In this document: piece by piece, positions 1 to 64,000 of the stretch | Position numbering within the stretch: the stretch's first letter is position 1 | How the letters are laid out: each line of letters begins with the position of its first letter | Assembly (NCBI GenBank): GCA_016790075.1 | Contig: JAEUPP010000035.1 | Location: 24,092 to 88,091 of the forward strand | Direction of reading: 5' to 3' | Source of the DNA: Rhodanobacteraceae bacterium | GTDB taxonomy: Bacteria; Pseudomonadota; Gammaproteobacteria; Xanthomonadales; Rhodanobacteraceae | DNA length: 64,000 nucleotides | Translations under genes and position numbers: made by a program | The notes under the pieces: generated by a model | What the model was told of the DNA's origin: nothing | The model's database searches: none | Seen by the model: only the letters and a program-made list of their open reading frames with translations

Positions 1-1
1 G

Positions 2-310
2 CGCTTTTTCGCTGCCCTGATGAACGGCCGGTTGCTATCGCCACAGAGCGTGGCCAGCATGTCCGCAACGCTGTATCCGATGTTCGATGCCAGCACCTAC
101 TATGGCCTGGGACTGATGGTTTTCGACGTGCCCGACGGCGACCGGCGCAATCTGTGGCTAGGCCATGCTGGCGGCACGCCGGGCGGCAGCGCCCTGCTGC
201 TGTATTCGCCCGAGGACAATGCATTCGTCGCCGTAGCCTTGACCGGAAACGGACCGGCAACCGCCGCGGCCTACAAGATGCTGAAGGCTTGGCGCGAGGC
301 CAACCGCTAG
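2..310 (+). CDS. Serine hydrolase (beta-lactamase/class C-like), C-terminal part only
   Basis: The window opens inside this gene; the frame is open from base 2 and ends at TAG 308-310. The visible 100 or so residues contain the run LSPQSVASM, then YGLGLMVFD and WLGHAGGTPGG, which is the usual C-terminal layout of penicillin-binding-protein-like serine hydrolases (the HxG-type motif lies near the substrate cleft). The catalytic SxxK serine would lie upstream, outside the window, so activity cannot be judged. It is transcribed toward the pnp operon and shares a bidirectional terminator with it. Family assignment is by motif; substrate is unknown. Confidence 0.7.
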   Translation, partial: RFFAALMNGRLLSPQSVASMSATLYPMFDASTYYGLGLMVFDVPDGDRRNLWLGHAGGTPGGSALLLYSPEDNAFVAVALTGNGPATAAAYKMLKAWREANR

Positions 311-399
311 CATTTCGCCAGACAGGTGTCCTGCACACTGCCGCTCGCGTACCACCAGCGCAAGAACAGACTCAGGCCGCCAGTTCAGCGTCTGGCTCG

Positions 400-440
400 C
401 CCACAAAAAAGCCGGCGCGAAGCCGGCTTTTTTTGTGGGT
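400..440. terminator. Bidirectional intrinsic terminator between serine hydrolase and pnp
   Basis: An A-tract, a GCCGGC stem (411-415 region pairing with 421-427 around GCGA) and a T-tract form a symmetric hairpin flanked by CCCAC/GTGGG. It can terminate the plus-strand hydrolase gene and the minus-strand rimP-pnp operon, which ends at 456. Confidence 0.85.
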
Positions 441-455
441 GCATGCGGCGACGGA

Positions 456-2573
456 TCAGGCTGAACCGGCGGCCGGCTGTTGCTCTTCTTCCAGCACCGC
501 CTTGATCGATAGGCGAATACGGCCCTGCTTGTCGACTTCGAGCACCTTGACACGCACGGTATCGCCTTCCTTGAGCTTGTCGGAAACTTTCTCGACGCGC
601 TCGTTGGAGATCTGCGAAACGTGTACCAGACCGTCCTTGCCCGGAAGAATGGTCACGAAGGCGCCGAAGTCCATGAGCTTGGCGACCTTGCCTTCGTAGA
701 TGCGGCCCGGCTCGACATCGGACACGATCATCTCGATGCGCTTCTTCGCCTCATCCGCCGCAGCACGGTTGACCGAGGCGATAACGATGCTGCCGTCATC
801 CTGGATGTCGATGGTGGTGCCAGTTTCTTCGGTAATCGCACGGATGACCGAGCCGCCCTTGCCAATGACTTCGCGGATCTTGTCCGGATGGATACGCATG
901 GTCAGCAGGCGCGGCGCAAATTCACTCATTTCCGAGCGCGCCGAGGTGATGACCTTGTTCATTTCACCGAGGATGTGCAGACGCCCGCGCTTGGCCTGAT
1001 CGAGCGCCACGCGCATGATTTCTTCGGTAATGCCGTCGATCTTGATGTCCATCTGCAGCGCGGAAATACCGTCCTGCGTACCGGCCACCTTGAAGTCCAT
1101 GTCGCCGAGATGGTCCTCATCGCCAAGGATGTCGGACAGCACGACAAAATCGTCGCCTTCCTTGACCAGGCCCATCGCAATACCGGCGACCGGAGCTTTC
1201 AGCGGCACGCCCGCGTCCATCATCGCCAGCGAGGAACCGCAGACCGAAGCCATCGAGGAAGAACCATTCGACTCGGTGATCTCGGAGACCACACGCAGCA
1301 CGTAGGGGAATTCTTCCATCGTCGGCTTGACCGCCTGCACACCACGCTTGGCGAGGCGGCCATGGCCGATTTCGCGGCGCTTGGGGCCGGCCATACGGCC
1401 ACATTCACCGACCGAGAACGGCGGGAAGTTGTAGTGGAACAGGAACGTGTCCTTGGACTCGCCTTCCGGCGCGTCGATGATCTGCGCGTCCTTGGTGGTG
1501 CCCAGCGTGACCGTCACCAGCGCCTGGGTTTCGCCGCGCGTAAACAGCGCCGACCCATGGGTACGCGGCAGTACACCGACGCGGACATCAATGCCACGCA
1601 CCGTATCCAGCGCGCGGCCATCGATGCGGACCTTGGTCTTGAGCACGCCGTCGCGCATCGTGCGGTACTCGATGTCGCCCAGCGCCGCACCGATTTCGCC
1701 ATCGCTCCATTTGTTCGCTGCTGCAGCCTCGGCAACGGCGGCCTTGGCCTCAGTCTTGATGGCGGCCAGGGCATCGCGGCGAGCAAGCTTGTCACGGACC
1801 TGGAACGCTTCGGCCATGCGATTGCCGATCTGGCCTTCCAGCGCTGCGAACAGTGCATCGTTGCGTGCCGGCGCACTCCAGTTGAAAGTCCTGCGTCCCG
1901 CTTCGGCAGCAAAGGCCTCGATCGCGGCGATAGCGCTCTTGAGCGCATTGTGACCAAACGTCACCGCCCCCAGCATGACCTCTTCACTGAGCAGCTTGGC
2001 TTCGGATTCGACCATAAGCACGGCGTTCTGCGTGCCAGCAACTACCAGTTCGAGATCCGAGGTCTTGAGTTCGCTGACACTGGGGTTCAGCACATAATGG
2101 CCGTTGATCACACCGACCTTGGCCGCGCCTATTGGCCCCTTGAATGGCACACCGGCAAGGACGAGTGCCGCGGATGCACCGATCAGCGCCGGAATGTCGC
2201 CGTCGATTTCCGGATTCAGCGACATGACCGTCGCAATGATCTGGATTTCGTTCTTGAACTCTTCCGGGAACAGCGGACGGATAGGACGATCAATCAGGCG
2301 CGAGGTCAGCGTTTCCTTTTCGGTCGGGCGGCCTTCGCGCTTGAAGAAACCACCGGGAATGCGCCCGGCGGAATAGAACTTTTCCTGATAGTCGACGGTG
2401 AGGGGGAAGAAATCCTGTCCCTCGCGCGCCTTGCTGGCTGCTACCGCCGTGACCAGCACGACGGTTCCGCCCATGCTGACCATGACTGCACCGCTAGCCT
2501 GGCGGGCGATTTCGCCCGTTTCCAGCGTGACTTCGTGATTACCGTACTGGAACGACCTGGTTACTTTCGCCAC
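456..2573 (-). CDS. pnp: Polynucleotide phosphorylase
   Basis: 3'-to-5' exoribonuclease that phosphorolyses RNA and can add heteropolymeric tails; in gammaproteobacteria it joins RNase E in the degradosome. The 705 residues match the usual length. Two RNase PH-like domains are separated by an all-alpha linker, followed by a KH domain with [11 protein letters not shown] (about 570-590) and an S1 domain starting [17 protein letters not shown] (about 635 onward). Start is GTG at 2573, preceded by a strong GAGGAG site 6 bases away. It lies 24 bases downstream of rpsO, as in E. coli, so the two are probably cotranscribed. Confidence 0.97.
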
Positions 2574-2597
2574 TGCTATCTCCTCGGTGCGGTTCGC

Positions 2598-2864
2598 TTA
2601 GCGGCGGATGCCGAGGCGGTCAATCAGGGTTTTGTAACGATTGGCGTCTTTGGCCTTGAGATAGGCCAACAGGCGGCGGCGCTGGTTGACCATCTTGAGC
2701 AGGCCGCGGCGGGAGTGGTGATCCTTGGCGTGCTTGGCAAAGTGCTCAGACAGGCTGTCGATGCGGGCCGACAGCAACGCGACCTGGACTTCCGGCGAAC
2801 CGGTGTCGTTCGGCACGCGGCCAAAATCGGCAAGAATTTTCTGGGTTTGTTCGACGTTCAACAT
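2598..2864 (-). CDS. rpsO: 30S ribosomal protein S15
   Basis: Primary 16S rRNA-binding protein of the small-subunit platform. The 88 residues have normal length and the classic order: [29 protein letters not shown] and the C-terminal RRRLLAYLK. It starts at ATG 2864 and sits between truB and pnp as in most gammaproteobacteria. S15 often represses its own translation by binding its leader; the 187-base upstream gap here contains a long hairpin that could serve this role. Confidence 0.97.
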
Positions 2865-2891
2865 TTTTTCGTGACCTTGAAGCTAGACGAG

Positions 2892-2931
2892 GCTTGTACA
2901 GCGCAACTGCGGGCAATGGCGCTGCACAAGC
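2892..2931 (-). promoter_or_regulatory. Hairpin in the rpsO 5' leader
   Basis: On the minus strand GCUUGUGCAGCG (from 2931) pairs over 12 positions with CGCUGUACAAGC (to 2892), with one G-U wobble and a 16-base loop. It ends 27 bases before the rpsO start. A TTGACA hexamer lies just upstream at 2953-2948, but its 17-base-spaced -10 (CTTGTG) is poor, so promoter assignment is weak. A role in S15 autoregulation is inferred from position only. Confidence 0.45.
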
Positions 2932-3051
2932 CCCGCGTGGGATGAATTGTCAAGAGAGCCGCGGGAGTTTAACGCCAGACCCTGCAGCGCAACAAGTCTG
3001 AAAGATTTGGCCGCGACGGAATCTGGCGGCGCGGCACGAAAGGAAAGCGGC

Positions 3052-3993
3052 TCACTCCGGCAGATTCAGCCCACGCCGGACCCGCAATACGCCCACCGCA
3101 TCGACCTCGCCGAGGGCGAGCAGCCGACCGGCCGCGTCCTGTACACGGCAAAGCGCTACCGCTTCGCCAAGATCCCGCACCGGCTGCCCCTGGAGCAGGC
3201 GCTGCGCCTGGACCGCATCGACCTGGCGCAGCGGCAGGGCCGACAGGCCCGCATCGGTTTCCAGCAGCAAAGCGTCCAGGGCCTCGCGACCTTGGCTCAG
3301 CAGCAGCGCTTCCAACTCGTCCAACGTGTGCATGCGTGGTTCACGAAACGGATCAACCCAGGTGCGGCGCAGGGCCGTCAGGTGCGCACCACAACCCAGC
3401 GCCGCGCCGAGGTCACGCGCAAGGCTGCGCACATACGTGCCCGAGCCGCATTCGACGGCGAGCAGCAGGGTATCGCCCTCATGCCGCAACGGTTCGAGCC
3501 GGTGCACGTCGACCTCGCGCGGAGCGGCCGCGACGTCCTCGCCGTCGCGTGCCCGTTTGTACAGCGGTACGCCGCCAAGCTTGATCGCGCTGTAGACCGG
3601 CGGCACCTGGACGATGCGTCCGCGCAACGGGGCCAGCGCCGCCTCGACAAGTGCAGGCGTCAGCGGCGGCACGGCGCGGCGCTCCAGTATGTCGCCCTCT
3701 GCATCGGCCGTGGTCGTCGTCACGCCGAGCTGCACTTCGGCCATGTAGGCCTTGGCCGCACCCAGCAGATAGCCAGCGATTTTGGTCGCTTCGCCAAAAC
3801 ACAACGGCAGCAGCCCGGTCGCCAGAGGATCAAGACTGCCGGTATGCCCGCCCTTGGCCGCGAGAAACAGCCGGCGCGCCTTCTGCAGCGCCTGGTTGGA
3901 ACTTAGCCCACGAGGCTTGTCGAGCAGCAGGATGCCGTGAACATCACGCCAGGGTGTGGTATCTCGTTTCTTGCTCATGGATGTGAAACACAC
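3052..3993 (-). CDS. truB: tRNA pseudouridine(55) synthase
   Basis: Isomerises U55 in the T-loop of most tRNAs. The 313-residue protein has the TruB N-terminal block GILLLDKPRGLSSNQAL and the catalytic motif GSLDPLATG, with the nucleophile Asp at residue 55, followed by a PUA-like C-terminal region. The GTG at 3993 has GAGG seven bases upstream, whereas the ATG at 3978 (MSKKRD...) has no good ribosome site, so the GTG start is preferred; the difference is five residues. It lies 50 bases after rbfA in the rimP-pnp operon. Confidence 0.95.
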   Translation of the reverse strand: MCFTSMSKKRDTTPWRDVHGILLLDKPRGLSSNQALQKARRLFLAAKGGHTGSLDPLATGLLPLCFGEATKIAGYLLGAAKAYMAEVQLGVTTTTADAEGDILERRAVPPLTPALVEAALAPLRGRIVQVPPVYSAIKLGGVPLYKRARDGEDVAAAPREVDVHRLEPLRHEGDTLLLAVECGSGTYVRSLARDLGAALGCGAHLTALRRTWVDPFREPRMHTLDELEALLLSQGREALDALLLETDAGLSALPLRQVDAVQAQRLLQGQPVRDLGEAVALCRVQDAAGRLLALGEVDAVGVLRVRRGLNLPE

Positions 3994-4043
3994 TAGGCCG
4001 CCTCGCGCAGCTGACGCGCGAACAACGGCAAGGCAGAACCGAC

Positions 4044-4397
4044 TTAGTCGGTCGGTTTCTGCGCCTCGCGCAGTAGCTGTTCTATACGTTCGCCCTTGTC
4101 TACCGAATCGTCGTACTTGAAACGCAACTCGGGGACACGCCGGATTTTCATGATGCGTGAGAGCTCACGCCGGAAATCCTTGGCCATTTCATTGAGCAGT
4201 TTGACCGCCGGCGGCCCCTGTTCGGCCACCAGCGCCGTGACATAGACCGTAGCCGTGTCGAGCTCACGCGAGGCTTCGACATCCGACACGCTGACCGATG
4301 GCAAGGCGTGATCACGCACGACCTCGTGCACCAGAGTGCCGACGAGGCGGCGCAGTTCGGCGGAAATACGGTCCGAGCGGTTGAAAGTACTGGGCAT
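4044..4397 (-). CDS. rbfA: Ribosome-binding factor A
   Basis: KH-fold protein that binds the immature 30S subunit and helps 16S 5'-end processing. From ATG 4397 (GGAGAA ribosome site) it has 117 residues, slightly short for the family. The family signature FNRSDRISAELRRLVG opens the protein and IMKIRRVPELRFKYDDSVD lies near the C terminus. The frame stays open upstream to 4481, but that part has no RbfA similarity. It follows infB by about 90 bases. Confidence 0.95.
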   Translation of the reverse strand: MPSTFNRSDRISAELRRLVGTLVHEVVRDHALPSVSVSDVEASRELDTATVYVTALVAEQGPPAVKLLNEMAKDFRRELSRIMKIRRVPELRFKYDDSVDKGERIEQLLREAQKPTD

Positions 4398-4484
4398 GGC
4401 GGTTCTCCGCGAAAAGTCGACGCAGGGGCGCCAGGGCACAAGTGGCGGAATCGCGCCGGCTGCCGCCGCGATTCCGGCCACGTA

Positions 4485-7250
4485 TCAGAACGTTCTCTGC
4501 ACTTCGATACGCTCGAAGCACTCGATCTGATCACCAGGCTTGACGTCGTTGTACTGTTTCACCGCGATACCGCATTCCATGCCATTGCGGACTTCGTCAA
4601 CGATATCCTTGAAACGGCGCAGTGACTCGAGCTCGCCCTGGAAGATCACGGTGTTGTCACGCAGCACACGGATAGGCTTGTTGCGCTTGACAAAACCCTC
4701 GATGACCATGCAGCCGGCGACCGCGCCAAACTTCGAGCTGCGGAACACTTCGCGCACCTGCGCCACACCGATGATCTCTTCACGCACTTCCATGCCCAGC
4801 AGACCCGATGCGACCTGCTTCACCTGATCAATGACGTCGTAGATGATGGAGAAGTAACGCAGATCCAGACCATTGGTGTCGATGACCTTGCGTGCCGATG
4901 CATCGGCGCGGACGTTGAAGCCGATGATGGTGGCCCTGGAAGCTGCGGCAAGCGTTGCGTCGGACTCGGTAATGCCGCCGACACCCGACACGATCACGTT
5001 GACCTTGACCAGCTCGTTCGTGAGCTTGGTCAACGCATCGCGCAGTGCTTCTGCCGAACCTTGCACGTCCGCCTTGACCACGAGGTTCAGCGTCTGCTGA
5101 TCGCCGCCCTGTGTCATCGTCGCCATGATGTCTTCGAGCTTGGTGCTCTGCTTCACCAAGCGGGTTTCACGGCGCTTCTGGTTGCGCTGCTGCGCCACAT
5201 CCTTGGCCAGACGCTCGTCGGCGACCGAGACAAAGTCATCGCCTGCATCCGGCACGCCAGAGAGACCGAGCACCTGCACCGGAATCGACGGGCCAGCTTC
5301 GTTAACCTGCTTGCCAGATTCGTTGAACATCGCGCGGACGCGGCCGTACTCGACGCCACAGACCAGGAAATCGCCGCGCTTGAGCGTTCCCGCCTGCACC
5401 AGCACGGTGGCGACCGGGCCACGCCCCTTGTCGAGACTGGACTCAATGACCACGCCGGACGCACGGCCATCACGCACGGCCTGCAATTCCAGCACTTCGG
5501 ACTGGACCAGGATCGCGTCGAGCAGCGCGTCCACACCCATGCCGGTCTTGGCCGACAGCGGCACGAACTGGGTATCGCCACCCCATTCTTCCGGCACGAC
5601 TTCGTGCTGCACCAGTCCCTGCTTGACGTTGTCCGGATTGGCTTCGGACTTATCCATCTTGTTGACGGCGACGATGATGGGCACGCCGGCGGCACGCGCA
5701 TGCTTGACCGCTTCAACGGTCTGCGGCATGACACCGTCATCGGCGGCGACGACCAGCACGACGATGTCGGTCAGCTTGGCGCCGCGCGCACGCATCGCCG
5801 TAAAGGCCGCGTGGCCCGGGGTGTCGAGGAAGGTGATCACACCCTTGTCGGTAGTTACGTGGTACGCACCGATATGCTGCGTGATGCCCCCCGCTTCACC
5901 CGCCGCGATCTTGGTGCGGCGTATGTAGTCAAGCAGCGAGGTCTTGCCATGGTCGACATGGCCCATGATGGTCACGACCGGCGGGCGCGTTTCCTTGTCG
6001 CCATGGTCGGCTTCCGAGTGGGCGATCAGCGCCGACTCCGCATCGTTGTCGCTGGCACGCACGGCCTTGTGCCCCAGCTCTTCGATCACGAGCACGGCGG
6101 TGTCGTGATCCACGGTCTGGTTGATCGTGGCCATGACGCCCATCTTGAACAGCGCCTTGACCACATCGGAGCCTTTGACTGCCATCTTGGCGGCAAGATC
6201 GGCGACGATGATCGCATCGCCAACCGCGATTTCACGCACGACCGGCGCGGTCGGCTTGGCGAAACCATGTTGTGCCGTGATGCGGCTGATATCCGGCTTG
6301 CCGCTGCGAGGCTTCTTGCGGCTGGAACGGCGCGCACGCTCCTCCGCCGTCAGATGCAGTTCACCACCAGCGAAACGGTGACCGATGTCCGCAGGCAGCC
6401 CTTCGGTCATGCGGTGCGAACCATGACGCACGCGACTGCCACGGCCCGGAGACTCATCCGTACGCTTGGGCGGCGGTGCGGGTGGACGATGCGGCACATG
6501 ATGCGTGGTCGCATCACGGCGCGGCGGTGGGCGCGGTGCATCGCCAGCCGGGCGTACGGCCGGCGGCGGTGCCGACGGACGCGAAACCGGAGGACGTGAA
6601 ACTGGAGGACGCGAAACCGGAGGGCGTGAAACCGGAGCTTCCTGGCGGCCAGGCGGCGGCACGCGTGGAGCCGCTTCCTCAACTTCGCGAGTAGCAGCCT
6701 TTGCTGCCTCCTCTTCACGACGGCGCGCTTCTTCTGCCGCAGCGACCGCCGCTGCAGCAGCTGCCTCCGCAGCGGCTGCAGCAGCTGCAGCGGCGGCCTT
6801 CGCTTCTTCCTCGGCGCGGCGTTTTTCCTGTGCCGCACGCTCCAGCTCCTCGCCTTCACGCTTGAGCGTCGACTCGCTGAGCTTGCGTAGCGCATCTTCA
6901 CGCTCGGTGTCGACTTTCTGCTCATCGTCTACCGAACTGCGCTTGACGTAAGTGCGTTTCTGGCGCACTTCGACGTTAACTGTCTTGCCGCGTGCGGCGC
7001 CCTGATTGACGGTGATTTCACTGACCGTCTTGCGCTTGAGCGTAATCTGACGCGGCGCCGTGTCGTCACCGACCGGCTCAGTCTTGCCGTGAGTGCGGCG
7101 CAGGAAGCCGAGCAGCTTCACTTTCTCAGTGCTGCTGATCACCTGGTCGGCGCTCGTGAACTTCATGCCAGCTTCGGCAAGCTGCGACAGCAGCTTTTCG
7201 ACCGGCGTGCCCAGAACCTGGGCCAATTGCTTGATAGTGACGTCCGACAT
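4485..7250 (-). CDS. infB: Translation initiation factor IF-2
   Basis: GTPase that delivers initiator fMet-tRNA to the 30S subunit and promotes subunit joining. The 921 residues comprise an IF2_N module (about 1-50), a long Ala/Glu coiled and Pro/Arg-rich linker (about 130-290), a second IF2_N-like segment, then the G domain with [17 protein letters not shown] (G1), DTPGHAAF (G3) and NKMDK (G4), and domains II-IV ending [15 protein letters not shown] 7250 is preceded by nusA 60 bases upstream. The linker contains four tandem 15-bp units encoding repeats of PVSRP. Confidence 0.97.
6577..6636 (-). repeat. Four tandem 15-bp units in the infB linker
   Basis: Four near-identical 15-base units (plus-strand consensus GGACGCGAAACCGGA) lie end to end and encode repeated PVSRP in IF-2. 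All are in frame, so copy-number change would alter only the linker length. Confidence 0.85.
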
Positions 7251-7310
7251 ATTCGATTACTCCGTGATCCGCTCGCTGCCCTTTGCTGCCGCCGCAATTT
7301 CCGGCGCGAA

Positions 7311-8801
7311 TTACGTCTCGGCAGCGCGCGCAGCCACGATCAACGCAGCGGCACGATCCTCGTCCATACCGTCGATACCGAACTCCATGAGTTCATCGGT
7401 GGCGAGATCCGCAAGATTCTCGCGCGTCACGACGCCATGCTGCGCGAGCGTATAGGCCAATGCCTCGTCCATGCCTTCGACAGCAACGAGGTCGGGAGCC
7501 GGCTTGTGCTCGTCGATATCTTCTTCCACCGCCAAGGCCTCGGTCAGCAGCGCGTCGCGGGCGCGGGCACGCAGCTCTTCGACGATATCTTCGTCGAAGC
7601 CCTCGACTGCAAGCAGCTCGCCGGTAGGCACGTAGGCGATTTCCTCGACCGTCGAGAAACCTTCCTGCACCAGGATCGCGGCGATTTCCGCATCGACCTC
7701 CAGCCGCTGCATGAACAGCTGGCGCGCAGACTCCTGTTCCGACTCGCTCTTGTTGCGCACCTGCGCTTCGGTCATCACGTTGAGCTGCCAGCCTGAAAGC
7801 TTGCTCGCAAGGCGCACGTTCTGCCCGCCGCGGCCTATCGCCTGCGACAACTTGTCTTCGGCGACTGCGATATCCATCGAGTGCTTGTCCTCATCGACGA
7901 TGATGGACTGCACTTCCGCCGGCGCCATCGCATTAATGACGAACTGCGCGGGGTTGTCGTTCCACAGCACGATGTCGATGCGCTCGCCGTTGAGTTCGTT
8001 CGATACGGCCTGTACGCGTGAACCACGCATGCCGATGCAGGCGCCGATAGGATCGGTGCGCGTATCGGTTGCAAGCACCGCAATCTTGGCGCGGTCGCCC
8101 GGATCGCGGGCACAGGCCTTGATCTGTACCAGCCCCTGGCCCACTTCCGGCACCTCGAGCTTGAACAGTTCCATCATGAACTCTGGCGCAGTGCGCGAAA
8201 CAAACAACTGCGGACCACGCGCTTCTGCGCGCACATCGTAGAGATAGCCGCGCACGCGATCACCGGTACGCACGGTTTCACGCGGGATGGTCTTGTCCCG
8301 GGCGATAAACGCTTCGGCATTGCCGCCGAGATCGAGATATACCGCACCCCGCTCCACACGCTTGACGACGCCGGTAATGAGCTCCCCAATGCGGTCGCGG
8401 AAGGCATCGACAACCTGGGCACGCTCGGCCTCGCGCACGCGCTGCACGATGACTTGCTTGGCAGCCTGCGCAGCGATGCGGCCAAACTCAGGGTTCTCAA
8501 TCTGTTCTTCGACAAAGTCACCGACACCGCTGCCCGCTTTCTCTTCCACCGCATCCATGAGGCGAATCATGCGCTCGGGCGACTCCATGACGACGTCGTC
8601 AGGCACGACCTCCCAGCGTCGGAAGGTCTCGTAATCACCGTTGTGACGATTGATCGACACGCGGATAGCGACGTCCTGATCGACGTAGCGTTTCTTCGCC
8701 GCCGAAGCCAGCGCCGCTTCCATCGCATCGAAAATGACCGCCTTGTCGACGCCCTTTTCGTTGGCGACTGCATCGACTACCAGCAACAGTTCTTTGCTCA
8801 T
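7311..8801 (-). CDS. nusA: Transcription termination/antitermination protein NusA
   Basis: RNA polymerase-associated factor that modulates pausing, intrinsic termination and antitermination. The 496 residues show the NusA N-terminal domain (1-125), an S1 domain (about 135-200, RVERGAVYLDLGGNAEAF), KH domains with CIGMRGSRVQAVSNEL and IGRGGQNVRLAS, and two C-terminal acidic helix-hairpin repeats ending AALIVAARAAET. ATG 8801. It lies 40 bases after rimP. In E. coli NusA represses its own operon at leader terminators; similar hairpins are present upstream here. Confidence 0.97.
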   Translation of the reverse strand: MSKELLLVVDAVANEKGVDKAVIFDAMEAALASAAKKRYVDQDVAIRVSINRHNGDYETFRRWEVVPDDVVMESPERMIRLMDAVEEKAGSGVGDFVEEQIENPEFGRIAAQAAKQVIVQRVREAERAQVVDAFRDRIGELITGVVKRVERGAVYLDLGGNAEAFIARDKTIPRETVRTGDRVRGYLYDVRAEARGPQLFVSRTAPEFMMELFKLEVPEVGQGLVQIKACARDPGDRAKIAVLATDTRTDPIGACIGMRGSRVQAVSNELNGERIDIVLWNDNPAQFVINAMAPAEVQSIIVDEDKHSMDIAVAEDKLSQAIGRGGQNVRLASKLSGWQLNVMTEAQVRNKSESEQESARQLFMQRLEVDAEIAAILVQEGFSTVEEIAYVPTGELLAVEGFDEDIVEELRARARDALLTEALAVEEDIDEHKPAPDLVAVEGMDEALAYTLAQHGVVTRENLADLATDELMEFGIDGMDEDRAAALIVAARAAET

Positions 8802-8841
8802 CGTTCGTCACTCCCGCTGGCGTCGTCGACACCAGCACTGA

Positions 8842-9411
8842 TCATTTGTTTGGCTTGCGTTTGGTCGCGCCGGGTTTCGCGCTGCCGGCCCCGGCGGCTC
8901 CTGGCTTCGCCGGCGGCTTGGCCTTGCCTGAGGGTTTTTCCGGCAACAGACCCAACGCCGCGTAGTCGGGCACGATACGCGCTTTCTGCACATTGTCGTG
9001 CGCGACACTGATGTCGACGCCGTCTTGCTCTATCGTGATGCGGTCGCCGTCCACGGCGCGGATTTCGCCCAGCAGGCGACGGCGCCCGTCTATCGGCAGG
9101 TTCAAGGAAATCTTGGCTTTTTCGCCAATGAAACGGGCGAATTGCGCCGGACTGAACAACGGACGGTCCAGGCCCGGCGACGACACTTCAAGCGTATAGC
9201 GCCCGCTGATCGGATCGTTCACATCAAGTTGAGCAGACAGTTCACGACTGACGGCTTCGCAATCATCGATCGTAATCGGGCGCTGGAGATGATCGATATA
9301 GATGCGCAACAGGCTATTGCCGCGGCTGGGCGCGTACTCGATGCCGAGGCATTCGAGACCCAGATCGGCAACTACAGGATTGATCAACTGGATAAGTTCG
9401 TCGTCTTTCAC
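8842..9411 (-). CDS. rimP: Ribosome maturation factor RimP
   Basis: Needed for 30S assembly. The family N terminus (DDELIQLINPVVADLGLECLG) begins just after a GTG at 9411, giving 189 residues; the frame stays open upstream to 9573 but runs through a terminator hairpin and is unlike RimP. The blocks DCEAVSRELSAQLD and LEVSSPGLDRPLF are diagnostic. The C terminus is a Lys/Pro/Ala-rich tail. The ribosome site before the GTG is weak (AGAAT). First gene of the rimP-nusA-infB-rbfA-truB-rpsO-pnp operon. Confidence 0.9.
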   Translation of the reverse strand: MKDDELIQLINPVVADLGLECLGIEYAPSRGNSLLRIYIDHLQRPITIDDCEAVSRELSAQLDVNDPISGRYTLEVSSPGLDRPLFSPAQFARFIGEKAKISLNLPIDGRRRLLGEIRAVDGDRITIEQDGVDISVAHDNVQKARIVPDYAALGLLPEKPSGKAKPPAKPGAAGAGSAKPGATKRKPNK

Positions 9412-9423
9412 GCTGCATTCTGC

Positions 9424-9455
9424 ACAAACAAAAAATGGGCACAAAGGCCCATTCC
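9424..9455 (-). terminator. Intrinsic terminator-like hairpin just upstream of rimP (t2)
   Basis: On the minus strand AATGGGC pairs with GCCCATT around a 6-base loop and is followed by TTTTTTGTTTG, ending about 13 bases before the rimP GTG. Its position makes it an attenuator rather than a gene-end terminator. Confidence 0.75.
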
Positions 9456-9560
9456 ATAGTCCGCCGTTGTCTTGCTTCCCAACATCGGCAACGCGCGCAT
9501 CCTGCGCTCTTTCACCGTCTCGGACTGACCGCAGCTCGCTCGATCGCCGGTTCGGCTTTA

Positions 9561-9588
9561 GCAAAAAGGCCACACGAGGTGGCCTTTC
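9561..9588 (-). terminator. Intrinsic terminator after tRNA-fMet (t1)
   Basis: On the minus strand AAGGCCAC and GTGGCCTT flank a 5-base loop and are followed by TTTTTGC, starting about 12 bases past the tRNA CCA end. It would terminate the tRNA transcript or attenuate read-through into rimP-nusA. Confidence 0.8.
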
Positions 9589-9598
9589 GCTTCGATCC

Positions 9599-9675
9599 TG
9601 GTAGCGGGGGCAGGATTTGAACCTGCGACCTTCGGGTTATGAGCCCGACGAGCTGCCAGACTGCTCCACCCCGCA
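9599..9675 (-). tRNA. Initiator tRNA-fMet (anticodon CAU)
   Basis: A 77-nt cloverleaf with encoded CCA. The anticodon CAT (minus strand, 9641-9639) is closed by three consecutive G:C pairs (GGG...CCC), and the 1-72 position is unpaired, both hallmarks of bacterial initiators. Here the mismatch is U1/U72 rather than the C1/A72 of E. coli. It lies between nuoN (63 bases upstream) and rimP, equivalent to E. coli metY. Confidence 0.95.
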
Positions 9676-9737
9676 TCAGAGAAACGGAAGTTTACGGATC
9701 GATAAACGATTCCGCAAGCCTTTTTGAATCGAAAGAC

Positions 9738-11180
9738 TTATTTCGTGATGCCTAGCGCTTGCGCGCACCAACCGTACAAGGGGCCCCAGGTAATACCGAG
9801 TATCAACAAGGCCAGCGCATTGGCCGAAATGACCATACGCACGGGCGCATCAGCCGGCCGTGCAATCGCGGTTGCGCCCTGCTCCGGCTCATCGAAGTAC
9901 ATGACCTTGACGATGCGCAGGTAGTAGTAGATGCCAACGATGGCGAACACTGCTCCCGAAATCGCAAGCCAAAGCGTTCCCGGCACCGCGACTGCCTTCA
10001 GCACCAGCAGCTTGCCGAAGAAGCCGAACAGCGGCGGTACGCCGGCCAGCGAAAACATCGTCAACGCCATCAGGAACGCATACCACGGCGCACGCTGTCC
10101 CAACCCTTTGTAATCAGCAATTTCCTCGGCCTCAAAACCCGCACGCGACAGCAGCAAAATAATGCCGAATGCAACGACTGCCGTCAGCGCATAGCTGATG
10201 GCATAGAACATGGCTGCGGCATAACCCTCGGGCTGACCGTTGACCAACCCGAGAAACAGGAAGCCAACGTGTGAAATCGTCGAATACGCCAGCATGCGCT
10301 TGAGATTGCTCTGCATGATCGCGGCGATATTGCCTATGGCCAGCGAAGCGACCGCGAGCAGTGCAAGCATGAGTTGCCAGTAGCCACCGAGACCATCAAG
10401 CCCCGACTCCAGCAGCCGATAAGCCATGCCGAATGCGGCGAGCTTGGGTGCGGAGCCTATGAATGCGGTGACCGCCGTGGGGGCGCCCTGATAAACATCG
10501 GGCAGCCACATGTGGAATGGTGCTGCACCGAACTTGAACGCAATGCCGACGACAACGAAGACAACGCCGAACAGCAACATGCCACGCTGCGTGCTTGATG
10601 CCGTGACCGCGTGTATCGTGCCCAGGTCCAGCGAGCCGGTTGCACCATAGATCATCGACATGCCGTAGAGCAGCATGCCTGAGGCCAATGCGCCAAGGAC
10701 GAAGTATTTCATCGCCGCTTCGGACGACAGGGGCGAATCACGATTCAACGCGACCAGCGCATACGAGGACAGCGCGAGCAGTTCCAGGCCGAGGTAGACC
10801 ATGACGAGGCTTCCGGCCGAAACCAGCAGCATCATGCCGAGCACGCCGAATAGACACAGCACGTAGTACTCGCCGACAAACAGGGCGCGATCACGCAAAT
10901 AAGGCCGCGCATAGACGAACACGAGCGCGGTTGTGAGCAGTACGAACAGCTTGAGCAGAATAGCGATGCCATCGCGCACGAACATACCGCCGAAGGCGCT
11001 AGGTTCGCCGAACTGCTGCAGTACCAGCCAGCCGGTGACTGCCAGCGCAACGATCGACAAATAGTGGGTGACGCTGCGCTGTGCAGGCTTCAGGAACTGA
11101 TCCAGCAGCAGCAACGCGCAGATCGCAATCGTCAGGAACGATTCGGGCAGCAAGGTCAGGATGTCGGCGAGGCTAATCAT
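9738..11180 (-). CDS. nuoN: NADH-quinone oxidoreductase subunit N
   Basis: Antiporter-like membrane subunit of respiratory complex I, one of three Mrp-type proton-channel subunits in the inner-membrane arm. The 480-residue protein is almost entirely hydrophobic, with about 14 predicted helices and the family stretches GLELLALSSYALVAL (TM5 Glu), FKFGAAPFHMWLPDVYQGAP and NLKRMLAYSTISHVGF (TM8 region). ATG 11180, 10 bases after nuoM. Last gene of the nuoA-N operon; no strong terminator separates it from tRNA-fMet, so read-through is possible. Confidence 0.96.
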   Translation of the reverse strand: MISLADILTLLPESFLTIAICALLLLDQFLKPAQRSVTHYLSIVALAVTGWLVLQQFGEPSAFGGMFVRDGIAILLKLFVLLTTALVFVYARPYLRDRALFVGEYYVLCLFGVLGMMLLVSAGSLVMVYLGLELLALSSYALVALNRDSPLSSEAAMKYFVLGALASGMLLYGMSMIYGATGSLDLGTIHAVTASSTQRGMLLFGVVFVVVGIAFKFGAAPFHMWLPDVYQGAPTAVTAFIGSAPKLAAFGMAYRLLESGLDGLGGYWQLMLALLAVASLAIGNIAAIMQSNLKRMLAYSTISHVGFLFLGLVNGQPEGYAAAMFYAISYALTAVVAFGIILLLSRAGFEAEEIADYKGLGQRAPWYAFLMALTMFSLAGVPPLFGFFGKLLVLKAVAVPGTLWLAISGAVFAIVGIYYYLRIVKVMYFDEPEQGATAIARPADAPVRMVISANALALLILGITWGPLYGWCAQALGITK

Positions 11181-11190
11181 GGCTGTTCCT

Positions 11191-12744
11191 TCATGCGCCC
11201 TTGCTGATGACGATGTGCTTCACGAGATCGGCGATCGGCGCATCCATGAGATTGCCCAGCGGCTGCGGCCAGAGGCCGAACAGCAGCACGGCGATAGCTA
11301 GCGTCACGAGCACGAAGGTCTCGCGTGCGTCCATATCCTGGAGCTGGGCGACGTTCTCGTTGGCAACCTCGCCGAAGATCACGCGCTTGACCAGCCAGAG
11401 CGTATAGGCCGCGCCGATGATCAGGGTGAAGGCAGCCAGCGCGCCAACCACTGGGTTGTGCTGGAACGCGGCGAGGATGACCCAGAATTCACCAACGAAG
11501 CCGCTGGTACCCGGCAGGCCACAGTTCGCCATTGCAAACAGCACGAACAAGGTCGCGAAGCGCGGCATCGTATTCACGACACCGCCATAGTCGCGGATCA
11601 TGCGCGTATGCATGCGGTCGTAAAGCACGCCGACGCTGGCAAACATCGCGCCCGAGATGAATCCGTGCGAAATCATCTGCACCATCGCACCCTGGATGCC
11701 GATCGCGGCGCCGGTCGCGTTGCCGCTGCGAGCCAGTGACAGAGAAATGAATACACCCAGCGTGACGAACCCCATGTGTGCGATCGACGAATAGGCGATC
11801 AGCTTCTTCATGTCTTCCTGCACCAGCGCGACATAGCCGACATAGACGACCGCAATCAGCGACATCGCGATCACGATCCAGGCGTATTCCATGCTTGCGT
11901 CCGGAACGATGGGCAACGAGAACCGGATGAAGCCGTAGCCGCCGATCTTGAGCATGATCGCGGCCAGCACGACCGAACCGCCGGTCGGCGCCTCGACGTG
12001 GGCATCCGGCAGCCAGGTGTGCACCGGCCACATCGGCACCTTCACCGCGAACGCGATCAGGAAGGCGAAAAACAGCCAGGCCTGCTCCTGGGCGCCAAGG
12101 CCGACCTTGGCCAGCTCGGCGAGCTCGAAGGTTCCGGTCTTGAAGTAGAGATACAGCAGCCCGATCAGCATGAAGATCGAACCGAAGAAGGTGTAGATGA
12201 AGAACTTCAAGGTTGCGTAGACGCGCCGCGCTCCGCCCCAGACACCGATCAGGATGAACATCGGGATCAGCATGCCTTCAAAGAAGACATAGAACAGCAA
12301 CGCATCCAGCGCGCAGAACACACCGACCATGAGCCCTTCGAGCACGAGCATGGCCGCCATGTACTGCGCGACCTTGTTGTCGACCGAGCCCCAGCCGAGG
12401 ATGACGACGAGTACGCTGGTGAATGTCGTCAGCAGCACCAGCGCGACCGAAATGCCGTCCACGCCCAGGTGATAGCGTACGTTCAGCGCTTCTATCCAAA
12501 GCAGGTTTTCCTGCAGGTGCATGTTCTTCAGCAGGCCAAGATCAGTCGTACCGGCAGCGGCGACGCTGGCACCGAAACCCGACAGCATGGCGAGGCTCAA
12601 CAGGAAGGTGACCGATGTGATCAGCAGCGCGAGCGTGCGCGCGGCCGCCGGTCGCCGGTCGCCGGCAAGCAGCAGCGGAATCGCGCCGAGGATGGGCAGC
12701 CAGATAAGTAGGCTAAGCAAGGGCCAATTTGCAAACATTGTCAT
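11191..12744 (-). CDS. nuoM: NADH-quinone oxidoreductase subunit M
   Basis: Antiporter-like proton-translocating subunit of complex I. The 517 residues include the TM5 Glu context FYVFFEGMLIPMF, the TM7 Lys context FAVKVPMWPVHTWLPDAHVEAP and DMKKLIAYSSIAHMGF, all typical of NuoM. ATG at 12744, with another two codons later. It begins 16 bases after nuoL and is followed by nuoN in the usual order. Confidence 0.96.
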   Translation of the reverse strand: MTMFANWPLLSLLIWLPILGAIPLLLAGDRRPAAARTLALLITSVTFLLSLAMLSGFGASVAAAGTTDLGLLKNMHLQENLLWIEALNVRYHLGVDGISVALVLLTTFTSVLVVILGWGSVDNKVAQYMAAMLVLEGLMVGVFCALDALLFYVFFEGMLIPMFILIGVWGGARRVYATLKFFIYTFFGSIFMLIGLLYLYFKTGTFELAELAKVGLGAQEQAWLFFAFLIAFAVKVPMWPVHTWLPDAHVEAPTGGSVVLAAIMLKIGGYGFIRFSLPIVPDASMEYAWIVIAMSLIAVVYVGYVALVQEDMKKLIAYSSIAHMGFVTLGVFISLSLARSGNATGAAIGIQGAMVQMISHGFISGAMFASVGVLYDRMHTRMIRDYGGVVNTMPRFATLFVLFAMANCGLPGTSGFVGEFWVILAAFQHNPVVGALAAFTLIIGAAYTLWLVKRVIFGEVANENVAQLQDMDARETFVLVTLAIAVLLFGLWPQPLGNLMDAPIADLVKHIVISKGA

Positions 12745-12760
12745 TATTCCCTTTGCTCGC

Positions 12761-14794
12761 TCAGCGCGCCGCCAGCCACAGGCCGCCCAGCAACACGATC
12801 AGCCCAAGAATCATTGCGAACGCGTAGTGATACAGATAGCCGGACTGCACGCGGCGCACGCGTGCTGCCACACCCTGCACCAGCGCGGCCGATCCGTTGA
12901 CGAGGCCGTCGTCGATAACCGCGACATCGCCACCACGCCAGAGGCCGCGGCCGAGCTTGATGCCACCGCGCGCGAACAACGCGAAGTAAAGATCGTCGAC
13001 GCCATACTTGTTCTGCAGCAGCCGGTACAACGGCGCGAACAGCGTCGCCGCACGCTGAGCAATCTGACGATTGAACAGGTAGACGTAGGTCGCCAGGGCA
13101 AATCCGGCTAACGCGAGCCAGAACGGCGGTGCCATGATGCCATGCCACAGCATTGCTCCCGGGCCATGCCATTCGCGCGCGAGTTCGGCCAGCGGCCCGC
13201 CTTCCTTGACGAAGATGGCGCCGGCAAAGAAATCGCCGAACAACATTGGACCTATCGCAAACCAGCCGAGCACGACCGACGGGATGGCAAGCAGAATCAG
13301 CGGCAAGGTAACAACCCAGGGCGACTCATGCGGCGCATGCTCAAGATGCCCCGGCTCGTGATGGCCATGTTCGTCTGCATGATGACTCTGCGCGTGGGTG
13401 GAGTCCTTGTGCTCCACGACGAAGCGCTCCTTGCCGTGATAGGTCAGATAGATCAGGCGGAAGCTGTACAGAGCCGTCACGAACACGCCGAGCAACACAC
13501 AAAAATAGGCGTAACCCGCGCCGAAGCGGTGGGACTCATGCACCGCCTCAATGATCGCGTCCTTGGAGAAGAAACCCGAGAAGCCCGGAAATCCAGTCAG
13601 TGCCAACGTACCGATCCAGCCGGTGATGAATGTGATCGGCATGTACTTCTTCAGCCCACCCATGTAGCGCATGTCCTGCTCATGGTGCATCGCGATAATG
13701 ACTGAGCCCGCCCCCAGAAACAGCAGCGCCTTGAAAAACGCGTGCGTCATCAGGTGGAAGATGGCGGCGGAATAGGCCGACACACCGAGAGCGACGGTCA
13801 TATAGCCGAGCTGCGACAAGGTCGAATAAGCAACCACGCGCTTGACGTCGTTCTGAACGATACCAATCAGACCGGTGAACAGCGCCGTTGTTGCACCGAC
13901 GATCAGCACGAACGACAGCGCTGTTTCCGACAGCTCGTACAGCGGCGACATGCGGGCAACCATGAAGATGCCCGCGGTCACCATCGTCGCCGCATGGATC
14001 AGGGCCGAGATCGGCGTAGGACCTTCCATCGAATCCGGCAGCCAGACATGCAGCGGCACCTGCGCCGACTTGCCCATGGCGCCGATGAACAGCAGCACTC
14101 CAATTACGGTCGCCGCTTGCCAAGGATGGCCGGCGATGATTTCGAGCGTCTTGCCGCTCAAGGTCGCATCGGCAGTCCTGAAAACGGTTGCATAGTCGAG
14201 CGAACCAAACCAGAGCAGCACGGCGGCAATGCCAAGCAGGAAGCCGAAATCGCCCACGCGGTTGACGACGAAGGCCTTCATGTTCGCGAAGATCGCCGTT
14301 GGCCGCTTGAACCAGAACCCGATCAGTAAGTACGACACCAGGCCTACCGCTTCCCAGCCGAAGAACAGCTGCATGAAGTTGTTGCTCATGACCAGCATGA
14401 GCATGGAGAACGTGAACAGCGAGATATAGCTGAAGAAACGCTGATAGCCAGGATCCTCGTGCATGTAGCCGATCGTGTAGACATGCACCAGCAGCGATAC
14501 GGAGGTGACGACGACCATCATGACGGCAGTCAGGCGATCGACGAGAAACCCGACATGAGCCGACAGCGGGCCAACCTCGAACCAGGTATAGATGTTTTCG
14601 TTGAATACGCCCCAGCCGCCGGTGACGAGCTGATAAAGCGTGTAGCACGAGAGGAGGAACGACACGAGCACGCCGGCGATTGTGACCGTATGTGCCCCGG
14701 CGCGACCGACCTTGCTGCCGAACAGGCCGGAGACGATGGCGCCGAACAGAGGCGCAAGCGCGGCGACGAGGAGAATGAGCTTGGGCGTAATCAT
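12761..14794 (-). CDS. nuoL: NADH-quinone oxidoreductase subunit L
   Basis: Largest antiporter-like membrane subunit of complex I, which carries the long lateral helix. The 677 residues include LFFGWEAVGLVSYLLIGFW (TM5 Glu), KSAQVPLHVWLPDSMEGPTP (TM7 Lys) and DVKRVVAYSTLSQLGYM. A His-rich loop (about residues 465-495, STHAQSHHADEHGHHEPGH) precedes the PHESPWVV segment. ATG 14794, seven bases after nuoK. Confidence 0.96.
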   Translation of the reverse strand: MITPKLILLVAALAPLFGAIVSGLFGSKVGRAGAHTVTIAGVLVSFLLSCYTLYQLVTGGWGVFNENIYTWFEVGPLSAHVGFLVDRLTAVMMVVVTSVSLLVHVYTIGYMHEDPGYQRFFSYISLFTFSMLMLVMSNNFMQLFFGWEAVGLVSYLLIGFWFKRPTAIFANMKAFVVNRVGDFGFLLGIAAVLLWFGSLDYATVFRTADATLSGKTLEIIAGHPWQAATVIGVLLFIGAMGKSAQVPLHVWLPDSMEGPTPISALIHAATMVTAGIFMVARMSPLYELSETALSFVLIVGATTALFTGLIGIVQNDVKRVVAYSTLSQLGYMTVALGVSAYSAAIFHLMTHAFFKALLFLGAGSVIIAMHHEQDMRYMGGLKKYMPITFITGWIGTLALTGFPGFSGFFSKDAIIEAVHESHRFGAGYAYFCVLLGVFVTALYSFRLIYLTYHGKERFVVEHKDSTHAQSHHADEHGHHEPGHLEHAPHESPWVVTLPLILLAIPSVVLGWFAIGPMLFGDFFAGAIFVKEGGPLAELAREWHGPGAMLWHGIMAPPFWLALAGFALATYVYLFNRQIAQRAATLFAPLYRLLQNKYGVDDLYFALFARGGIKLGRGLWRGGDVAVIDDGLVNGSAALVQGVAARVRRVQSGYLYHYAFAMILGLIVLLGGLWLAAR

Positions 14795-14801
14795 CGGAAG
14801 C

Positions 14802-15107
14802 TTATCCCTTCATCGAATCGATTTCGGCCACATTGATCGTGCTGCGATTGCGGAACAGCACGACGAGTATGGCCAGGCCGATCGCGGACTCGGCCGCGGC
14901 GACCGTCAGAATGAAGAACACGAACACCTGGCCCGCTGGATCGCCGAGATAGCGGCTGAACGCGACAAAGTTCATGTTCACGGCGAGCAGCATCAGTTCT
15001 ATCGCCATCAGCAGCACGATGACGTTCTTGCGATTGATGAAGATCCCGGCGACCGAAATGCAGAACAGCACCGTGCCCAGCACGATGAAATGCGCGAGCG
15101 AAATCAT
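14802..15107 (-). CDS. nuoK: NADH-quinone oxidoreductase subunit K
   Basis: Small three-helix membrane subunit of complex I (101 residues, normal length), homologous to MrpC, with the conserved TM2 Glu in [16 protein letters not shown] and a second acidic site in [13 protein letters not shown]. Its ATG at 15107 overlaps the nuoJ stop in an ATGA, indicating translational coupling. Confidence 0.96.
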
Positions 15108-15718
15108 GCGGACTCTCCCGTCTTCGGCGTTTCGCTGGCCATGCGGACAACGCGCAGGCGCTCGTCACGCTGCACCAGCACCTGCAGACCCGGCTTCTGC
15201 GTGCGCACACCGCTGCGTTTGCGCAGGGTCAGGGTGACGGCAGCGATCAGCGCAACCGTAAGAATCAGCGCTGCTATTTCAAACGGCAGCAGAAATTTGG
15301 TGAACAGTGCCTGGCCCAGCCAGGCTGTGTTGCTGCCGGCAGCGGCGGCCGGATTCTCCGGCAGCGGCACGGCCTGCAAGGTCTTCACGCCGATCAGACT
15401 CAGCATTTCAGCCAGCATCACCGCGGCAACAATGACTCCGGCTGGCAGAAAGCGCATGAATCCCTCGCGCATGGACTCGGGTTTGATGTCGAGCATCATG
15501 ACCACGAACAGGAACAGCACCATGACCGCGCCAACATAGACCACGATCAGCGCAAGGCCGAGAAACTCGGCTTCGGCGAGAATCCAGATGCCGGCCGCGG
15601 TAAAGAACGTCAGTACCAGGCTCAGCGCTGCATGCACGGAGTTTTTTAGCGTAATGACCGCCAGCGCCGAAGCAATCAGCACGGCGGCAAAGGCGTAGAA
15701 CAGGATCTGTTGCGTCAT
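15104..15718 (-). CDS. nuoJ: NADH-quinone oxidoreductase subunit J
   Basis: Complex I membrane subunit containing the TM3 pi-bulge segment ([21 protein letters not shown]) central to coupling. The 204 residues have five predicted helices and a basic C-terminal tail ([12 protein letters not shown] onward). ATG 15718, 19 bases after nuoI; it ends in the ATGA overlap with nuoK. Confidence 0.95.
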
Positions 15719-15737
15719 CGGGCGTTCTCCTGCGCGC

Positions 15738-16229
15738 TCAGCGATAGGCCGCGTCTTGCGCGCGTGCGGCCGCGATTTCGGCCTCGTAGCGGTCGCCCAG
15801 AGCCAGGAGTTTTTCCTTGGTCAGGATGTTCTCGCCGCGTTTTTCAAAATGGTATTCATGGATATCGGTCTCGACGATGGAGTCGACCGGGCAAGATTCT
15901 TCACAGAAGCCGCAGAAAATGCACTTGAACAGGTCGATTTCGTAACGTGTGGTGCGGCGCTGGCCGTCGCTCGCGCGCGGCGCCGCATCGATGGTAATGG
16001 CCAGGGCCGGACACACCGCTTCGCAGAGTTTGCAGGCGATGCAGCGCTCTTCGCCGTTGGGGTAGCGGCGCAGGGCGTGCAGACCACGAAATCGGTTTGA
16101 TTTCGGTATTTTTTCCATCGGATACTGCATCGTGTACTTCGGTTTAACGAGGTAACGGCCGGTAATCCATAGACCCTGCAGCAGTTCGAGCAGGAACAGG
16201 CTCTTGAAGTAATTGAGGACGCGGTTCAC
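15738..16229 (-). CDS. nuoI: NADH-quinone oxidoreductase subunit I (ferredoxin-like)
   Basis: Carries the two [4Fe-4S] clusters N6a and N6b that pass electrons toward N2. The cluster motifs are [12 protein letters not shown] and [12 protein letters not shown]. The reading frame is open further upstream, but the family start ([11 protein letters not shown]) coincides with GTG 16229, which overlaps the nuoH stop as GTGA; this gives 163 residues, the normal length. Confidence 0.95.
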
Positions 16230-17290
16230 GGGTTGACTCCCGGGCCTATGGTCACGCCGCCGAAGTAAGCCAGGCAGCCGGCAACGAAGGTCCAGGCGAT
16301 GGTGATCGGAATGAACACCTTCCAGCCCAGACGCATGATCTGGTCGTAGCGGTAACGCGGGAACGTGGCACGGAACCAGAGAAACAGAAACGCCATGAAG
16401 AACGCTTTCGCGAACAGCCACCACCAGCCCGGGGCGGACAGCAGGCCCAGTCCCCAGCCCTGCAGCGGCGACAACCAGCCTCCCAGGAACAACACCGACG
16501 CCAGGAACGCGACAAGTATCATGTTCGCGTATTCGGCAAGGAAGAAGATCGCGAACGCCGAACCGGAGTACTCCACATGGAAGCCGGCGACGATTTCTGA
16601 TTCGCCTTCGGCTACGTCAAACGGCGCACGGTTGGTTTCCGCCACGCCCGAAACAAAATAGATCACGAACATCGGCAACAGCGGTAGCCAGAACCAGTCG
16701 AACAGGCCCTTGTTGCCCGCCTGCGCATTGACGATGTCGGACAGATTGAGGCTACCGCAAAGTATGAGCACGCTGACCAGCGCCATGCCCATGGCGATTT
16801 CGTACGACACCACCTGAGCAGCGGAACGCATCGCGCCGAGGAAGGCGTATTTCGAGTTCGACGCCCAGCCCGCAAGGATGATGCCGTAGACGCCGAGCGA
16901 GGTCATGGCGAGCAAGTAAAGAAGGCCGGCGTTCGCGTTCGACCAGGCCAGCTTGTCCCCGATAGGTACTACCGCCCAGGCGGCCATCGCTGGCACCAGC
17001 GCGAGCAACGGCGCGAGATAGAACAGGAACGAGCTGGCCTTTTCAGGAACCGTGATTTCCTTGAACAGCAACTTGAACACATCGGCGAAGGCCTGGGCGA
17101 GGCCTAGCGGACCAATCTGGTTTGGCCCCATGCGCACATGCATCCAGCCTATGACCTTGCGTTCCCACCAGACGTACATCGCGACCGAGATGATCAGCGG
17201 CAGCAGTGGCAGCGCGATCAGGCCTATGACCAGCGACAGGGTCGGCCATTGAGCAATGAAGTTATTGAGCAGCGCGATCAGAGAGTCCAT
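16226..17290 (-). CDS. nuoH: NADH-quinone oxidoreductase subunit H
   Basis: Membrane subunit that forms most of the quinone chamber at the junction with the peripheral arm. The 354 residues have eight predicted helices, with [21 protein letters not shown] after TM1 and [20 protein letters not shown] on the conserved acidic loop. ATG 17290, four bases after nuoG; its stop overlaps the nuoI GTG. Confidence 0.97.
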
Positions 17291-17294
17291 GCGC

Positions 17295-19640
17295 TTAGGC
17301 CTTGGTGATGCTGAGTTCGGCGCCGTAGGCCGGCAATGCAGCCGTCTCGGCGTAGGCGGCCTCGATCCAGGCGCCGCCGCGCGCTACATCGGCACTGACG
17401 ACGACGGGCAAAGTCGCGGTGCCGGCCGCGCCGTTGATCCTGACCATACTGCCATTGGTAACGCCTAGCGCTGCCGCATCGTGCGGATGCAGCCCCAGAC
17501 CTGCGCTACCGTTGAGCGGATGCGCCTGCAGCGCAGCAGCGCGGCGCAGCACCGCGTCACCGCGATAGATCGGCACAGTCGCGATTCGCACCAGGCCCTT
17601 GACCTCATGCCGGCTTGCAAACTTGGCTTGTACCTGTGGCGCAGGCGTTTGCGATCTGGCCGCGACCAGCGCCTCGAGTTCGGCAAACTCAGTGAATTCG
17701 AAACCTGGCAAGGCCAGCTTGCCGGCCAGGGCACGCAGCACCTTCCAGCCAGGGCGAGCTTCACCGGGCGCCTTCGCACCAGCGGCAACGCGCTGCGAGA
17801 GACCGTTGAGATTGACCAGGGTCGCGTCCATCTCCGGCAGGGCAGCGATAGGCAGGATCACGCTGGCGACCGCCTTGATCGAGTCGCTGGCGAACGCGCT
17901 GAACGCGATCACGACCTCAGCCTTGGCCAGGGAGGTCATGGCAAGACCACCGTCAGCAAAGTCGTAGGGCGGCTCCGCGCCATAGAGCAGATAGCCCTTG
18001 CGCGGCAGTGCGAGCATGGTGCGCGCATCGAGGCCGCCGTTCGGCGGCACGACACCGACCCGCGTCAGGCCCAGGGTATTGGCACCCAGCGGAACCTCGT
18101 TGTAGCCAGAGTCGGTGGCCAGTGCGACGAAGCGCGCACAGGCCCGCAGCAGCGAAGCCTGCGGATGCATGGCGGCGGCTTCGCCCAGGATCAGTACCGA
18201 TGCGGCCGCGTCCTTGAGCGACTTCACGACCGCGCGTGCGGCATCATCCGTTGTAGCCGACGCCAGCAGCGCAGCCAGTTCGGCCGGTGCTTCGGCGCCC
18301 AGGTCAACCGCGGCCCTGGCGAGCTTGACGGCTTCATCGGCCAGTACAGGCGGTGCAGCGACGAGTGAGCTCGCGAGATCGTAGTTGAAATCGAACGCTA
18401 TCGGATTGAGCGCATGGACCTTGGCGCCACGCTTGGCCGCCTTGCGCACACGATGATTCACGAGCGGCAGCTCGTGCCGCAGGTTGCAGCCCAGCAGCAA
18501 CAGCGCGCCGGCCTTCTCGATATCCGCAAGCGGCGTGGCGAAACCAAAGCCTGCAGCCGCGTCGGCAAAATCCAGCTGGCGCAGACGATGGTCTACATGC
18601 TTGGTCCCCAACGCTCGCATGAGTTCGGCCAGCAGATGACCTTCCTCGTTCGACGTGGCCGGATGCACCAGGGTGCCCAGATCGTCGCCACGCACGGCAC
18701 GCAGCTTCTCGGCGACGGCCGTCAGCGCCTCATCCCAGCTCACCGCAATCCATTCACCGTTCTTCTTAAGCAGCGGCTGAGTCGCGCGATCCGCGGCATA
18801 GAGCCCCTGGTGACTGTAGCGGTCGCGATCCGACAGCCAGCATTCGTTGATCGCTTCGTTGTTGCGCGGCACATGCCGCAGGACTTCGCCGCGACGCGTA
18901 TGCAGCCAGACGTTCGATCCCTGAGCATCGTGATAACCAACGCTTTCGCGCGCGATCAGTTCCCAGGCGCGCGCCTGAAAGCGGAACGGTTTGTTGGTCA
19001 GCGCACCGACGGGACAGACATCGATAATGTTGCCGCCGATCTCGCTCTCGATGGTCTTGCCGACATATGTGCCGATTTCGAGATTTTCGCCGCGGCTCAT
19101 GCCACCGAGCTCATAGGTGCCGGCGACCTCGCCGACAAAGCGGACGCAGCGCGTGCACTGGATGCAGCGCGTCATCTCGGTCGCAATCAGCGGTCCTATG
19201 TCCTCGTCAGCGACCGAACGCTTGCGTTCGACAAAGCGGCTGACCGAACGGCCATAGCCCATTGCCACGTCCTGCAATTCGCACTCGCCGCCCTGATCGC
19301 AGATAGGGCAATCCAGGGGATGGTTGATCAGCAGGAACTCCATGACGTTGCGCTGGGAGTTCAGTGCCTTCTGCGAACGCGTCAGTACCTTCATGCCTTC
19401 CATGACCGGCGTCGCGCAGGCGGGCATGGGCTTGGGCGACTTCTCGACTTCGACCAGGCACATACGGCAGTTGGCCGCAATCGGCAGCTTGTCGTGATAG
19501 CAGAAGCGGGGGATCGGCACGCCGGCCTTGTCAGCGGCATGGATGATCATCGAACCTTTCGGTGCGGTAAGGGACTTGCCGTCGATTTCGATAGTGACGT
19601 GATCAGGCGGCGTATTCGGGTTCACGGGCTGGGCGCTCAT
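17295..19640 (-). CDS. nuoG: NADH-quinone oxidoreductase subunit G
   Basis: Large peripheral-arm subunit with Fe-S clusters N1b, N4 and N5 on a molybdopterin-oxidoreductase-like scaffold. From ATG 19640 (GAGGA ribosome site) it has 781 residues, shorter than E. coli NuoG (about 908) but normal for many proteobacteria. The [2Fe-2S] ferredoxin domain has CYHDKL...CRMCLVE, followed by [14 protein letters not shown] and [13 protein letters not shown]. The frame is open to 19778, but that extension is unlike NuoG and overlaps nuoF. Confidence 0.95.
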
Positions 19641-19653
19641 GCGTCGTTCGTCC

Positions 19654-20985
19654 TCATGCGGCCTTGCCGAGCTGGTCATCGACGAGCGAACGCCGGTTGA
19701 CGATGAAATATTCAAATTCATGCCAGAAGTGGCGCAGCATGCCCTGTACCGGCCAGGCAGCCGCTTCACCGAACGCACAGATCGTATGCCCTTCGATCTG
19801 GCCCGCAGCCTGCTTGAGCATGGCCAGATCGCTGAGCTCGGCCTTGCCTTCGACGATGCGTGTCAGCATGCGGTACATCCAGCCCGTGCCTTCGCGGCAA
19901 GGCGTGCACTGGCCGCAGGACTCGGCGTAGTAGAAGCGGCTGATGCGCTGGCAGGCGCGTACCATGCAGGTCGTATCGTCCATCACGATGACGGCACCCG
20001 AGCCGAGGCCGGAACCCGCCTTCTGGATGGAGTCATAGTCCATGGTGCATTCGAGCATGGTCGCCGCCGGCAGCACCGGCATGGACGATCCGCCCGGTAT
20101 CACAGCCTTCAACTGGCGCCCTGGACGCATGCCACCGGCCAGCGCCAGCAAATCCTTGAAGGGCGTGCCCAGGCGGATTTCGTAATTGCCTGGTCTGGCC
20201 ACGTGACCCGACACCGAGAAGATCTTGGGTCCGCCGTTGTTGGGCTTGCCCAGATTCAGGAACCAGTCGGCGCCCTTGCGCAGGATTGCCGGCACCGACG
20301 CATAGGTCTCTGTATTGTTGATCGTCGTCGGGCGACCGTACAGGCCGAAGCCGGCCGGAAACGGCGGCTTGAAGCGCGGCTGGCCCTTCTTGCCTTCCAG
20401 TGACTCCATCAGCGCGGTTTCTTCGCCGCAGATGTAGGCGCCAGCGCCCAGCGCCGTATGGATGTCGACATCAACACCCGAGCCCTGGATGTTCTTGCCC
20501 AGCAGGCCGGCGGCATAGGCTTCCTTGAGCGCTTCCTCGAAATGCTCGAAGGGCTCGTGATGGAATTCGCCACGCAGATAGTTGTAGGCGACCGTGGAAC
20601 CCGTGCAGTAGCAGGCGATCGCCAGGCCTTCGACGACCGAATGCGGATTGAAGCGCAGGATGTCCCTGTCCTTGCAGGTGCCCGGCTCGGACTCGTCCGA
20701 GTTGCACAAAATGTATTTCTGACCCGGCGCCGTGCGCGGCATGAACGACCACTTCAGACCCGTCGGAAAACCCGCGCCGCCACGGCCACGCAACGAGGAT
20801 TTCTTGATCTCCTCGATCAGCGTCGCCGGATCAGGCTTCTCGGCGAGGATCTTCCTCCAGGCCTGGTAGCCGTCAACCTTGACATAACTGTCATACGACC
20901 AGGGCTTGTCAAAATGCAAAGTCGTGTAGACGACCTGATGCTCCTGCGGAGCAGGGCCGACCGGACCGGTGGAATGCGATGCCAT
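19654..20985 (-). CDS. nuoF: NADH-quinone oxidoreductase subunit F
   Basis: NADH- and FMN-binding subunit, the electron entry point of complex I. From ATG 20985 (MASHSTGP) it has 443 residues, the family length; the open frame upstream to 21099 overlaps nuoE and is not NuoF-like. The Gly-rich [16 protein letters not shown] binds NADH/FMN and [15 protein letters not shown] holds cluster N3. It begins eight bases after nuoE. Confidence 0.96.
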
Positions 20986-20993
20986 GTCCTGCC

Positions 20994-21521
20994 TCACTTC
21001 AGGCCGTCGAGAATCTGATCCACTTTCTCGGTGGTCAGGTTCTCGTGGTAGTGGCCATTGACGACCATCATGGGCGCACCGCAGCAGGCGGCCAGACACT
21101 CCTCCTCACGCTTGAGGTAGATGCGACCGTCAGTCGTGGACTCGCCGAGCTTTACGCCAAGCTTTTTCTCGCAGTAACGCACTACGTCTTCGGCGCCGTT
21201 GAGCCAGCACGAGATGTTGGTGCAGATGGCGACGTTGTTGCGGCCGACGGGCGAAGTCTCGAACATCGAGTAGAAACTCGCGACTTCATAAGCCCAGACG
21301 GGCGGCAGATCGAGGTATTTTGCGACGGCGGTGGTGAGCTCGTCGGTCAGATAGCCGCCCTGCTGCTCCTGCGCGGCCATGAGTCCCTGGATCAGCGCCG
21401 AGCGCTTGCGGTCCGGCGGGAACTTCGCCACCCAATGGTCGATGTGATGGCGTGTCTGTTCGGTCAGTGCGACCAGCGGGTCGACGTCCTTGATCTGCTG
21501 GTAGGTGCCAGTGGCTTTCAT
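20994..21521 (-). CDS. nuoE: NADH-quinone oxidoreductase subunit E
   Basis: Thioredoxin-fold subunit with the [2Fe-2S] cluster N1a. The 175 residues contain the four ligand cysteines in [10 protein letters not shown] and [14 protein letters not shown] 21521; 16 bases after nuoD. Length and gene order are as expected. Confidence 0.96.
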
Positions 21522-21537
21522 GATGTGCTCCCGTCGC

Positions 21538-22791
21538 TCAGCGGTCGATTTCGCCGAACACGACGTCGTAAGTGCCGATCATCGCGACGACGTCGGGCAG
21601 CATGTGGCCGCGCACGATCTCGTCCATCGACGACAGATGAGCGAAGCCCGGCGCGCGCACCTTGAGGCGGAACGGCTTGTTCGCGCCGTCGGAAATCAGA
21701 TAGATGCCGAACTCGCCCTTGGGCGCCTCGACCGCGCTGTAGGTTTCGCCGGCCGGCACGCAATAGCCTTCGGTGAACAGCTTGAAGTGGTGGATCAGCG
21801 CTTCCATATCGTCCTTCATGCCCTCACGGGATGGCGGTGCGATCTTGAAGTTCTCGACCATGACCGGGCCCGGATTGGCCCGCAGCCACTTCACGCACTG
21901 CTCAACGATGCGGTTGGACTGGCGCATTTCCTCGACGCGCACGAGATAGCGGTCGTAGCAATCCCCTTTGGTGCCGAGTGGAATATCAAAATCCACATTG
22001 GCATAAGCCGCATAAGGCTGCTTTTTTCGCAAATCCCAGGCGATACCAGAACCGCGTAGCATGGGACCGGACATGCCCCAGGCATAGGCCTGCTCCGGCG
22101 TGACCACACCGATGCCGACGGTACGCTGTTTCCAGATTCGGTTGTCGGTCAGCAAAGTCTCGTATTCGTCGACCTTGCTGTAGAAATCTTTGCAGAAGGC
22201 CTCGAGGAAATCGAGCATCGAACCTTCGCGCCAGGCGTTCATGCGCTTGAGATCGCCGCCCTTGCGCCAACGCGATTCCTTGTACTGCGGCATACGGTCC
22301 GGCAGATCGCGATAGACGCCACCCGGACGGTAATAGGTCGCATGCATGCGCGCACCGGAGACCGCCTCATAGCAGTCCATCAGCTCTTCGCGCTCGCGGA
22401 ACGCATAGAGAAACACGGCCATCGCACCGAGATCGAGTGCGTTGGAGCCTATCCACATCAGATGATTCAGGATGCGCGTGATCTCATCGAACATCGTGCG
22501 GATGTACTGGGCACGGACCGGCGCCTGGATGCCAACCAGTTTCTCGATGGCGCGCACGTAAGCGTGCTCGTTGCACATCATCGAGACATAGTCGAGCCTA
22601 TCCATGTAGCCGATAGCCTGATTGAACGGCTTGGACTCGGCCAGCTTCTCGGTACCGCGATGCAGCAGGCCGATATGCGGATCCGCGCGCATGACGGTCT
22701 CGCCGTCCATTTCCAGTACCAGGCGCAATACGCCATGGGCAGCCGGGTGCTGCGGACCGAAGTTGATCGTGTAGTTGCGGATTTCCTGCAT
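21538..22791 (-). CDS. nuoD: NADH-quinone oxidoreductase subunit D
   Basis: 49-kDa-type subunit that lines the quinone site together with NuoB. The 417 residues begin at ATG 22791 with [19 protein letters not shown] (the quinone-site HP..HG loop) and end in the conserved VFGEIDR. It is separate from nuoC here, not fused as in E. coli. Three bases separate it from nuoC. Confidence 0.97.
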
Positions 22792-22794
22792 GGG

Positions 22795-23529
22795 TTACTT
22801 CCCCGCTGCCGCGTTTGCGGCGGCTTCGGCCTGGGCCTGGTCGTAGCGCGAGTCGTCGCGGATCACCCGCGGCACGAGCACGCGCGGGTCGATGCTGACC
22901 GGCTCGTAGATGACGCGCTGCTTTTCGCTGTCGTAGCGCACTTCGACGTTGCCGATCAGCGGGAAGTCCTTGCGGAACGGATGACCGACGAAACCGTAGT
23001 CGGTCAGGATGCGGCGCAAATCCGGATGCCCTTCGAACACGATGCCGTAGAGGTCGAAGGCCTCGCGCTCGAACCAGTTCGCACCAGGAAACAGCCCGGT
23101 CAGCGACGGCACGATGGGTAACGCATCGTCAGGGCAATAGCATTTGACACACAGGCGGCGGTTGTGCGTGATCGACAACAGCTGCACGGCAACCGCGTAG
23201 CGTTTTTCATTCGGTGCAGCTTGCGGGCGCTCGGACCAGCGGAAACGGCCGGGGCCCTGCCCTTCGACGCCGCGTGAAAAACCCTGGCTGGATATGCCGG
23301 TGGTATCCCATTCGGACTGTCCATAGCCCATGTAGTCGATACCGCAGACGTCGATGGCCTGCTCGAAGCGGAAATCCGCTTCGTCACGCAGCGCCTGGAA
23401 CACGGACAGCCAGCTCGTGGCCGACACTTCGAGTGTGGTTTCACCGCGCCATTCGGTGACAGCGACGACGTCGGCACCAAAACGCGCGTTAAGGCGCTGC
23501 GCCAGCGTAGGAGGCAGATTCTCGCTCAT
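22795..23529 (-). CDS. nuoC: NADH-quinone oxidoreductase subunit C
   Basis: 30-kDa-type peripheral-arm subunit of complex I. The 244 residues contain the family signature [20 protein letters not shown] near residue 175 and an Ala-rich C-terminal tail ([13 protein letters not shown]). ATG 23529, 12 bases after nuoB. Confidence 0.96.
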
Positions 23530-23541
23530 GCGGAGGTTCCG

Positions 23542-24096
23542 TTAGCGCGCGATGGTGTTGGTGCGGCGGATTTTTTTCTGCAGTTGCAGGATGCCGTAGA
23601 CCAGCGCTTCGGCCGTCGGTGGGCAGCCCGGCACGTAGATGTCGACCGGCACGATGCGATCGCAACCCCGCACCACCGCGTAGGAATAGTGATAGTAGCC
23701 GCCACCATTCGCGCAGGAGCCCATGGAAATGACCCATTTCGGGTCAGGCATCTGGTCATAGACCTTGCGTAGCGCAGGGGCCATCTTGTTGACCAGCGTG
23801 CCGGCAACGATCATGACATCGGACTGACGCGGGCTGGGCCGGAACACGACGCCGTAGCGGTCAAGATCCAGGCGCGAGGCTCCCGCATGCATCATCTCGA
23901 CAGCACAACAGGCCAGACCGAAAGTCATTGGCCACATCGAGCCGGTGCGCGCCCAGTTGATCAGCGCATCCGCCGAAGTTACCGCAAAACCTCGCTCGAT
24001 CAGCGGGTTATCGCCGTCGGGGCGAAGGATGTCATCCACAGTGGAAGGCGGCACCGGGTTATGCATGACCCGGCTCAGGGTGTCGGTCATTCCCAT
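23542..24096 (-). CDS. nuoB: NADH-quinone oxidoreductase subunit B
   Basis: Carries cluster N2, the last electron carrier before quinone. The ligand cysteines are in [10 protein letters not shown] (Cys63/Cys64), [13 protein letters not shown] and [11 protein letters not shown]. Two starts are possible: ATG 24096 with GGGAG seven bases upstream (chosen, 184 residues), or ATG 24090, which would form an ATGA overlap with nuoA but has a more distant ribosome site. Confidence 0.96.
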
Positions 24097-24488
24097 TCGA
24101 GGGCTCCCTTCTTCCAGACGTAGACGAAGCCGACGACGAGCAGAGCCAGGAACAGGCCCATTTCGATCAACGCAACGATACCGATCTGCTTGAAAACCAC
24201 CGCCCAGGGAAACAGGAAGGCGATTTCCAGATCGAAAATGATGAACAGGATGGCGATCAGGTAGTAGCGCACGTCGAACTTCATGCGCGCGTCTTCAAAG
24301 GCTTCAAAGCCGCATTCGTACGCAGACCGTTTTCTGGTGTCGGGGCGCTTGGGCCCGAGCACGGTGCCGACCGCGAGCAGGATCAGACCCAGGCCCGTGG
24401 CAACGACGAGGAATAAAAAGATAGGCCAATATTCGGCAAGCACGAGTCCGCGAACCTCCGCATCGATCAACGATGCATCAGCGGCCAT
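24087..24488 (-). CDS. nuoA: NADH-quinone oxidoreductase subunit A
   Basis: Small three-helix membrane subunit of complex I (133 residues). The signature [21 protein letters not shown] in the first cytoplasmic loop is diagnostic. ATG 24488; first gene of the 14-gene nuo operon, starting 37 bases downstream of the tRNA-Leu 3' end, so the operon may be read from the tRNA/secG side or from a promoter in that short gap. Its stop overlaps the start of nuoB. Confidence 0.95.
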
Positions 24489-24525
24489 GCGCAGTGTGCT
24501 GAAACCCGCACGACCGTAACTAGAT

Positions 24526-24610
24526 TGGTGCCCAAAGGGGGACTCGAACCCCCACGACCTAAGTCGCTACCACCTCAAGGTAGTGCGTCTACCAATTCCG
24601 CCATCTGGGC
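24526..24610 (-). tRNA. tRNA-Leu (anticodon GAG)
   Basis: An 85-nt class II tRNA with long variable arm and encoded CCA. The acceptor stem is GCCCAGA/TTTGGGC and the loop TTGAGGT gives anticodon GAG (24576-24574). It lies between secG and nuoA, the position of leuU next to secG in E. coli. Confidence 0.96.
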
Positions 24611-24622
24611 ATTGTGTTCCAA

Positions 24623-25090
24623 CTAGTTCTTCTTCGACTCGTCCGCCTTGGCTGGGGTCTTGTCATCGCCCTTGGTGGCGACGGCAGGAGTAGCGGGCTG
24701 AGGCACTGCGGGCACTTCGGTAGCCGTCGCTGGAGCCGGTACCGACGCCTGTGGAACGTCACCGGCAGGCGGTGCAGCCTCAGGAGCTTTCGCGGGAGCG
24801 GTGGGAACCTCACTGCCGGACATGATACCCAGATCCGTTTGCGGCTTGGGAGCCGCACCGCCACCGAGGTACATACCCATGCCCAGACTGAGCAGGAAGA
24901 ACAAACTGGCCAGGACCGCCGTGGCGCGCGACAGGAAATTCGCAGATCCCCGCGCGCCGAACACCGTAGCCGAAGCGCCCGAGCCAAAGCCCGAACCCGC
25001 ATCCGCTCCGGCGCCGCGCTGCAACAGGATCAGCGCCACCATCGCTACCGCGATCAAGATGTAAAACACATTGAAGATCGTAAGCAGCAT
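24623..25090 (-). CDS. secG: Preprotein translocase subunit SecG
   Basis: Accessory subunit of the SecYEG channel. The N-terminal half has two membrane helices (about 3-25 and 55-75) with LILLQRGAGADAGSGFG between them, the SecG signature. The 155 residues include a long Ala/Pro/Lys tail (about 85-155) that is longer than in E. coli (110 residues). ATG 25090; 21 bases after tpiA, followed by tRNA-Leu. Confidence 0.93.
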   Translation of the reverse strand: MLLTIFNVFYILIAVAMVALILLQRGAGADAGSGFGSGASATVFGARGSANFLSRATAVLASLFFLLSLGMGMYLGGGAAPKPQTDLGIMSGSEVPTAPAKAPEAAPPAGDVPQASVPAPATATEVPAVPQPATPAVATKGDDKTPAKADESKKN

Positions 25091-25111
25091 TTCGATCCAG
25101 CCCGGCCGCGC

Positions 25112-25858
25112 TTAAAGCGCCGCCTCACAAATCTTGAGGAAATCCGCAGCAACCAGCGAGGCGCCGCCGATCAAGCCGCCGTCCACGTCTGCCTGAGCGA
25201 AAAGCTCGGCGGCATTGGCCGGTTTGACACTGCCGCCGTACAGCACGCGCAGCGAGTTGGCGAGTGTAGCATCGTGAGCGGCGAGTTGGCTACGGATGAA
25301 TGCATGAACCGCCTGAGCCTGTTCCGCACTTGCGGTACGACCGGTGCCAATGGCCCAGACCGGCTCATACGCTACGACAGCGTTGCCAAACGCCGCTGCG
25401 CCACAGGCCTTCACGACCGCGTCCATCTGCGCACCGACGACAAGCTCCGTCTGGCCCGCTTCACGCTGCGCCAGGGTTTCACCGACACACAACACCGGGG
25501 TCAGCCCGGCGGCCTGCGCCTGGGCGAACTTCGCGGCGACGCACTCATTCGATTCCGCGTGGTACTGGCGCCGTTCCGAATGGCCGACCAGAGCCAAACG
25601 GCAACCGATGTCAACCGCCATAGACGCCGCCAACTCGCCCGTATAGGCGCCCAGCGCATGCTCGCTGACATCCTGCACGCCAAACGCGAGCGAACTGGCA
25701 CCCGGCGCAGCGATGAGTCCTGCGATGTAAACCGCCGGCGGGAATACGGCTACATCAATCTGTGCAGGCATGCCGGCAGCGATGGTACGCACCAGCTCTG
25801 CTGCCGTGGCAGCGTTGCCGTGCATCTTCCAGTTGCCTGCTACCAGTTTGCGCCGCAT
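25112..25858 (-). CDS. tpiA: Triose-phosphate isomerase
   Basis: Interconverts dihydroxyacetone phosphate and glyceraldehyde 3-phosphate. The 248-residue TIM barrel starts at ATG 25858 (MRRKLVAGNWKMHG; GGGAG eight bases upstream) and has the catalytic His loop VGHSERR, the catalytic Glu in AYEPVWAIGTG and the phosphate loop LYGGSVKPAN. It heads the tpiA-secG unit and is divergent from an SDR gene. Confidence 0.97.
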   Translation of the reverse strand: MRRKLVAGNWKMHGNAATAAELVRTIAAGMPAQIDVAVFPPAVYIAGLIAAPGASSLAFGVQDVSEHALGAYTGELAASMAVDIGCRLALVGHSERRQYHAESNECVAAKFAQAQAAGLTPVLCVGETLAQREAGQTELVVGAQMDAVVKACGAAAFGNAVVAYEPVWAIGTGRTASAEQAQAVHAFIRSQLAAHDATLANSLRVLYGGSVKPANAAELFAQADVDGGLIGGASLVAADFLKICEAAL

Positions 25859-25884
25859 CAAGTCCGCTCCCGCAAAGGGCGCGC

Positions 25885-25913
25885 AGAATAGCGATGCGCC
25901 CGCGTGTGCGCAA
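25885..25913 (-). promoter_or_regulatory. Candidate sigma70 promoter of tpiA
   Basis: On the minus strand TTGCGC (25913-25908) and TATTCT (25890-25885) are spaced by 17 bases. Transcription would begin about 20 bases before the tpiA ATG, leaving room for the GGGAG site only. Confidence 0.5.
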
Positions 25914-25998
25914 TGCGGCGTTGCGGCAAACCCATGGCTGAGGTTGAATCACGGCTTGGCCCGCGGCAATTCGCCCTCATCGAACAAGGAAACCCACG

Positions 25999-26814
25999 AT
26001 GTCTCACCCCGTCCGCTGGGCACTGGTCACTGGCGCTTCGGCCGGCATTGGCACCGCCTTTGCCCGAACGCTTGCAGCCAGCGGTCACTCGCTGGTACTG
26101 ACCGCACGACGCGAGGACAGGCTTGCAACACTAGCCGGCGAACTGAGTCAGCAGCATGGCGTACGCATCGAAACCGTCCGTGCGGATCTCTCCGAGTCCG
26201 ATGCGAGCCGGACCCTTTGTGCGGAGATCGAGCGCCGAGGTATCGCCATCGACATCCTCGTCAACAACGCCGGCTACGGCGTCGCCGGGAATTACCTCAC
26301 CCAGCCCTGGAAGGTGCATGCCGATTTCCTGCAGGTCATGGTGACAGCCCCCTGCGAACTGGCCTATCTGCTGCTGCCTGGCATGCAGCAGCGCGGCTAC
26401 GGCCGCATAGCGAACATCGCCTCACTTGCTGGACACATACCAGGCTCCGCAGGGCACACGCTGTATGCCGCGTCAAAGGCATTCATGATCAAGTTTTCGC
26501 AGTCGCTGGGCCTGGAAAATGCCGCCCGTGGCGTCAAGGTCTGTGCCATCTGCCCAGGCTTCACACTGTCCGAATTTCACGATGTAGTGGGCTCGCGCGA
26601 GCAGGTGTCGCGTATGCCGAAATGGCTCTGGGCGACGGCCGAGGACGTCGCGCGCGAAGGACTCGCTGCTCTGGAGCGTGGCGAGATCGTCTATGTGACT
26701 GGACGCGTGAACCGGGCGATCAAGGCACTGGTCAAGCTAATGCCCGATCGCTTCGCGCTGAACCTGATCCAGCGCCGCTCAAAAGATTTCCGCGTGCAGG
26801 AGCCAAAACCGTAG
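25999..26814 (+). CDS. Short-chain dehydrogenase/reductase family protein
   Basis: NAD(P)-dependent oxidoreductase of unknown substrate. The 271 residues show the Rossmann TGASAGIGTAFAR, the structural NNAGYG motif and the active-site YAASK. It has the look of the DltE/YdfG-like classical SDRs, with a basic C-terminal end (LIQRRSKDFRV). ATG 25999 with AAGGAA upstream. Divergent from tpiA and convergent with the oxygenase gene. Confidence 0.88.
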   Translation: MSHPVRWALVTGASAGIGTAFARTLAASGHSLVLTARREDRLATLAGELSQQHGVRIETVRADLSESDASRTLCAEIERRGIAIDILVNNAGYGVAGNYLTQPWKVHADFLQVMVTAPCELAYLLLPGMQQRGYGRIANIASLAGHIPGSAGHTLYAASKAFMIKFSQSLGLENAARGVKVCAICPGFTLSEFHDVVGSREQVSRMPKWLWATAEDVAREGLAALERGEIVYVTGRVNRAIKALVKLMPDRFALNLIQRRSKDFRVQEPKP

Positions 26815-26892
26815 GTTCCGCACTCACAACGGCCCGGCCGCAACACAGCAGCCTGATGTGATCCCGATTTACCGCCCGCAACGGCCCGACAA

Positions 26893-27831
26893 TCAAGCAA
26901 GCTTGATTTCGCGCAACCTCTCCATAAGGTATTCGTGCGAGGTGATCGAGTTCGAATACCGGCTGGGATTGTCGGGCGAGACACACGACGGCAGCGGATC
27001 GAGCACAACATCGGGATTCGGGTGCAGGAAAAACGGCACTGAATAGCGCGGCTTGCGCGCCAGCTCTCCGGGTGGATTCACGACCCGGTGCGTGGTTGAT
27101 GGATACACGTGATTCGTGAGGCGCTGCAGCATGTCACCGATATTGACGACTATGGTGTCGGAGTCCGAGGTAAACGGCACCCACTCGCCTGCACGCGACT
27201 TCACCTCGAGGCCTGCCGCGCTGGCGCCGACCAGCAAGGTGATGAAGTTGATGTCTTCGTGCGCCCCCGCACGCACGTTGGGAATGTCCACTGCCGTAAT
27301 GGGCGGGTAGTGGATAGGGCGCAGAATGGAGTTACCGAAGTCAATCTTGTCCTCGAAGAACGTCTCGGGCAGATCGATATGTAGTGCCAGCGCGCGCAGT
27401 ACGCGCGAACCCAGATGATCAAGCGCCGTGTAAAGGCCGTAGCCCAGGTCGCGAAAACCAGCAACCTCCGCCGGCCAAAGATTCGGCGGCATCACCTCGG
27501 CGAAGCGCGAGTCACGCGGAATCTCGCGGCCTATGTGCCAGAACTCCTTGAGGTCCGGGTATTTCGAGTCCTTTGCCGTCTCGACCCCGAACGGCGTATA
27601 GCCGCGCGCGCCGCCGCTGCCGGCCAGGTGATAGTTCATCTTGGTTTCCGTCGGCAACGCAAAGAATGCGCGAAAGCACTCGTAGGCGCCGCTGATGAGC
27701 TCGTCGCTGATGCCGTGTCCGCGGATACCCGCAAAGCCCCACTCACGGTAGGCTGCACCGAGCTCGGCGACAAAAGCGTCGCGGTCAGTGTCGTAACGGC
27801 GAATATCCAGGGTAGGAATGGCTGCTGACAT
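26893..27831 (-). CDS. Isopenicillin N synthase-like 2-oxoglutarate/Fe(II) oxygenase
   Basis: Cupin-fold oxygenase; the substrate cannot be told from sequence. From ATG 27831 (AGGA eight bases upstream) it has 312 residues. The N-terminal DIOX_N block is WGFAGIRGHGI; the iron-binding HxD is AHEDINFITLL, the distal His is in STTHRVVNP, and Arg-x-Ser-type RYSVPFFL follows to bind the co-substrate carboxylate. It lies between tpiA and glmM; neither neighbour hints at substrate. Confidence 0.85.
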   Translation of the reverse strand: MSAAIPTLDIRRYDTDRDAFVAELGAAYREWGFAGIRGHGISDELISGAYECFRAFFALPTETKMNYHLAGSGGARGYTPFGVETAKDSKYPDLKEFWHIGREIPRDSRFAEVMPPNLWPAEVAGFRDLGYGLYTALDHLGSRVLRALALHIDLPETFFEDKIDFGNSILRPIHYPPITAVDIPNVRAGAHEDINFITLLVGASAAGLEVKSRAGEWVPFTSDSDTIVVNIGDMLQRLTNHVYPSTTHRVVNPPGELARKPRYSVPFFLHPNPDVVLDPLPSCVSPDNPSRYSNSITSHEYLMERLREIKLA

Positions 27832-27911
27832 GTACGAATTCCTGCAAAGTGAATTCAACGGCGTAACGTCCGCTACGGATGTACCACCGACCTGCTGGCG
27901 CGGCTGACGGA

Positions 27912-29264
27912 TCAGGCAAGTTCCATGGCCGCGGATTCTACGGCGCGCGCGAGGCGACCGGCCAGCTTATCGACCAGCACGGCATCGGCAGCCTCGATGG
28001 TCACACGAATCAAGGGCTCGGTGCCCGAAGCACGCAGCACCAGCCGGCCGCGGCCTTCGAGTTCGTGTTCGACCGCGGCGCGCTCAGCCAGCACCGACGC
28101 ATGTTCAAGCAAGCCGGCCGCGTTTGCGACGCGGACATTGCGCGTGATTTGCGGCAGGCGTTCCCAGCCAGCGCAGAGTTCAGCGAGCTTCCGCCCTCGG
28201 CGCACCAACACTTCGAGCACCTGCAATGCGCTGACTATGCCATCGCCAGTCGAAGCACTGTCGAGACAGAGCACGTGGCCCGAAGCCTCTCCACCCAGCA
28301 CTCCGGCAGTTTCTTTCAACAGGCGCATGACATAGCGATCACCCACTTTCGCACGCGCGAAGCCTATGCCGGCCGCCGCAAAGGCGCGTTCCAGGCCATA
28401 GTTCGTCATCAGCGTGCCGACCACGGGGCCTTGCAGACGGCCGCTGATACGCCAGTCGCTGGCAAGCACATACAGGATGTCGTCGCCATCGACCAGGCAT
28501 CCGCGATGATCAACCAGCTGCACACGATCGCCATCGCCGTCGAACGCGATACCCAGATCAGCGCCCTGCTCCACCACCGCACGCTGTAATGCGGCCGGGC
28601 TTGTTGAACCACAGTCACGATTGATGTTGAGGCCATCTGGTTGCGTGCCGATGGTGCTCACCTGGGCGCCAAGTTCGGCAAACAGCTTGGGCGCAATCTG
28701 ATAGGTCGCGCCATGGGCGCAGTCGACGACCAGCCTGAGTCCGCGCAGATTGCGCTCCGGCGGGAAGGTGGAGTTGCAAAACTCCGCGTAGCGCGTCGCC
28801 GCATCCGCAACGCGCACCGCTTTGCCTATGTGCTCGGAAGGCACGGTAGTGAAGGGCGCGTCGAGTTCCTGCTCAATCGCAGCCTCGACCTCATCGGCAA
28901 GCTTCTCGCCGTCGCCGGAAAAGAACTTGATGCCGTTGTCCTGATGTGGGTTATGCGATGCACTGATGACGATACCAGCGCTGGCGCGCAAGCTACGCGT
29001 CAGATAGGCCACGGCCGGCGTAGGCATGGGACCGAGCAGGCGCACATTGGCACCTGCAGCAACCAGCCCGGCTTCCAGCGCCGCTTCAAACATGTAACCC
29101 GATACACGCGTGTCCTTGCCGATAACAACGGTTGCAACCCCGTCGGCCCCGGTCAGCACCTTGCCGGCCGCGCGGCCGAGCTTGAGCATGAACTCCGCGG
29201 TGATAGGCCATTCACCAACCTGACCGCGAATACCATCAGTGCCGAAATACTTGCGTTTGCTCAT
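27912..29264 (-). CDS. glmM: Phosphoglucosamine mutase
   Basis: Converts glucosamine 6-phosphate to glucosamine 1-phosphate for peptidoglycan and LPS precursors. From ATG 29264 ([17 protein letters not shown]) it has 450 residues. The phosphoserine loop is [15 protein letters not shown], the metal loop FDGDGDRVQ, and the substrate-binding GGEASGH. An in-frame GTG four codons earlier has no better ribosome site. Usually adjacent to folP; here the two are separated by 4.4 kb. Confidence 0.96.
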
Positions 29265-29500
29265 TGCACCTGCCACCTCGAACAGCCCGCTCGCGGTGGC
29301 GGCGGGAACCTGGCCGCCTAGGTTGCCAGACTGCAGCGCATCCGGCCACTTTCAGCCCTTCCATTCACCAGATCAGCTGTCCGCCACGAGGCGACTCCGC
29401 CCAACAGGCAGCTCACGCTATTCGTTCGGCGTTTATTACTTTTCCCATATTCACCAACCAGAAAATCATGAACCAGACAAAAGTCGAAAGTTGATGCGAT

Positions 29501-29541
29501 ATCCGGTTCTAGCGGAGTTGCTCAAGCGCTAGCAACCGGAT
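29501..29541. repeat. Inverted repeat in the glmM/subtilase divergent region
   Basis: ATCCGGTTCTAGCG and CGCTAG-C-AACCGGAT form a 14-bp inverted repeat with one extra C and a 12-base spacer. It lies 135 bases before the subtilase start and 237 before glmM. It could be an operator or an RNA hairpin. The rest of the 411-base gap (29265-29675) shows nothing else clear. Confidence 0.5.
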
Positions 29542-29675
29542 GCAGAGAAAAAAGCAACACACTGTTCGGATTTTTCCATAGTCAGCGTTTTTACTGATGC
29601 AACGCGCCGCACCTGCGGAAACAACGTCGCCGCAATCTCGCGGCAGAACCAGGCGTTGCTGATCGGAGAAAACTC

Positions 29676-31508
29676 ATGCATCAGAACAGCACCAAGGCCG
29701 CGCGACTCGCGCAGGCGATACTGCTAGCGCTCAGCACCACAGCAGCGCAGGCTGCCCCCAGCGTCGACGCTCCCGAGCGCGTCGACACCAGCGCACTCGC
29801 AACCAGCCCCGAGGTCGCACGTCTCATTGTGACGCTAGCCGGCAAGAGCGACGTAACCGCGCTGCACATCGAACTTGAGCGCGTCGGCTCGTTCGTCAAC
29901 CGTCGGCTGATTCCGTTACGCCAGCTGGCTACCGGCGGCTGGCTGATTGAAGCGCGCGACAGCGCAAAGAGCGATCAGACACGGCCGCTAGCCCGCGACG
30001 AAGCGGAGCTTGCCATGTACGAGCTTGCCCGCAATCCGGCGCTTGCTGCGGTAGAACCCGACCGCCTGCTTACACGAACGTTGACGCCCAATGACGAACG
30101 CTATCCGTCGCAGTGGGCCTATTTCCGCTCGCGCTATGGCACCAACGCCGCAGGCGCCTGGCATTACTCGACCGGAGCCGGCATCAAGATTGCCGTGATC
30201 GACACGGGCATTACACCGCATAGCGACCTCGATGCGAACGTACTCGGCGGCTACGACTTCATCACGAATTCCACCGTCGCCCGCGACGGTGACGGTCGTG
30301 ACCCCGATCCGAATGACGAAGGTGACTGGTACGACATCGGTGACTGCAGCAACGACCCCGGCGGCAGCGAGAATTCCAGCTGGCACGGCTCGCACGTAGC
30401 CGGCATCGCCGCCGCTGCAACCAACAACAGCTTCAACGGTACGGCTGGCATGGCATACGACGCGAAGATCGTTCCCGTGCGCGTACTGGGACGCTGCGGC
30501 GGCTCGCTGTCGGATGTCGCGGAAGCCATTGTTTGGGCTTCCGGCGGTAGCGTCGCCGGGATACCGGCAAACCCAAACCCGGCGCAGGTCATCAACCTGA
30601 GCCTCGGCGGCCAGGGCAGTTGCAGTACGACCATGCAAAACGCGATCAATACAGCCGTTGGCAACGGCGCCGTCGTGGTCGTCGCCGCAGGCAATGCCAG
30701 CGCCAACGTCGCCGGCTTTACTCCTGCGCGTTGCAACAACGTCGTCGCGGTGGCGGCGACGACTACATCCGGCGCACTCGCCAGCTATTCCAACTATGGC
30801 GACAAGATCGACGTCTCCGCACCCGGTGAGATCACATCAACAGTCAACACTGGCACGGAAACTCAGGTCGCTGAAGGTTATGCAAGCTATTCGGGTACGT
30901 CGATGGCAGCACCACAGGTCGCAGGTCTGGCCGCGATGATTCGCGCCAAGGGCACGTTCACTCCGCTACAGGTCGAGAATCTCATCAAGTACAACGGAAC
31001 AGCGGCACTTGATTGCGCCTTCGATTCGGTCAAGTCCTGTGGCTGGGGCCTGATCGATGCGTTGCATACGCTGCGCGCGGTCGGCCAAGGTTTCAACGGC
31101 GACGTCGCGGCCAGCCCCAGTCCAGCAAGTTTTTTCAAACCAACTTTTTTTGAAAACGCAAATAACTACCATCTGCCTTCAGGGTCAATGACGGCCTCGC
31201 CCAACACCGTATGGGGCCAGTACGGCACAAACGCGCCCTCATCGATGACGGTCAAGTTCACGCTGATCACACGCAACATCAGCGTCGTAGACCCCAAGAA
31301 GTACAAGATCGAGCTCATTGCACCCGATGGCAGCGTAGTGAAGGTATTGCATGACAATGCCGCGAGTTTTGTGACCACACAGACAGTGAACGCATCCAGT
31401 GAAATCGCAGACGGGCTCTGGAAACTGCGTGTGACCAACTCCGGACCGAGCAGCAATCTCTACATCGACAAGTGGAGCCTTGGTTTCCCCGGTTGGTTCA
31501 CCCCTTAG
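29676..31508 (+). CDS. Secreted S8 (subtilisin-like) serine protease with P-domain-like C terminus
   Basis: Extracellular protease. The 610 residues start with a signal peptide (to about 28, TTAAQAAPS), then an inhibitor-like propeptide (to about 140). The catalytic triad is Asp176 (VIDTGITPH), His237 (WHGSHVAGIAAA) and Ser409 (GTSMAAPQVAGLAAM), with oxyanion Asn in VVAAGNAS. The last 120 residues resemble a proprotein-convertase P domain (DGLWKLRVTNSGPSSN). ATG 29676 has GGAG seven bases upstream. Isolated between glmM and a lipoprotein gene. Confidence 0.92.
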   Translation: MHQNSTKAARLAQAILLALSTTAAQAAPSVDAPERVDTSALATSPEVARLIVTLAGKSDVTALHIELERVGSFVNRRLIPLRQLATGGWLIEARDSAKSDQTRPLARDEAELAMYELARNPALAAVEPDRLLTRTLTPNDERYPSQWAYFRSRYGTNAAGAWHYSTGAGIKIAVIDTGITPHSDLDANVLGGYDFITNSTVARDGDGRDPDPNDEGDWYDIGDCSNDPGGSENSSWHGSHVAGIAAAATNNSFNGTAGMAYDAKIVPVRVLGRCGGSLSDVAEAIVWASGGSVAGIPANPNPAQVINLSLGGQGSCSTTMQNAINTAVGNGAVVVVAAGNASANVAGFTPARCNNVVAVAATTTSGALASYSNYGDKIDVSAPGEITSTVNTGTETQVAEGYASYSGTSMAAPQVAGLAAMIRAKGTFTPLQVENLIKYNGTAALDCAFDSVKSCGWGLIDALHTLRAVGQGFNGDVAASPSPASFFKPTFFENANNYHLPSGSMTASPNTVWGQYGTNAPSSMTVKFTLITRNISVVDPKKYKIELIAPDGSVVKVLHDNAASFVTTQTVNASSEIADGLWKLRVTNSGPSSNLYIDKWSLGFPGWFTP

Positions 31509-31699
31509 TCTTACTGTGTTACGAGATTGGTTCTGTCCGATGCCTTCCGCAACATGAACATCGCGGCACGCGAGCGGCGAGGATGACGCTGAGTTGGTGT
31601 CGCAGCGAGGGTATCGAGTCCAGCAAGTGACGCTGCACCCGGCGCCGCACTGTTGAAGCAATCTTGAGCAAAGAGGCCGCCAAAGTTAGCTCGAGGGCA

Positions 31700-32356
31700 T
31701 TACTCTTTCACTGAGGCGCCTGGTAGGTCTTGCTCCGGCAATTGCGAAAAAAGATTCTGCTTTGCTTGAATGAAGACCTGGCCGAATGGAGAAACAAGAT
31801 GGTGGCTACTGGACGTTGCGATGCCAACGTCCAGCGCCAATACGATTTCTTTACCGTAATTTTCAGGCAAGCTGTAAAGCAAGGCATATCGCGCAGAAGT
31901 AGGAACCTTGAGGTCTTGGATTGCAGTGCTTCCGGCTGCCCACTGGAAGTTCTCCGCCTTCAGTTCCATACGACTGAGCTCGTTGAATTCGGCATCCAGA
32001 AGCAGGAGCGAAGGCAGCCACACCAGGTATTGCGCTTGACCGGCCATGTTCAGTGCCAGAATGTAGGGTGTCGAATTTTCTGGAATCTGGATCAAATGAA
32101 CGTATGACGCTCCACTCGCGAAACGAAAGGCCTGCGAACCGCTCTGGAGGCTTACGGCTGTTGTTCCTCTCCTTGGCAACGTCGTATCCACTTTGAGCTC
32201 TCGCAACGAATTGCTTGTGGGGTTCACGCTTTTTGCTTGAGCTACAAACGCGTTGAAGCTAGCCTGATCCTCAGACGTAAGCTTGGGCGTTGAAGCACAT
32301 CCCATGAGTGCGCAACAAAGAAGCAAGGCGATTGTTTGGCTAGAGAAAAACTTCAT
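31700..32356 (-). CDS. Putative lipoprotein, MalM-like
   Basis: The 218 residues begin with a lipoprotein signal peptide whose lipobox LMGC puts the lipidated Cys at position 20. The mature part is beta-rich (TAVSLQSGSQAFRFASGASY, then YALLYSLPENYGKEIVL) and resembles the MalM maltose-operon protein family in pattern, but this is a weak call. A broken GH13 amylase lies immediately upstream on the same strand, which fits a former maltodextrin-use cluster. No ribosome site is better than GGGATTCGC. Confidence 0.5.
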   Translation of the reverse strand: MKFFSSQTIALLLCCALMGCASTPKLTSEDQASFNAFVAQAKSVNPTSNSLRELKVDTTLPRRGTTAVSLQSGSQAFRFASGASYVHLIQIPENSTPYILALNMAGQAQYLVWLPSLLLLDAEFNELSRMELKAENFQWAAGSTAIQDLKVPTSARYALLYSLPENYGKEIVLALDVGIATSSSHHLVSPFGQVFIQAKQNLFSQLPEQDLPGASVKE

Positions 32357-32566
32357 GCGAATCCCAATTGATCAATAAGGTTAGTTAAGGACGCAGCTAT
32401 TGGACCACTTCAAAGAGACCTTTTTTGCATTCGTCCGCCAGCGCCCTGTCTTGGGTGGATAAAGACTAGGCCTGTTTTCGTGAACGGATTTTCCGAGGCA
32501 AGGCTCGACCTCTGACTTAGGAGCTTCCGGCAGCCTCAGGGATTTGGATACCGTCCTTGCCTTTCA

Positions 32567-33160
32567 TCAATACATCCAAAAGTTCTCTCGCGTCGGTGCA
32601 GCATCCTGGACGCTTGAGCGTACAACAACGCGCACACCATGCGCGGGAGCGTCGATGGGCGTTTTGGAGTCAAGCTAGGTGTTTGCACCTGAAAGCAAAT
32701 CCTGCCATTCGCCCGACTGGGTATGCTGATCGACCCTGAGGGTTTTGGCTTCAGCCGACTTGTTGAGCATGACCAATACTGTTTCCTGCTTGCCTTGGTA
32801 TGCAAGCACCCGGCAGAAGACAGCGACATCGCATTGAAGCGTGTCGATCAGCATCAAATCTCGTTGCAGTGATTCAGCCTTGGCGCGCGTATGCGCAATC
32901 GCCTTGTGGCCCGAGTGGATTGGATGAGATTGAGCTTGCTTGCTGGCTTCTTCGCCTAAGTAACTGCGATTACCGTGATGCTCAACTCGGCCGCGCATGA
33001 AGCCGGACTCAGAGCCGTAATAAATCACCGGATTGCCGCGTGCGATGAACAATCAGTTGTGCGCATCGATGAAGCCCTCATCCGTGGCATTCATGCGCGC
33101 CACGTCGTGGTTGTCGAAAAAAGTGAACTCATAAGGGTTTCGGGCAGCGGAAGTTCAAGC
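32567..33160 (-). pseudogene. Alpha-amylase (GH13) fragment with frameshift and nonsense codon
   Basis: Read on the minus strand the first piece gives YEFTFFDNHDVARMN (GH13 conserved region IV with the catalytic-site FDNHD) and DEGFIDAHN. At 33053 one base is missing, so TGG ATG becomes TGATG, and the sequence continues in the next frame as MFIARGNPVIYYGSESGFMRG. That piece stops at TAG 32677-32675, after which the same frame reads DAPAHGVRVVV, the end of an amylase C-terminal sheet domain, to a double TGA at 32564-32569. The N-terminal two-thirds of the enzyme is absent. Confidence 0.75.
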
Positions 33161-33416
33161 ACCCTTTCCGGGAAGTTTGCCGGGTAGGCGGCGGTCGCAC
33201 AACCGCAACGTTCGGCGCGGATCGGGCAGCTTTGAGCGGGATCTGCATCCCGCGCGGTCGCACCGGCGCGCTGTCTACGGTTTTCTCGCGCCTGTTCCCG
33301 CCAGCGGCCCGCGCGCATTCCTGTGAGGTCGTTGCCGCATCGTGCCGTCTTCCGGGTTTCGCCGCGGACATCCTGCCTGATGAGCCTCACGTGGCCGCTG
33401 CCGGCGGTAGGCGCGG

Positions 33417-33600
33417 TCCGGGCCGGTAGTGCGCCTCTTCCAGTGCGTCGTGCTTTGCGATGTGGGCCAGACATGGATGACCCTTTGCGGGCATGGCTCG
33501 GATCGCGTTTCGCTCTCCGATGCTGGCCACGATCCGCACCGCGCCGCCGCGGTGCGATGTTGAACACGCGCTTGAGGCGATGCACCCAGCACCGCCATTT
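33417..33600 (-). pseudogene. Decayed C-terminal tail of an IS91-type transposase
   Basis: On the minus strand WVHRLKRVFNI (about 33588-33557) is followed, in another frame, by GGAVRIVASI (about 33548-33519). This is the order of the zinc-ribbon tail of IS91-family transposases (RLKRVF.ID...C..CGG.V+I+A.I). The cysteine pair between the blocks is lost and the frames do not connect, so it cannot be functional. The catalytic Tyr domain is absent. It lies between the amylase fragment and folP. Confidence 0.45.
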
Positions 33601-33669
33601 GCACGCGCAGTTGGTGCTTGCGGCTGATGGAGTTTGGGCTTCTCCGGCTGGTTCAGCCCGTAGCAGAGA

Positions 33670-34563
33670 TCAGTCGTCTTCGCCCCAGCGCACGCGGGGC
33701 GGCGATGCCGAGGCTTTTTGAGGCTTGCCTGGCCCCACAGCGTTCCAGACCTTGAGCACATCCGAGGTGGCGGCCACATCGTGCACACGCAGGATTGCCG
33801 CTCCGCGCTGGACCGCAATCAGCGCGGCAGCGAGCGACGCTGGCGTGCGTTCAGCGGGTTCTCGGCGTGCGCTCAGCGTACCGAGAAAAGATTTGCGCGA
33901 CAGCCCAACGAACAAGGGCACCGCGAGGGTTGCAAACTGCTGCAGCTCGCGCAGCAGTTCCACATTGTGATCCACCGTCTTGCCGAAACCGAAACCCGGA
34001 TCAATCAGCAGGTGCTTGCGCGGTATACCAGCAAGTTCGCAGCTGAACAGCCGGTCGGCGAGAAAGCGCTTGATGTCAGCAACAACTTCGTCGTACTGCG
34101 GATCGGCCTGCATGTTGCGCGGCTCGCCCTGCATGTGCATGAGGCAGACCGGCACACCGAGCTCCGCAGCGGCCTCCAGCGCGCCGTCCTGGCGCAAGGC
34201 GCAGACATCGTTGATGAGTCCCGCGCCAGCCTGCACGGCCGCACGCATGACGCCGGGCTTGGAGGTGTCGATCGAGATCGGTACCGTCGTTTCCCGCGCC
34301 AGCGCTGTTATGACGGGAATCACTCGGCGCAGCTCTTCGTCCTGGTCCACCGCCGCAGCACCGGGACGTGTCGATTCGCCACCGACGTCAAGCAGATCGG
34401 CCCCCTGTTCCACCAACGCCAGACCGTGACGTATCGCCGCAGCCGGATCAAAATGCAGTCCGCCGTCAGAGAACGAATCCGGCGTCACATTGACGATGCC
34501 GCAAATCCGCGCGCGATCAAGTACCAGCTCGCGGCCGGCGCAGTCTATCGTTGGGTGGATCAT
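33670..34563 (-). CDS. folP: Dihydropteroate synthase
   Basis: Condenses p-aminobenzoate with hydroxymethyl-dihydropterin pyrophosphate in folate synthesis; the sulfonamide target. From ATG 34563 (AGGA upstream) it has 297 residues. Signatures: GIVNVTPDSFSDGG, DVGGESTRPGA, ISIDTSKPGV, IDPGFGFGKT and GLSRKSFLG. The C terminus carries a Lys/Ser/Arg-rich tail (about 275-297). It follows ftsH, separated by a terminator hairpin. Confidence 0.95.
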   Translation of the reverse strand: MIHPTIDCAGRELVLDRARICGIVNVTPDSFSDGGLHFDPAAAIRHGLALVEQGADLLDVGGESTRPGAAAVDQDEELRRVIPVITALARETTVPISIDTSKPGVMRAAVQAGAGLINDVCALRQDGALEAAAELGVPVCLMHMQGEPRNMQADPQYDEVVADIKRFLADRLFSCELAGIPRKHLLIDPGFGFGKTVDHNVELLRELQQFATLAVPLFVGLSRKSFLGTLSARREPAERTPASLAAALIAVQRGAAILRVHDVAATSDVLKVWNAVGPGKPQKASASPPRVRWGEDD

Positions 34564-34593
34564 GCGAGATTCCTGTTTGCGGCTACCCACATT

Positions 34594-34625
34594 GTTCAAA
34601 AGGCCGCATACGCGGCCTTTTGAAC
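34594..34625. terminator. Hairpin between ftsH and folP
   Basis: A perfect 14-bp inverted repeat (GTTCAAAAGGCCGC...GCGGCCTTTTGAAC, loop ATAC) with A/T-rich flanks lies between ftsH (ends 34644) and folP (starts 34563). The downstream T-run is part of the stem, so termination may be partial and folP may rely on read-through. Confidence 0.65.
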
Positions 34626-34643
34626 AAATCGATATCACATTAC

Positions 34644-36572
34644 TCAACCAGCGTTGATCGATCCGCGCGTGACTGCGGGGCTGCCGATCGGGCTCTCGCC
34701 GCGCGGGCCACTGGCCGGTGCGCCGCCGTTCCTGCCGTTGCCTGTCCAGTCTTTCGGCGGCGGCGGGTCGCGCCCCTCCATGATGGCGTCGATCTGCACC
34801 GCGTCTATGGTCTCGTACAGCAGCAGCGCCTTGGCCATGAGATCAAGCTTGTCGCGATTGTCAGTCAGGATCTGGGTCGCCTGAACATAGGCCCGATCGA
34901 GAATACTGCGCACGACCTCGTCTATCCGGCGCGCAGTTTCGTCAGACACGTTCTTGTGCTGCGTCACAGAGCGCCCGAGGAAGACCTCGTCCTCCTGCTC
35001 GCCATAGGCGATAGGCCCGAGCTCGTCCGACAGCCCCCATTTCGTGACCATGTTGCGCGCCATCTCGGTGGCGCGTTTGATGTCATTGGATGCGCCCGTC
35101 GTGACCTTGTCCGCACCGAAGATCAGTTCCTCCGCGACACGGCCGCCATAGAGCGAGCACAGATTGCTGTGGATATAGGTTCGGTTGTAGCTGTAGCGGT
35201 CGCCCTCGGGCAGGAACATCGTCACACCCAGCGCACGGCCGCGTGGAATGATCGTGACCTTGTGCACCGGATCGTGCTCGGGCATCAGGCGCCCGACGAT
35301 GGCGTGGCCAGCCTCGTGATAGGCCGTGTTGCGCTTTTCGTCATCGCTCATGACCATGGAGCGGCGTTCCGCCCCCATCATGATCTTGTCCTTGGCGCGA
35401 TCGAAATGGGTCATCAGCACTTCGCGCGAATTCTCGCGCGCAGCAAACAGCGCAGCCTCATTGACCAGGTTGGCGAGATCCGCACCCGAGAAACCCGGCG
35501 TACCCCGCGCAATGACCATGGGATCGACGTCGGCCGACACCGGCACCTTGCGCATATGCACTTTGAGGATCTGATCGCGGCCACGCACATCGGGCAGCGG
35601 CACGATGACCTGACGGTCGAAGCGGCCCGGACGCAGTAGTGCAGGGTCAAGCACGTCAGGACGGTTCGTCGCCGCAATGACGATGATGCCTTCGTTGCCT
35701 TCGAAGCCGTCCATCTCGACCAGCAACTGATTCAGCGTCTGCTCGCGCTCGTCGTGGCCGCCGCCGAGACCGGCGCCGCGATGGCGGCCCACCGCATCGA
35801 TTTCATCGATGAAGATGATGCAGGGCGCATGTTTCTTGGCCTGCTCGAACATGTCACGCACGCGCGCAGCACCTACGCCGACGAACATCTCGACGAAATC
35901 CGAACCGGATATCGTGAAGAACGGCACCTTGGCCTCGCCGGCTATCGCCTTGGCCAGCAAGGTCTTGCCGGTACCCGGTGAACCGACCATCAGCACGCCG
36001 CGGGGAATCTTGCCGCCAAGCTTCTGGAACTTGCCGGGATCACGCAGGAAGTCGACCAGCTCCTTGACATCGTCCTTGGCCTCGTCGCAGCCCGCAACAT
36101 CGGCGAACGTGACCTTGACCTGATCCTCACCCTGCAGACGTGCCCGCGAGCGGCCGAAACTCATGGCACTACGGCCACCGCCACCGGACTGCATCTGACG
36201 CATCACATAGATGAGGAAGCCGATAAAGATCAGGAACGGTGCCCAGTTGATCAGAATGCCGAGCAGGGAGATGCCGTTGTCGGAAGGTTCAACGCGCATC
36301 TTGTCCACCTTCTTCTGCAGCACACTGATGTTCTCATCCGTGGGCAGGAAGGTTGTGCGCACGCTCGTGCCGTCCTTGAGCTTGGCCTCTATCGTGCGAT
36401 TGTCGTTGTGGACCAGCACTTCCGAAACGGCATTGTGCTCGACCTTGTCCATGAAATCGGAATAGGCGAGATCCTGCGTGCCCGTCCCGCGCGGGTTGAA
36501 GCTCTGGAATACCGTCAACAGCACGACGGCGATGATGAGCCAGAGCAGCAGGTTCTTGGCCATGTCATTCAT
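34644..36572 (-). CDS. ftsH: ATP-dependent zinc metalloprotease FtsH
   Basis: Membrane-anchored AAA+ protease that degrades unassembled membrane proteins and regulators such as LpxC in E. coli. From ATG 36572 (GGAG upstream) it has 642 residues: two membrane helices (about 5-24 and 100-120), Walker A GSPGTGKT (197-204), Walker [12 protein letters not shown], the SRH region [19 protein letters not shown] and the zinc site HEAGH (419-423). It follows rlmE by 11 bases. Confidence 0.97.
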
Positions 36573-36583
36573 CAAAACACTCC

Positions 36584-37204
36584 TTACGCGCGCCGGCCCC
36601 GGGCCAGTGCATAGACTTCGTTGGATCGCGCCCGCGAAGCCTTGGGTTTACGGATGCTGACGCGGGTAAATGCCGTCCGCAAGTTTCTTACGTAGTCGTC
36701 GAAGCCGACGCCCTGGAACAGCTTGATCAGAAAATCACCACCCGGTTTGAGCCAGCGGCTGGCGAAATCCAGTGCCAATTCCGACAAATGCATTGCACGT
36801 GCCTGATCGACCAGGTCCACACCGCTCATATTGGGGGCCATGTCCGATAGCACAAGATCCACCAGGGCGCCTTCCAGTCGCGCCTCGAGCTGGGCCAGAA
36901 CACCGTCCTCGCGAAAATCACCGCAGATGAAATCAACCCCGGAGATACCCTGCATAGGCAGGATGTCGAGCGCGACAATTCGGCCTCGCCCCTTGAGCCG
37001 CTCGTTGACCAGCTGCGACCAGCCGCCCGGCGCAGCACCAAGGTCGACCACGGTCATGCCAGGCTTGAGCAGGTCGTCACGCTCCAGGAGCTCGTCGAGC
37101 TTGAATACCGCGCGCGACCGATACCCCTCGGCCTGGGCTTTCTTGACGTAGGGGTCCTTGAAATGTTCTTGCAGCCAGCGCTGGCTGCTCTTGCTGCGTG
37201 ACAT
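36584..37204 (-). CDS. rlmE: 23S rRNA (uridine(2552)-2'-O)-methyltransferase RlmE
   Basis: SAM-dependent methylation of U2552 in the A-loop during late 50S assembly. From ATG 37204 it has 206 residues. The SAM site is [13 protein letters not shown], and the K-D-K-E-type catalytic residues lie in [23 protein letters not shown] and FLIKLFQG. Order rlmE-ftsH with divergent yhbY is the common gammaproteobacterial arrangement. Confidence 0.96.
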
Positions 37205-37298
37205 GGAGGTTCGAGCAAAAACCGGCAGGGTATGCGGCCGCGCATGATACCCTGTGTGCCTTGCCTGCGGTCCAGCGCCGCGTCTCCCCAAGTACTCC

Positions 37299-37595
37299 AT
37301 GTCTTTAAGCACTAGCCAGCGCCGCTACCTGCGCGGCCTCGCCCACGATCTGAAACCCGTCATCCTGGTTGGCGCCAAGGGCGTTACTGACGCGCTAATT
37401 CAGGAGTTCAGCCTCGCCCTGGACCATCATGAGCTGGTCAAAGTTCGCATACCGGCCGAAGAACGCGACGATTTCGCTACCCAGGCCGCACAGCTCGCTG
37501 CGGCTACCGGGGCTGAAACCGTGCAAACCATAGGCCGTACGGCGGTTTATTTCCGCCGCAACGCGGAAAAACCCGTCATCGCCCTGCCCCGCTGA
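37299..37595 (+). CDS. yhbY: Ribosome assembly RNA-binding protein YhbY
   Basis: CRM-domain protein bound to pre-50S particles. From ATG 37299 it has 98 residues; the signature [20 protein letters not shown] contains the GxKG loop, and LVKVRIP and [11 protein letters not shown] close the fold. Divergent from rlmE across a 94-base gap, and followed seven bases later by the Mth938-like gene. Confidence 0.93.
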
Positions 37596-37602
37596 GCCCG
37601 CC

Positions 37603-37974
37603 GTGCAGTTATCGCTGAACCGCCCGGGCGAGTACCTGTACGTACGCAAGGTTGGCGCCAGCTCGGTCACCGTGGTCGATCGCGATCTGGCTCGCAGCTT
37701 TGTCCTTGCTCCCGATCGCGCCATCGAGGACTGGGACGTGCGCGAGGTCGCCGCGCTGGATGTGACCAGCGCAGCTCCCATACTCGCGCTGAACCCGGCC
37801 GTCGTGATTCTCGGTAGCGGACCGCGCCTGGTGTTTCCATCACAGGCTGTGCTCGCCCTGTTCCTGCAGCGCGGCATCGGCATCGAAGTCATGGACAACG
37901 CGGCGGCCGCACGCACCTACAACGTGCTTGCCAGCGAAGGCCGCCGGGTTGTCGCGGCGTTTGTACTGCCCTGA
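37603..37974 (+). CDS. Mth938-like domain protein (DUF498 family)
   Basis: The 123 residues match the Mth938/NDUFAF3 fold family: SVTVVDRDLARSFVLAP, ALNPAVVILGSGPR and GIGIEVMDNAAAARTYNVL are the family blocks. In mitochondria the NDUFAF3 member helps complex I assembly; bacterial function is not established. GTG start at 37603, probably cotranscribed with yhbY. Confidence 0.82.
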   Translation: MQLSLNRPGEYLYVRKVGASSVTVVDRDLARSFVLAPDRAIEDWDVREVAALDVTSAAPILALNPAVVILGSGPRLVFPSQAVLALFLQRGIGIEVMDNAAAARTYNVLASEGRRVVAAFVLP

Positions 37975-38105
37975 GTCGTCAAATAGCATCAGCGCCGCAC
38001 CATCCTGATGCCACGCAGACAAACCTGGATTGACCTCGCGTGCTGAGCGATCGGTAGAAACCCGCAACTTCAGCACCACTGCAGGTCAAGTCGCGCCGGC
38101 ACCGC

Positions 38106-38612
38106 TTATTGCGCAGACACGGGCAGGCCGTCTTTCTCGACCATACGCCCTACCTGACCCAACGCGTACTTCCACCCTGTTGGGGTACGCACGTAGACGT
38201 CGCTGAACCACAGCTTGCGGTCAAACGGCTGCGTGCCGTCGACGCCCTTGAGCCATAACAACGCCGTCACCACTGCCGTATCGCCCCAGACGCGAACCGT
38301 CTGCGAACCAGGCACCTCGTCCTGCTGCTCGTAGCGCACCCGGCCACTGCGTACTTCGTCCAGCAACTGCTGGCGTGTAGACACCTTGCCCGCCCCCGAA
38401 ATCAGGACGAAGTCATCCGCCAGGATTCGTCCCACCGTGCTTACATCGTTGCGCTTCACCGCCGCCTGGAATTCCGTATCGAGCGCAGCGACAGCAGCCT
38501 GATCGGTGGGCGGGGAGGCCGCTATCGGTGCCGTCACGCATAAAGCGACCAAACTGAGTAACCCACCGATCCAGTAGCGCCGCCGGAGCGGGTGAAAACA
38601 TGTGCCGTGCAT
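38106..38612 (-). CDS. Secreted SnoaL/NTF2-like (DUF4440) protein
   Basis: The 168 residues have a signal peptide (about 1-32, ALCVTAPIAASP) then a single NTF2-like cone domain: ALDTEFQAAVKRNDVSTVGRILADDFV, followed by beta strands ending LWFSDVYVRTPTGWKYALGQ. Such domains bind small ligands or act as enzymes; the function here is unknown. No operon partner: the flanking genes are 131 bases (convergent) and 182 bases (divergent) away. Confidence 0.8.
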   Translation of the reverse strand: MHGTCFHPLRRRYWIGGLLSLVALCVTAPIAASPPTDQAAVAALDTEFQAAVKRNDVSTVGRILADDFVLISGAGKVSTRQQLLDEVRSGRVRYEQQDEVPGSQTVRVWGDTAVVTALLWLKGVDGTQPFDRKLWFSDVYVRTPTGWKYALGQVGRMVEKDGLPVSAQ

Positions 38613-38794
38613 CAGCGTCTCCGCAATTGCTTAGTGGTCCCAAAGATAGAAGTACTTCCAGCTATCCAGTAGGGCCAATTGCGCGAAAACGACTGAACCA
38701 CGACCTCCTCGATTTCTCCATCACCCCTGCAACCTGGGACGGCAAGCTACTCACGTAGCGAAACCGCTGCACGGCCAGAACGGAGGAGAACGCC

Positions 38795-39244
38795 ATGAAT
38801 CACCGCGCCTTTGCCCTCATGCTGATGAATGCAATTGTCGCGACCAGCGCATTGGCACAACCGCGAGATCAGCGCCCGCCGCCGCAGTCGCCCAGCGAAA
38901 TGGCGAGAACGCTGGGCCTCGACGCCGCCGCAACGGCAACCTTTGTCGGGATATTGCGCGAGCAGCACGCCAAGCACCGCGCATTGCGCGAAATTGCCAA
39001 GACCGAGCGCAGCGCCATGCACCAGAATCAGCAAGCACTGCACCAGGAGACACTGGAACGCCTGAAAACCGTGCTCAGCGCGGACCAGATCGCGAGATTT
39101 GAAACGCTGCGCCCCAGACCACCCCAGCCTGGGCCAGGGGCCGGTTGTGCCAGCCAGAACCTGCGTCCACCGGCTGCCGAAGCCATAGGCGGCGAGGCTC
39201 CGCATCCGGGCGGCGCGCCGCAAGGGCAATGCCAGTCGCGTTAA
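38795..39244 (+). CDS. Spy/CpxP-like small periplasmic protein
   Basis: The 149 residues have a signal peptide (about 1-21, ATSALAQ) and a helical core (MARTLGLDAAATATFVGILREQ... TVLSADQIARFETL) like the LTxxQ-type Spy/CpxP family, with a Pro/Gly-rich tail (about 105-149). GAGGAGAACGCC precedes ATG 38795. It is convergent, 12 bases apart, with a BaeSR-like system; in E. coli Spy is controlled by BaeR and CpxR, so it may be a target of its neighbours. Confidence 0.65.
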   Translation: MNHRAFALMLMNAIVATSALAQPRDQRPPPQSPSEMARTLGLDAAATATFVGILREQHAKHRALREIAKTERSAMHQNQQALHQETLERLKTVLSADQIARFETLRPRPPQPGPGAGCASQNLRPPAAEAIGGEAPHPGGAPQGQCQSR

Positions 39245-39256
39245 CCCAGCGGGCCG

Positions 39257-39940
39257 TCATACGGTTTCATCGAACTTGTAGCCGACACCGTAGACCGACT
39301 GCACCGGGTCGTAACCCGGCACGGAACCGGAGATCTTGCGCCGCAGGTTCTTGATATGGCTGTCGACCGTACGGTCACTGACGACGCGATGATCAGCGTA
39401 GATGACATTGAGCAGCTGATTGCGCGAATGCACCCGCCCCGGATGTTCGAGCAATACCCGCAGTAGCCGGAATTCAACCGGAGTCAGTATCAGGCACACG
39501 CCACGTACCCGGACCTCGAACCGCTCCGCATCCAGCACCACATCGAGCTTGGGCACGCCGTCTGCACCGCGCAGCCGCACGCGGCGCAGCTGTGCGCGCA
39601 CGCGCGCGACGACCTCGCGCGGACCGAACGGCTTGCACACATAGTCATCAGCCCCAAGCTCGAGACCCAGCACCCGGTCGATTTCCTCCACGCGCGCAGT
39701 GAGCATGATGACGGGCAGAGTGGAAAATGTGCGCAACTCGCGGCAGATCGTAAAACCGTCGACCCCCGGCAGCATGAGATCGAGCAGCACAAGATCCGGC
39801 GCATTCATGCGGATCGCGGCAACCACACCGTCACCGCGTTCGCGATGCTCGACCTCGAAACCATCGGCGACCAGGTAATCGCGCAGCAGCGCCGCGATCT
39901 TGGGCTCATCTTCGACGACAAGGATGCGACCATGACTCAT
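39257..39940 (-). CDS. BaeR-like response regulator (OmpR family)
   Basis: From ATG 39940 (MSHGRILVVEDEPK) it has 227 residues: a receiver domain with acidic pair E10/D11, phosphoacceptor Asp54 (LLDLMLPGVDG) and Lys in DDYVCKPFGPREVVAR, then an OmpR-type winged helix (LTPVEFRLLRVLLEHPGRVHSRNQLL). The receiver closely follows BaeR in pattern (EEIDRVLGLELGADDYVCKP). It starts 50 bases after the kinase stop, so the two form one operon. Confidence 0.92.
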   Translation of the reverse strand: MSHGRILVVEDEPKIAALLRDYLVADGFEVEHRERGDGVVAAIRMNAPDLVLLDLMLPGVDGFTICRELRTFSTLPVIMLTARVEEIDRVLGLELGADDYVCKPFGPREVVARVRAQLRRVRLRGADGVPKLDVVLDAERFEVRVRGVCLILTPVEFRLLRVLLEHPGRVHSRNQLLNVIYADHRVVSDRTVDSHIKNLRRKISGSVPGYDPVQSVYGVGYKFDETV

Positions 39941-39990
39941 GCATTCGATCCCAAGCAAGCCCTGATTGAAGAGCGCCGACAGCGACGTGT

Positions 39991-41496
39991 TCAACGCCTG
40001 CCGACTATTGGCAAGTACACACTGATGCGCAGGCCGCCCAGCGGCGATGGCGAGGCGGAAATATCTCCGCAATGCGCCACGACTATACCTTTGCAAATGG
40101 CAAGACCCAGGCCGGCGCCGCCACAATCACGATTGCGCGAACCTTCACTGCGAAACAGACGCTCGAACAAGCGCGGCAGATCGGCCGCCGGCACCCCTGG
40201 CGGCGTATCGTCGACGTGCAGCAGCCAGCCTTGACCCGAGCGCTGCGCCTGTATGCGCACGCGCCCGCCCGTGTCGGTATAACGCGCCGCATTGGTCAGC
40301 AAGTTATCCAGCAGCTGTGCCAGGCGCTGGGCATCGCCGTCCAGATGCATCGGTTCGTCCGGCACCTGCAGTTCCAGAGCCAACCCACGCGAACGCAGCG
40401 CCTCCGCATGGCTTTCCACCGAATCGCGCAGCAGCACGCCCAGATCAAGCAGTGCAAAGTGATAGGACAAGGCACCGACATCGGCGAGCGCAAGCTGGTA
40501 CAGGTCATCGATCAGCGCCGCAAGACGATCAGCTTCCACGCGCAGTGAGGCCAATGCCGCCGGAGAGTACGAACGCACACCATCCTCCAGGGCGTGGATC
40601 TCGCCGCGCAAGATCGCCAGCGGCGTGCGCAATTCGTGGGAAATATCTGCCACCCATTGCCGGCGCGCCTGACTTGCCTGTTCCAGGGCCATGGCCAGGC
40701 GATTGAAGTCGTGGCCAAGCACGCCGATCTCGCCCTGGCCGACGTCCACGCGCGCGGCATAGTCGCCGGCCGCGAGCCGACGCGCCCCCTCAGTCACGCG
40801 CCGCAGCGGCGCGAGCAGGCGCGCACCGAACGCGACCGAGGCAAGCAATGCCAGCACGAGGGCGACGCCACCTGCGCCGAACGCCGTCATCGCTTGCGCG
40901 CGTACGAACTCCAGGTCGTCACCACCTCGCAGACGCGGCAGCGATACCAGTTTCAGTTGACCGATAACATGGCCATCGAGGCTGACGGGAACCGCGTAGT
41001 CGGCCTGCTCCGGAATGGCGAACCCCGCTACATGCTGGCCTTGTGTATCCAGCAGCACCAGGCGCGCCGGCAGTTCCGTGCCACCGGGCCGAGGCCGTTG
41101 TCCCAGACCCGGTGGTCCCGGGGCCAGCGGTCGCTGTTCAGGTCGCAGACGCGGCGGCGCACCTTCGCCGGGCCAGCCGCGTGGTCCCGGGGCACGTGGA
41201 TCCGGCCCGGCCATTCGCGCCGGATCATCCGCTGGCGGCGCACCTCCCAGTTCGGCCCCTACCAGCATCAACCAGACCCGCGGCCGATACCTCAGCTGGT
41301 CCCAGCCGCCGGTATCCCGGTAATGCGCCGCGACAGCTGCAGCGATGGCAGCGGTGCGCTGCTGGTCCAGATGATTGAGATAGTCCAGCAACCCCCGGCG
41401 AAAGGCTTGCTGCTGCACCCAGAGCACGCCGGCAAGCGCTGCGATCACAAGAGCAGCGTTGAGCAGAAATAGCTGGTGCCAGAGGCGCAGGCGCAC
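39991..41496 (-). CDS. BaeS-like sensor histidine kinase
   Basis: Inner-membrane sensor. GTG start, 501 residues: TM1 (about 8-28), a periplasmic loop with a Pro/Arg/Gly-rich stretch (about 85-140), TM2 (about 190-212), HAMP (to about 265), HisKA with His287 (DISHELRTPLAIL), and a HATPase domain with N box LLDNLLTNAARY, DDTPPG and GAGLGLAICKGIV. The Pro/Gly-rich insertion is not typical of BaeS and may bear on signal sensing. Upstream gene of the kinase-regulator pair. Confidence 0.9.
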   Translation of the reverse strand: MRLRLWHQLFLLNAALVIAALAGVLWVQQQAFRRGLLDYLNHLDQQRTAAIAAAVAAHYRDTGGWDQLRYRPRVWLMLVGAELGGAPPADDPARMAGPDPRAPGPRGWPGEGAPPRLRPEQRPLAPGPPGLGQRPRPGGTELPARLVLLDTQGQHVAGFAIPEQADYAVPVSLDGHVIGQLKLVSLPRLRGGDDLEFVRAQAMTAFGAGGVALVLALLASVAFGARLLAPLRRVTEGARRLAAGDYAARVDVGQGEIGVLGHDFNRLAMALEQASQARRQWVADISHELRTPLAILRGEIHALEDGVRSYSPAALASLRVEADRLAALIDDLYQLALADVGALSYHFALLDLGVLLRDSVESHAEALRSRGLALELQVPDEPMHLDGDAQRLAQLLDNLLTNAARYTDTGGRVRIQAQRSGQGWLLHVDDTPPGVPAADLPRLFERLFRSEGSRNRDCGGAGLGLAICKGIVVAHCGDISASPSPLGGLRISVYLPIVGRR

Positions 41497-41770
41497 GCCG
41501 CTACACTAGCCGCTGCCCCGTCGGCACGAAATGGGTTGAACGCAAGTTTCGCGATTTCTCCATGATCAGCGGCGGCGGAGAACTTTCACTCGTATCGGGC
41601 GCGGAATTTGGCTCCGGAACGGTGGAGACCAGCCGCAGAACTGCAGCATCTGGCCGCGAACGCCTGCACCCAGATCACACCCGGCTCTACGTCAATCTCC
41701 ATATTCCCTGCGCATTAGTTCCCAAATCGCATCGCAAGCTCAGTCCTGGGACAGCACGCGGGAGCGGACG

Positions 41771-44470
41771 ATGAAAGCGAAATGGTGGTTGGGACTGGTT
41801 GCCTTGACGGCGATGGCAGCGCAGGCGCAGAACCGGATGGTCCATTGGGAGAGCGGGCAATCCCATCCGCTGGAACTGACGCCCGACGGCACACGCCTGC
41901 TCGCGGTGAATACGGCAGATCAGCGTCTGGAGGTGTTCGCGGTAGCGGCCGACGGCAGTCTGAGCCGTGCCGGCTCGGTACCGGTCGGGCTGGAGCCTGT
42001 CAGCGTACGAGCACGCGGCAATGGCGAGGCCTGGGTGGTCAATGCGCTGTCGGACAACGTCAGCATTGTCGATCTCGCCACGCTGCGCATCGTACGCACG
42101 CTGGACGTGGGCGACGAGCCCGGCGACGTAGTATTTGCCGGCACGCCGCAGCAGGCCTATGTCAGTGTCTCCGGCGCGAATCAGGTCAAGCGTTATGACC
42201 CGGCCAACCTGGCCGCCGCACCAACCACGATAGCGCTGTTGGGGCAGCGCCCGCGCAGCCTGGCCGCCGCCATCGACGGCAGCCGCGTCTATGTCGCCTT
42301 CTTCGATTCGGGCAATGCCTCAAGCATTGTCGATATTCCGGCGGTGTCGAGTGCCGCAGGCCCCTACGCTGGGCAGAATCCCCCACCCAACAATGGCAAC
42401 GCGTTTGATCCGCCACAACTCGCCGCCAACGGCGTGGCGCCACGCGTCGCCCAGATTGTGCGCAAGAGCGGCAACCAGTGGCTGGACGGCAACGGCCGCA
42501 ACTGGACCAACCTGGTGACCTGGAACGTGCTGGATCATGACGTCGGCATCATCGATACAGCCAGCTTGCAGGTCAGCTACGCCGACAGCCTGATGACGAC
42601 GGTGATGGCTCTGGGCGTAAAACCGGACGGCCGCGTCGCCGCCGTCGGCACCGAAGCCACGAACGAGATGCGCTTTGAACCCAAGGTACAAAGCATCTTT
42701 ATCCGCGTACGCATAGGCTCGTTCGATCCAGCCACACCAGCCACCACCCAGATCGCCGATCTCAACCCACATCTGGACTACAGCCAGCGCCGCATTGCGC
42801 CCAACCTGCGCCGCGAGTCACTCGGCGATCCGCGCGGCATCATCTGGCATCCCAGCAATGGCACGGCTTTCGTCGCCGGCATGGGCTCGAACAACGTCAT
42901 CGTCACGGATGCCAGCGGCGCACGCACGGCGCGCATCGAAGTGGGCCAGGGCCCGACGGGGCTAGCGCTGAACGCCGCCGGCACCCGCCTTTACGTGCTC
43001 AACCGCTTCGACGGCACGATCTCGCGCATCGACACAACCACACGCAGCGAACTCGGGCGCAGTGCGTTTTTCGATCCGACGCCGGCAACGGTCAAAGCCG
43101 GCCGACCGCTGCTGTACAACACCCATGCCAACAGCGGGCTGGGCCAGGCCGCTTGCGCCAGCTGCCATGTCGATGGCAAGTCCGACCTGCTGGCCTGGGA
43201 TCTGGGCGACCCACAAGGCAGCCTGCAAGCGGTCACCCTGCCCTGCCTGCCCAACCAGACCTGCGGCGTCTGGCATCCGATGAAGGGCCCCATGGTGACG
43301 CAGAGCCTGCAAGGCATAGTGCCCGCCGGTGCCATGCACTGGCGTGGCGACCGGGAAAACCTCGCGGCCTTTTCGGGCGCCTACGTCAGCCTGCAGGGCC
43401 GCGACACCGCGCCGACGGCGGCAGAGATGCAGCAATTGCAGAACTTCATCACCCAGGTCGCCTATCCACCGAATCCGAACCACAATCCGGACGGCAGCGC
43501 CCCCGCCAGCATTGCGGTAACGGGTGGCAACGGTAACCCCGCCAGCGGGCGGAACATCTTCCAGAACCAGCCCACGCTAGGCGGCGGTCCCTGCACCGTC
43601 TGTCATGCTCTGCCGCTGGGCACCAGCAACCTGATCGACAATCCGCAGTTGCCACGAGCACCGCAGCCCATGAAGGGCGTGCAGCTACGCGGCCTCTGGG
43701 CCAAGCTGGGCTGGTCCAAGACCAGCCAGACCAATCTGCGCGGCTTTGGCTTCAACAGCGATTCGGAACACGACAGCCTGAGCGCACTGCTGCAGGCCGG
43801 CTTCAATTTCGGCCCGCCGCAGACCGCCGCCCAGGCACGCCGCGACGTCGAAGCGTTCATGCTCACCTTCGATACCGAAACCGTCGCGACTGTAGGCCGG
43901 CAGATTGCCTACAACGGCAGCAACAACGCCGATGCCACGCTGCTGGCACGCCTGAATGCCTGGGTCGCACAGGCTGACGCGGGTGCCGTAGGCCTGGTCG
44001 TCCACAGTGCCGGACGCGGCTACGTCTACGCGACACAGGGCGTGTTGCTGTCCGACCGCGAAAACTCACCGACCACGCTTACCGCGCTGCGCACCACGGC
44101 CAGCGCCACAGCCCCGGTAGCCATCACCGTAGTGCCGGCGGGCACGCAATACCGCATGGGTGTGGACCGCGACAGCGACAGCGTCTTTGACCAGGACGAA
44201 CGCGACCAGGGCACATTGGCCGACGACGCCAACTCAGTGCGCTATGACTTCTGCCGTGCCGACTTCAACGCTGACCACGTGCTGGACGCCTCCGACCTCA
44301 GCGCGTTCACCAGCGCCTACAACAGCGGCAACGTACGTGCCAACTATGACCACTCCCTGGGTAGCAACGGCCTGCCGACGATCACCGCCGCCGACCTCTC
44401 CGCCTACCAGACTGACTACAACGCAGGATGCCCGTATGTGGACCGGCTATTTGTCGGCCGGTTCGACTGA
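41771..44470 (+). CDS. Secreted beta-propeller/di-haem cytochrome fusion with dockerin-like tail
   Basis: The 899 residues comprise a signal peptide (about 1-20), a seven-bladed YVTN-type propeller (about 25-440; repeats like VSIVDLATLRIVRTLDVG), a cytochrome c/peroxidase-like part with two haem sites CASCH (Cys462) and CTVCH (Cys608), and a C-terminal pair of Ca-binding repeats (DFNADHVLDASDLSAF and LPTITAADLSAYQTDYN) like dockerin type I. It ends in VDRLFVGRFD. GGGAGCGG precedes ATG 41771. Probably periplasmic or extracellular; substrate unknown. Divergent from the two-component operon. Confidence 0.8.
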   Translation: MKAKWWLGLVALTAMAAQAQNRMVHWESGQSHPLELTPDGTRLLAVNTADQRLEVFAVAADGSLSRAGSVPVGLEPVSVRARGNGEAWVVNALSDNVSIVDLATLRIVRTLDVGDEPGDVVFAGTPQQAYVSVSGANQVKRYDPANLAAAPTTIALLGQRPRSLAAAIDGSRVYVAFFDSGNASSIVDIPAVSSAAGPYAGQNPPPNNGNAFDPPQLAANGVAPRVAQIVRKSGNQWLDGNGRNWTNLVTWNVLDHDVGIIDTASLQVSYADSLMTTVMALGVKPDGRVAAVGTEATNEMRFEPKVQSIFIRVRIGSFDPATPATTQIADLNPHLDYSQRRIAPNLRRESLGDPRGIIWHPSNGTAFVAGMGSNNVIVTDASGARTARIEVGQGPTGLALNAAGTRLYVLNRFDGTISRIDTTTRSELGRSAFFDPTPATVKAGRPLLYNTHANSGLGQAACASCHVDGKSDLLAWDLGDPQGSLQAVTLPCLPNQTCGVWHPMKGPMVTQSLQGIVPAGAMHWRGDRENLAAFSGAYVSLQGRDTAPTAAEMQQLQNFITQVAYPPNPNHNPDGSAPASIAVTGGNGNPASGRNIFQNQPTLGGGPCTVCHALPLGTSNLIDNPQLPRAPQPMKGVQLRGLWAKLGWSKTSQTNLRGFGFNSDSEHDSLSALLQAGFNFGPPQTAAQARRDVEAFMLTFDTETVATVGRQIAYNGSNNADATLLARLNAWVAQADAGAVGLVVHSAGRGYVYATQGVLLSDRENSPTTLTALRTTASATAPVAITVVPAGTQYRMGVDRDSDSVFDQDERDQGTLADDANSVRYDFCRADFNADHVLDASDLSAFTSAYNSGNVRANYDHSLGSNGLPTITAADLSAYQTDYNAGCPYVDRLFVGRFD

Positions 44471-44585
44471 CCCAGCCAGCCTGACCTCCTTGCCGGCAAC
44501 AGACTGACCCGTGCGGGTCCGGCCCCGGACATTGGATCACGGCGCAAACCGTCATCGCCGGCAATCGTTGAAACCTACACACAAC

Positions 44586-44618
44586 AAACCCGCCGCCCTC
44601 GTCAGGTCGGCGGGTTTT
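44586..44618 (+). terminator. Intrinsic terminator after the cytochrome fusion gene
   Basis: AACCCGCCG and CGGCGGGTT form a 9-bp stem followed by TTTTT, flanked by ACACACA/TGTGTGT that extends the palindrome. The rest of the 44471-44962 gap shows no gene I can support. Confidence 0.85.
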
Positions 44619-44962
44619 TTGTGTGTTTGGGGTATTTCACAGAGCACGGCGCAACATTGCCGCGTGCTGCACCAGACACCACATGACCAAACCAGGCGGC
44701 GCCGAGGTGCACGTCCACAGGCGTAGCGACTGTCACGCCCTGCGGGCCACACCCACTACGCCTGTATTCGTATTGCAGGAGGTCCAGACCAGTACCCAAC
44801 ATCCCGGAGCACTCTGAATCGCATTCCAACAAAGGCTCTACCGTGAGGCCACGGCCTGCGATGCCGTCGTGCGTCACTAGGTCTGTGATTTGGTCAGCAC
44901 AGCACCACGCCCGTTCACCGAGCAGCGCTACTTCCGCACTATCCGCCGGGAATCTTGACGTC

Positions 44963-47900
44963 ATGAATCGTATACGACTTGCTGCAGCGATTTCGCTTGC
45001 AGTCACTTCGCACATCACTTCCGCCGCCGCCTTGCAGTCGCTACGCCCGCAGGTCGCAACACCCGAATTGCTGACCGATGTCACGGTGACCAACAGCAAT
45101 CTGCTGCTGCTGCGTTCGGGTCTGATCGACCCCACCCAGCAACGCATCGACTACAGCGATACCGGCGCTGCCGCCGACGTGGCCAGCAGCCGCTACGCGC
45201 TGATCCAGTTCAGCAAGGACGACCACACCGCGCACGAGCGGCTGGAAAAACTGGGTTATGTGATTGTCGCCTACGCGCCCAACTACGCCTATGTCGTTGA
45301 TCTCAAAGATGCGCGCGACCTCATGCAGCTGCGCAGCCGCACCAACGGGCGTTGGGCCGGCTACTACCAGCCCGGCATGAAGCTGGACCCCAAGCTCTAC
45401 GACAACAACCGCAGCGCCGTGCCACCAGCACCGCAGGGGGGGGTCGAGATTGAAGTGTTCGGCTTCGCGGGCCAGTCGGCGCAGCAGATCGCGAGCGCAC
45501 TGACCAAGTTCGCCGGCGTGAGTGTTGTCGCCATCAGCGAACATGCCAGCCTGCCCAACGTGCGCGTCAACGTGACGCTGGACAAACTGGCGCGGCTGGT
45601 CGAAGCCGCAACTGCACTCGACGGCGTGTCCTACGTAGGCCACTACGCCCAGCCACATCTGACCAACTCGGCCTCGATAGGCGCGATCCAGGGCAACAAC
45701 ACCAGCACTACCGGTGCCGGCAGCGGCGCACCGACAACACCGACACCGATGTTCGATCACAACATCTACGGCTCGGGCCAGATCGTTGCGATCTCGGACT
45801 CCGGCACGGACGCGAACGAAGCCTGGTTCACCACCCTCGACAAGGGCAGTGGTCCGGTGACCGCCATCGCAACCGCCGAATCCCCGGTACCACCGGCGGT
45901 GACCACACCCAATCCGACCCAAAAGATCATCAATTACTACGTGCAGCCAGGCGCCACGTTCGGCGACAACAATGTGGCCTGCCCCGGCGGAACCCCCACG
46001 GGCTTTCACGGGACACACACCTCGGGCACGGTCGCGGGTGATGCAGCCGGTACCTTTGGCGCGTCAACCTACCTGGCCTCGACACCGACCGCGCTCAATC
46101 ACGAGCTTGCCGACGGTATGGCGCCCAATGCACAGCTGCTGGTGCAGGACATAGGCAATGACACCACGGGTTGCCTGACCGGTGGACCGATCAACGACAT
46201 GTTCACGCAATCGGCCCGCAGCAATGCCTTTATCCATAGCGCGAGCTGGGGCGCTCCGACAGGCGGCGCCTACTCCGGCAACGACGTGCTCGCCGACCGC
46301 GGTCTGCGCGACAACGAAGGCCTGCTGTTTGTAGTCGCAGCCGGCAATGACAGTTCGGCCAATACAATCGGCACGCCGGGCAATGCCAAGAACGCGCTGA
46401 CCGTCGGCGCCCTGGGACATGCGGGATCGACCACGGTCGCAGGCTTTAGCAGCCGCGGCCCCACCGACGACAATCGCGTCAAGCCCGACATCATGGCGCC
46501 GGGCAGCAGTGTGATCTCGGCCTCGGGTGACTCGAGCTCGGGCGGCGCGGCCGAAGCACCGCTGACCAAGTCCCTGTCGGGCACCTCCATGGCGACACCG
46601 ACAATTTCCGGTGGCGCAGCGCTGATGCGCCAGTTCTTCGCTGACGGCTGGTATCCGCGCGGCACCAGGACTGCCGCCGACGTCTACAACCCCACCGGCG
46701 CCGTGATGAAGGCCGCGCTGCTCAACGGCACCAATTCGCTCGCGACAAATTTCGGCGGCAACAACTACGGCTGGGGCCGCATGTGGCTGGACAGTAATCT
46801 GTACTTTGCTACGACGCTGAGCGGCGGCGACGACAGTCGCCGTCTGCGCCTTTTCGAACGCACCCAGCTATCCGGACTCAAGACCGGGCAGACGCATACC
46901 TACACGATCAACAACGTAGCAGCCGGCCAGCCGCTGCGCGCGACCCTGACCTGGTTCGACGTACCTGGCGCACCGGGTGCCGCCATCGCCTTGGTCAACA
47001 ACCTCGATCTCGAAGTCGTAGCGCCCGGCGGCACCTTTCTCGGCAACGTGTTTACCAGCGGCGCCTCGACCACCGGCGGCACCGCCGACGCCCGCAACAG
47101 CGTGGAGCAGGTACTGCTGACCGCACCCGTCGCAGGTACGTATACGATCCGCGTCAAGGGCACCAATGTACCGGGTGATGGCAGCGCGAACAGCACGCTG
47201 CAGGGCTATGGCCTCGCCGTCAGCGGCAACTTCGGCCTGCCCAGCGGTGCCGCACACCCGGCGCCTGCGGCAACCGGTGCGGCCACAGTGGGCAATACCG
47301 GCGAGGTCGCCTTTACCGGCGCCAGCGGCGCGCAAAGCTATCAGCTCTATCGCGCCACCGGCACCTGCGCCAGCGCCGCGGCCGGCGATTTCCATCTGGT
47401 CGCTACGGGCACTGCAAGCCCGCTGGTCGACAGCACGACGCAGGGCGGCTACCAGTACGCCTACAAGATCCGCGGCGTCGCAGGTGATGTCGAAGGCGAC
47501 GTATCCAACTGTGTCGACATGACTTCCACCGCAGCCTGCAGCTTGCAGCCGGCCTTTAACGCGCAGAGCGTGCGCCCAACGACAACGGAAGGCAGCAACT
47601 GCCATGTCGCCATGAGCTGGAATGCTGGCGCCAGCAACTGCCCGGCGGCAGCGTTGGGCTACAAGGTCGAACGCGACACCAGCCTCGCGTTCACTGCACC
47701 GACCGTACTGGCTGCAGCACATCCCGGCACCACCTACGACGACACCACACCCGATCCGAGCAAGCCCTACTTCTATCGCATCGAGGCACTCGATGCCGCC
47801 GGCAACAGCGGTGGCAAGAGCACCATCTTCGGCACGACGGCAGTTGGCGCCGGCGGCATAGGCAGCCAGTACTACGCGGACAACGCCGATACGCTGCTCT

Positions 47901-48481
47901 ATATGCTGTATGCCACGCCCTGGCATCTGAGCTCACTGACGACCTCGCCGGGCGGTGGCCGCAACTATTTCATGGGATCGGAAACCGGCACGTATTCGAC
48001 TGACTTGTGCACAGCGATCACCACCGCGCCAATTGCGGTCCAGGCCGGTGCCAGCACGCTGAGCTTCAACGCACGCTACGACATCGAACACCGCTGGGAC
48101 GGCGTCGTGATGCAGATCTCGACCAACAACGGCACGACCTGGTCTGATTTGCCACCCGACGGCGGCTATCCGAGCTCGTTTGCCGACACCGTTGGCAATG
48201 GCTGCGGCTTCCCGGCCTCACAAGGTGCCTTCAATGGCGTTACAACCGCAACCAGCAATGCAGATCCGGGCAATGGCACGGCGACCGCGGTGTACAAGCC
48301 GTTCACGCGCAACCTCTCGACCTTTGTTGGCCAGAACGTCAAGATCCGCTGGATCTTCTCGTCCGACTCCGGCGCCGAATTCCAGGGTTTTTTCCTGGAC
48401 GACATCTCACTGGGCGGCAAGGCGGCTGACACCCTGTTCAAAGACAACTTCGAAACCATGACACCGGCAAACTGCGACTGA
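44963..48481 (+). CDS. Large secreted S8 serine protease with C-terminal beta domains
   Basis: From ATG 44963 (MNRIRLAAAISLAVTSHITS signal peptide) it has 1172 residues; the frame is open upstream to 44843 but that part is not signal-like. A propeptide-like region (to about 240) precedes the S8 domain with Asp near 278 (ISDSGTD), His349 (HGTHTSGTVAG) and Ser542 (GTSMATPTISGG). A jelly-roll segment (LVNNLDLEVVAPGG), fibronectin-like domains and a C-terminal lectin/MAM-like domain follow. It ends ADTLFKDNFETMTPANCD, resembling the tail of other secreted proteins here. Confidence 0.9.
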   Translation: MNRIRLAAAISLAVTSHITSAAALQSLRPQVATPELLTDVTVTNSNLLLLRSGLIDPTQQRIDYSDTGAAADVASSRYALIQFSKDDHTAHERLEKLGYVIVAYAPNYAYVVDLKDARDLMQLRSRTNGRWAGYYQPGMKLDPKLYDNNRSAVPPAPQGGVEIEVFGFAGQSAQQIASALTKFAGVSVVAISEHASLPNVRVNVTLDKLARLVEAATALDGVSYVGHYAQPHLTNSASIGAIQGNNTSTTGAGSGAPTTPTPMFDHNIYGSGQIVAISDSGTDANEAWFTTLDKGSGPVTAIATAESPVPPAVTTPNPTQKIINYYVQPGATFGDNNVACPGGTPTGFHGTHTSGTVAGDAAGTFGASTYLASTPTALNHELADGMAPNAQLLVQDIGNDTTGCLTGGPINDMFTQSARSNAFIHSASWGAPTGGAYSGNDVLADRGLRDNEGLLFVVAAGNDSSANTIGTPGNAKNALTVGALGHAGSTTVAGFSSRGPTDDNRVKPDIMAPGSSVISASGDSSSGGAAEAPLTKSLSGTSMATPTISGGAALMRQFFADGWYPRGTRTAADVYNPTGAVMKAALLNGTNSLATNFGGNNYGWGRMWLDSNLYFATTLSGGDDSRRLRLFERTQLSGLKTGQTHTYTINNVAAGQPLRATLTWFDVPGAPGAAIALVNNLDLEVVAPGGTFLGNVFTSGASTTGGTADARNSVEQVLLTAPVAGTYTIRVKGTNVPGDGSANSTLQGYGLAVSGNFGLPSGAAHPAPAATGAATVGNTGEVAFTGASGAQSYQLYRATGTCASAAAGDFHLVATGTASPLVDSTTQGGYQYAYKIRGVAGDVEGDVSNCVDMTSTAACSLQPAFNAQSVRPTTTEGSNCHVAMSWNAGASNCPAAALGYKVERDTSLAFTAPTVLAAAHPGTTYDDTTPDPSKPYFYRIEALDAAGNSGGKSTIFGTTAVGAGGIGSQYYADNADTLLYMLYATPWHLSSLTTSPGGGRNYFMGSETGTYSTDLCTAITTAPIAVQAGASTLSFNARYDIEHRWDGVVMQISTNNGTTWSDLPPDGGYPSSFADTVGNGCGFPASQGAFNGVTTATSNADPGNGTATAVYKPFTRNLSTFVGQNVKIRWIFSSDSGAEFQGFFLDDISLGGKAADTLFKDNFETMTPANCD

Positions 48482-48509
48482 TGCAAGGCCACTCTGTTTG
48501 AATCGCTGG

Positions 48510-48541
48510 AAAAGCGCGGCCTGAAGGCCGCGCTTTTTTTT
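48510..48541 (+). terminator. Intrinsic terminator after the large S8 protease
   Basis: AAAAGCGCGGCC-TGAA-GGCCGCGCTTTT with a following T-run, 29 bases after the stop codon. Confidence 0.9.
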
Positions 48542-48690
48542 GTTGGGGGCACCCGGCACGACCCGCCACGCCGATGCTCACAAGCCGCAGCCAGCGCCGC
48601 GCGCTCACCGCGGAATCTTGTGGGCGATTCCGGCATCCAGTAGTTGCAGCCGCACGTACGATTCTGGATGGCCGCAATGAGCGGCGCGCG

Positions 48691-48798
48691 GCCTGACAGT
48701 TCACGCAGCCCCCCGCTTCGCGGGGCTCCCGCGCAGCGGGGTGGTTCAACAATTTGCTCGAGCTGAGGCCTACGGCACGGCTTGACTCAAGGCGTAAA
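48691..48798 (+). other. Degenerate attC-like site
   Basis: The left half GCCTGACAGTTCACGCAGCC and the right half CGGCTTGACTCAAGGCGTAAA resemble the two ends of integron attC sites (GCCTAACAATTCGTTCAAGC and GGCTTAACTCAAGCGTTA). Between them are GC-rich palindromes (CCCCGC...GCGGGG). The core GTTRRRY is imperfect (GTAAATC). The 108-base length equals that of the better site at 52742. The rest of the 48542-49095 gap has nothing else I can name. Confidence 0.35.
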
Positions 48799-49095
48799 TC
48801 TCAATGCATGCCGACCCAGCAACGGACAGGATTCGTAGCGCCGTGCACGCGCTGCGATGTCGAGGTCAGGACAGTTCAGCCGGGACAACGTCAACTTGAC
48901 AGCCCTGCAGACTTCGGGGAGATTCCCACGATTTGTGGAATTTCTTCAGCGGGGGCGACGATGGGCCGAATTCCGGACACACCCTCGGGAAACATGCGTG
49001 TGGTTCACACGAATATCGGGAATTTGCAACTCGGGGTACAGCAATCTGTTGGGGGAGATGGCCGCTCACAACACCATGTACAGGAGATGTCCTTC

Positions 49096-51339
49096 ATGTC
49101 TTTTCTTCGCGTCCGATCCTTCTGGTCGTCCTGTGGATTCTCGTTCACCGAGACTTGTGCCTTCGCCCGCAGGACGCTGGCTGCCAGTACGATGCTTTTG
49201 TGCGCGACCACTGCAGCCAAGGCCGCGACCTTCAGCGAGGCTGGAGCACAACTCAACCTTGACCTGAATACCGCTAACGAAGCCGTGGCGATTGTCGCCA
49301 ACGCCACCACGTACACACTCACCTTGACCGGCGGTACCTGGAGCGGCACGAATAGCGCCAACGTCACGGGGAATGGCACCGCGTCGATGACGGTAACGGC
49401 GGCAGGACTGACCGCGTTCAACACCATTCGCCTCACCGACTCGGCCACCGGCACGGCGGCGACCTTCAACAGCAGCGGTGCAAACACGTACAGCGATACG
49501 TTCGATATCACCCTCGACAACGCCGCCGGAACAATCACGTTCAATGGCGCTTCGAGCTTCGCCGGCGCTGCCAGCATTGCCGCGCGTACCAGCCGTAACA
49601 TCAGCTTCGCCGGCGGCGCCACCCTAACGGCGGCCAACGGCAATATCGTCCTGGAAGCCAACCAGCAGGCGACGGCGAGCGTCGGTGACTTCATTGGCAT
49701 CAACATCAACGCGGCCGTCGTGCAAGTCACCGGCACTGGCGCGCTCTCGGTCGCGGGCCGGGGCGGCGACGGGGCAAGCCTGCAGCATGGCGTGCAGGTG
49801 CGCTCGGGGGGCGACCTCATTGGCGGAACCAGTGGATTGCTCACGATCTCGGGTACGGGTGGGGCCGGCCCAGGAACGAGCAACAATGGCGTGTATGTCA
49901 GAGATGCAAACTCTTCAATCACCTCAAACGGCGGTCCGGTCACCATCACCGGACGCGGCGGCGGGAGCGGCGCCAGCGGTCAGAACAACGGCGTGGCGTT
50001 GGTCCTGAGTGGCCGGATAGGCGCCGGCAGCGGCGGCGCGGTCACCGTCAACGGCACGGGCGGCGTTGGCACGGGCTTGTTCAATATCGGGGTCAGCGTC
50101 ACGAACAGCGGCTCTGAGATTTCCTCCAGCGGTGGCAATGTCCGTGTCACCGGCCTAGGCGGCGGTATCAGCGGCACCGAGCACTTCGGCGTGTTCGTGA
50201 GCGCCGATGGCCAGATCAGCGCGGGGGGCGCTGGCACGGTCACGGTCGAGGGCACGGGTGGAGCCGCCGGGCAAATCAATCGCGGCGTCGAGGTGAGAGG
50301 CACCAACTCACGGATCACCTCCAACGGCGGCCCGGTCAGCGTTACCGGACAAGGCGGTGGCACCGGCGTCAGCACCAACAATGCGGGTGTACTTCTCAAC
50401 AGCGGTCAAATCGGCGCTGGTGGCGCGGGTACGACCACCGTGCTGGGCACCGCCGGGGCCACCGGAGTGCCCCCTAGCGGCAGCTATGGCGTATCCGCCG
50501 TGAACGCGGCCCAGATCAATTCAGCGGGCGGCACGGTCAGCGTCACCGGAGCCGGGACCAGCAACAGCGCGGCGGTGAATATGGAGGATACGAGCGCGAT
50601 CCAGTCGGGCGGAAATGCCGCGATTGTGATTACCGCCGACAGCGTGAGGCTCTCTCCCGGTGCCGTCAACGCGGGTACTGGCCGGGTGACGCTGCAACCG
50701 CGTACGGCGGGGACGCTCATCGACCTGGGCGGCGCGGACGTGCTCACCGGCAGCCCCCTCACCTTAGGCCTCACCGACGCCGAGTTGGATCAGGTCACGG
50801 CGGGTACCTTGGCGATCGGCAACAGCACCAGTGGCCCGCTGACGGTCAGCACCGACATGACTCGACCCGTTTCCACGGCGACGGAGCTGATTTCCGGCGG
50901 CGATGTAGTGGTGAGCGGAGGACAAGTCAACACAGGCGGTGGCACCTTGCTGCTCGATCCGGGCGTGACACCTGCCGCGGTCAAACCGGTCCGCGCCCTT
51001 ACCGATGCCACGGCCAGTACCGTGTCATTCGGCAGCGATCTCAATATCGTCATCAACGGCACGACGCTCGATGCGCAGTACTCGCAACTCAATGTTGCCG
51101 GCGCGGTGAATCTCACCGGCGTGGCTCTGGTACTGAGCGGAGCATTCACGCCAGCGCTCGGCGATGTGTTCACCATCGTGTCGGCAAGCAGTGTGACGGG
51201 GACGTTCAATGGATTGGCCGACGGCGCGTCCATCCCGTTCAATGATGGCCGGGTATTCCGGATCAACTATACCGGCACCTCGGTTACGCTCACCGTTACC
51301 GCGGTGCCGGTGGCATTGCAGTCGTTTGAGGTGGAGTAG
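49096..51339 (+). CDS. Secreted beta-helical repeat protein (filamentous-haemagglutinin-like)
   Basis: From ATG 49096 (GGAG nine bases upstream) it has 747 residues; the frame is open to 48754 but lacks a ribosome site. A long signal region (ends near 45, TTAAKA) is followed by Gly/Ser/Thr-rich sequence with a period of about 34 residues (GGxVTVxGxGGxxG...GVxVxxxGxIxxGG), typical of parallel beta-helix passengers. No autotransporter barrel follows; it ends AVPVALQSFEVE. Likely surface or secreted; function unknown. Confidence 0.75.
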   Translation: MSFLRVRSFWSSCGFSFTETCAFARRTLAASTMLLCATTAAKAATFSEAGAQLNLDLNTANEAVAIVANATTYTLTLTGGTWSGTNSANVTGNGTASMTVTAAGLTAFNTIRLTDSATGTAATFNSSGANTYSDTFDITLDNAAGTITFNGASSFAGAASIAARTSRNISFAGGATLTAANGNIVLEANQQATASVGDFIGININAAVVQVTGTGALSVAGRGGDGASLQHGVQVRSGGDLIGGTSGLLTISGTGGAGPGTSNNGVYVRDANSSITSNGGPVTITGRGGGSGASGQNNGVALVLSGRIGAGSGGAVTVNGTGGVGTGLFNIGVSVTNSGSEISSSGGNVRVTGLGGGISGTEHFGVFVSADGQISAGGAGTVTVEGTGGAAGQINRGVEVRGTNSRITSNGGPVSVTGQGGGTGVSTNNAGVLLNSGQIGAGGAGTTTVLGTAGATGVPPSGSYGVSAVNAAQINSAGGTVSVTGAGTSNSAAVNMEDTSAIQSGGNAAIVITADSVRLSPGAVNAGTGRVTLQPRTAGTLIDLGGADVLTGSPLTLGLTDAELDQVTAGTLAIGNSTSGPLTVSTDMTRPVSTATELISGGDVVVSGGQVNTGGGTLLLDPGVTPAAVKPVRALTDATASTVSFGSDLNIVINGTTLDAQYSQLNVAGAVNLTGVALVLSGAFTPALGDVFTIVSASSVTGTFNGLADGASIPFNDGRVFRINYTGTSVTLTVTAVPVALQSFEVE

Positions 51340-51429
51340 ACAAGCACAGGCAACCTGACCCGCTAGAGCAAGCGTTGCAAGCCCAGCCTGCGGCGAATGG
51401 CACTGACTTCGGCTCAGCATCCCGATTTT

Positions 51430-51456
51430 CGTCATTCCCGCCTGCGCGGGGATGAC
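51430..51456. repeat. REP-like palindrome
   Basis: CGTCATTCCCGCctgcGCGGGGATGACG is an imperfect palindrome of the form often dispersed in proteobacterial intergenic DNA. One copy is seen in this window, between the beta-helical gene and a membrane-protein gene. Confidence 0.5.
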
Positions 51457-51572
51457 GGGGCTTAAGTCGCTGCCATTCCAGTCTGCGGCACATGGTGCAT
51501 CGTTGCAGACTGAGCTTGCAGCACCAGCTTTCGCGGGCAGGTCAACTCAAACGTCAGGACATCAGCAAACGT

Positions 51573-52013
51573 ATGCGTATCGTGCGAGCCGGATTCGTAT
51601 ACTTTTTGCTGGTGTTCGGCGCCGGCTTCGCGCTCGCGCTGATCAGGATCCCGTTCCTGGTGCCACGCTTTGGCGTCCGCACCGCCGAGCTCATCGAAGC
51701 CCCGGCCATGTTGCTCGTCATCCTCTGGGCATCGCGATACCTGGCCCGCCGCAACGCATCATTGGCACGCCCGGCCCGCTTGGCGGCAGGCTGCACCGCC
51801 TTCCTGCTGCTCGTCGCTGCGGAACTCGGGGTGGCGTACTTCCTGGGCGTCCGATCGCTGAGTGACTACCTGGCGTCCCGTGATCCGATCTCGGGCGGCG
51901 TTTACTGGGCCTCGCTTGTATTCTTCGCAGTAGCGCCGGCCTTGTGGGGGTCGAGTTCGGGGCCTGGCCAACCATCCACGCCGACGCCTTCGGCGCGGCA
52001 ACCAAGGCGATAG
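51573..52013 (+). CDS. Uncharacterised four-helix membrane protein
   Basis: From ATG 51573 (MRIVRAGFVYFLLVFGAGF) it has 146 residues with four hydrophobic helices at about 5-25, 38-55, 65-90 and 108-128, and a Pro/Ser-rich C terminus. I recognise it only as a conserved-looking hypothetical; no function can be given. It ends 10 bases before the ankyrin gene and may share its transcript. A GGTCAACTCAAACGTCAGGA sequence just upstream (51537-51556) resembles a worn attC right end. Confidence 0.6.
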   Translation: MRIVRAGFVYFLLVFGAGFALALIRIPFLVPRFGVRTAELIEAPAMLLVILWASRYLARRNASLARPARLAAGCTAFLLLVAAELGVAYFLGVRSLSDYLASRDPISGGVYWASLVFFAVAPALWGSSSGPGQPSTPTPSARQPRR

Positions 52014-52023
52014 GCAGCAGCCC

Positions 52024-52722
52024 ATGCACCCGGACTCACGCTTCCTCCGCGTGGCGACGGGTCGCACCGACCTGATCGTCGACATCCTCAGGACTCACGG
52101 TTCCGGGCCCTGGCCAGAAGTGGAAGGGGCCTCGCTGCTTCAATGGACGGCTTACTACGGCGACGTCACCGCGCTGAAGGCGCTTCTTGGCGCTGGGGCC
52201 GTTCTGGCTGACCTCGGCCCGGACAGGGGGCTCAACGCGGCAGCCTTCCACGGTCACTGGCAACTGTGTGAGTTCCTGGTCGAGGCGGGAGCGAGCGCGA
52301 GGTACTCCGATCCGGTCACGGGTGAGACGCCGCTCCACGCGGCACTCACCAACGACGACCGGATGAGGTACGACCTTGTGGTGAAGGTCCTGCTGCGCGC
52401 GGGCGCCGACGCGAACGCAGCGACCGTTCCGGGCGCGGCGACGGGATCTTTCATGAGAGATAGCCGAACACGAGGCGAGGGGCCCTTGCATCGGGCAGCG
52501 GCCTGCGGAACCCCAGCCACGATCCAGTTGCTGCTTGGCGCCGGTGCACGACCGGAACAGACCGATGCCCACGGAGACACGCCGCTGGCCTGGGCCAGCT
52601 GGTACCGACGTCCGGTTGAAGTGCTGCGGCTGCTCCTCCACGGCGAGCACCGGATTCATCCGGATCACAAGTCCCTGCGCGAAAACCTCATGGGCTCGCC
52701 GTCGGGCGACAGTGCTGCGTGA
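52024..52722 (+). CDS. Ankyrin-repeat protein
   Basis: The 232 residues hold about five ankyrin repeats: SLLQWTAYYGDVTALKALLGAGA, GLNAAAFHGHWQLCEFLVEAGA, TPLHAAL...VVKVLLRAGADANA, GPLHRAAACGTPATIQLLLGAGA and TPLAWASWYRRPVEVLRLLL. No signal peptide or enzymatic domain is seen, so it is probably a cytoplasmic protein-binding scaffold. It ends 20 bases before a well-formed attC-like site, as a gene in an integron cassette would. The ribosome site is weak. Confidence 0.8.
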   Translation: MHPDSRFLRVATGRTDLIVDILRTHGSGPWPEVEGASLLQWTAYYGDVTALKALLGAGAVLADLGPDRGLNAAAFHGHWQLCEFLVEAGASARYSDPVTGETPLHAALTNDDRMRYDLVVKVLLRAGADANAATVPGAATGSFMRDSRTRGEGPLHRAAACGTPATIQLLLGAGARPEQTDAHGDTPLAWASWYRRPVEVLRLLLHGEHRIHPDHKSLRENLMGSPSGDSAA

Positions 52723-52741
52723 CCGCTGAATTCCTGGATGC

Positions 52742-52851
52742 CGCCTAATTCGTTCAAGCCGACCCCGCATCGTGGCGTCGGCCACGTGCCTGCACTACGC
52801 TAGCACGCGTCCGCCACCCCGCTGCGGGGTGGCTTAACTCAGGCGTTAGCG
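52742..52851 (+). other. attC-like integron recombination site
   Basis: The left end CGCCTAATTCGTTCAAGCC and right end GGCTTAACTCAGGCGTTAGC match the paired ends of integron attC sites; the core is GTTAGCG at 52845-52851. GCCGACCCCGC (from 52758) pairs with GCGGGGTGGC (to 52832) with one unpaired G, as the extrahelical base of attC hairpins. The site starts 20 bases after the ankyrin stop and ends 19 bases before the next ORF, which is cassette geometry. No integrase gene is in the window. Confidence 0.65.
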
Positions 52852-52869
52852 CCTACACGAAAACTCGCC

Positions 52870-53175
52870 ATGTCCATCGCTATCTTCATCGCAGCCGCAC
52901 TACTGTTCTTTTTTTCACTGGCGGTTCGTTTTGCCGGCTCCAGCCAGATTCTCAACTTCGTCGAGTACGCGAAGGTCCGTGACCGCCCGGCATTGCATGC
53001 CTGGGTGGGTCATCGGCTGCTCGGGCTGTCCGCGATTTCTGCGGTGCTAGGTGTCGTCGCTCTGCGCTCGCCGGCAATCGCCATCTTCTGCTTGCTCTCG
53101 TTTGTCGTTGCCGTTCTGGTCGCGGTGAGCTGGCTCACGGTTGGCGCGGGCAGGTTCCACGTCAGCGCTAGCTAG
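52870..53175 (+). CDS. Small membrane protein in cassette position
   Basis: The 101 residues have three hydrophobic helices (about 3-22, 47-66 and 70-92). No family is recognised. ATG 52870 lies 19 bases past the attC-like core and no ribosome site is evident, as is common for cassette genes. After its stop, GTGTTCAAGCGGACCTGCGG (53178 onward) looks like the left half of another attC without a right half. Confidence 0.6.
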   Translation: MSIAIFIAAALLFFFSLAVRFAGSSQILNFVEYAKVRDRPALHAWVGHRLLGLSAISAVLGVVALRSPAIAIFCLLSFVVAVLVAVSWLTVGAGRFHVSAS

Positions 53176-53317
53176 GTGTTCAAGCGGACCTGCGGGCCGC
53201 AGCCGGGCTCATGTCATAGACTGCACTGTTCAGAGAACTTGCCACGCTCATTAAGGCCGGCTACGCCAGCTACAAGGAGCAAGGCTTCGACGAATAACCG
53301 TGCGGCGCCAAGCCCGG

Positions 53318-54055
53318 CGCGGCATTGACGAGGATGAACAGCCTCGTCGCCGGAGCGGGCCCCTACGCACGCACGCGGTAGTCCTCGTCGTCGATACGGC
53401 TGTGCAGATATTCAACGCCGAGCGAAAAGCTATCCGTAGAACGCCGTTCATTGCCGACGCCGAGCGGATAGCCGTCCGCGTCGCTGTCGCCGTTGTTGAC
53501 GAAGGTATTGACGGCATGGCTGGTCGAGAAATCGTTCTCGACGGTCGAACGGGCGTAACCGGCCGTGCCATAGGCGAGATTGTTGCCGTCGCCGAACGTC
53601 ATGCCGATACGGCCTCGCACCGCCAGCGTGTCATCGACCTTGCGCAGCAGCGTGTAGAACGGCGGCGTCGTGCTGAATGCGGAAACCGCGTCGCGACAAT
53701 CGGCCATGCCATATTCCCTGAGCACACCGAAAACGAGGTTGCCCGACAGCCAGTCGTCGCCGCCACGAATGCCGTAGTCGCCACCGCTGCCGTTTTCCCG
53801 GCAACCGCCGGCGGGCATGCGATCTCCCGCAGCGCCATCGCAAAAGCTCAGTGAGAACGCATTCGCGCTGGCAGCCGTGTTTACGCAGTCGCCGAAACCA
53901 CCGTCGGGGTTCGTATCGAACTGAACGGTGTCACCGCTGTCGTCCGGGTCCATCAGTGCACCGGCGTAGCTGCTGACATAACCGCCGGTCCACTCCTGTG
54001 CTGCTGCAGAACCGCAGGCGAGCGATAGCGCTGCAGCGGGCGAATGAATGCGCAT
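53318..54055 (-). pseudogene. Outer-membrane beta-barrel (Omp25/31-like) with premature stop
   Basis: A short signal-like start (MRIHSPAAALSLACGSAAA, ATG 54055) precedes a porin-family barrel: WTGGYVSSYAGALMDPDD, DWLSGNLVFGVLREYG, RGRIGMTFGDGNNLAYGTAGYA and SFSLGVEYLHSRIDDEDYRVRA. TAG at 53365-53363 follows, but the same frame reads on GPAPATRLFILVNAAP, so the stop looks like a mutation and the last strands with the aromatic C-terminal residue needed for barrel assembly are missing. Gene remnant is the likeliest reading. Confidence 0.6.
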
Positions 54056-54532
54056 AGTGTTTCTGCTTATATCGGATTGGCGAGCTTCCATGAATTGCAC
54101 ACTGTTATCATTGTGTAATTTTCAAGCATCCAGGCGCCGCAGCGAGACACCGCACGGGTGCCGTGGCGCGAGGAAAACCCGGTTGCAACTGTAAACGCGG
54201 CGTCAGTAAATCGCCTGCTTTGCGCAATCGAATACGGTTTACGCAACCGGTGCGCATGGATGCACTGCAATGTGGACACGTCCGTCGCGACAGCGACATT
54301 TCGTCGCGGGCCGATGACGAGGCAATTCCGCAGCGTATTTTTGTCACCCGTATCGAACCGATCTGGCGCGGATGCGGGCCTGCTGGATCCGACGGCGATC
54401 CGTCGCTGGCGCGCCCTATCAGTCTCGCGGCAGCACGCGGCATGCGATCATCGCGCCGGTCTGTAGCTGAACTCGATCAAGCGCGTCGCACACCGTAGTC
54501 ATCGTTCGCAATCGACCGAAGGATTTTCAACG
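54056..54532. other. Intergenic region, no supported gene
   Basis: This 477-base stretch between the porin remnant and the next gene has short open frames on both strands without recognisable sequence, ribosome sites or family motifs. GAAGGA lies nine bases before the ATG at 54533. Nothing else is claimed. Confidence 0.4.
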
Positions 54533-55396
54533 ATGGGATTGGCAGTGCTCGCCATTGTGCTCTGGCTGCCGATCCTCGTCGGTGCAACCGCCGTTATCGT
54601 GGCGATTGCGCTGATCGTCACGGCATGGAGACGCCGGACACAGGCCCATGGCGCTAGCGGCCGGAATACACACTGGCCGGCGACGGTGAGTGTGATCTTT
54701 CTTGTCATCGGTGCTGGCGGTACTTTAACTGCCCTGTGCTTGTGGGGCGGGTGCAAAATGGGCAGCGGCGACGACCTCGACGCGGCCAGCCGAGGCATGG
54801 CTCGCCTGCATCACGGTTGCGTCAACCTATCCATCCGGCGCCTGACCGACTTCATTGCGCAACAGCGGCCCGAGTACCGCCATGACCTCGAAGGCCAGGT
54901 GCTGCGACGGACCTGGTACTGCGCCGTTCCGCAGTCCGACGGACCGTTGCCCGATGCGTCCGCGCGATTCTCGCCAGCCGAGCGTGACGCCCTGCGCCGC
55001 ATCGCCTCGACCCATCGCTGGCGCGCAGGGTCGAACGCCGCTGCCAGCGGCGAGCCTTACCGTCCATCGTGGGCTGCCGATGCGGATGCCGTCGACGGTG
55101 TGCTGCTGTGGCAGGAGCACGGGCTCGCGGTTTTCGACGAGGTATTCGACGCACCCGCGCTGCCGAACGACCAGCGCGTGACCTACCTCGGCCTTGCCGC
55201 CCTGCATTGCCTGCAGACCGCCTTTGCCGACGACTGTCCGCGCCGTATCACGCCGCCTCGTCTGGAGCAGCTCATCCACAACCGGCATCCGGTGCTCTGG
55301 TGGCGACCGGGTCTGCTCGAAGACCTCCGCATCGCCGCGCTCGCCGCCGCGTCGACGCATCGCAACGAAGCGCAGGAGGCGCAACTCGCACACTGA
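54533..55396 (+). CDS. Uncharacterised membrane-anchored protein
   Basis: The 287 residues have two hydrophobic helices (about 3-32 and 48-72), then a soluble domain of about 210 residues with scattered Cys and Trp (HHGCVNLSIRRLTDFI, RRTWYCAVP, LQTAFADDCPRRITPPRL). I do not recognise a family. A good ribosome site (GAAGGA) and balanced composition support it as a gene; an open frame opposite it (54827-55711, minus) looks like a high-GC shadow. Confidence 0.55.
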   Translation: MGLAVLAIVLWLPILVGATAVIVAIALIVTAWRRRTQAHGASGRNTHWPATVSVIFLVIGAGGTLTALCLWGGCKMGSGDDLDAASRGMARLHHGCVNLSIRRLTDFIAQQRPEYRHDLEGQVLRRTWYCAVPQSDGPLPDASARFSPAERDALRRIASTHRWRAGSNAAASGEPYRPSWAADADAVDGVLLWQEHGLAVFDEVFDAPALPNDQRVTYLGLAALHCLQTAFADDCPRRITPPRLEQLIHNRHPVLWWRPGLLEDLRIAALAAASTHRNEAQEAQLAH

Positions 55397-55667
55397 CGCG
55401 AGAGACGCGGAATCGCCGACGCTCAGATGCCGGACGCGCGCATCGCCATTCGCCGGCATGAAACCGTTCGACTGCCTTGCCGCGACGTCTATCACCGTGC
55501 CGTTGCGACCCTGTCGTACCGAGCCATCCCTGAGCAGAGCGGCGCGGCGCGCGCGAACCGGCGTGAACGGGCAGGGCGAATGCCGAGTGGGCCGATCTGT
55601 CGCCGGCGCGGCAGGGTCACGGTCGAAACGCCGGAACGGCGCGATGCCGCTCCGGCAACGCAGGAAC

Positions 55668-55946
55668 TTACGGTCCCTTTTGGGAACGGGCTTCCAGCAG
55701 CCCGCGCACATCGCGCGAGAGGATGGCCACGGCTTCGAGGATCCCGCTGGGCGAGTGCGAGTCCGGCGCCTCGAACTCGGCGTCCACGATGGTTTCGCTG
55801 AGTTCCTGGATCGCGGCCAGCCGGGTCATGATCTCGTCATCCAGCGCCTCGCGGTGTTCGCGCGAGTCGAGCACGTACGCGAACATCACCGGATGATCCC
55901 TGCGCGCGTCCAGACGCATCGGATAAAACGAGCCGGTATAGGTCAT
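55668..55946 (-). CDS. Small uncharacterised protein
   Basis: From ATG 55946 (MTYTGSFYPMRLDARRDHP; GGGAGG nine bases upstream) it has 92 residues, acidic and helical (ALDDEIMTRLAAIQELSETIVDAEFEAP, then ILEAVAILSRDVRGLLEA). No signal peptide or known domain. Its ATG overlaps the stop of an upstream 32-codon frame as ATGA, suggesting coupled translation. Confidence 0.55.
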   Translation of the reverse strand: MTYTGSFYPMRLDARRDHPVMFAYVLDSREHREALDDEIMTRLAAIQELSETIVDAEFEAPDSHSPSGILEAVAILSRDVRGLLEARSQKGP

Positions 55947-56041
55947 GGCGCGCGCCTCCCGGACACGGGAACAACGCCGCCAATGCGGACAAGGCAACAA
56001 CAACGCGGCTCAGTGCCGCCAACTGCAGACCGATTTTCCAT
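55943..56041 (-). CDS. Candidate 32-residue leader ORF coupled to the small protein
   Basis: ATG 56041 has GGGAG six bases upstream. The short product (MENRSAVGGTEPRCCCLVR...) contains three consecutive Cys and ends in the ATGA overlap with the 55946 gene. It may be a leader or coupling peptide; no homology is claimed. Confidence 0.4.
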   Translation of the reverse strand: MENRSAVGGTEPRCCCLVRIGGVVPVSGRRAP

Positions 56042-56518
56042 GGACAACTCCCTTTGCGTGGAGTCGCCACCCGGAACGGGGAAAAGGGTGGCGAACGGTG
56101 TGCGGGTAGCAGACCGGGCACGAAGACCGGCGAGCCTTGCGGCTCCCCGCACACCGCCGCCAGAAAGCGGCAGACGGCGTCGCATGAAAATCGGGCATAA
56201 AAAAACGCCGACTCACGGAGCGACGCTTTGCGCGTCGTGCTTTCGGGCTGCTATTCCCGGTTGCCGAATGGGCGGCAACGAGCGGATTGTTTACCTGAGG
56301 GCGGGCGGCGTCAAGGGTGCGGATTCGTCCCCAGCGCGAACCGAGTATATTTTGCTCGCAGGTGAGAGGTTGCGGCTTCCGACGGCAGGCTGAAAGCGCT
56401 GTTGGCTAGGGACGAGGTTCGGTATCGCTATTCGGCACTCTGCGGAAAGTGAACCCGCCGATTTCTTGGGAAGTAAGTCGGCAACAACGCGGCGGCGAGA
56501 AAGATCAGGGGGCAGGCC
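56042..56518. other. Divergent intergenic region upstream of the nuclease gene
   Basis: A 477-base gap between the minus-strand small ORFs and the plus-strand nuclease gene. It must hold promoters for both directions, but I see no convincing -35/-10 pair. An A7 run at about 56199 and short GC repeats are the only visible structure. Confidence 0.4.
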
Positions 56519-58267
56519 ATGGCGTGGATTCTGTTGACCATTGCGCTCATCGCATTGGTGGTCGTGCATCACCGGCGGGTTTCGGACAGCAAGAAGGCAG
56601 CCAAAGCGGCGGAAGAAGCTAAGCGAGACGCTGACGAATCCGCGCATCGCTTTCGACAGCAAATAGAGGCGCTCAACGAAGAGCTGGTCAGCCTGCGTCC
56701 TTTCAAGAACGTTCGCGACGCGATGGCGGCAACCGCCGTTCTTCGCGCGGAAGGGCAGCGAATACTGGAGCACGCGAGGCGGGAAGTTGAAGCGCTGGGA
56801 ATTACCGCCGGGGCAGATGCAAAGCGGATTCGATTCGAGGCGGCGACAGAAGCCAGCCGGATTCTTTCCGAGGCAGCGGCAGAAGCAAGCCGGCTTCGCT
56901 CCGAGTCAGTAGCAGAGTCAAACTCGCTCAAGCTCGACGCGAAAACCTCGCACGCAATGGCCCAAGCGAAGATCGTTTCGCTGATCCAGAGTGCCAATAC
57001 GCGCGCTGAAGCCATCATTGCCGAAGCCGAAGCTCGTGCGAAAGAAGTGGCAGGGGATGCCTATCGCGCGCTGAAAGAAGCGGATCAGCTCAAGCGCGTC
57101 ACAGTAGCAATGGAAAACGTTATCGACGGCTACGGAGATCGCTATCTCGTGCCGACGTGCAGCTTGCTCGATCAACTCGGCGAAACATACGGATTCGATG
57201 AGGCGGGCCGAGAACTGACGGCGTCGAGAGAGATGTCACGTAACCTGGTCACTTCAGGTCGGGCTGCCGAGTGCGACTACGTCGAGACGAATCGCCGCGA
57301 GACCGCATTGCGGTTTGTCCTCGACGCCTTCAACGGCAAAGTCGACACCATTCTGGCGCGCGCCAAGTCCGACAACGCGGGAACACTGGAGCAACGAATC
57401 AAGGACGCTTTCTCACTGGTGAACCACAACGGCGCTGCGTTCCGGAATGCTCGAATCAGTCCGGACTATCTTTCCTCACGACTCAAGGAGCTGAAGTGGG
57501 CGGCGTCGGTACAGGCTCTGAGAGAGCGCGAGAAAGAAGAGCAAAGACGAATCCGCGAACAGATTCGCGAGGAAGAAAAGGCGCAGCGAGAGATTGAGCG
57601 GGCTCTGAAGGACGCAGCCAAGGAGGAGGAATTCTTGCAGAAGGCGCTTCAAAAAGTGCAGGACCAAGTCGCCAAAGCCAACGAAGAGCAGCGTGCAGGA
57701 TTCGAGGAAAAATTACTGGAACTACAAGGCAAGCTGGCTGATGCTGAGGCCAAGAACCAGCGAGCGCTCTCGATGGCTCAGCAGACCAAGGCTGGGCACG
57801 TCTACGTGATTTCAAACGTCGGTTCATTCGGCGAGGACGTCTTGAAAGTTGGAATGACAAGACGTCTGGAGCCAGCGGATCGTATTCGCGAACTGGGCGA
57901 CGCGAGCGTGCCGTTCGGTTTCGACATTCACGCAATGATCTGGACGGACGACGCGCCTGCCTTGGAGCGAGAACTGCATAGGCGCTTCGTTCGAAGCCAA
58001 ATCAACAAGGTCAATCCGCGCAAGGAGTTCTTTCGCATCCCTTTGAGCGCGGTAAGAGAATCCGTGAGCACGATGGGGCTCGAGGCCGTCTGGACAATCA
58101 GTGCCGAGGCGACTCAGTATCGCGAAACGCTGGCCATCGAGAAGTCGCTGCAGGCCAATACTCCCGCCGCTCAAGACTGGTTGAGGGGGCAATTGCAATT
58201 CAATCCAGATATTGTTTCCGATGTTGCGGAAAGCGACCCGGGCGTCGGCGAGGCAGCAATGGTATAG
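56519..58267 (+). CDS. Membrane-anchored DUF4041-GIY-YIG nuclease (SNIPE-like)
   Basis: The 582 residues comprise one N-terminal membrane helix (about 3-16), a long Ala/Glu coiled coil (about 20-190), a DUF4041-type region (about 195-345), a second coiled coil (about 345-425) and a T5orf172/Mug113 GIY-YIG nuclease domain (about 425-520) with HVYVIS, KVGMTRR and the Glu of ALERELHRRF. This is the architecture of SNIPE, a membrane nuclease reported to cut phage DNA during injection. Function here is inferred. It is followed by a TIR gene; codon use is less GC-rich than in the backbone. Confidence 0.8.
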   Translation: MAWILLTIALIALVVVHHRRVSDSKKAAKAAEEAKRDADESAHRFRQQIEALNEELVSLRPFKNVRDAMAATAVLRAEGQRILEHARREVEALGITAGADAKRIRFEAATEASRILSEAAAEASRLRSESVAESNSLKLDAKTSHAMAQAKIVSLIQSANTRAEAIIAEAEARAKEVAGDAYRALKEADQLKRVTVAMENVIDGYGDRYLVPTCSLLDQLGETYGFDEAGRELTASREMSRNLVTSGRAAECDYVETNRRETALRFVLDAFNGKVDTILARAKSDNAGTLEQRIKDAFSLVNHNGAAFRNARISPDYLSSRLKELKWAASVQALREREKEEQRRIREQIREEEKAQREIERALKDAAKEEEFLQKALQKVQDQVAKANEEQRAGFEEKLLELQGKLADAEAKNQRALSMAQQTKAGHVYVISNVGSFGEDVLKVGMTRRLEPADRIRELGDASVPFGFDIHAMIWTDDAPALERELHRRFVRSQINKVNPRKEFFRIPLSAVRESVSTMGLEAVWTISAEATQYRETLAIEKSLQANTPAAQDWLRGQLQFNPDIVSDVAESDPGVGEAAMV

Positions 58268-58676
58268 GGTCTCTGCGCGCGTTTAAAGGGAAAAGTTATC
58301 GGTCAAGAATGCTTAGATTAGAATATAGTAATTTACACTTGTCGTTAATGTAGATATAAAAACAAATGTAATCGTGGTCTGGTTGGCTTTCGTGGAGTTT
58401 CAATGAGGCTGGAATTTGACCTGGTCCCGTTATTCTGAGAAGTCCCGGATTGCGCGTCACGTCCGCCTCATCCGTTATGCCTTCATCCTGCCGTACTAAC
58501 TCAGACGATCCGCCATTGCCGAAGTAACGGAGGTGTCGTGGACAAGCCATGCGCTGGAGAGCGTCGAAGAATGGCGCAGCGGTTAGTAGGAGCGTTCTTG
58601 AGATTCAGGTGATACTGGAAATATTGTGCCCCGATCTGGGGTGTGAATTGAAATTGGATACGGGAACTCAAACATC
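58268..58676. other. AT-rich spacer in the candidate defence island
   Basis: 409 bases, with 58300-58380 markedly AT-rich (for example TAGAATATAGTAATTTACAC) against a GC-rich genome. No gene is supported. It may hold the promoter of the TIR gene and signals recent acquisition. Confidence 0.55.
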
Positions 58677-59552
58677 ATGCGCAATAGCATCTTCCTCAGC
58701 CACAACGAGGCAGACAAGCCATTTGCCCGACGCCTCGCGGCAGATCTTGAACACCAAGGAATCCGATGCTGGCTGGATGAAGCCGAGATCAGGGTCGGCG
58801 AGTCCCTGATCGAGAAGATTCGGGACGGAATCGACAACATGGAGTATGTGGTCGTAATCCTGTCGCCAGACTCCGTTGCTTCACCGTGGGTGCAGCGCGA
58901 GGTTGATGTCGCTATGAATCAGGAGATTCAAGGTCGTCGCGTGAAGGTTCTTCCCGTCATGTACCGAGAGTGCGCCTTGCCCGGCTTTCTTCTTGGTAAG
59001 AAGTACGCGAACTTCACCGAGAGCGCGAAGTACGACGCGGCGTTCGAGGGACTCGTCAAGGATATTGGGGTTGTATTCAATAGACGCGCGTTCAATCCTG
59101 ATGGGGCAGCCGGGACTCTCGGCCGTGCCTTGGACAAAGCGTGGAAGGGTGCACTTCCGGTGCTGTTTCGGCCCTTCCATCGACCGTTCCAGTACATCGG
59201 GATGTCGATTCAAGACGCTGCACGGGCTACTGACGGTACGCCCAATGACGTTGGGAACATCATCATCGACACCGATGACTGCCACATGTGTCTTACCGCC
59301 GAAGGAAACTACGTCAGCTTCGTCGAAGTTGATCTGAAAGCCACCGCACCACACTACCAGAATCAAGAGTTCGACTCAGAGGCCGTTCTCGGCGCGTTTA
59401 GCGTGGGATTGAACGAACTGGAACTGGTCCGGAAGCAGACTCACTGCCATACCTACTACGACCACAAGAAGAGACTCAAGATCACCGTTTCCTGTCTCTA
59501 CGACGAGGCTCCGATTTCAGTCGGGTTTGGTTCCAAGTATTACGGCATGTGA
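58677..59552 (+). CDS. TIR-domain protein with uncharacterised C-terminal domain
   Basis: The N-terminal TIR domain (about 1-130) has SIFLSHNEADKPFARRL (box 1), CWLDEAEIRVGESL and SPWVQRE, where Glu75 aligns with the catalytic glutamate of NAD+-cleaving TIRs (Glu642 in SARM1). Residues 150-291 form a second domain with Cys/His-containing stretches (DTDDCHMCLTAEGNYV, KQTHCHTYYDHKKRL) that I do not recognise and that may sense a trigger. Bacterial TIR proteins often serve in abortive phage defence. The ribosome site is weak (GGGAAC). Lower GC than the backbone. Confidence 0.85.
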   Translation: MRNSIFLSHNEADKPFARRLAADLEHQGIRCWLDEAEIRVGESLIEKIRDGIDNMEYVVVILSPDSVASPWVQREVDVAMNQEIQGRRVKVLPVMYRECALPGFLLGKKYANFTESAKYDAAFEGLVKDIGVVFNRRAFNPDGAAGTLGRALDKAWKGALPVLFRPFHRPFQYIGMSIQDAARATDGTPNDVGNIIIDTDDCHMCLTAEGNYVSFVEVDLKATAPHYQNQEFDSEAVLGAFSVGLNELELVRKQTHCHTYYDHKKRLKITVSCLYDEAPISVGFGSKYYGM

Positions 59553-59752
59553 ACCCGGTCAACGGGTTCAGGTTGAGACACGCCCGGGAAACGGGCCAGG
59601 TTAACTTAGGAGTCGTGAGTAAGGCCGAGAGCAGCATTGTTCCACCGCTGGTTGTGGCTGGAGCGATGCCATACCGCGCATCACTCCACAAATGTGATGC
59701 AGACAAGTAAACTCCGCGCACTCAGGGGATTTTTTAAGAAAATGGAGTTTCG

Positions 59753-60646
59753 ATGAGCAGTAAATTCAAGGTCCTGGCCGCTTTCGCGGCCATGTTCTTT
59801 GTCGGTCATGCCGCCCACGCCGCAACCGTACAGTGCGTCAACTGCAGCGATGCGCAGCTATACAATACGGCCCGCACGCTCGGCGCGAGTTCGACGGCTC
59901 ACATCGTTTGGGATCCAGCCGATGGCGACGTAAGGCGTTACCGCAACTATTGCGGCTCTGCCCCTAATGGCACGTCACCGGGTACGAAATCCAGCACGAC
60001 GACGGCGGCTGCCTGCAACTTGCAGACCGAAGAGCATCAGGTCACGTCCGAGCTGGTCGGCGTCGCTAGTGCCATGAGCCAGATTTGGCGGCACACCGGC
60101 GGCACGTTCAAGGCCGACATTACCGCCGAGATTGGTGGTATCTCTTACCCCTCCTACTACCCGCGCAAGCCGAGCGCACACGATTTTCAGACGGATTTGC
60201 AGCTTCAGGGGGAAATTCTCGACCTGGCCAGCACCGAAGACATTTTCGGCTATTCCACGTCCTCCCTGGGCACAGCTCTAACGTTTATCGGCTCACACAT
60301 CGATGCTTTCCTGTCGATGAAGCAGGGCGTTTTCGTCACCATCAGACTCAAGTTCCTTGACGGTTCCAGCGTCAAGGTGCTGGTCAAGCTCGGCGAGGTA
60401 ACGACCTACGTCAAGAACACGGCCCGCGACAGTAGTGGCCATGTCCTTCCCGACCCGGACTACGGCACGCCTGCCTACCCTGGCCGCTGGAACTTCGCAC
60501 CGGGGCAAAGCAGCGACATGACCCAGTTCATCGAGTACATGCGCTCCCTTGGCGTGACAATCACTAACGGCCAGTTGCCGAACGGCCAAGTCAATTGCGT
60601 CTGGACGTCGACCAACAACACGACGACGTGCTATATCCCGCGCTAA
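59753..60646 (+). CDS. Secreted protein of unknown function
   Basis: The 297 residues begin with a signal peptide (about 1-23, HAAHAA) and a CVNCSD motif just after it, with further Cys in YCGSAP, AACNLQ and the C-terminal VNCVWTSTNNTTTCYIPR, suggesting disulfides. No domain is recognised. AATGGAG precedes ATG 59753 and an intrinsic terminator follows, so it is a monocistronic unit. Confidence 0.7.
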   Translation: MSSKFKVLAAFAAMFFVGHAAHAATVQCVNCSDAQLYNTARTLGASSTAHIVWDPADGDVRRYRNYCGSAPNGTSPGTKSSTTTAAACNLQTEEHQVTSELVGVASAMSQIWRHTGGTFKADITAEIGGISYPSYYPRKPSAHDFQTDLQLQGEILDLASTEDIFGYSTSSLGTALTFIGSHIDAFLSMKQGVFVTIRLKFLDGSSVKVLVKLGEVTTYVKNTARDSSGHVLPDPDYGTPAYPGRWNFAPGQSSDMTQFIEYMRSLGVTITNGQLPNGQVNCVWTSTNNTTTCYIPR

Positions 60647-60669
60647 GCATTTTTTAACGCGCCTCAAGA

Positions 60670-60702
60670 AAATGCCAGCATGGAAAACATGCTGGCATTT
60701 TT
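60670..60702 (+). terminator. Intrinsic terminator after the secreted protein gene
   Basis: AAATGCCAGCATG and CATGCTGGCATTT form a 13-bp stem around GAAAA, followed by TTC. It lies 24 bases after the stop codon. Confidence 0.85.
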
Positions 60703-60754
60703 CATGATGGCCTTGGGAAAATGGGGGTTGAGATACGCCCACGCCCACGCCGCC

Positions 60755-60889
60755 TCACACCCCCTCAACCGGGCACCCCACCTCAGCCCTCCTGGCCCGC
60801 ACCAACGCCGGCAAACACTCCACCAGAAAATCCGCAACCGCCCGCACGGCCGGCAGCCTTCCACGGCGCGACAGATAGACCAGATGCAG
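60755..60889 (-). pseudogene. C-terminal fragment of a LysR-type regulator
   Basis: On the minus strand LHLVYLSRRGRLPAVRAVAD and FLVECLPALVRA form the end of a LysR substrate-binding domain, running to TGA 60757-60755. Everything upstream is replaced at about 60890 by the transposase-associated repeat. It has no start or DNA-binding domain. Confidence 0.6.
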
Positions 60890-60894
60890 GAACA

Positions 60895-61032
60895 CGCAAG
60901 GACACCCACAATATCTCACCCAACCGCAGGTCATCTGCCATCGGCGAGATTGTGTGGCCAGCCTGTCGAGTCAGGCCCACGGCGAATAAGCTTCGCCCGC
61001 AGTTGATCCTCGATCGCGCGCTTCAGATATCC
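60895..61032 (-). repeat. 137-bp transposase-associated sequence, copy A
   Basis: Runs from CAAGGACACCCACAAT to CGCTTCAGATATCC and is colinear, with many substitutions in the middle, with 63864-64000. It directly follows a transposase-like remnant on the minus strand and abuts the LysR fragment, so it looks like the 3' end of a mobile element. Confidence 0.65.
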
Positions 61033-61345
61033 GGATCACTCGGGTTCACCGGATTTTCTCAAGCCACCGGGCAAAACCAATGCCACGCAGCCACCGCTGA
61101 CCCAGATCTCCGGCCGTAGCAATCAGATCCTGGGCATCTCCCACGACACGCCAGTAGCGCGAACCCACTGCCTTGACGCGTACCGGCCAGCGGCCAGTGC
61201 TCTTCTCGATTCGCCGGACGATCAGTGGCGCCTCTTCGGAAACAGTCCCGCACGTGCCATCCCTCAGCTGCCTTGCGGTCCACTCCACCAGTTCCAGATA
61301 GTCACGCAACCGGATGCCCGGCTGCGCCGGCGAGATCGTCGCCAC
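60971..61345 (-). pseudogene. C-terminal remnant of a Y1/REP-type transposase-like gene
   Basis: RLRDYLELVEWTARQLRDG, EEAPLIVRRIEKSTGRWPVR and DLGQRWLRGIGFARWLEKIR resemble the C-terminal part of tyrosine-type REP-associated transposases of Xanthomonadales. A TGA at 61048-61046 follows, but the frame can be read on as ISEARDRGSTAGEAYSPWA to TGA 60973-60971, matching the partial frame at the window edge. The Tyr/HUH catalytic part is absent, so this is a decayed copy. Confidence 0.5.
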
Positions 61346-61411
61346 CCGTGGGCTGCATCACACCCTCAGGCGCTGATCGTGGCACGCGCATGCCCACAGG
61401 CCGACGCCGCA

Positions 61412-62923
61412 CTACTGGAAGCCGTTAGCGAAGATGACTTCCGCAGATGGAGCGCGATAGGCACCAAAACTGTAACTGCCCGTGCGCGGGAGTCCGTCGA
61501 AATCGCTGTCGACAACACCGCTGAGGTTTACCCCATTGCTGGCCGCGGGCGAATTCGCATTCAGATGAAAATCGTTTTGCGCCGCGGCGACATAACCAGC
61601 GCTGGCCAGGGAGGGAAAAAAGAGATTGTCACCTGCTATTCCGGGAACACAGGCCGTACCTCCGTTGCCGGAAACATAAGCCGATGCGTAGCTCGTTATC
61701 AGATTGTTCCTGAGGAACACGGTCTTCAGGTTGCTGCACAGCATGTAGATGGCTTCGGCCGTCGATGAGACCACCGTGTTGTTGTAGATGTGGGTATGGG
61801 GCAGATCCAGCGCCAGATTGACATCGGTATTGCGCAGCAGCATCAGACCGACTCGCGCATTGACGACAACGTTATTGGTGATGAAGCTGCCGCCGAGTCC
61901 CTGGTATTTGATGCCCTGGCTGGCCCAGGCGACAGGCGCGCCGTTCTCGATCCAGTTGGCGTTGACGGTTGCCTTGGTTCCGTTGCCGATCTGTATCCCT
62001 GCTGCATGAAAATCGAGCGCCGGCGTACTGCGCATGCCGTAGGACCGGATGACGTTGTTGTTGATCTGAGTCCACTCCAGCGAGCCCCCCACTTGAATAG
62101 CATCGTTCCCGGTGTTCTCGACGCGATTGTTGGTGACAACCACATTGATCAGATCAGCTTCGATCCATGTCTGGTTGGTGCTGCTGCAGAAAAAACCCGG
62201 CGTATAGCTGTTGGCCACGACCCATCCGTTGTGCGAAGTACCCAGATACATTCCCTCGTTTGCCGTGTCATGCACGTAGTTGTCATGAACCCGGGTGTTG
62301 TATTGCGTGAACGTGCCGCGCCGCCAGTTGCCTGTCGCGCAGTCGGGGTAAGTCTTGATGGAAATTCCGGTGCCGCCGGTCAGTATCGGTACCCCGTTTG
62401 CATCGAAGGTGACAGGATTGCCCTTGGCTTCGACACGGTTTACTTCGATATCGGAGCTGCCGCGGGTGAACTCGACCATGTATCCCTGGCCGCTGGCATT
62501 GCTGTTGTGGGCAACGATGCCGTAGCGCGTATCCGGGTCGCCCGAGCCGGTGAATCGAATGTAGCGGGCGTTGTAGAACGTGACCGCGCTGCCACCGTTG
62601 TTTGAGAACGTGGCCTTCCCGCTACCGCAATTGGTAATGGTGACCGGCGCATCGCTGAGTCCCTGCAACGCATTTGAAAACAGACTTCGGTAGTTGCCCG
62701 CCGGAATACAGAGTTTTTTCCCGGCAAATCGAGCAGGCGGCTGATTCGTTTCTATGAGAACGATGTCGCCGGCACTGTTGGCGGCAAGCACGACATCGCA
62801 GCCGCCTGCGGCCACCGTGCAGGCGAGACCCGCTGCCGGCGGCTCTGCCAGCACCACCTTGCTGACAGACAGCGTCAGCAGCCCGATACCGCCGCGTAAA
62901 ACCAGTACCAATAAGTCCGACAT
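61412..62923 (-). CDS. Secreted right-handed beta-helix protein
   Basis: From ATG 62923 (GAGGAACAT upstream) it has 503 residues: a signal peptide (about 1-27, ending VLAEPP) then parallel beta-helix coils rich in Asn (VVTNNRVENTGNDAIQVGG, TQINNNVIRSYG, HIYNNTVVSSTAEAIYM), as in pectate-lyase-like and NosD-type proteins. The segment NSPAASNGVNL...DFDGLPRTGSYSFGAYR is the usual close of such helices. It ends AEVIFANGFQ. It could be a polysaccharide-active enzyme; substrate unknown. Confidence 0.82.
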   Translation of the reverse strand: MSDLLVLVLRGGIGLLTLSVSKVVLAEPPAAGLACTVAAGGCDVVLAANSAGDIVLIETNQPPARFAGKKLCIPAGNYRSLFSNALQGLSDAPVTITNCGSGKATFSNNGGSAVTFYNARYIRFTGSGDPDTRYGIVAHNSNASGQGYMVEFTRGSSDIEVNRVEAKGNPVTFDANGVPILTGGTGISIKTYPDCATGNWRRGTFTQYNTRVHDNYVHDTANEGMYLGTSHNGWVVANSYTPGFFCSSTNQTWIEADLINVVVTNNRVENTGNDAIQVGGSLEWTQINNNVIRSYGMRSTPALDFHAAGIQIGNGTKATVNANWIENGAPVAWASQGIKYQGLGGSFITNNVVVNARVGLMLLRNTDVNLALDLPHTHIYNNTVVSSTAEAIYMLCSNLKTVFLRNNLITSYASAYVSGNGGTACVPGIAGDNLFFPSLASAGYVAAAQNDFHLNANSPAASNGVNLSGVVDSDFDGLPRTGSYSFGAYRAPSAEVIFANGFQ

Positions 62924-63174
62924 ATGTTCCTCGCCACTTGCGTTGGCACGGTAAGCGTTATATCGACACGTCGGCGGGGCGCCGTACGGGCGGTCGTCAT
63001 TTGCCCACACAGCGCCTCGCCACCCCCAAGTTTGCAGCCAATTGTCCGCACCTGCCAGAAAAATGCGGCGGAGTAGCGAGTCACCGACATATCGAACGCA
63101 CCCGCCCGCGGGCCGGGCAATGCAAGGCCCACCCGAGCAAAGCGCGTTGTCGTACGACATGACCCCTCGCCGGG

Positions 63175-63732
63175 TCAGCGAGCGCGCCGGTAGTGCAGGG
63201 CGACAGCCCCACTGCGGAGCGGCTTCGCAGAAATCAATTCTAGCCGCCGCGTGCAGGGCAGCCCGCTCTCGTGCAGGGTCGGACCGTGGCCGGCGATCCT
63301 GGGGTGGACGAGTAGCCTGTACTCGTCGATGAGATCTAGCCGGTCCAGTTGGGTCGCGAGCTTGCCGCTACCGAGGAGTACGCCGTCCGAGGTCGCGTCT
63401 TTGAGATTCTGTACGCCTACGCGCAGGTCGCCAGTGATGTGGTGGCTGTTGGTCCACGGGAAATCCTTCCGCGTCGAGGACACCACGTACTTCGGCTTGG
63501 CCTCGAGCTTGACCGCCCATTCACGCATCGCCGTCGGCGCCTTTGCGTCGCCGCGGGCGACAGCTGGCCAGTAACTCTCCATCATCTCGTAGGTGACACG
63601 GCCCCACAGCATCGCCCCGGCCTCGTCCATGAGGCGGGTGAAGAAGGCGTGTGTCTCGTCGTCGGCGATTCCTTCCTGGTGGTCGACGCAGCCGTCCAGG
63701 GTGACGTTGATACCGAAGGTCAAGAGCCCCAT
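63175..63732 (-). CDS. DHFR-like (RibD C-terminal domain) reductase
   Basis: The 185 residues match the dihydrofolate-reductase-fold family of YwjB/YyaP type: NVTLDGCVDHQEG at the start, GRVTYEMMESYWP, and GVLLGSGKLATQLDRLDLIDEYRLLVHP near the C terminus. Such proteins bind NADPH; physiological substrates are mostly unknown. ATG 63732 has GGAGGGAACC upstream. Monocistronic. Confidence 0.85.
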   Translation of the reverse strand: MGLLTFGINVTLDGCVDHQEGIADDETHAFFTRLMDEAGAMLWGRVTYEMMESYWPAVARGDAKAPTAMREWAVKLEAKPKYVVSSTRKDFPWTNSHHITGDLRVGVQNLKDATSDGVLLGSGKLATQLDRLDLIDEYRLLVHPRIAGHGPTLHESGLPCTRRLELISAKPLRSGAVALHYRRAR

Positions 63733-63863
63733 GGTTCCCTCCGTTCGAGATACGCGACGACTCGATTGCCGCCTGGCTCCAAGGGTACAAGCCCAATTCG
63801 CGGGGCGCCCACCCGGTGTCGCCTAAGGAGACTCAAGGACACCCACGACAAGGCTCTAAGACT

Positions 63864-64000
63864 CAAGGACACCCACAATACCCTATCCAACGACGATTCA
63901 TCCGCCACCGTCATCGGGACGGAGGCCGGTTTATCGAGTCAGGCCCACAGCGAATAAGCTTCGCCCACACTTGATCCTCGCTCGCGCGCTTCAGATATCC
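63864..64000 (-). repeat. 137-bp transposase-associated sequence, copy B (cut by window edge)
   Basis: Second copy of the sequence at 60895-61032, in the same orientation. At its outer end ACTCAAGGACACCCAC occurs twice, at 63831 and 63861. Confidence 0.65.
63939..64000 (-). CDS. C-terminal end of a transposase-like gene, cut by window edge
   Basis: On the minus strand the frame ISEARERGSSVGEAYSLWA runs from the edge to TGA 63941-63939. The same tail, with five changes, follows the transposase remnant at 60971. The body of the gene would lie beyond 64000. Assignment rests on this paralogy alone. Confidence 0.35.
   Translation of the reverse strand, partial: ISEARERGSSVGEAYSLWA

Follow-up and report, generated by a model that had tools for sequence, protein, structure and literature searches.

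Two putative, probably independent anti-phage genes at one variable site in a Rhodanobacteraceae chromosome: a SNIPE homologue and a stand-alone TIR protein with an exchangeable C-terminal module

The analysis of a 64,000-nt stretch of contig JAEUPP010000035.1 from a Rhodanobacteraceae bacterium—which stretch, taken as a whole, is here called the window—led us to propose that two neighbouring genes are probably independent anti-phage genes that share one variable chromosomal site: one encoding a homologue of the nuclease SNIPE, the other a stand-alone TIR effector with a putative sensor module. We regard the TIR protein as more important than the pairing, in that its constant module occurs on two unrelated effector domains.

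Layout and composition of the locus

Both open reading frames described in an earlier note on this DNA proved to be real: the SNIPE (PD-lambda-1) homologue, of 582 aa, is encoded at 56519..58267 and the TIR protein, of 291 aa, at 58677..59552, both on the plus strand and separated by an AT-rich spacer of 409 bp (58268..58676; 47.4% GC). The claim that both genes had a lower GC content than the backbone was likewise correct (57.7% for the SNIPE and 55.1% for the TIR gene, against 61.7% for the window), though the values are low without being extreme, since a comparison with window stretches of the same size places them near the 7th and the 5th percentile, respectively. Inside the spacer, ahead of the TIR gene, a promoter-like match was located at 58598-58627, which match must be considered weak because the scanned region contained 3 sites against the 1.4 expected, two of them overlapping at that position.

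With regard to the description of the surroundings as mobile-element debris, no transposase family was detected among the 6 neighbouring ORFs scanned, but a genus-specific repeat of ~700 bp (55626..56344, minus strand, with a small ORF inside at 55668-56003 on that same strand) precedes the pair, and a second repeat family lies downstream (60880-61040 and 63858-64000). The right neighbour of the pair (59753..60646, plus strand) encodes a 297-aa protein whose N-terminus looks secreted; it gave no Pfam match and has relatives in 6 of the 8 genomes of the genus.

The SNIPE homologue

Judged from its sequence—by ORF call, Pfam, PADLOC, hydropathy, and alignment—the 582-aa protein is a homologue of SNIPE, a membrane nuclease already known to act against phages. 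The DUF4041 and T5orf172/Mug113 profile searches that the earlier note had suggested both gave matches: DUF4041 at 5.3e-15 over residues 266-321 (57314..57481, plus strand), and MUG113 at 1e-16 along with T5orf172 at 2.8e-15 for the GIY-YIG nuclease domain of residues 426-517 (57794..58069, plus strand); in addition, the PADLOC PD-Lambda-1 model matched residues 125-547 at 2e-113. With the two domains in one protein and a hydrophobic N-terminus—residues 1-19, mean Kyte-Doolittle 1.9, the membrane anchor being assigned by hydropathy alone—the SNIPE-like architecture claimed in that note was borne out. The protein further contains coiled-coil-like stretches, and a long charged linker separates DUF4041 from the GIY-YIG domain.

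In an alignment of 8 sequences, the window protein and 7 plasmid homologues, GIY-YIG residues including R455, E483, and N499 were invariant; the putative catalytic Glu483 would be the counterpart of E414 of the E. coli SNIPE. A SNIPE match was present in 186 plasmid records, 8 of which were examined; the DUF4041 profile matched 3 of the 274 genomes of the class, the window's genome included; and the viral contigs scanned with the SNIPE protein contained no relative.

Absence of recurrent pairing

The adjacency of the two genes might denote a single defence, and the earlier note had left open whether they act together. In such a defence the SNIPE would be the membrane-bound DNA cutter, backed up by a TIR protein that disabled the cell if the cutting failed. 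Genes that are adjacent on the same strand, both full length, and both below the mean GC of the window would suit such a system; but tblastn (E<=1e-3) found no SNIPE at any of 50 loci that carry a member of the TIR family or its module. L049 and L100 denote a single position, so that 49 of these loci are distinct, and at 35 of the 50 the flank measured 5 kb or more on either side; the search was run with low-complexity filtering, in which form it misses N-terminal remnants such as one in L050. Reciprocally, 10 other SNIPE loci were examined, with flanks of 6 kb for 8 of them and of ~1.5 kb for the remaining 2, and no TIR-family match reached E<=1e-3, the best sub-threshold match being one of 0.009 over 40 residues at L113. 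Co-occurrence in related genomes, proposed as the test in the earlier note, was also largely absent: among 38 host genomes—the window's own (G000) plus the hosts of 37 of 46 loci, with L087-L090, L093, L099, L100, L106, and L107 left out—DUF4041 was found in the window's genome and in only one of the 37 others, where it lay on a different contig.

Within the genus, moreover, each gene occurs without the other, since G036 retains a SNIPE remnant only and G014 a TIR relative only. In G036 a truncated SNIPE start lies behind the same ~700-bp repeat (a 1204-nt alignment to window 55626-56791, at 70%), with no TIR-protein match in the whole genome; in G014 a protein related to the TIR protein persists in degraded form, and the whole genome has no SNIPE match. 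As the spacer furthermore carries a promoter-like match of its own, albeit a weak one, we consider a joint defence very improbable, and we rejected an operon or two-gene system for lack of recurrent co-location. On the basis of these comparisons the SNIPE and TIR genes look like independent neighbours whose pairing is coincidental; a pairing confined to close strains of the window's species is conceivable, the genome collections comprising one genome per species.

Long copies of the ~700-bp repeat numbered 23 in the stretches examined, the window's included, and came from genomes G000, G014, G036, G065, and G079. Both genes are best read as cargo in one variable site beside that repeat, where they would have been captured. 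The truncation in G036 and the degradation in G014 might otherwise point to a decayed or silent locus, made up of two acquired genes without present function, which explanation we find improbable: neither frame in the window is truncated, the residues that are invariant in the relatives are preserved in both, and the TIR protein aligns with its relatives from end to end.

The TIR protein and its family

The TIR protein matched TIR_2 at 4.6e-32 over residues 5-127, and the intact Glu75 to which the earlier note had drawn attention is a putative catalytic residue shared by all 28 full-length sequences, in which the window protein was compared with 27 relatives. A full-length TIR domain plus module is encoded at 26 of the 46 family loci, which family spans the Pseudomonadota, Thermodesulfobacteriota, Cyanobacteriota, and Bacteroidota; at another 5 the TIR copy is partial or broken (interrupted in L087, at contig ends in L088 and L089, N-terminally short in L090, and degraded in L100). 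A TIR match was present in 163 plasmid records, of which only H1 and H2 were examined.

When the ORFs lying up to 6 kb from the 50 TIR-family or module loci were clustered, no recurrent partner gene emerged; the largest clusters comprised ABC-type ATPases at 6 loci, recombinases at 5, and DEAD-box helicases at 4. As signs of a mobile context, 128 neighbour ORFs of 27 loci gave 3 phage-integrase, 2 RhuM, and 3 AAA_21 matches. A defence context is only suggestive, since TIR loci sit among housekeeping genes as well and the neighbour sets stand without a matched control. Readings by eye of L059:2827-5907 as a type III restriction subunit and of L054:5475-9416 or 1937-3976 as defence-like ATPases received no support from PADLOC at 1e-10.

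A further explanation would make the TIR protein half of a known multi-gene system—Thoeris or a short Argonaute system such as SPARTA—whose partner was lost or lies elsewhere, as might be suggested by profile matches to ThsB and to TIR-type Argonaute-associated models and by the SPARTA TIR-APAZ chains among the Foldseek matches of the whole TIR model. Those profile matches, however, cover the TIR part only. Thoeris membership was discarded in view of the lack of an adjacent ThsA partner, no SIR2, SLOG, or Macro family having turned up in 6 further ORFs scanned in the interval 52.0-63.7 kb; and short Argonaute membership, SPARTA included, was discarded because Piwi (PF02171), matched in 5 of the 38 host genomes, gave no match in the window's own. 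When the lack of a recurrent neighbour at the family loci is also taken into account, such an origin appears highly improbable.

The PDB sequence matches of the TIR protein were headed by AbTIR chains (residues 4-103), with Cat1 in fourth place, and Foldseek with the whole protein model returned TIR domains, SpbK among them. In L065 a bSEFIR profile match reaches residue 239, beyond the TIR domain; a literature search joining bSEFIR, phage, and TIR found no paper.

The C-terminal module and its fusions

The conserved C-terminal module (residues ~147-291; 59115..59549, plus strand), the more novel part of the locus, had received no mention in the earlier reading. Neither Pfam nor PHROG contained a match to it, and when PDB sequences were searched with an HMM of the module nothing fell below E 0.9. 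Foldseek matches of the module alone were weak (the best PDB entry being 4h0a at E 4e-4 and TM-score 0.39, with no ligand named, followed by 4ifa at E 1e-3 and the DUF4309 protein 4ygt at E 0.03), as was a structure match to the phage zinc-ribbon protein A0A8S5S7E6 (E 2e-5, TMq 0.58); these matches, a weak DUF4309/SCP-protein resemblance among them, serve as leads. As regards APAZ, most Foldseek alignments of the whole TIR model to TIR-APAZ chains had an rmsd above 20, and the 50 matches listed, out of 928, for the module alone included no APAZ chain. Carriers of the module were found in four phyla, and among 398 genomes of the window's phylum its profile matched only the window's genome and G014.

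Thirteen of the 46 loci carry the module without a TIR domain: nine have open frames of 316-319 aa with, by eye, the same N-terminal part, the other four (L093, L097, L099, and L107) being short, odd, or broken. The two of those nine that were put to Pfam, both cyanobacterial fusions, matched DUF4365—a PD-(D/E)XK nuclease—at 2.9e-14 and 2.3e-14. At one locus, in a Crenothrix (L105), a zinc ribbon together with a hydrophobic segment accompanies the module; one other, L106, is a fragment. The tree and both structure alignments comprised 40 rows: the window, L048, the 26 full-length proteins, L105, and 11 of the 13 module-only proteins, with L093 and L107 left out. In the module tree the 11 DUF4365-type rows form one clade (100/99); the exchange to DUF4365 happened once rather than repeatedly. 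As far as the sequences go, the module is conserved, undescribed, and exchangeable between effector domains.

The module might nevertheless serve for oligomerisation or localisation, with another, unlinked host or phage factor doing the sensing. Over 28 sequences its mean pairwise identity is about that of the TIR part (64% versus 67%), whereas phage-sensing domains often evolve fast; such conservation would fit a non-sensor, as would the zinc ribbon and hydrophobic segment that accompany the module in L105. A constant module with differing effectors is, however, the pattern of a recognition module, as for APAZ (PMC10810196), so that we hold a non-sensor role to be rather unlikely.

Discussion

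The reading that we prefer, that of two independent genes, would operate as follows. The SNIPE homologue would be an inner-membrane-anchored GIY-YIG nuclease whose DUF4041, by analogy with the E. coli SNIPE, would contact the incoming phage DNA and the tape-measure protein, the enzyme then cutting—by the same analogy—the phage DNA during injection. In the TIR protein the module of residues 147-291 would sense an infection cue, whereupon the TIR domains would come together as an assembly that hydrolysed NAD+ by way of Glu75, leading to growth arrest or death of the infected cell in an abortive-type response; that module is exchangeable, being joined in cyanobacteria to a DUF4365 nuclease. The adjacency of the genes would reflect their capture at a shared site next to the genus-specific repeat, not membership in one system.

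More tentatively, as a possibility toward which we do not yet lean, the TIR protein may belong to a one-gene anti-phage family with an unnamed recognition module of ~145 residues that has moved between phyla and acquired alternative killing domains—mostly a TIR NADase, but in cyanobacteria a DUF4365 nuclease and in one Crenothrix a zinc-ribbon/membrane form—which family would constitute an Argonaute-free parallel to the exchange of APAZ effectors.

Since the pair looks coincidental, there is no need to hunt for a joint mechanism. The module offers a direct handle on stand-alone TIR sensing, because one set of phages can be tried on both its nuclease and its NADase versions in search of a common trigger. 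That some other bacteria attach it to a DNA-cutting enzyme hints at a small new family of single-gene defences against phages, which we propose to be of the abortive type, with a shared sensor module and exchangeable effectors. The ~700-bp repeat, for its part, may serve as a guide to additional defence genes of the genus.

With respect to known systems, the architecture and mechanism of SNIPE (PD-lambda-1) have been published (Saxton et al., 2026, PMC13190303), and the features given in that article—an N-terminal hydrophobic segment, DUF4041, and a GIY-YIG domain with conserved residues—are shared by the window protein. The latter differs in a long N-terminal part of its own, which would be ordinary variation, since the N-terminal region is the one described there as variable. 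With the TIR NADases of solved structure AbTIR (7uwg, 8g83), Cat1 (9mud), and SpbK (9phb) the TIR protein has in common a TIR domain with a putative catalytic Glu, and it is set apart from them by its C-terminal module, which lies beyond the PDB sequence matches, none of the 21 listed extending past residue 155. Unlike the short Argonaute systems (PMC10810196), the window's genome has no Piwi match and the module no Pfam match; in those systems TIR and DUF4365 are alternative partners of the APAZ module, so that the short Argonaute effectors (TIR-APAZ and DUF4365-APAZ) and the family in the window each have a constant module joined to either TIR or DUF4365.

SNIPE and TIR Genes

Both open reading frames (ORFs) were found exactly where the earlier note had placed them, at 56519–58267 (+) and 58677–59552 (+). 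The first of these had been read as a SNIPE-like nuclease, and that architecture was corroborated: the 582-aa product matched MUG113, T5orf172, and DUF4041 in Pfam and the PADLOC model PD-Lambda-1 over residues 125–547 (E 2e-113), its residues 1–19 were strongly hydrophobic, and the GIY-YIG residues, including R455, E483, and N499, were kept in an alignment with seven plasmid homologues. Judged from its sequence, this protein is a further SNIPE, and thus of an already known type.

The 291-aa product carries a TIR domain at residues 5–127 (Pfam, 4.6e-32), and its Glu75—which residue we take, from general knowledge of TIR NADases, to be the catalytic glutamate—was kept in all 28 full-length sequences, namely that of the window and 27 relatives; the proposal of a TIR protein with an intact Glu75 accordingly held. 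The lower GC content noted for both genes was likewise confirmed, the SNIPE gene having 57.7% and the TIR gene 55.1% versus 61.7% in the window, which values lie at about the 7th and the 5th percentile, respectively, of window stretches of the same size. The 409-bp spacer between them (47.4% GC) contains a weak promoter-like match just 5' of the TIR gene: three such sites occurred in 56300–59800 against 1.4 expected, two of which overlap immediately before that gene.

The C-Terminal Module

Among the 21 PDB sequence matches listed for the TIR protein, with AbTIR first and Cat1 fourth, all end at or before residue 155, and the region from about residue 147 to the end (hereafter, the module) had no match in Pfam, PHROGs, or the PDB sequences, where none fell below E 0.9. 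AlphaFold2 predicted for the module alone a confident alpha/beta fold (pLDDT 90.1, pTM 0.83), the placement of which relative to the TIR domain was uncertain in the model of the whole protein (pTM 0.51). Structure matches were weak: the SCP-domain proteins 4h0a and 4ifa, the DUF4309 protein 4ygt, and a phage zinc-ribbon protein. The residues invariant in 40 module rows include P166, R169, P170, Q172, Y173, N190, E209, G210, F232, Y260, D262, K268, and K287.

When genome_contigs, in which one genome represents each of 84,980 species, was searched with aligned TIR relatives, we recovered 46 loci with flanks of up to 10 kb, at 26 of which the TIR domain and the module occurred together at full length, with 54–76% identity to the window protein, in Pseudomonadota, Thermodesulfobacteriota, Cyanobacteriota, and Bacteroidota. 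The module without TIR was found at 13 loci, all cyanobacterial, nine of which hold an open frame of 316–319 aa with an N-terminal part in common; in the two of these nine that were tested that part matched DUF4365 (Pfam, 2.9e-14 and 2.3e-14), and PADLOC assigned it to an Argonaute-associated REase (1e-9). Because the 11 rows labeled DUF4365-module in the tree—the nine open frames together with L097 and L099—fall into a single clade (100/99), one exchange of effector is enough to explain them. At one further locus, L105, the module is joined to a zinc ribbon (below the Pfam cut-off) and, as seen by eye, a hydrophobic segment. The TIR protein belongs to a family that has no name as yet and whose effector can be exchanged, and it is the part of the locus worth testing. 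In the titles and abstracts found, most subscription journals being outside that scope, there was no description of the module or of a SNIPE–TIR pairing.

Few genomes carry the module (in the phylum, 2 of 398, that of the window included), and its tree does not follow taxonomy in every respect: an identical module occurs in a Reinekea and, as a separate record, in a gammaproteobacterial MAG, and a Flammeovirgaceae MAG groups with gammaproteobacteria (90/94); many of the deeper forks are weak, 12 of the 36 inner branches being drawn open.

Upon clustering of the ORFs within 6 kb of the TIR-family and module loci, no recurrent partner gene emerged among the 25 clusters listed. The 128 ORFs near 27 TIR-family loci gave three phage-integrase, two RhuM, and three AAA_21 matches along with housekeeping families, while PADLOC matched 133 models in the TIR-neighbor batch, mad3 and PDC-S05 foremost, this batch being one without a matched control. 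In an IMG/VR contig (L048, 6177–8876) the TIR relative adjoins recombinase-like ORFs and is preceded by ORFs resembling what is presumably an MqsR/MqsA toxin–antitoxin pair. In two cyanobacteria (L064, 10001–13551; L065, 10001–14055) the TIR gene adjoins ORFs resembling nifD and nifH, and in the neighbor batch the nitrogenase component 1 family and the NifH family had two matches apiece. Two Nostoc (L035 and L087) carry an interrupted TIR gene, and the gap in L035 contains ORFs that, as seen by eye, resemble transposases.

Co-occurrence of SNIPE and the TIR Gene

The reading of SNIPE and the TIR gene as a two-gene system, left open in the earlier note, was not supported. To the 46 loci we added four of plasmid, viral, or congener origin, and a tblastn search (E ≤ 1e-3) found SNIPE at none of the resulting 50 TIR-family or module loci (49 distinct, L049 being the same as L100), at 35 of which at least 5 kb was present on both sides; that search was positive at 10 other SNIPE loci, its low-complexity filter overlooking N-terminal remnants. 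DUF4041 occurred in two of the 38 host genomes tested (whose completeness is not stated), namely that of the window and G864, the host of L076, in which the DUF4041 gene is on a 465-kb contig and the TIR gene on another of 363 kb; the 18 kb around that DUF4041 gave no TIR-family match (best E 0.21).

Reciprocally, no TIR-family match at E ≤ 1e-3 was obtained at the 10 other SNIPE loci—eight on plasmids with 6-kb flanks (8 of 186 records) and two chromosomal with flanks of about 1.5 kb—the best being 0.009 over 40 residues in the Hymenobacter locus L113. The annotation of the eight plasmid loci, an incomplete gene table with several hypothetical proteins, names no TIR protein. Of other neighbors, L113 lies near genes annotated as a Qat anti-phage system, the Pantoea locus L115 near an annotated DUF4365 protein without a module match, and the Vibrio locus L116 near an annotated NERD-domain protein.

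The two genes were also found apart within the genus: in G036 the repeat of about 700 bp that precedes the SNIPE gene of the window is likewise followed by the beginning of a SNIPE, here truncated, and the whole genome has no TIR-protein match, and G014 has a degraded TIR-protein relative, at a site other than that of the window, with no SNIPE match genome-wide. Given the absence of each gene from the loci of the other and congeners having one only, the pairing is therefore local, as assessed with one genome per species.

The Upstream Repeat and Other Neighbors

The repeat of about 700 bp (55626–56344), directly upstream of SNIPE and with a small minus-strand ORF inside, has long copies in five of the eight genomes of the genus searched, that of the window included; across the stretches that we looked at, 23 such copies, again counting that of the window, could be confirmed, the others in L050–L061 and L130–L139. 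Some copies have BREX-like, restriction, or other defense-like genes nearby: among the 117 ORFs within 5 kb of 22 copies, PADLOC matches included PglZ (at L060), BrxHI, BrxA, a type IIG enzyme, a specificity subunit of type I, and PDC candidates, and L059 has a PDC-S13/specificity-type protein, L134 a match to a type II restriction enzyme; Pfam matches included McrBC and MmeI domains, and seven of ten singled-out flanking proteins had no PADLOC match at 1e-10. The models matched were 100 in those 117 ORFs versus 32 in 75 control ORFs, the latter taken from ten stretches chosen arbitrarily in three genomes of the genus and, among the 25 models listed, mostly PD-T4-6, with mad6, C3a189, and MkoA in two ORFs each. 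The repeat could mark sites that capture defense genes, which idea we offer as a lead only, since model counts exceed the number of distinct genes, the models named come from 25 listed per batch, and the control is small.

The right neighbor of the pair, a 297-aa protein (59753–60646) with no Pfam match, has matches in six of the eight genomes, and three of the 11 listed, that of the window included, follow a repeat copy at a distance of up to about 5 kb on its downstream side, with the orientation unchanged. A second repeat family (60880–61040 and 63858–64000) had seven matches in the genome of the window, whereas a search of three congeners gave none.

Proposed Mechanism and Comparison with Known Systems

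By homology, SNIPE would act on incoming DNA at the membrane. The SNIPE paper (PMC13190303) describes a protein that is anchored in the membrane, binds DNA through DUF4041, and uses its GIY-YIG nuclease to cut the DNA of a phage as it is injected; the word TIR is absent from the main text of that paper. The 582-aa protein has the same anchor, DUF4041, and GIY-YIG architecture, but its N-terminal part differs, which difference is ordinary because that region is reported there to be variable.

The TIR protein, for its part, would work alone: we infer that its module detects an infection cue, upon which the TIR domains would assemble and consume NAD+ through Glu75, thus disabling the cell, an outcome that the DUF4365 version would reach through DNA cleavage. 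Cue detection by the module, NADase function, and a role in defense are all putative. Argonaute apparently plays no part, since a Piwi match was absent from the genome of the window and occurred in five of the 38 host genomes of the TIR family and module (in four of those over the cut-off). According to PMC10810196, APAZ carries TIR, SIR2, DUF4365, or other nuclease domains, and this exchange of effectors on APAZ serves as the model for that proposed on the module.
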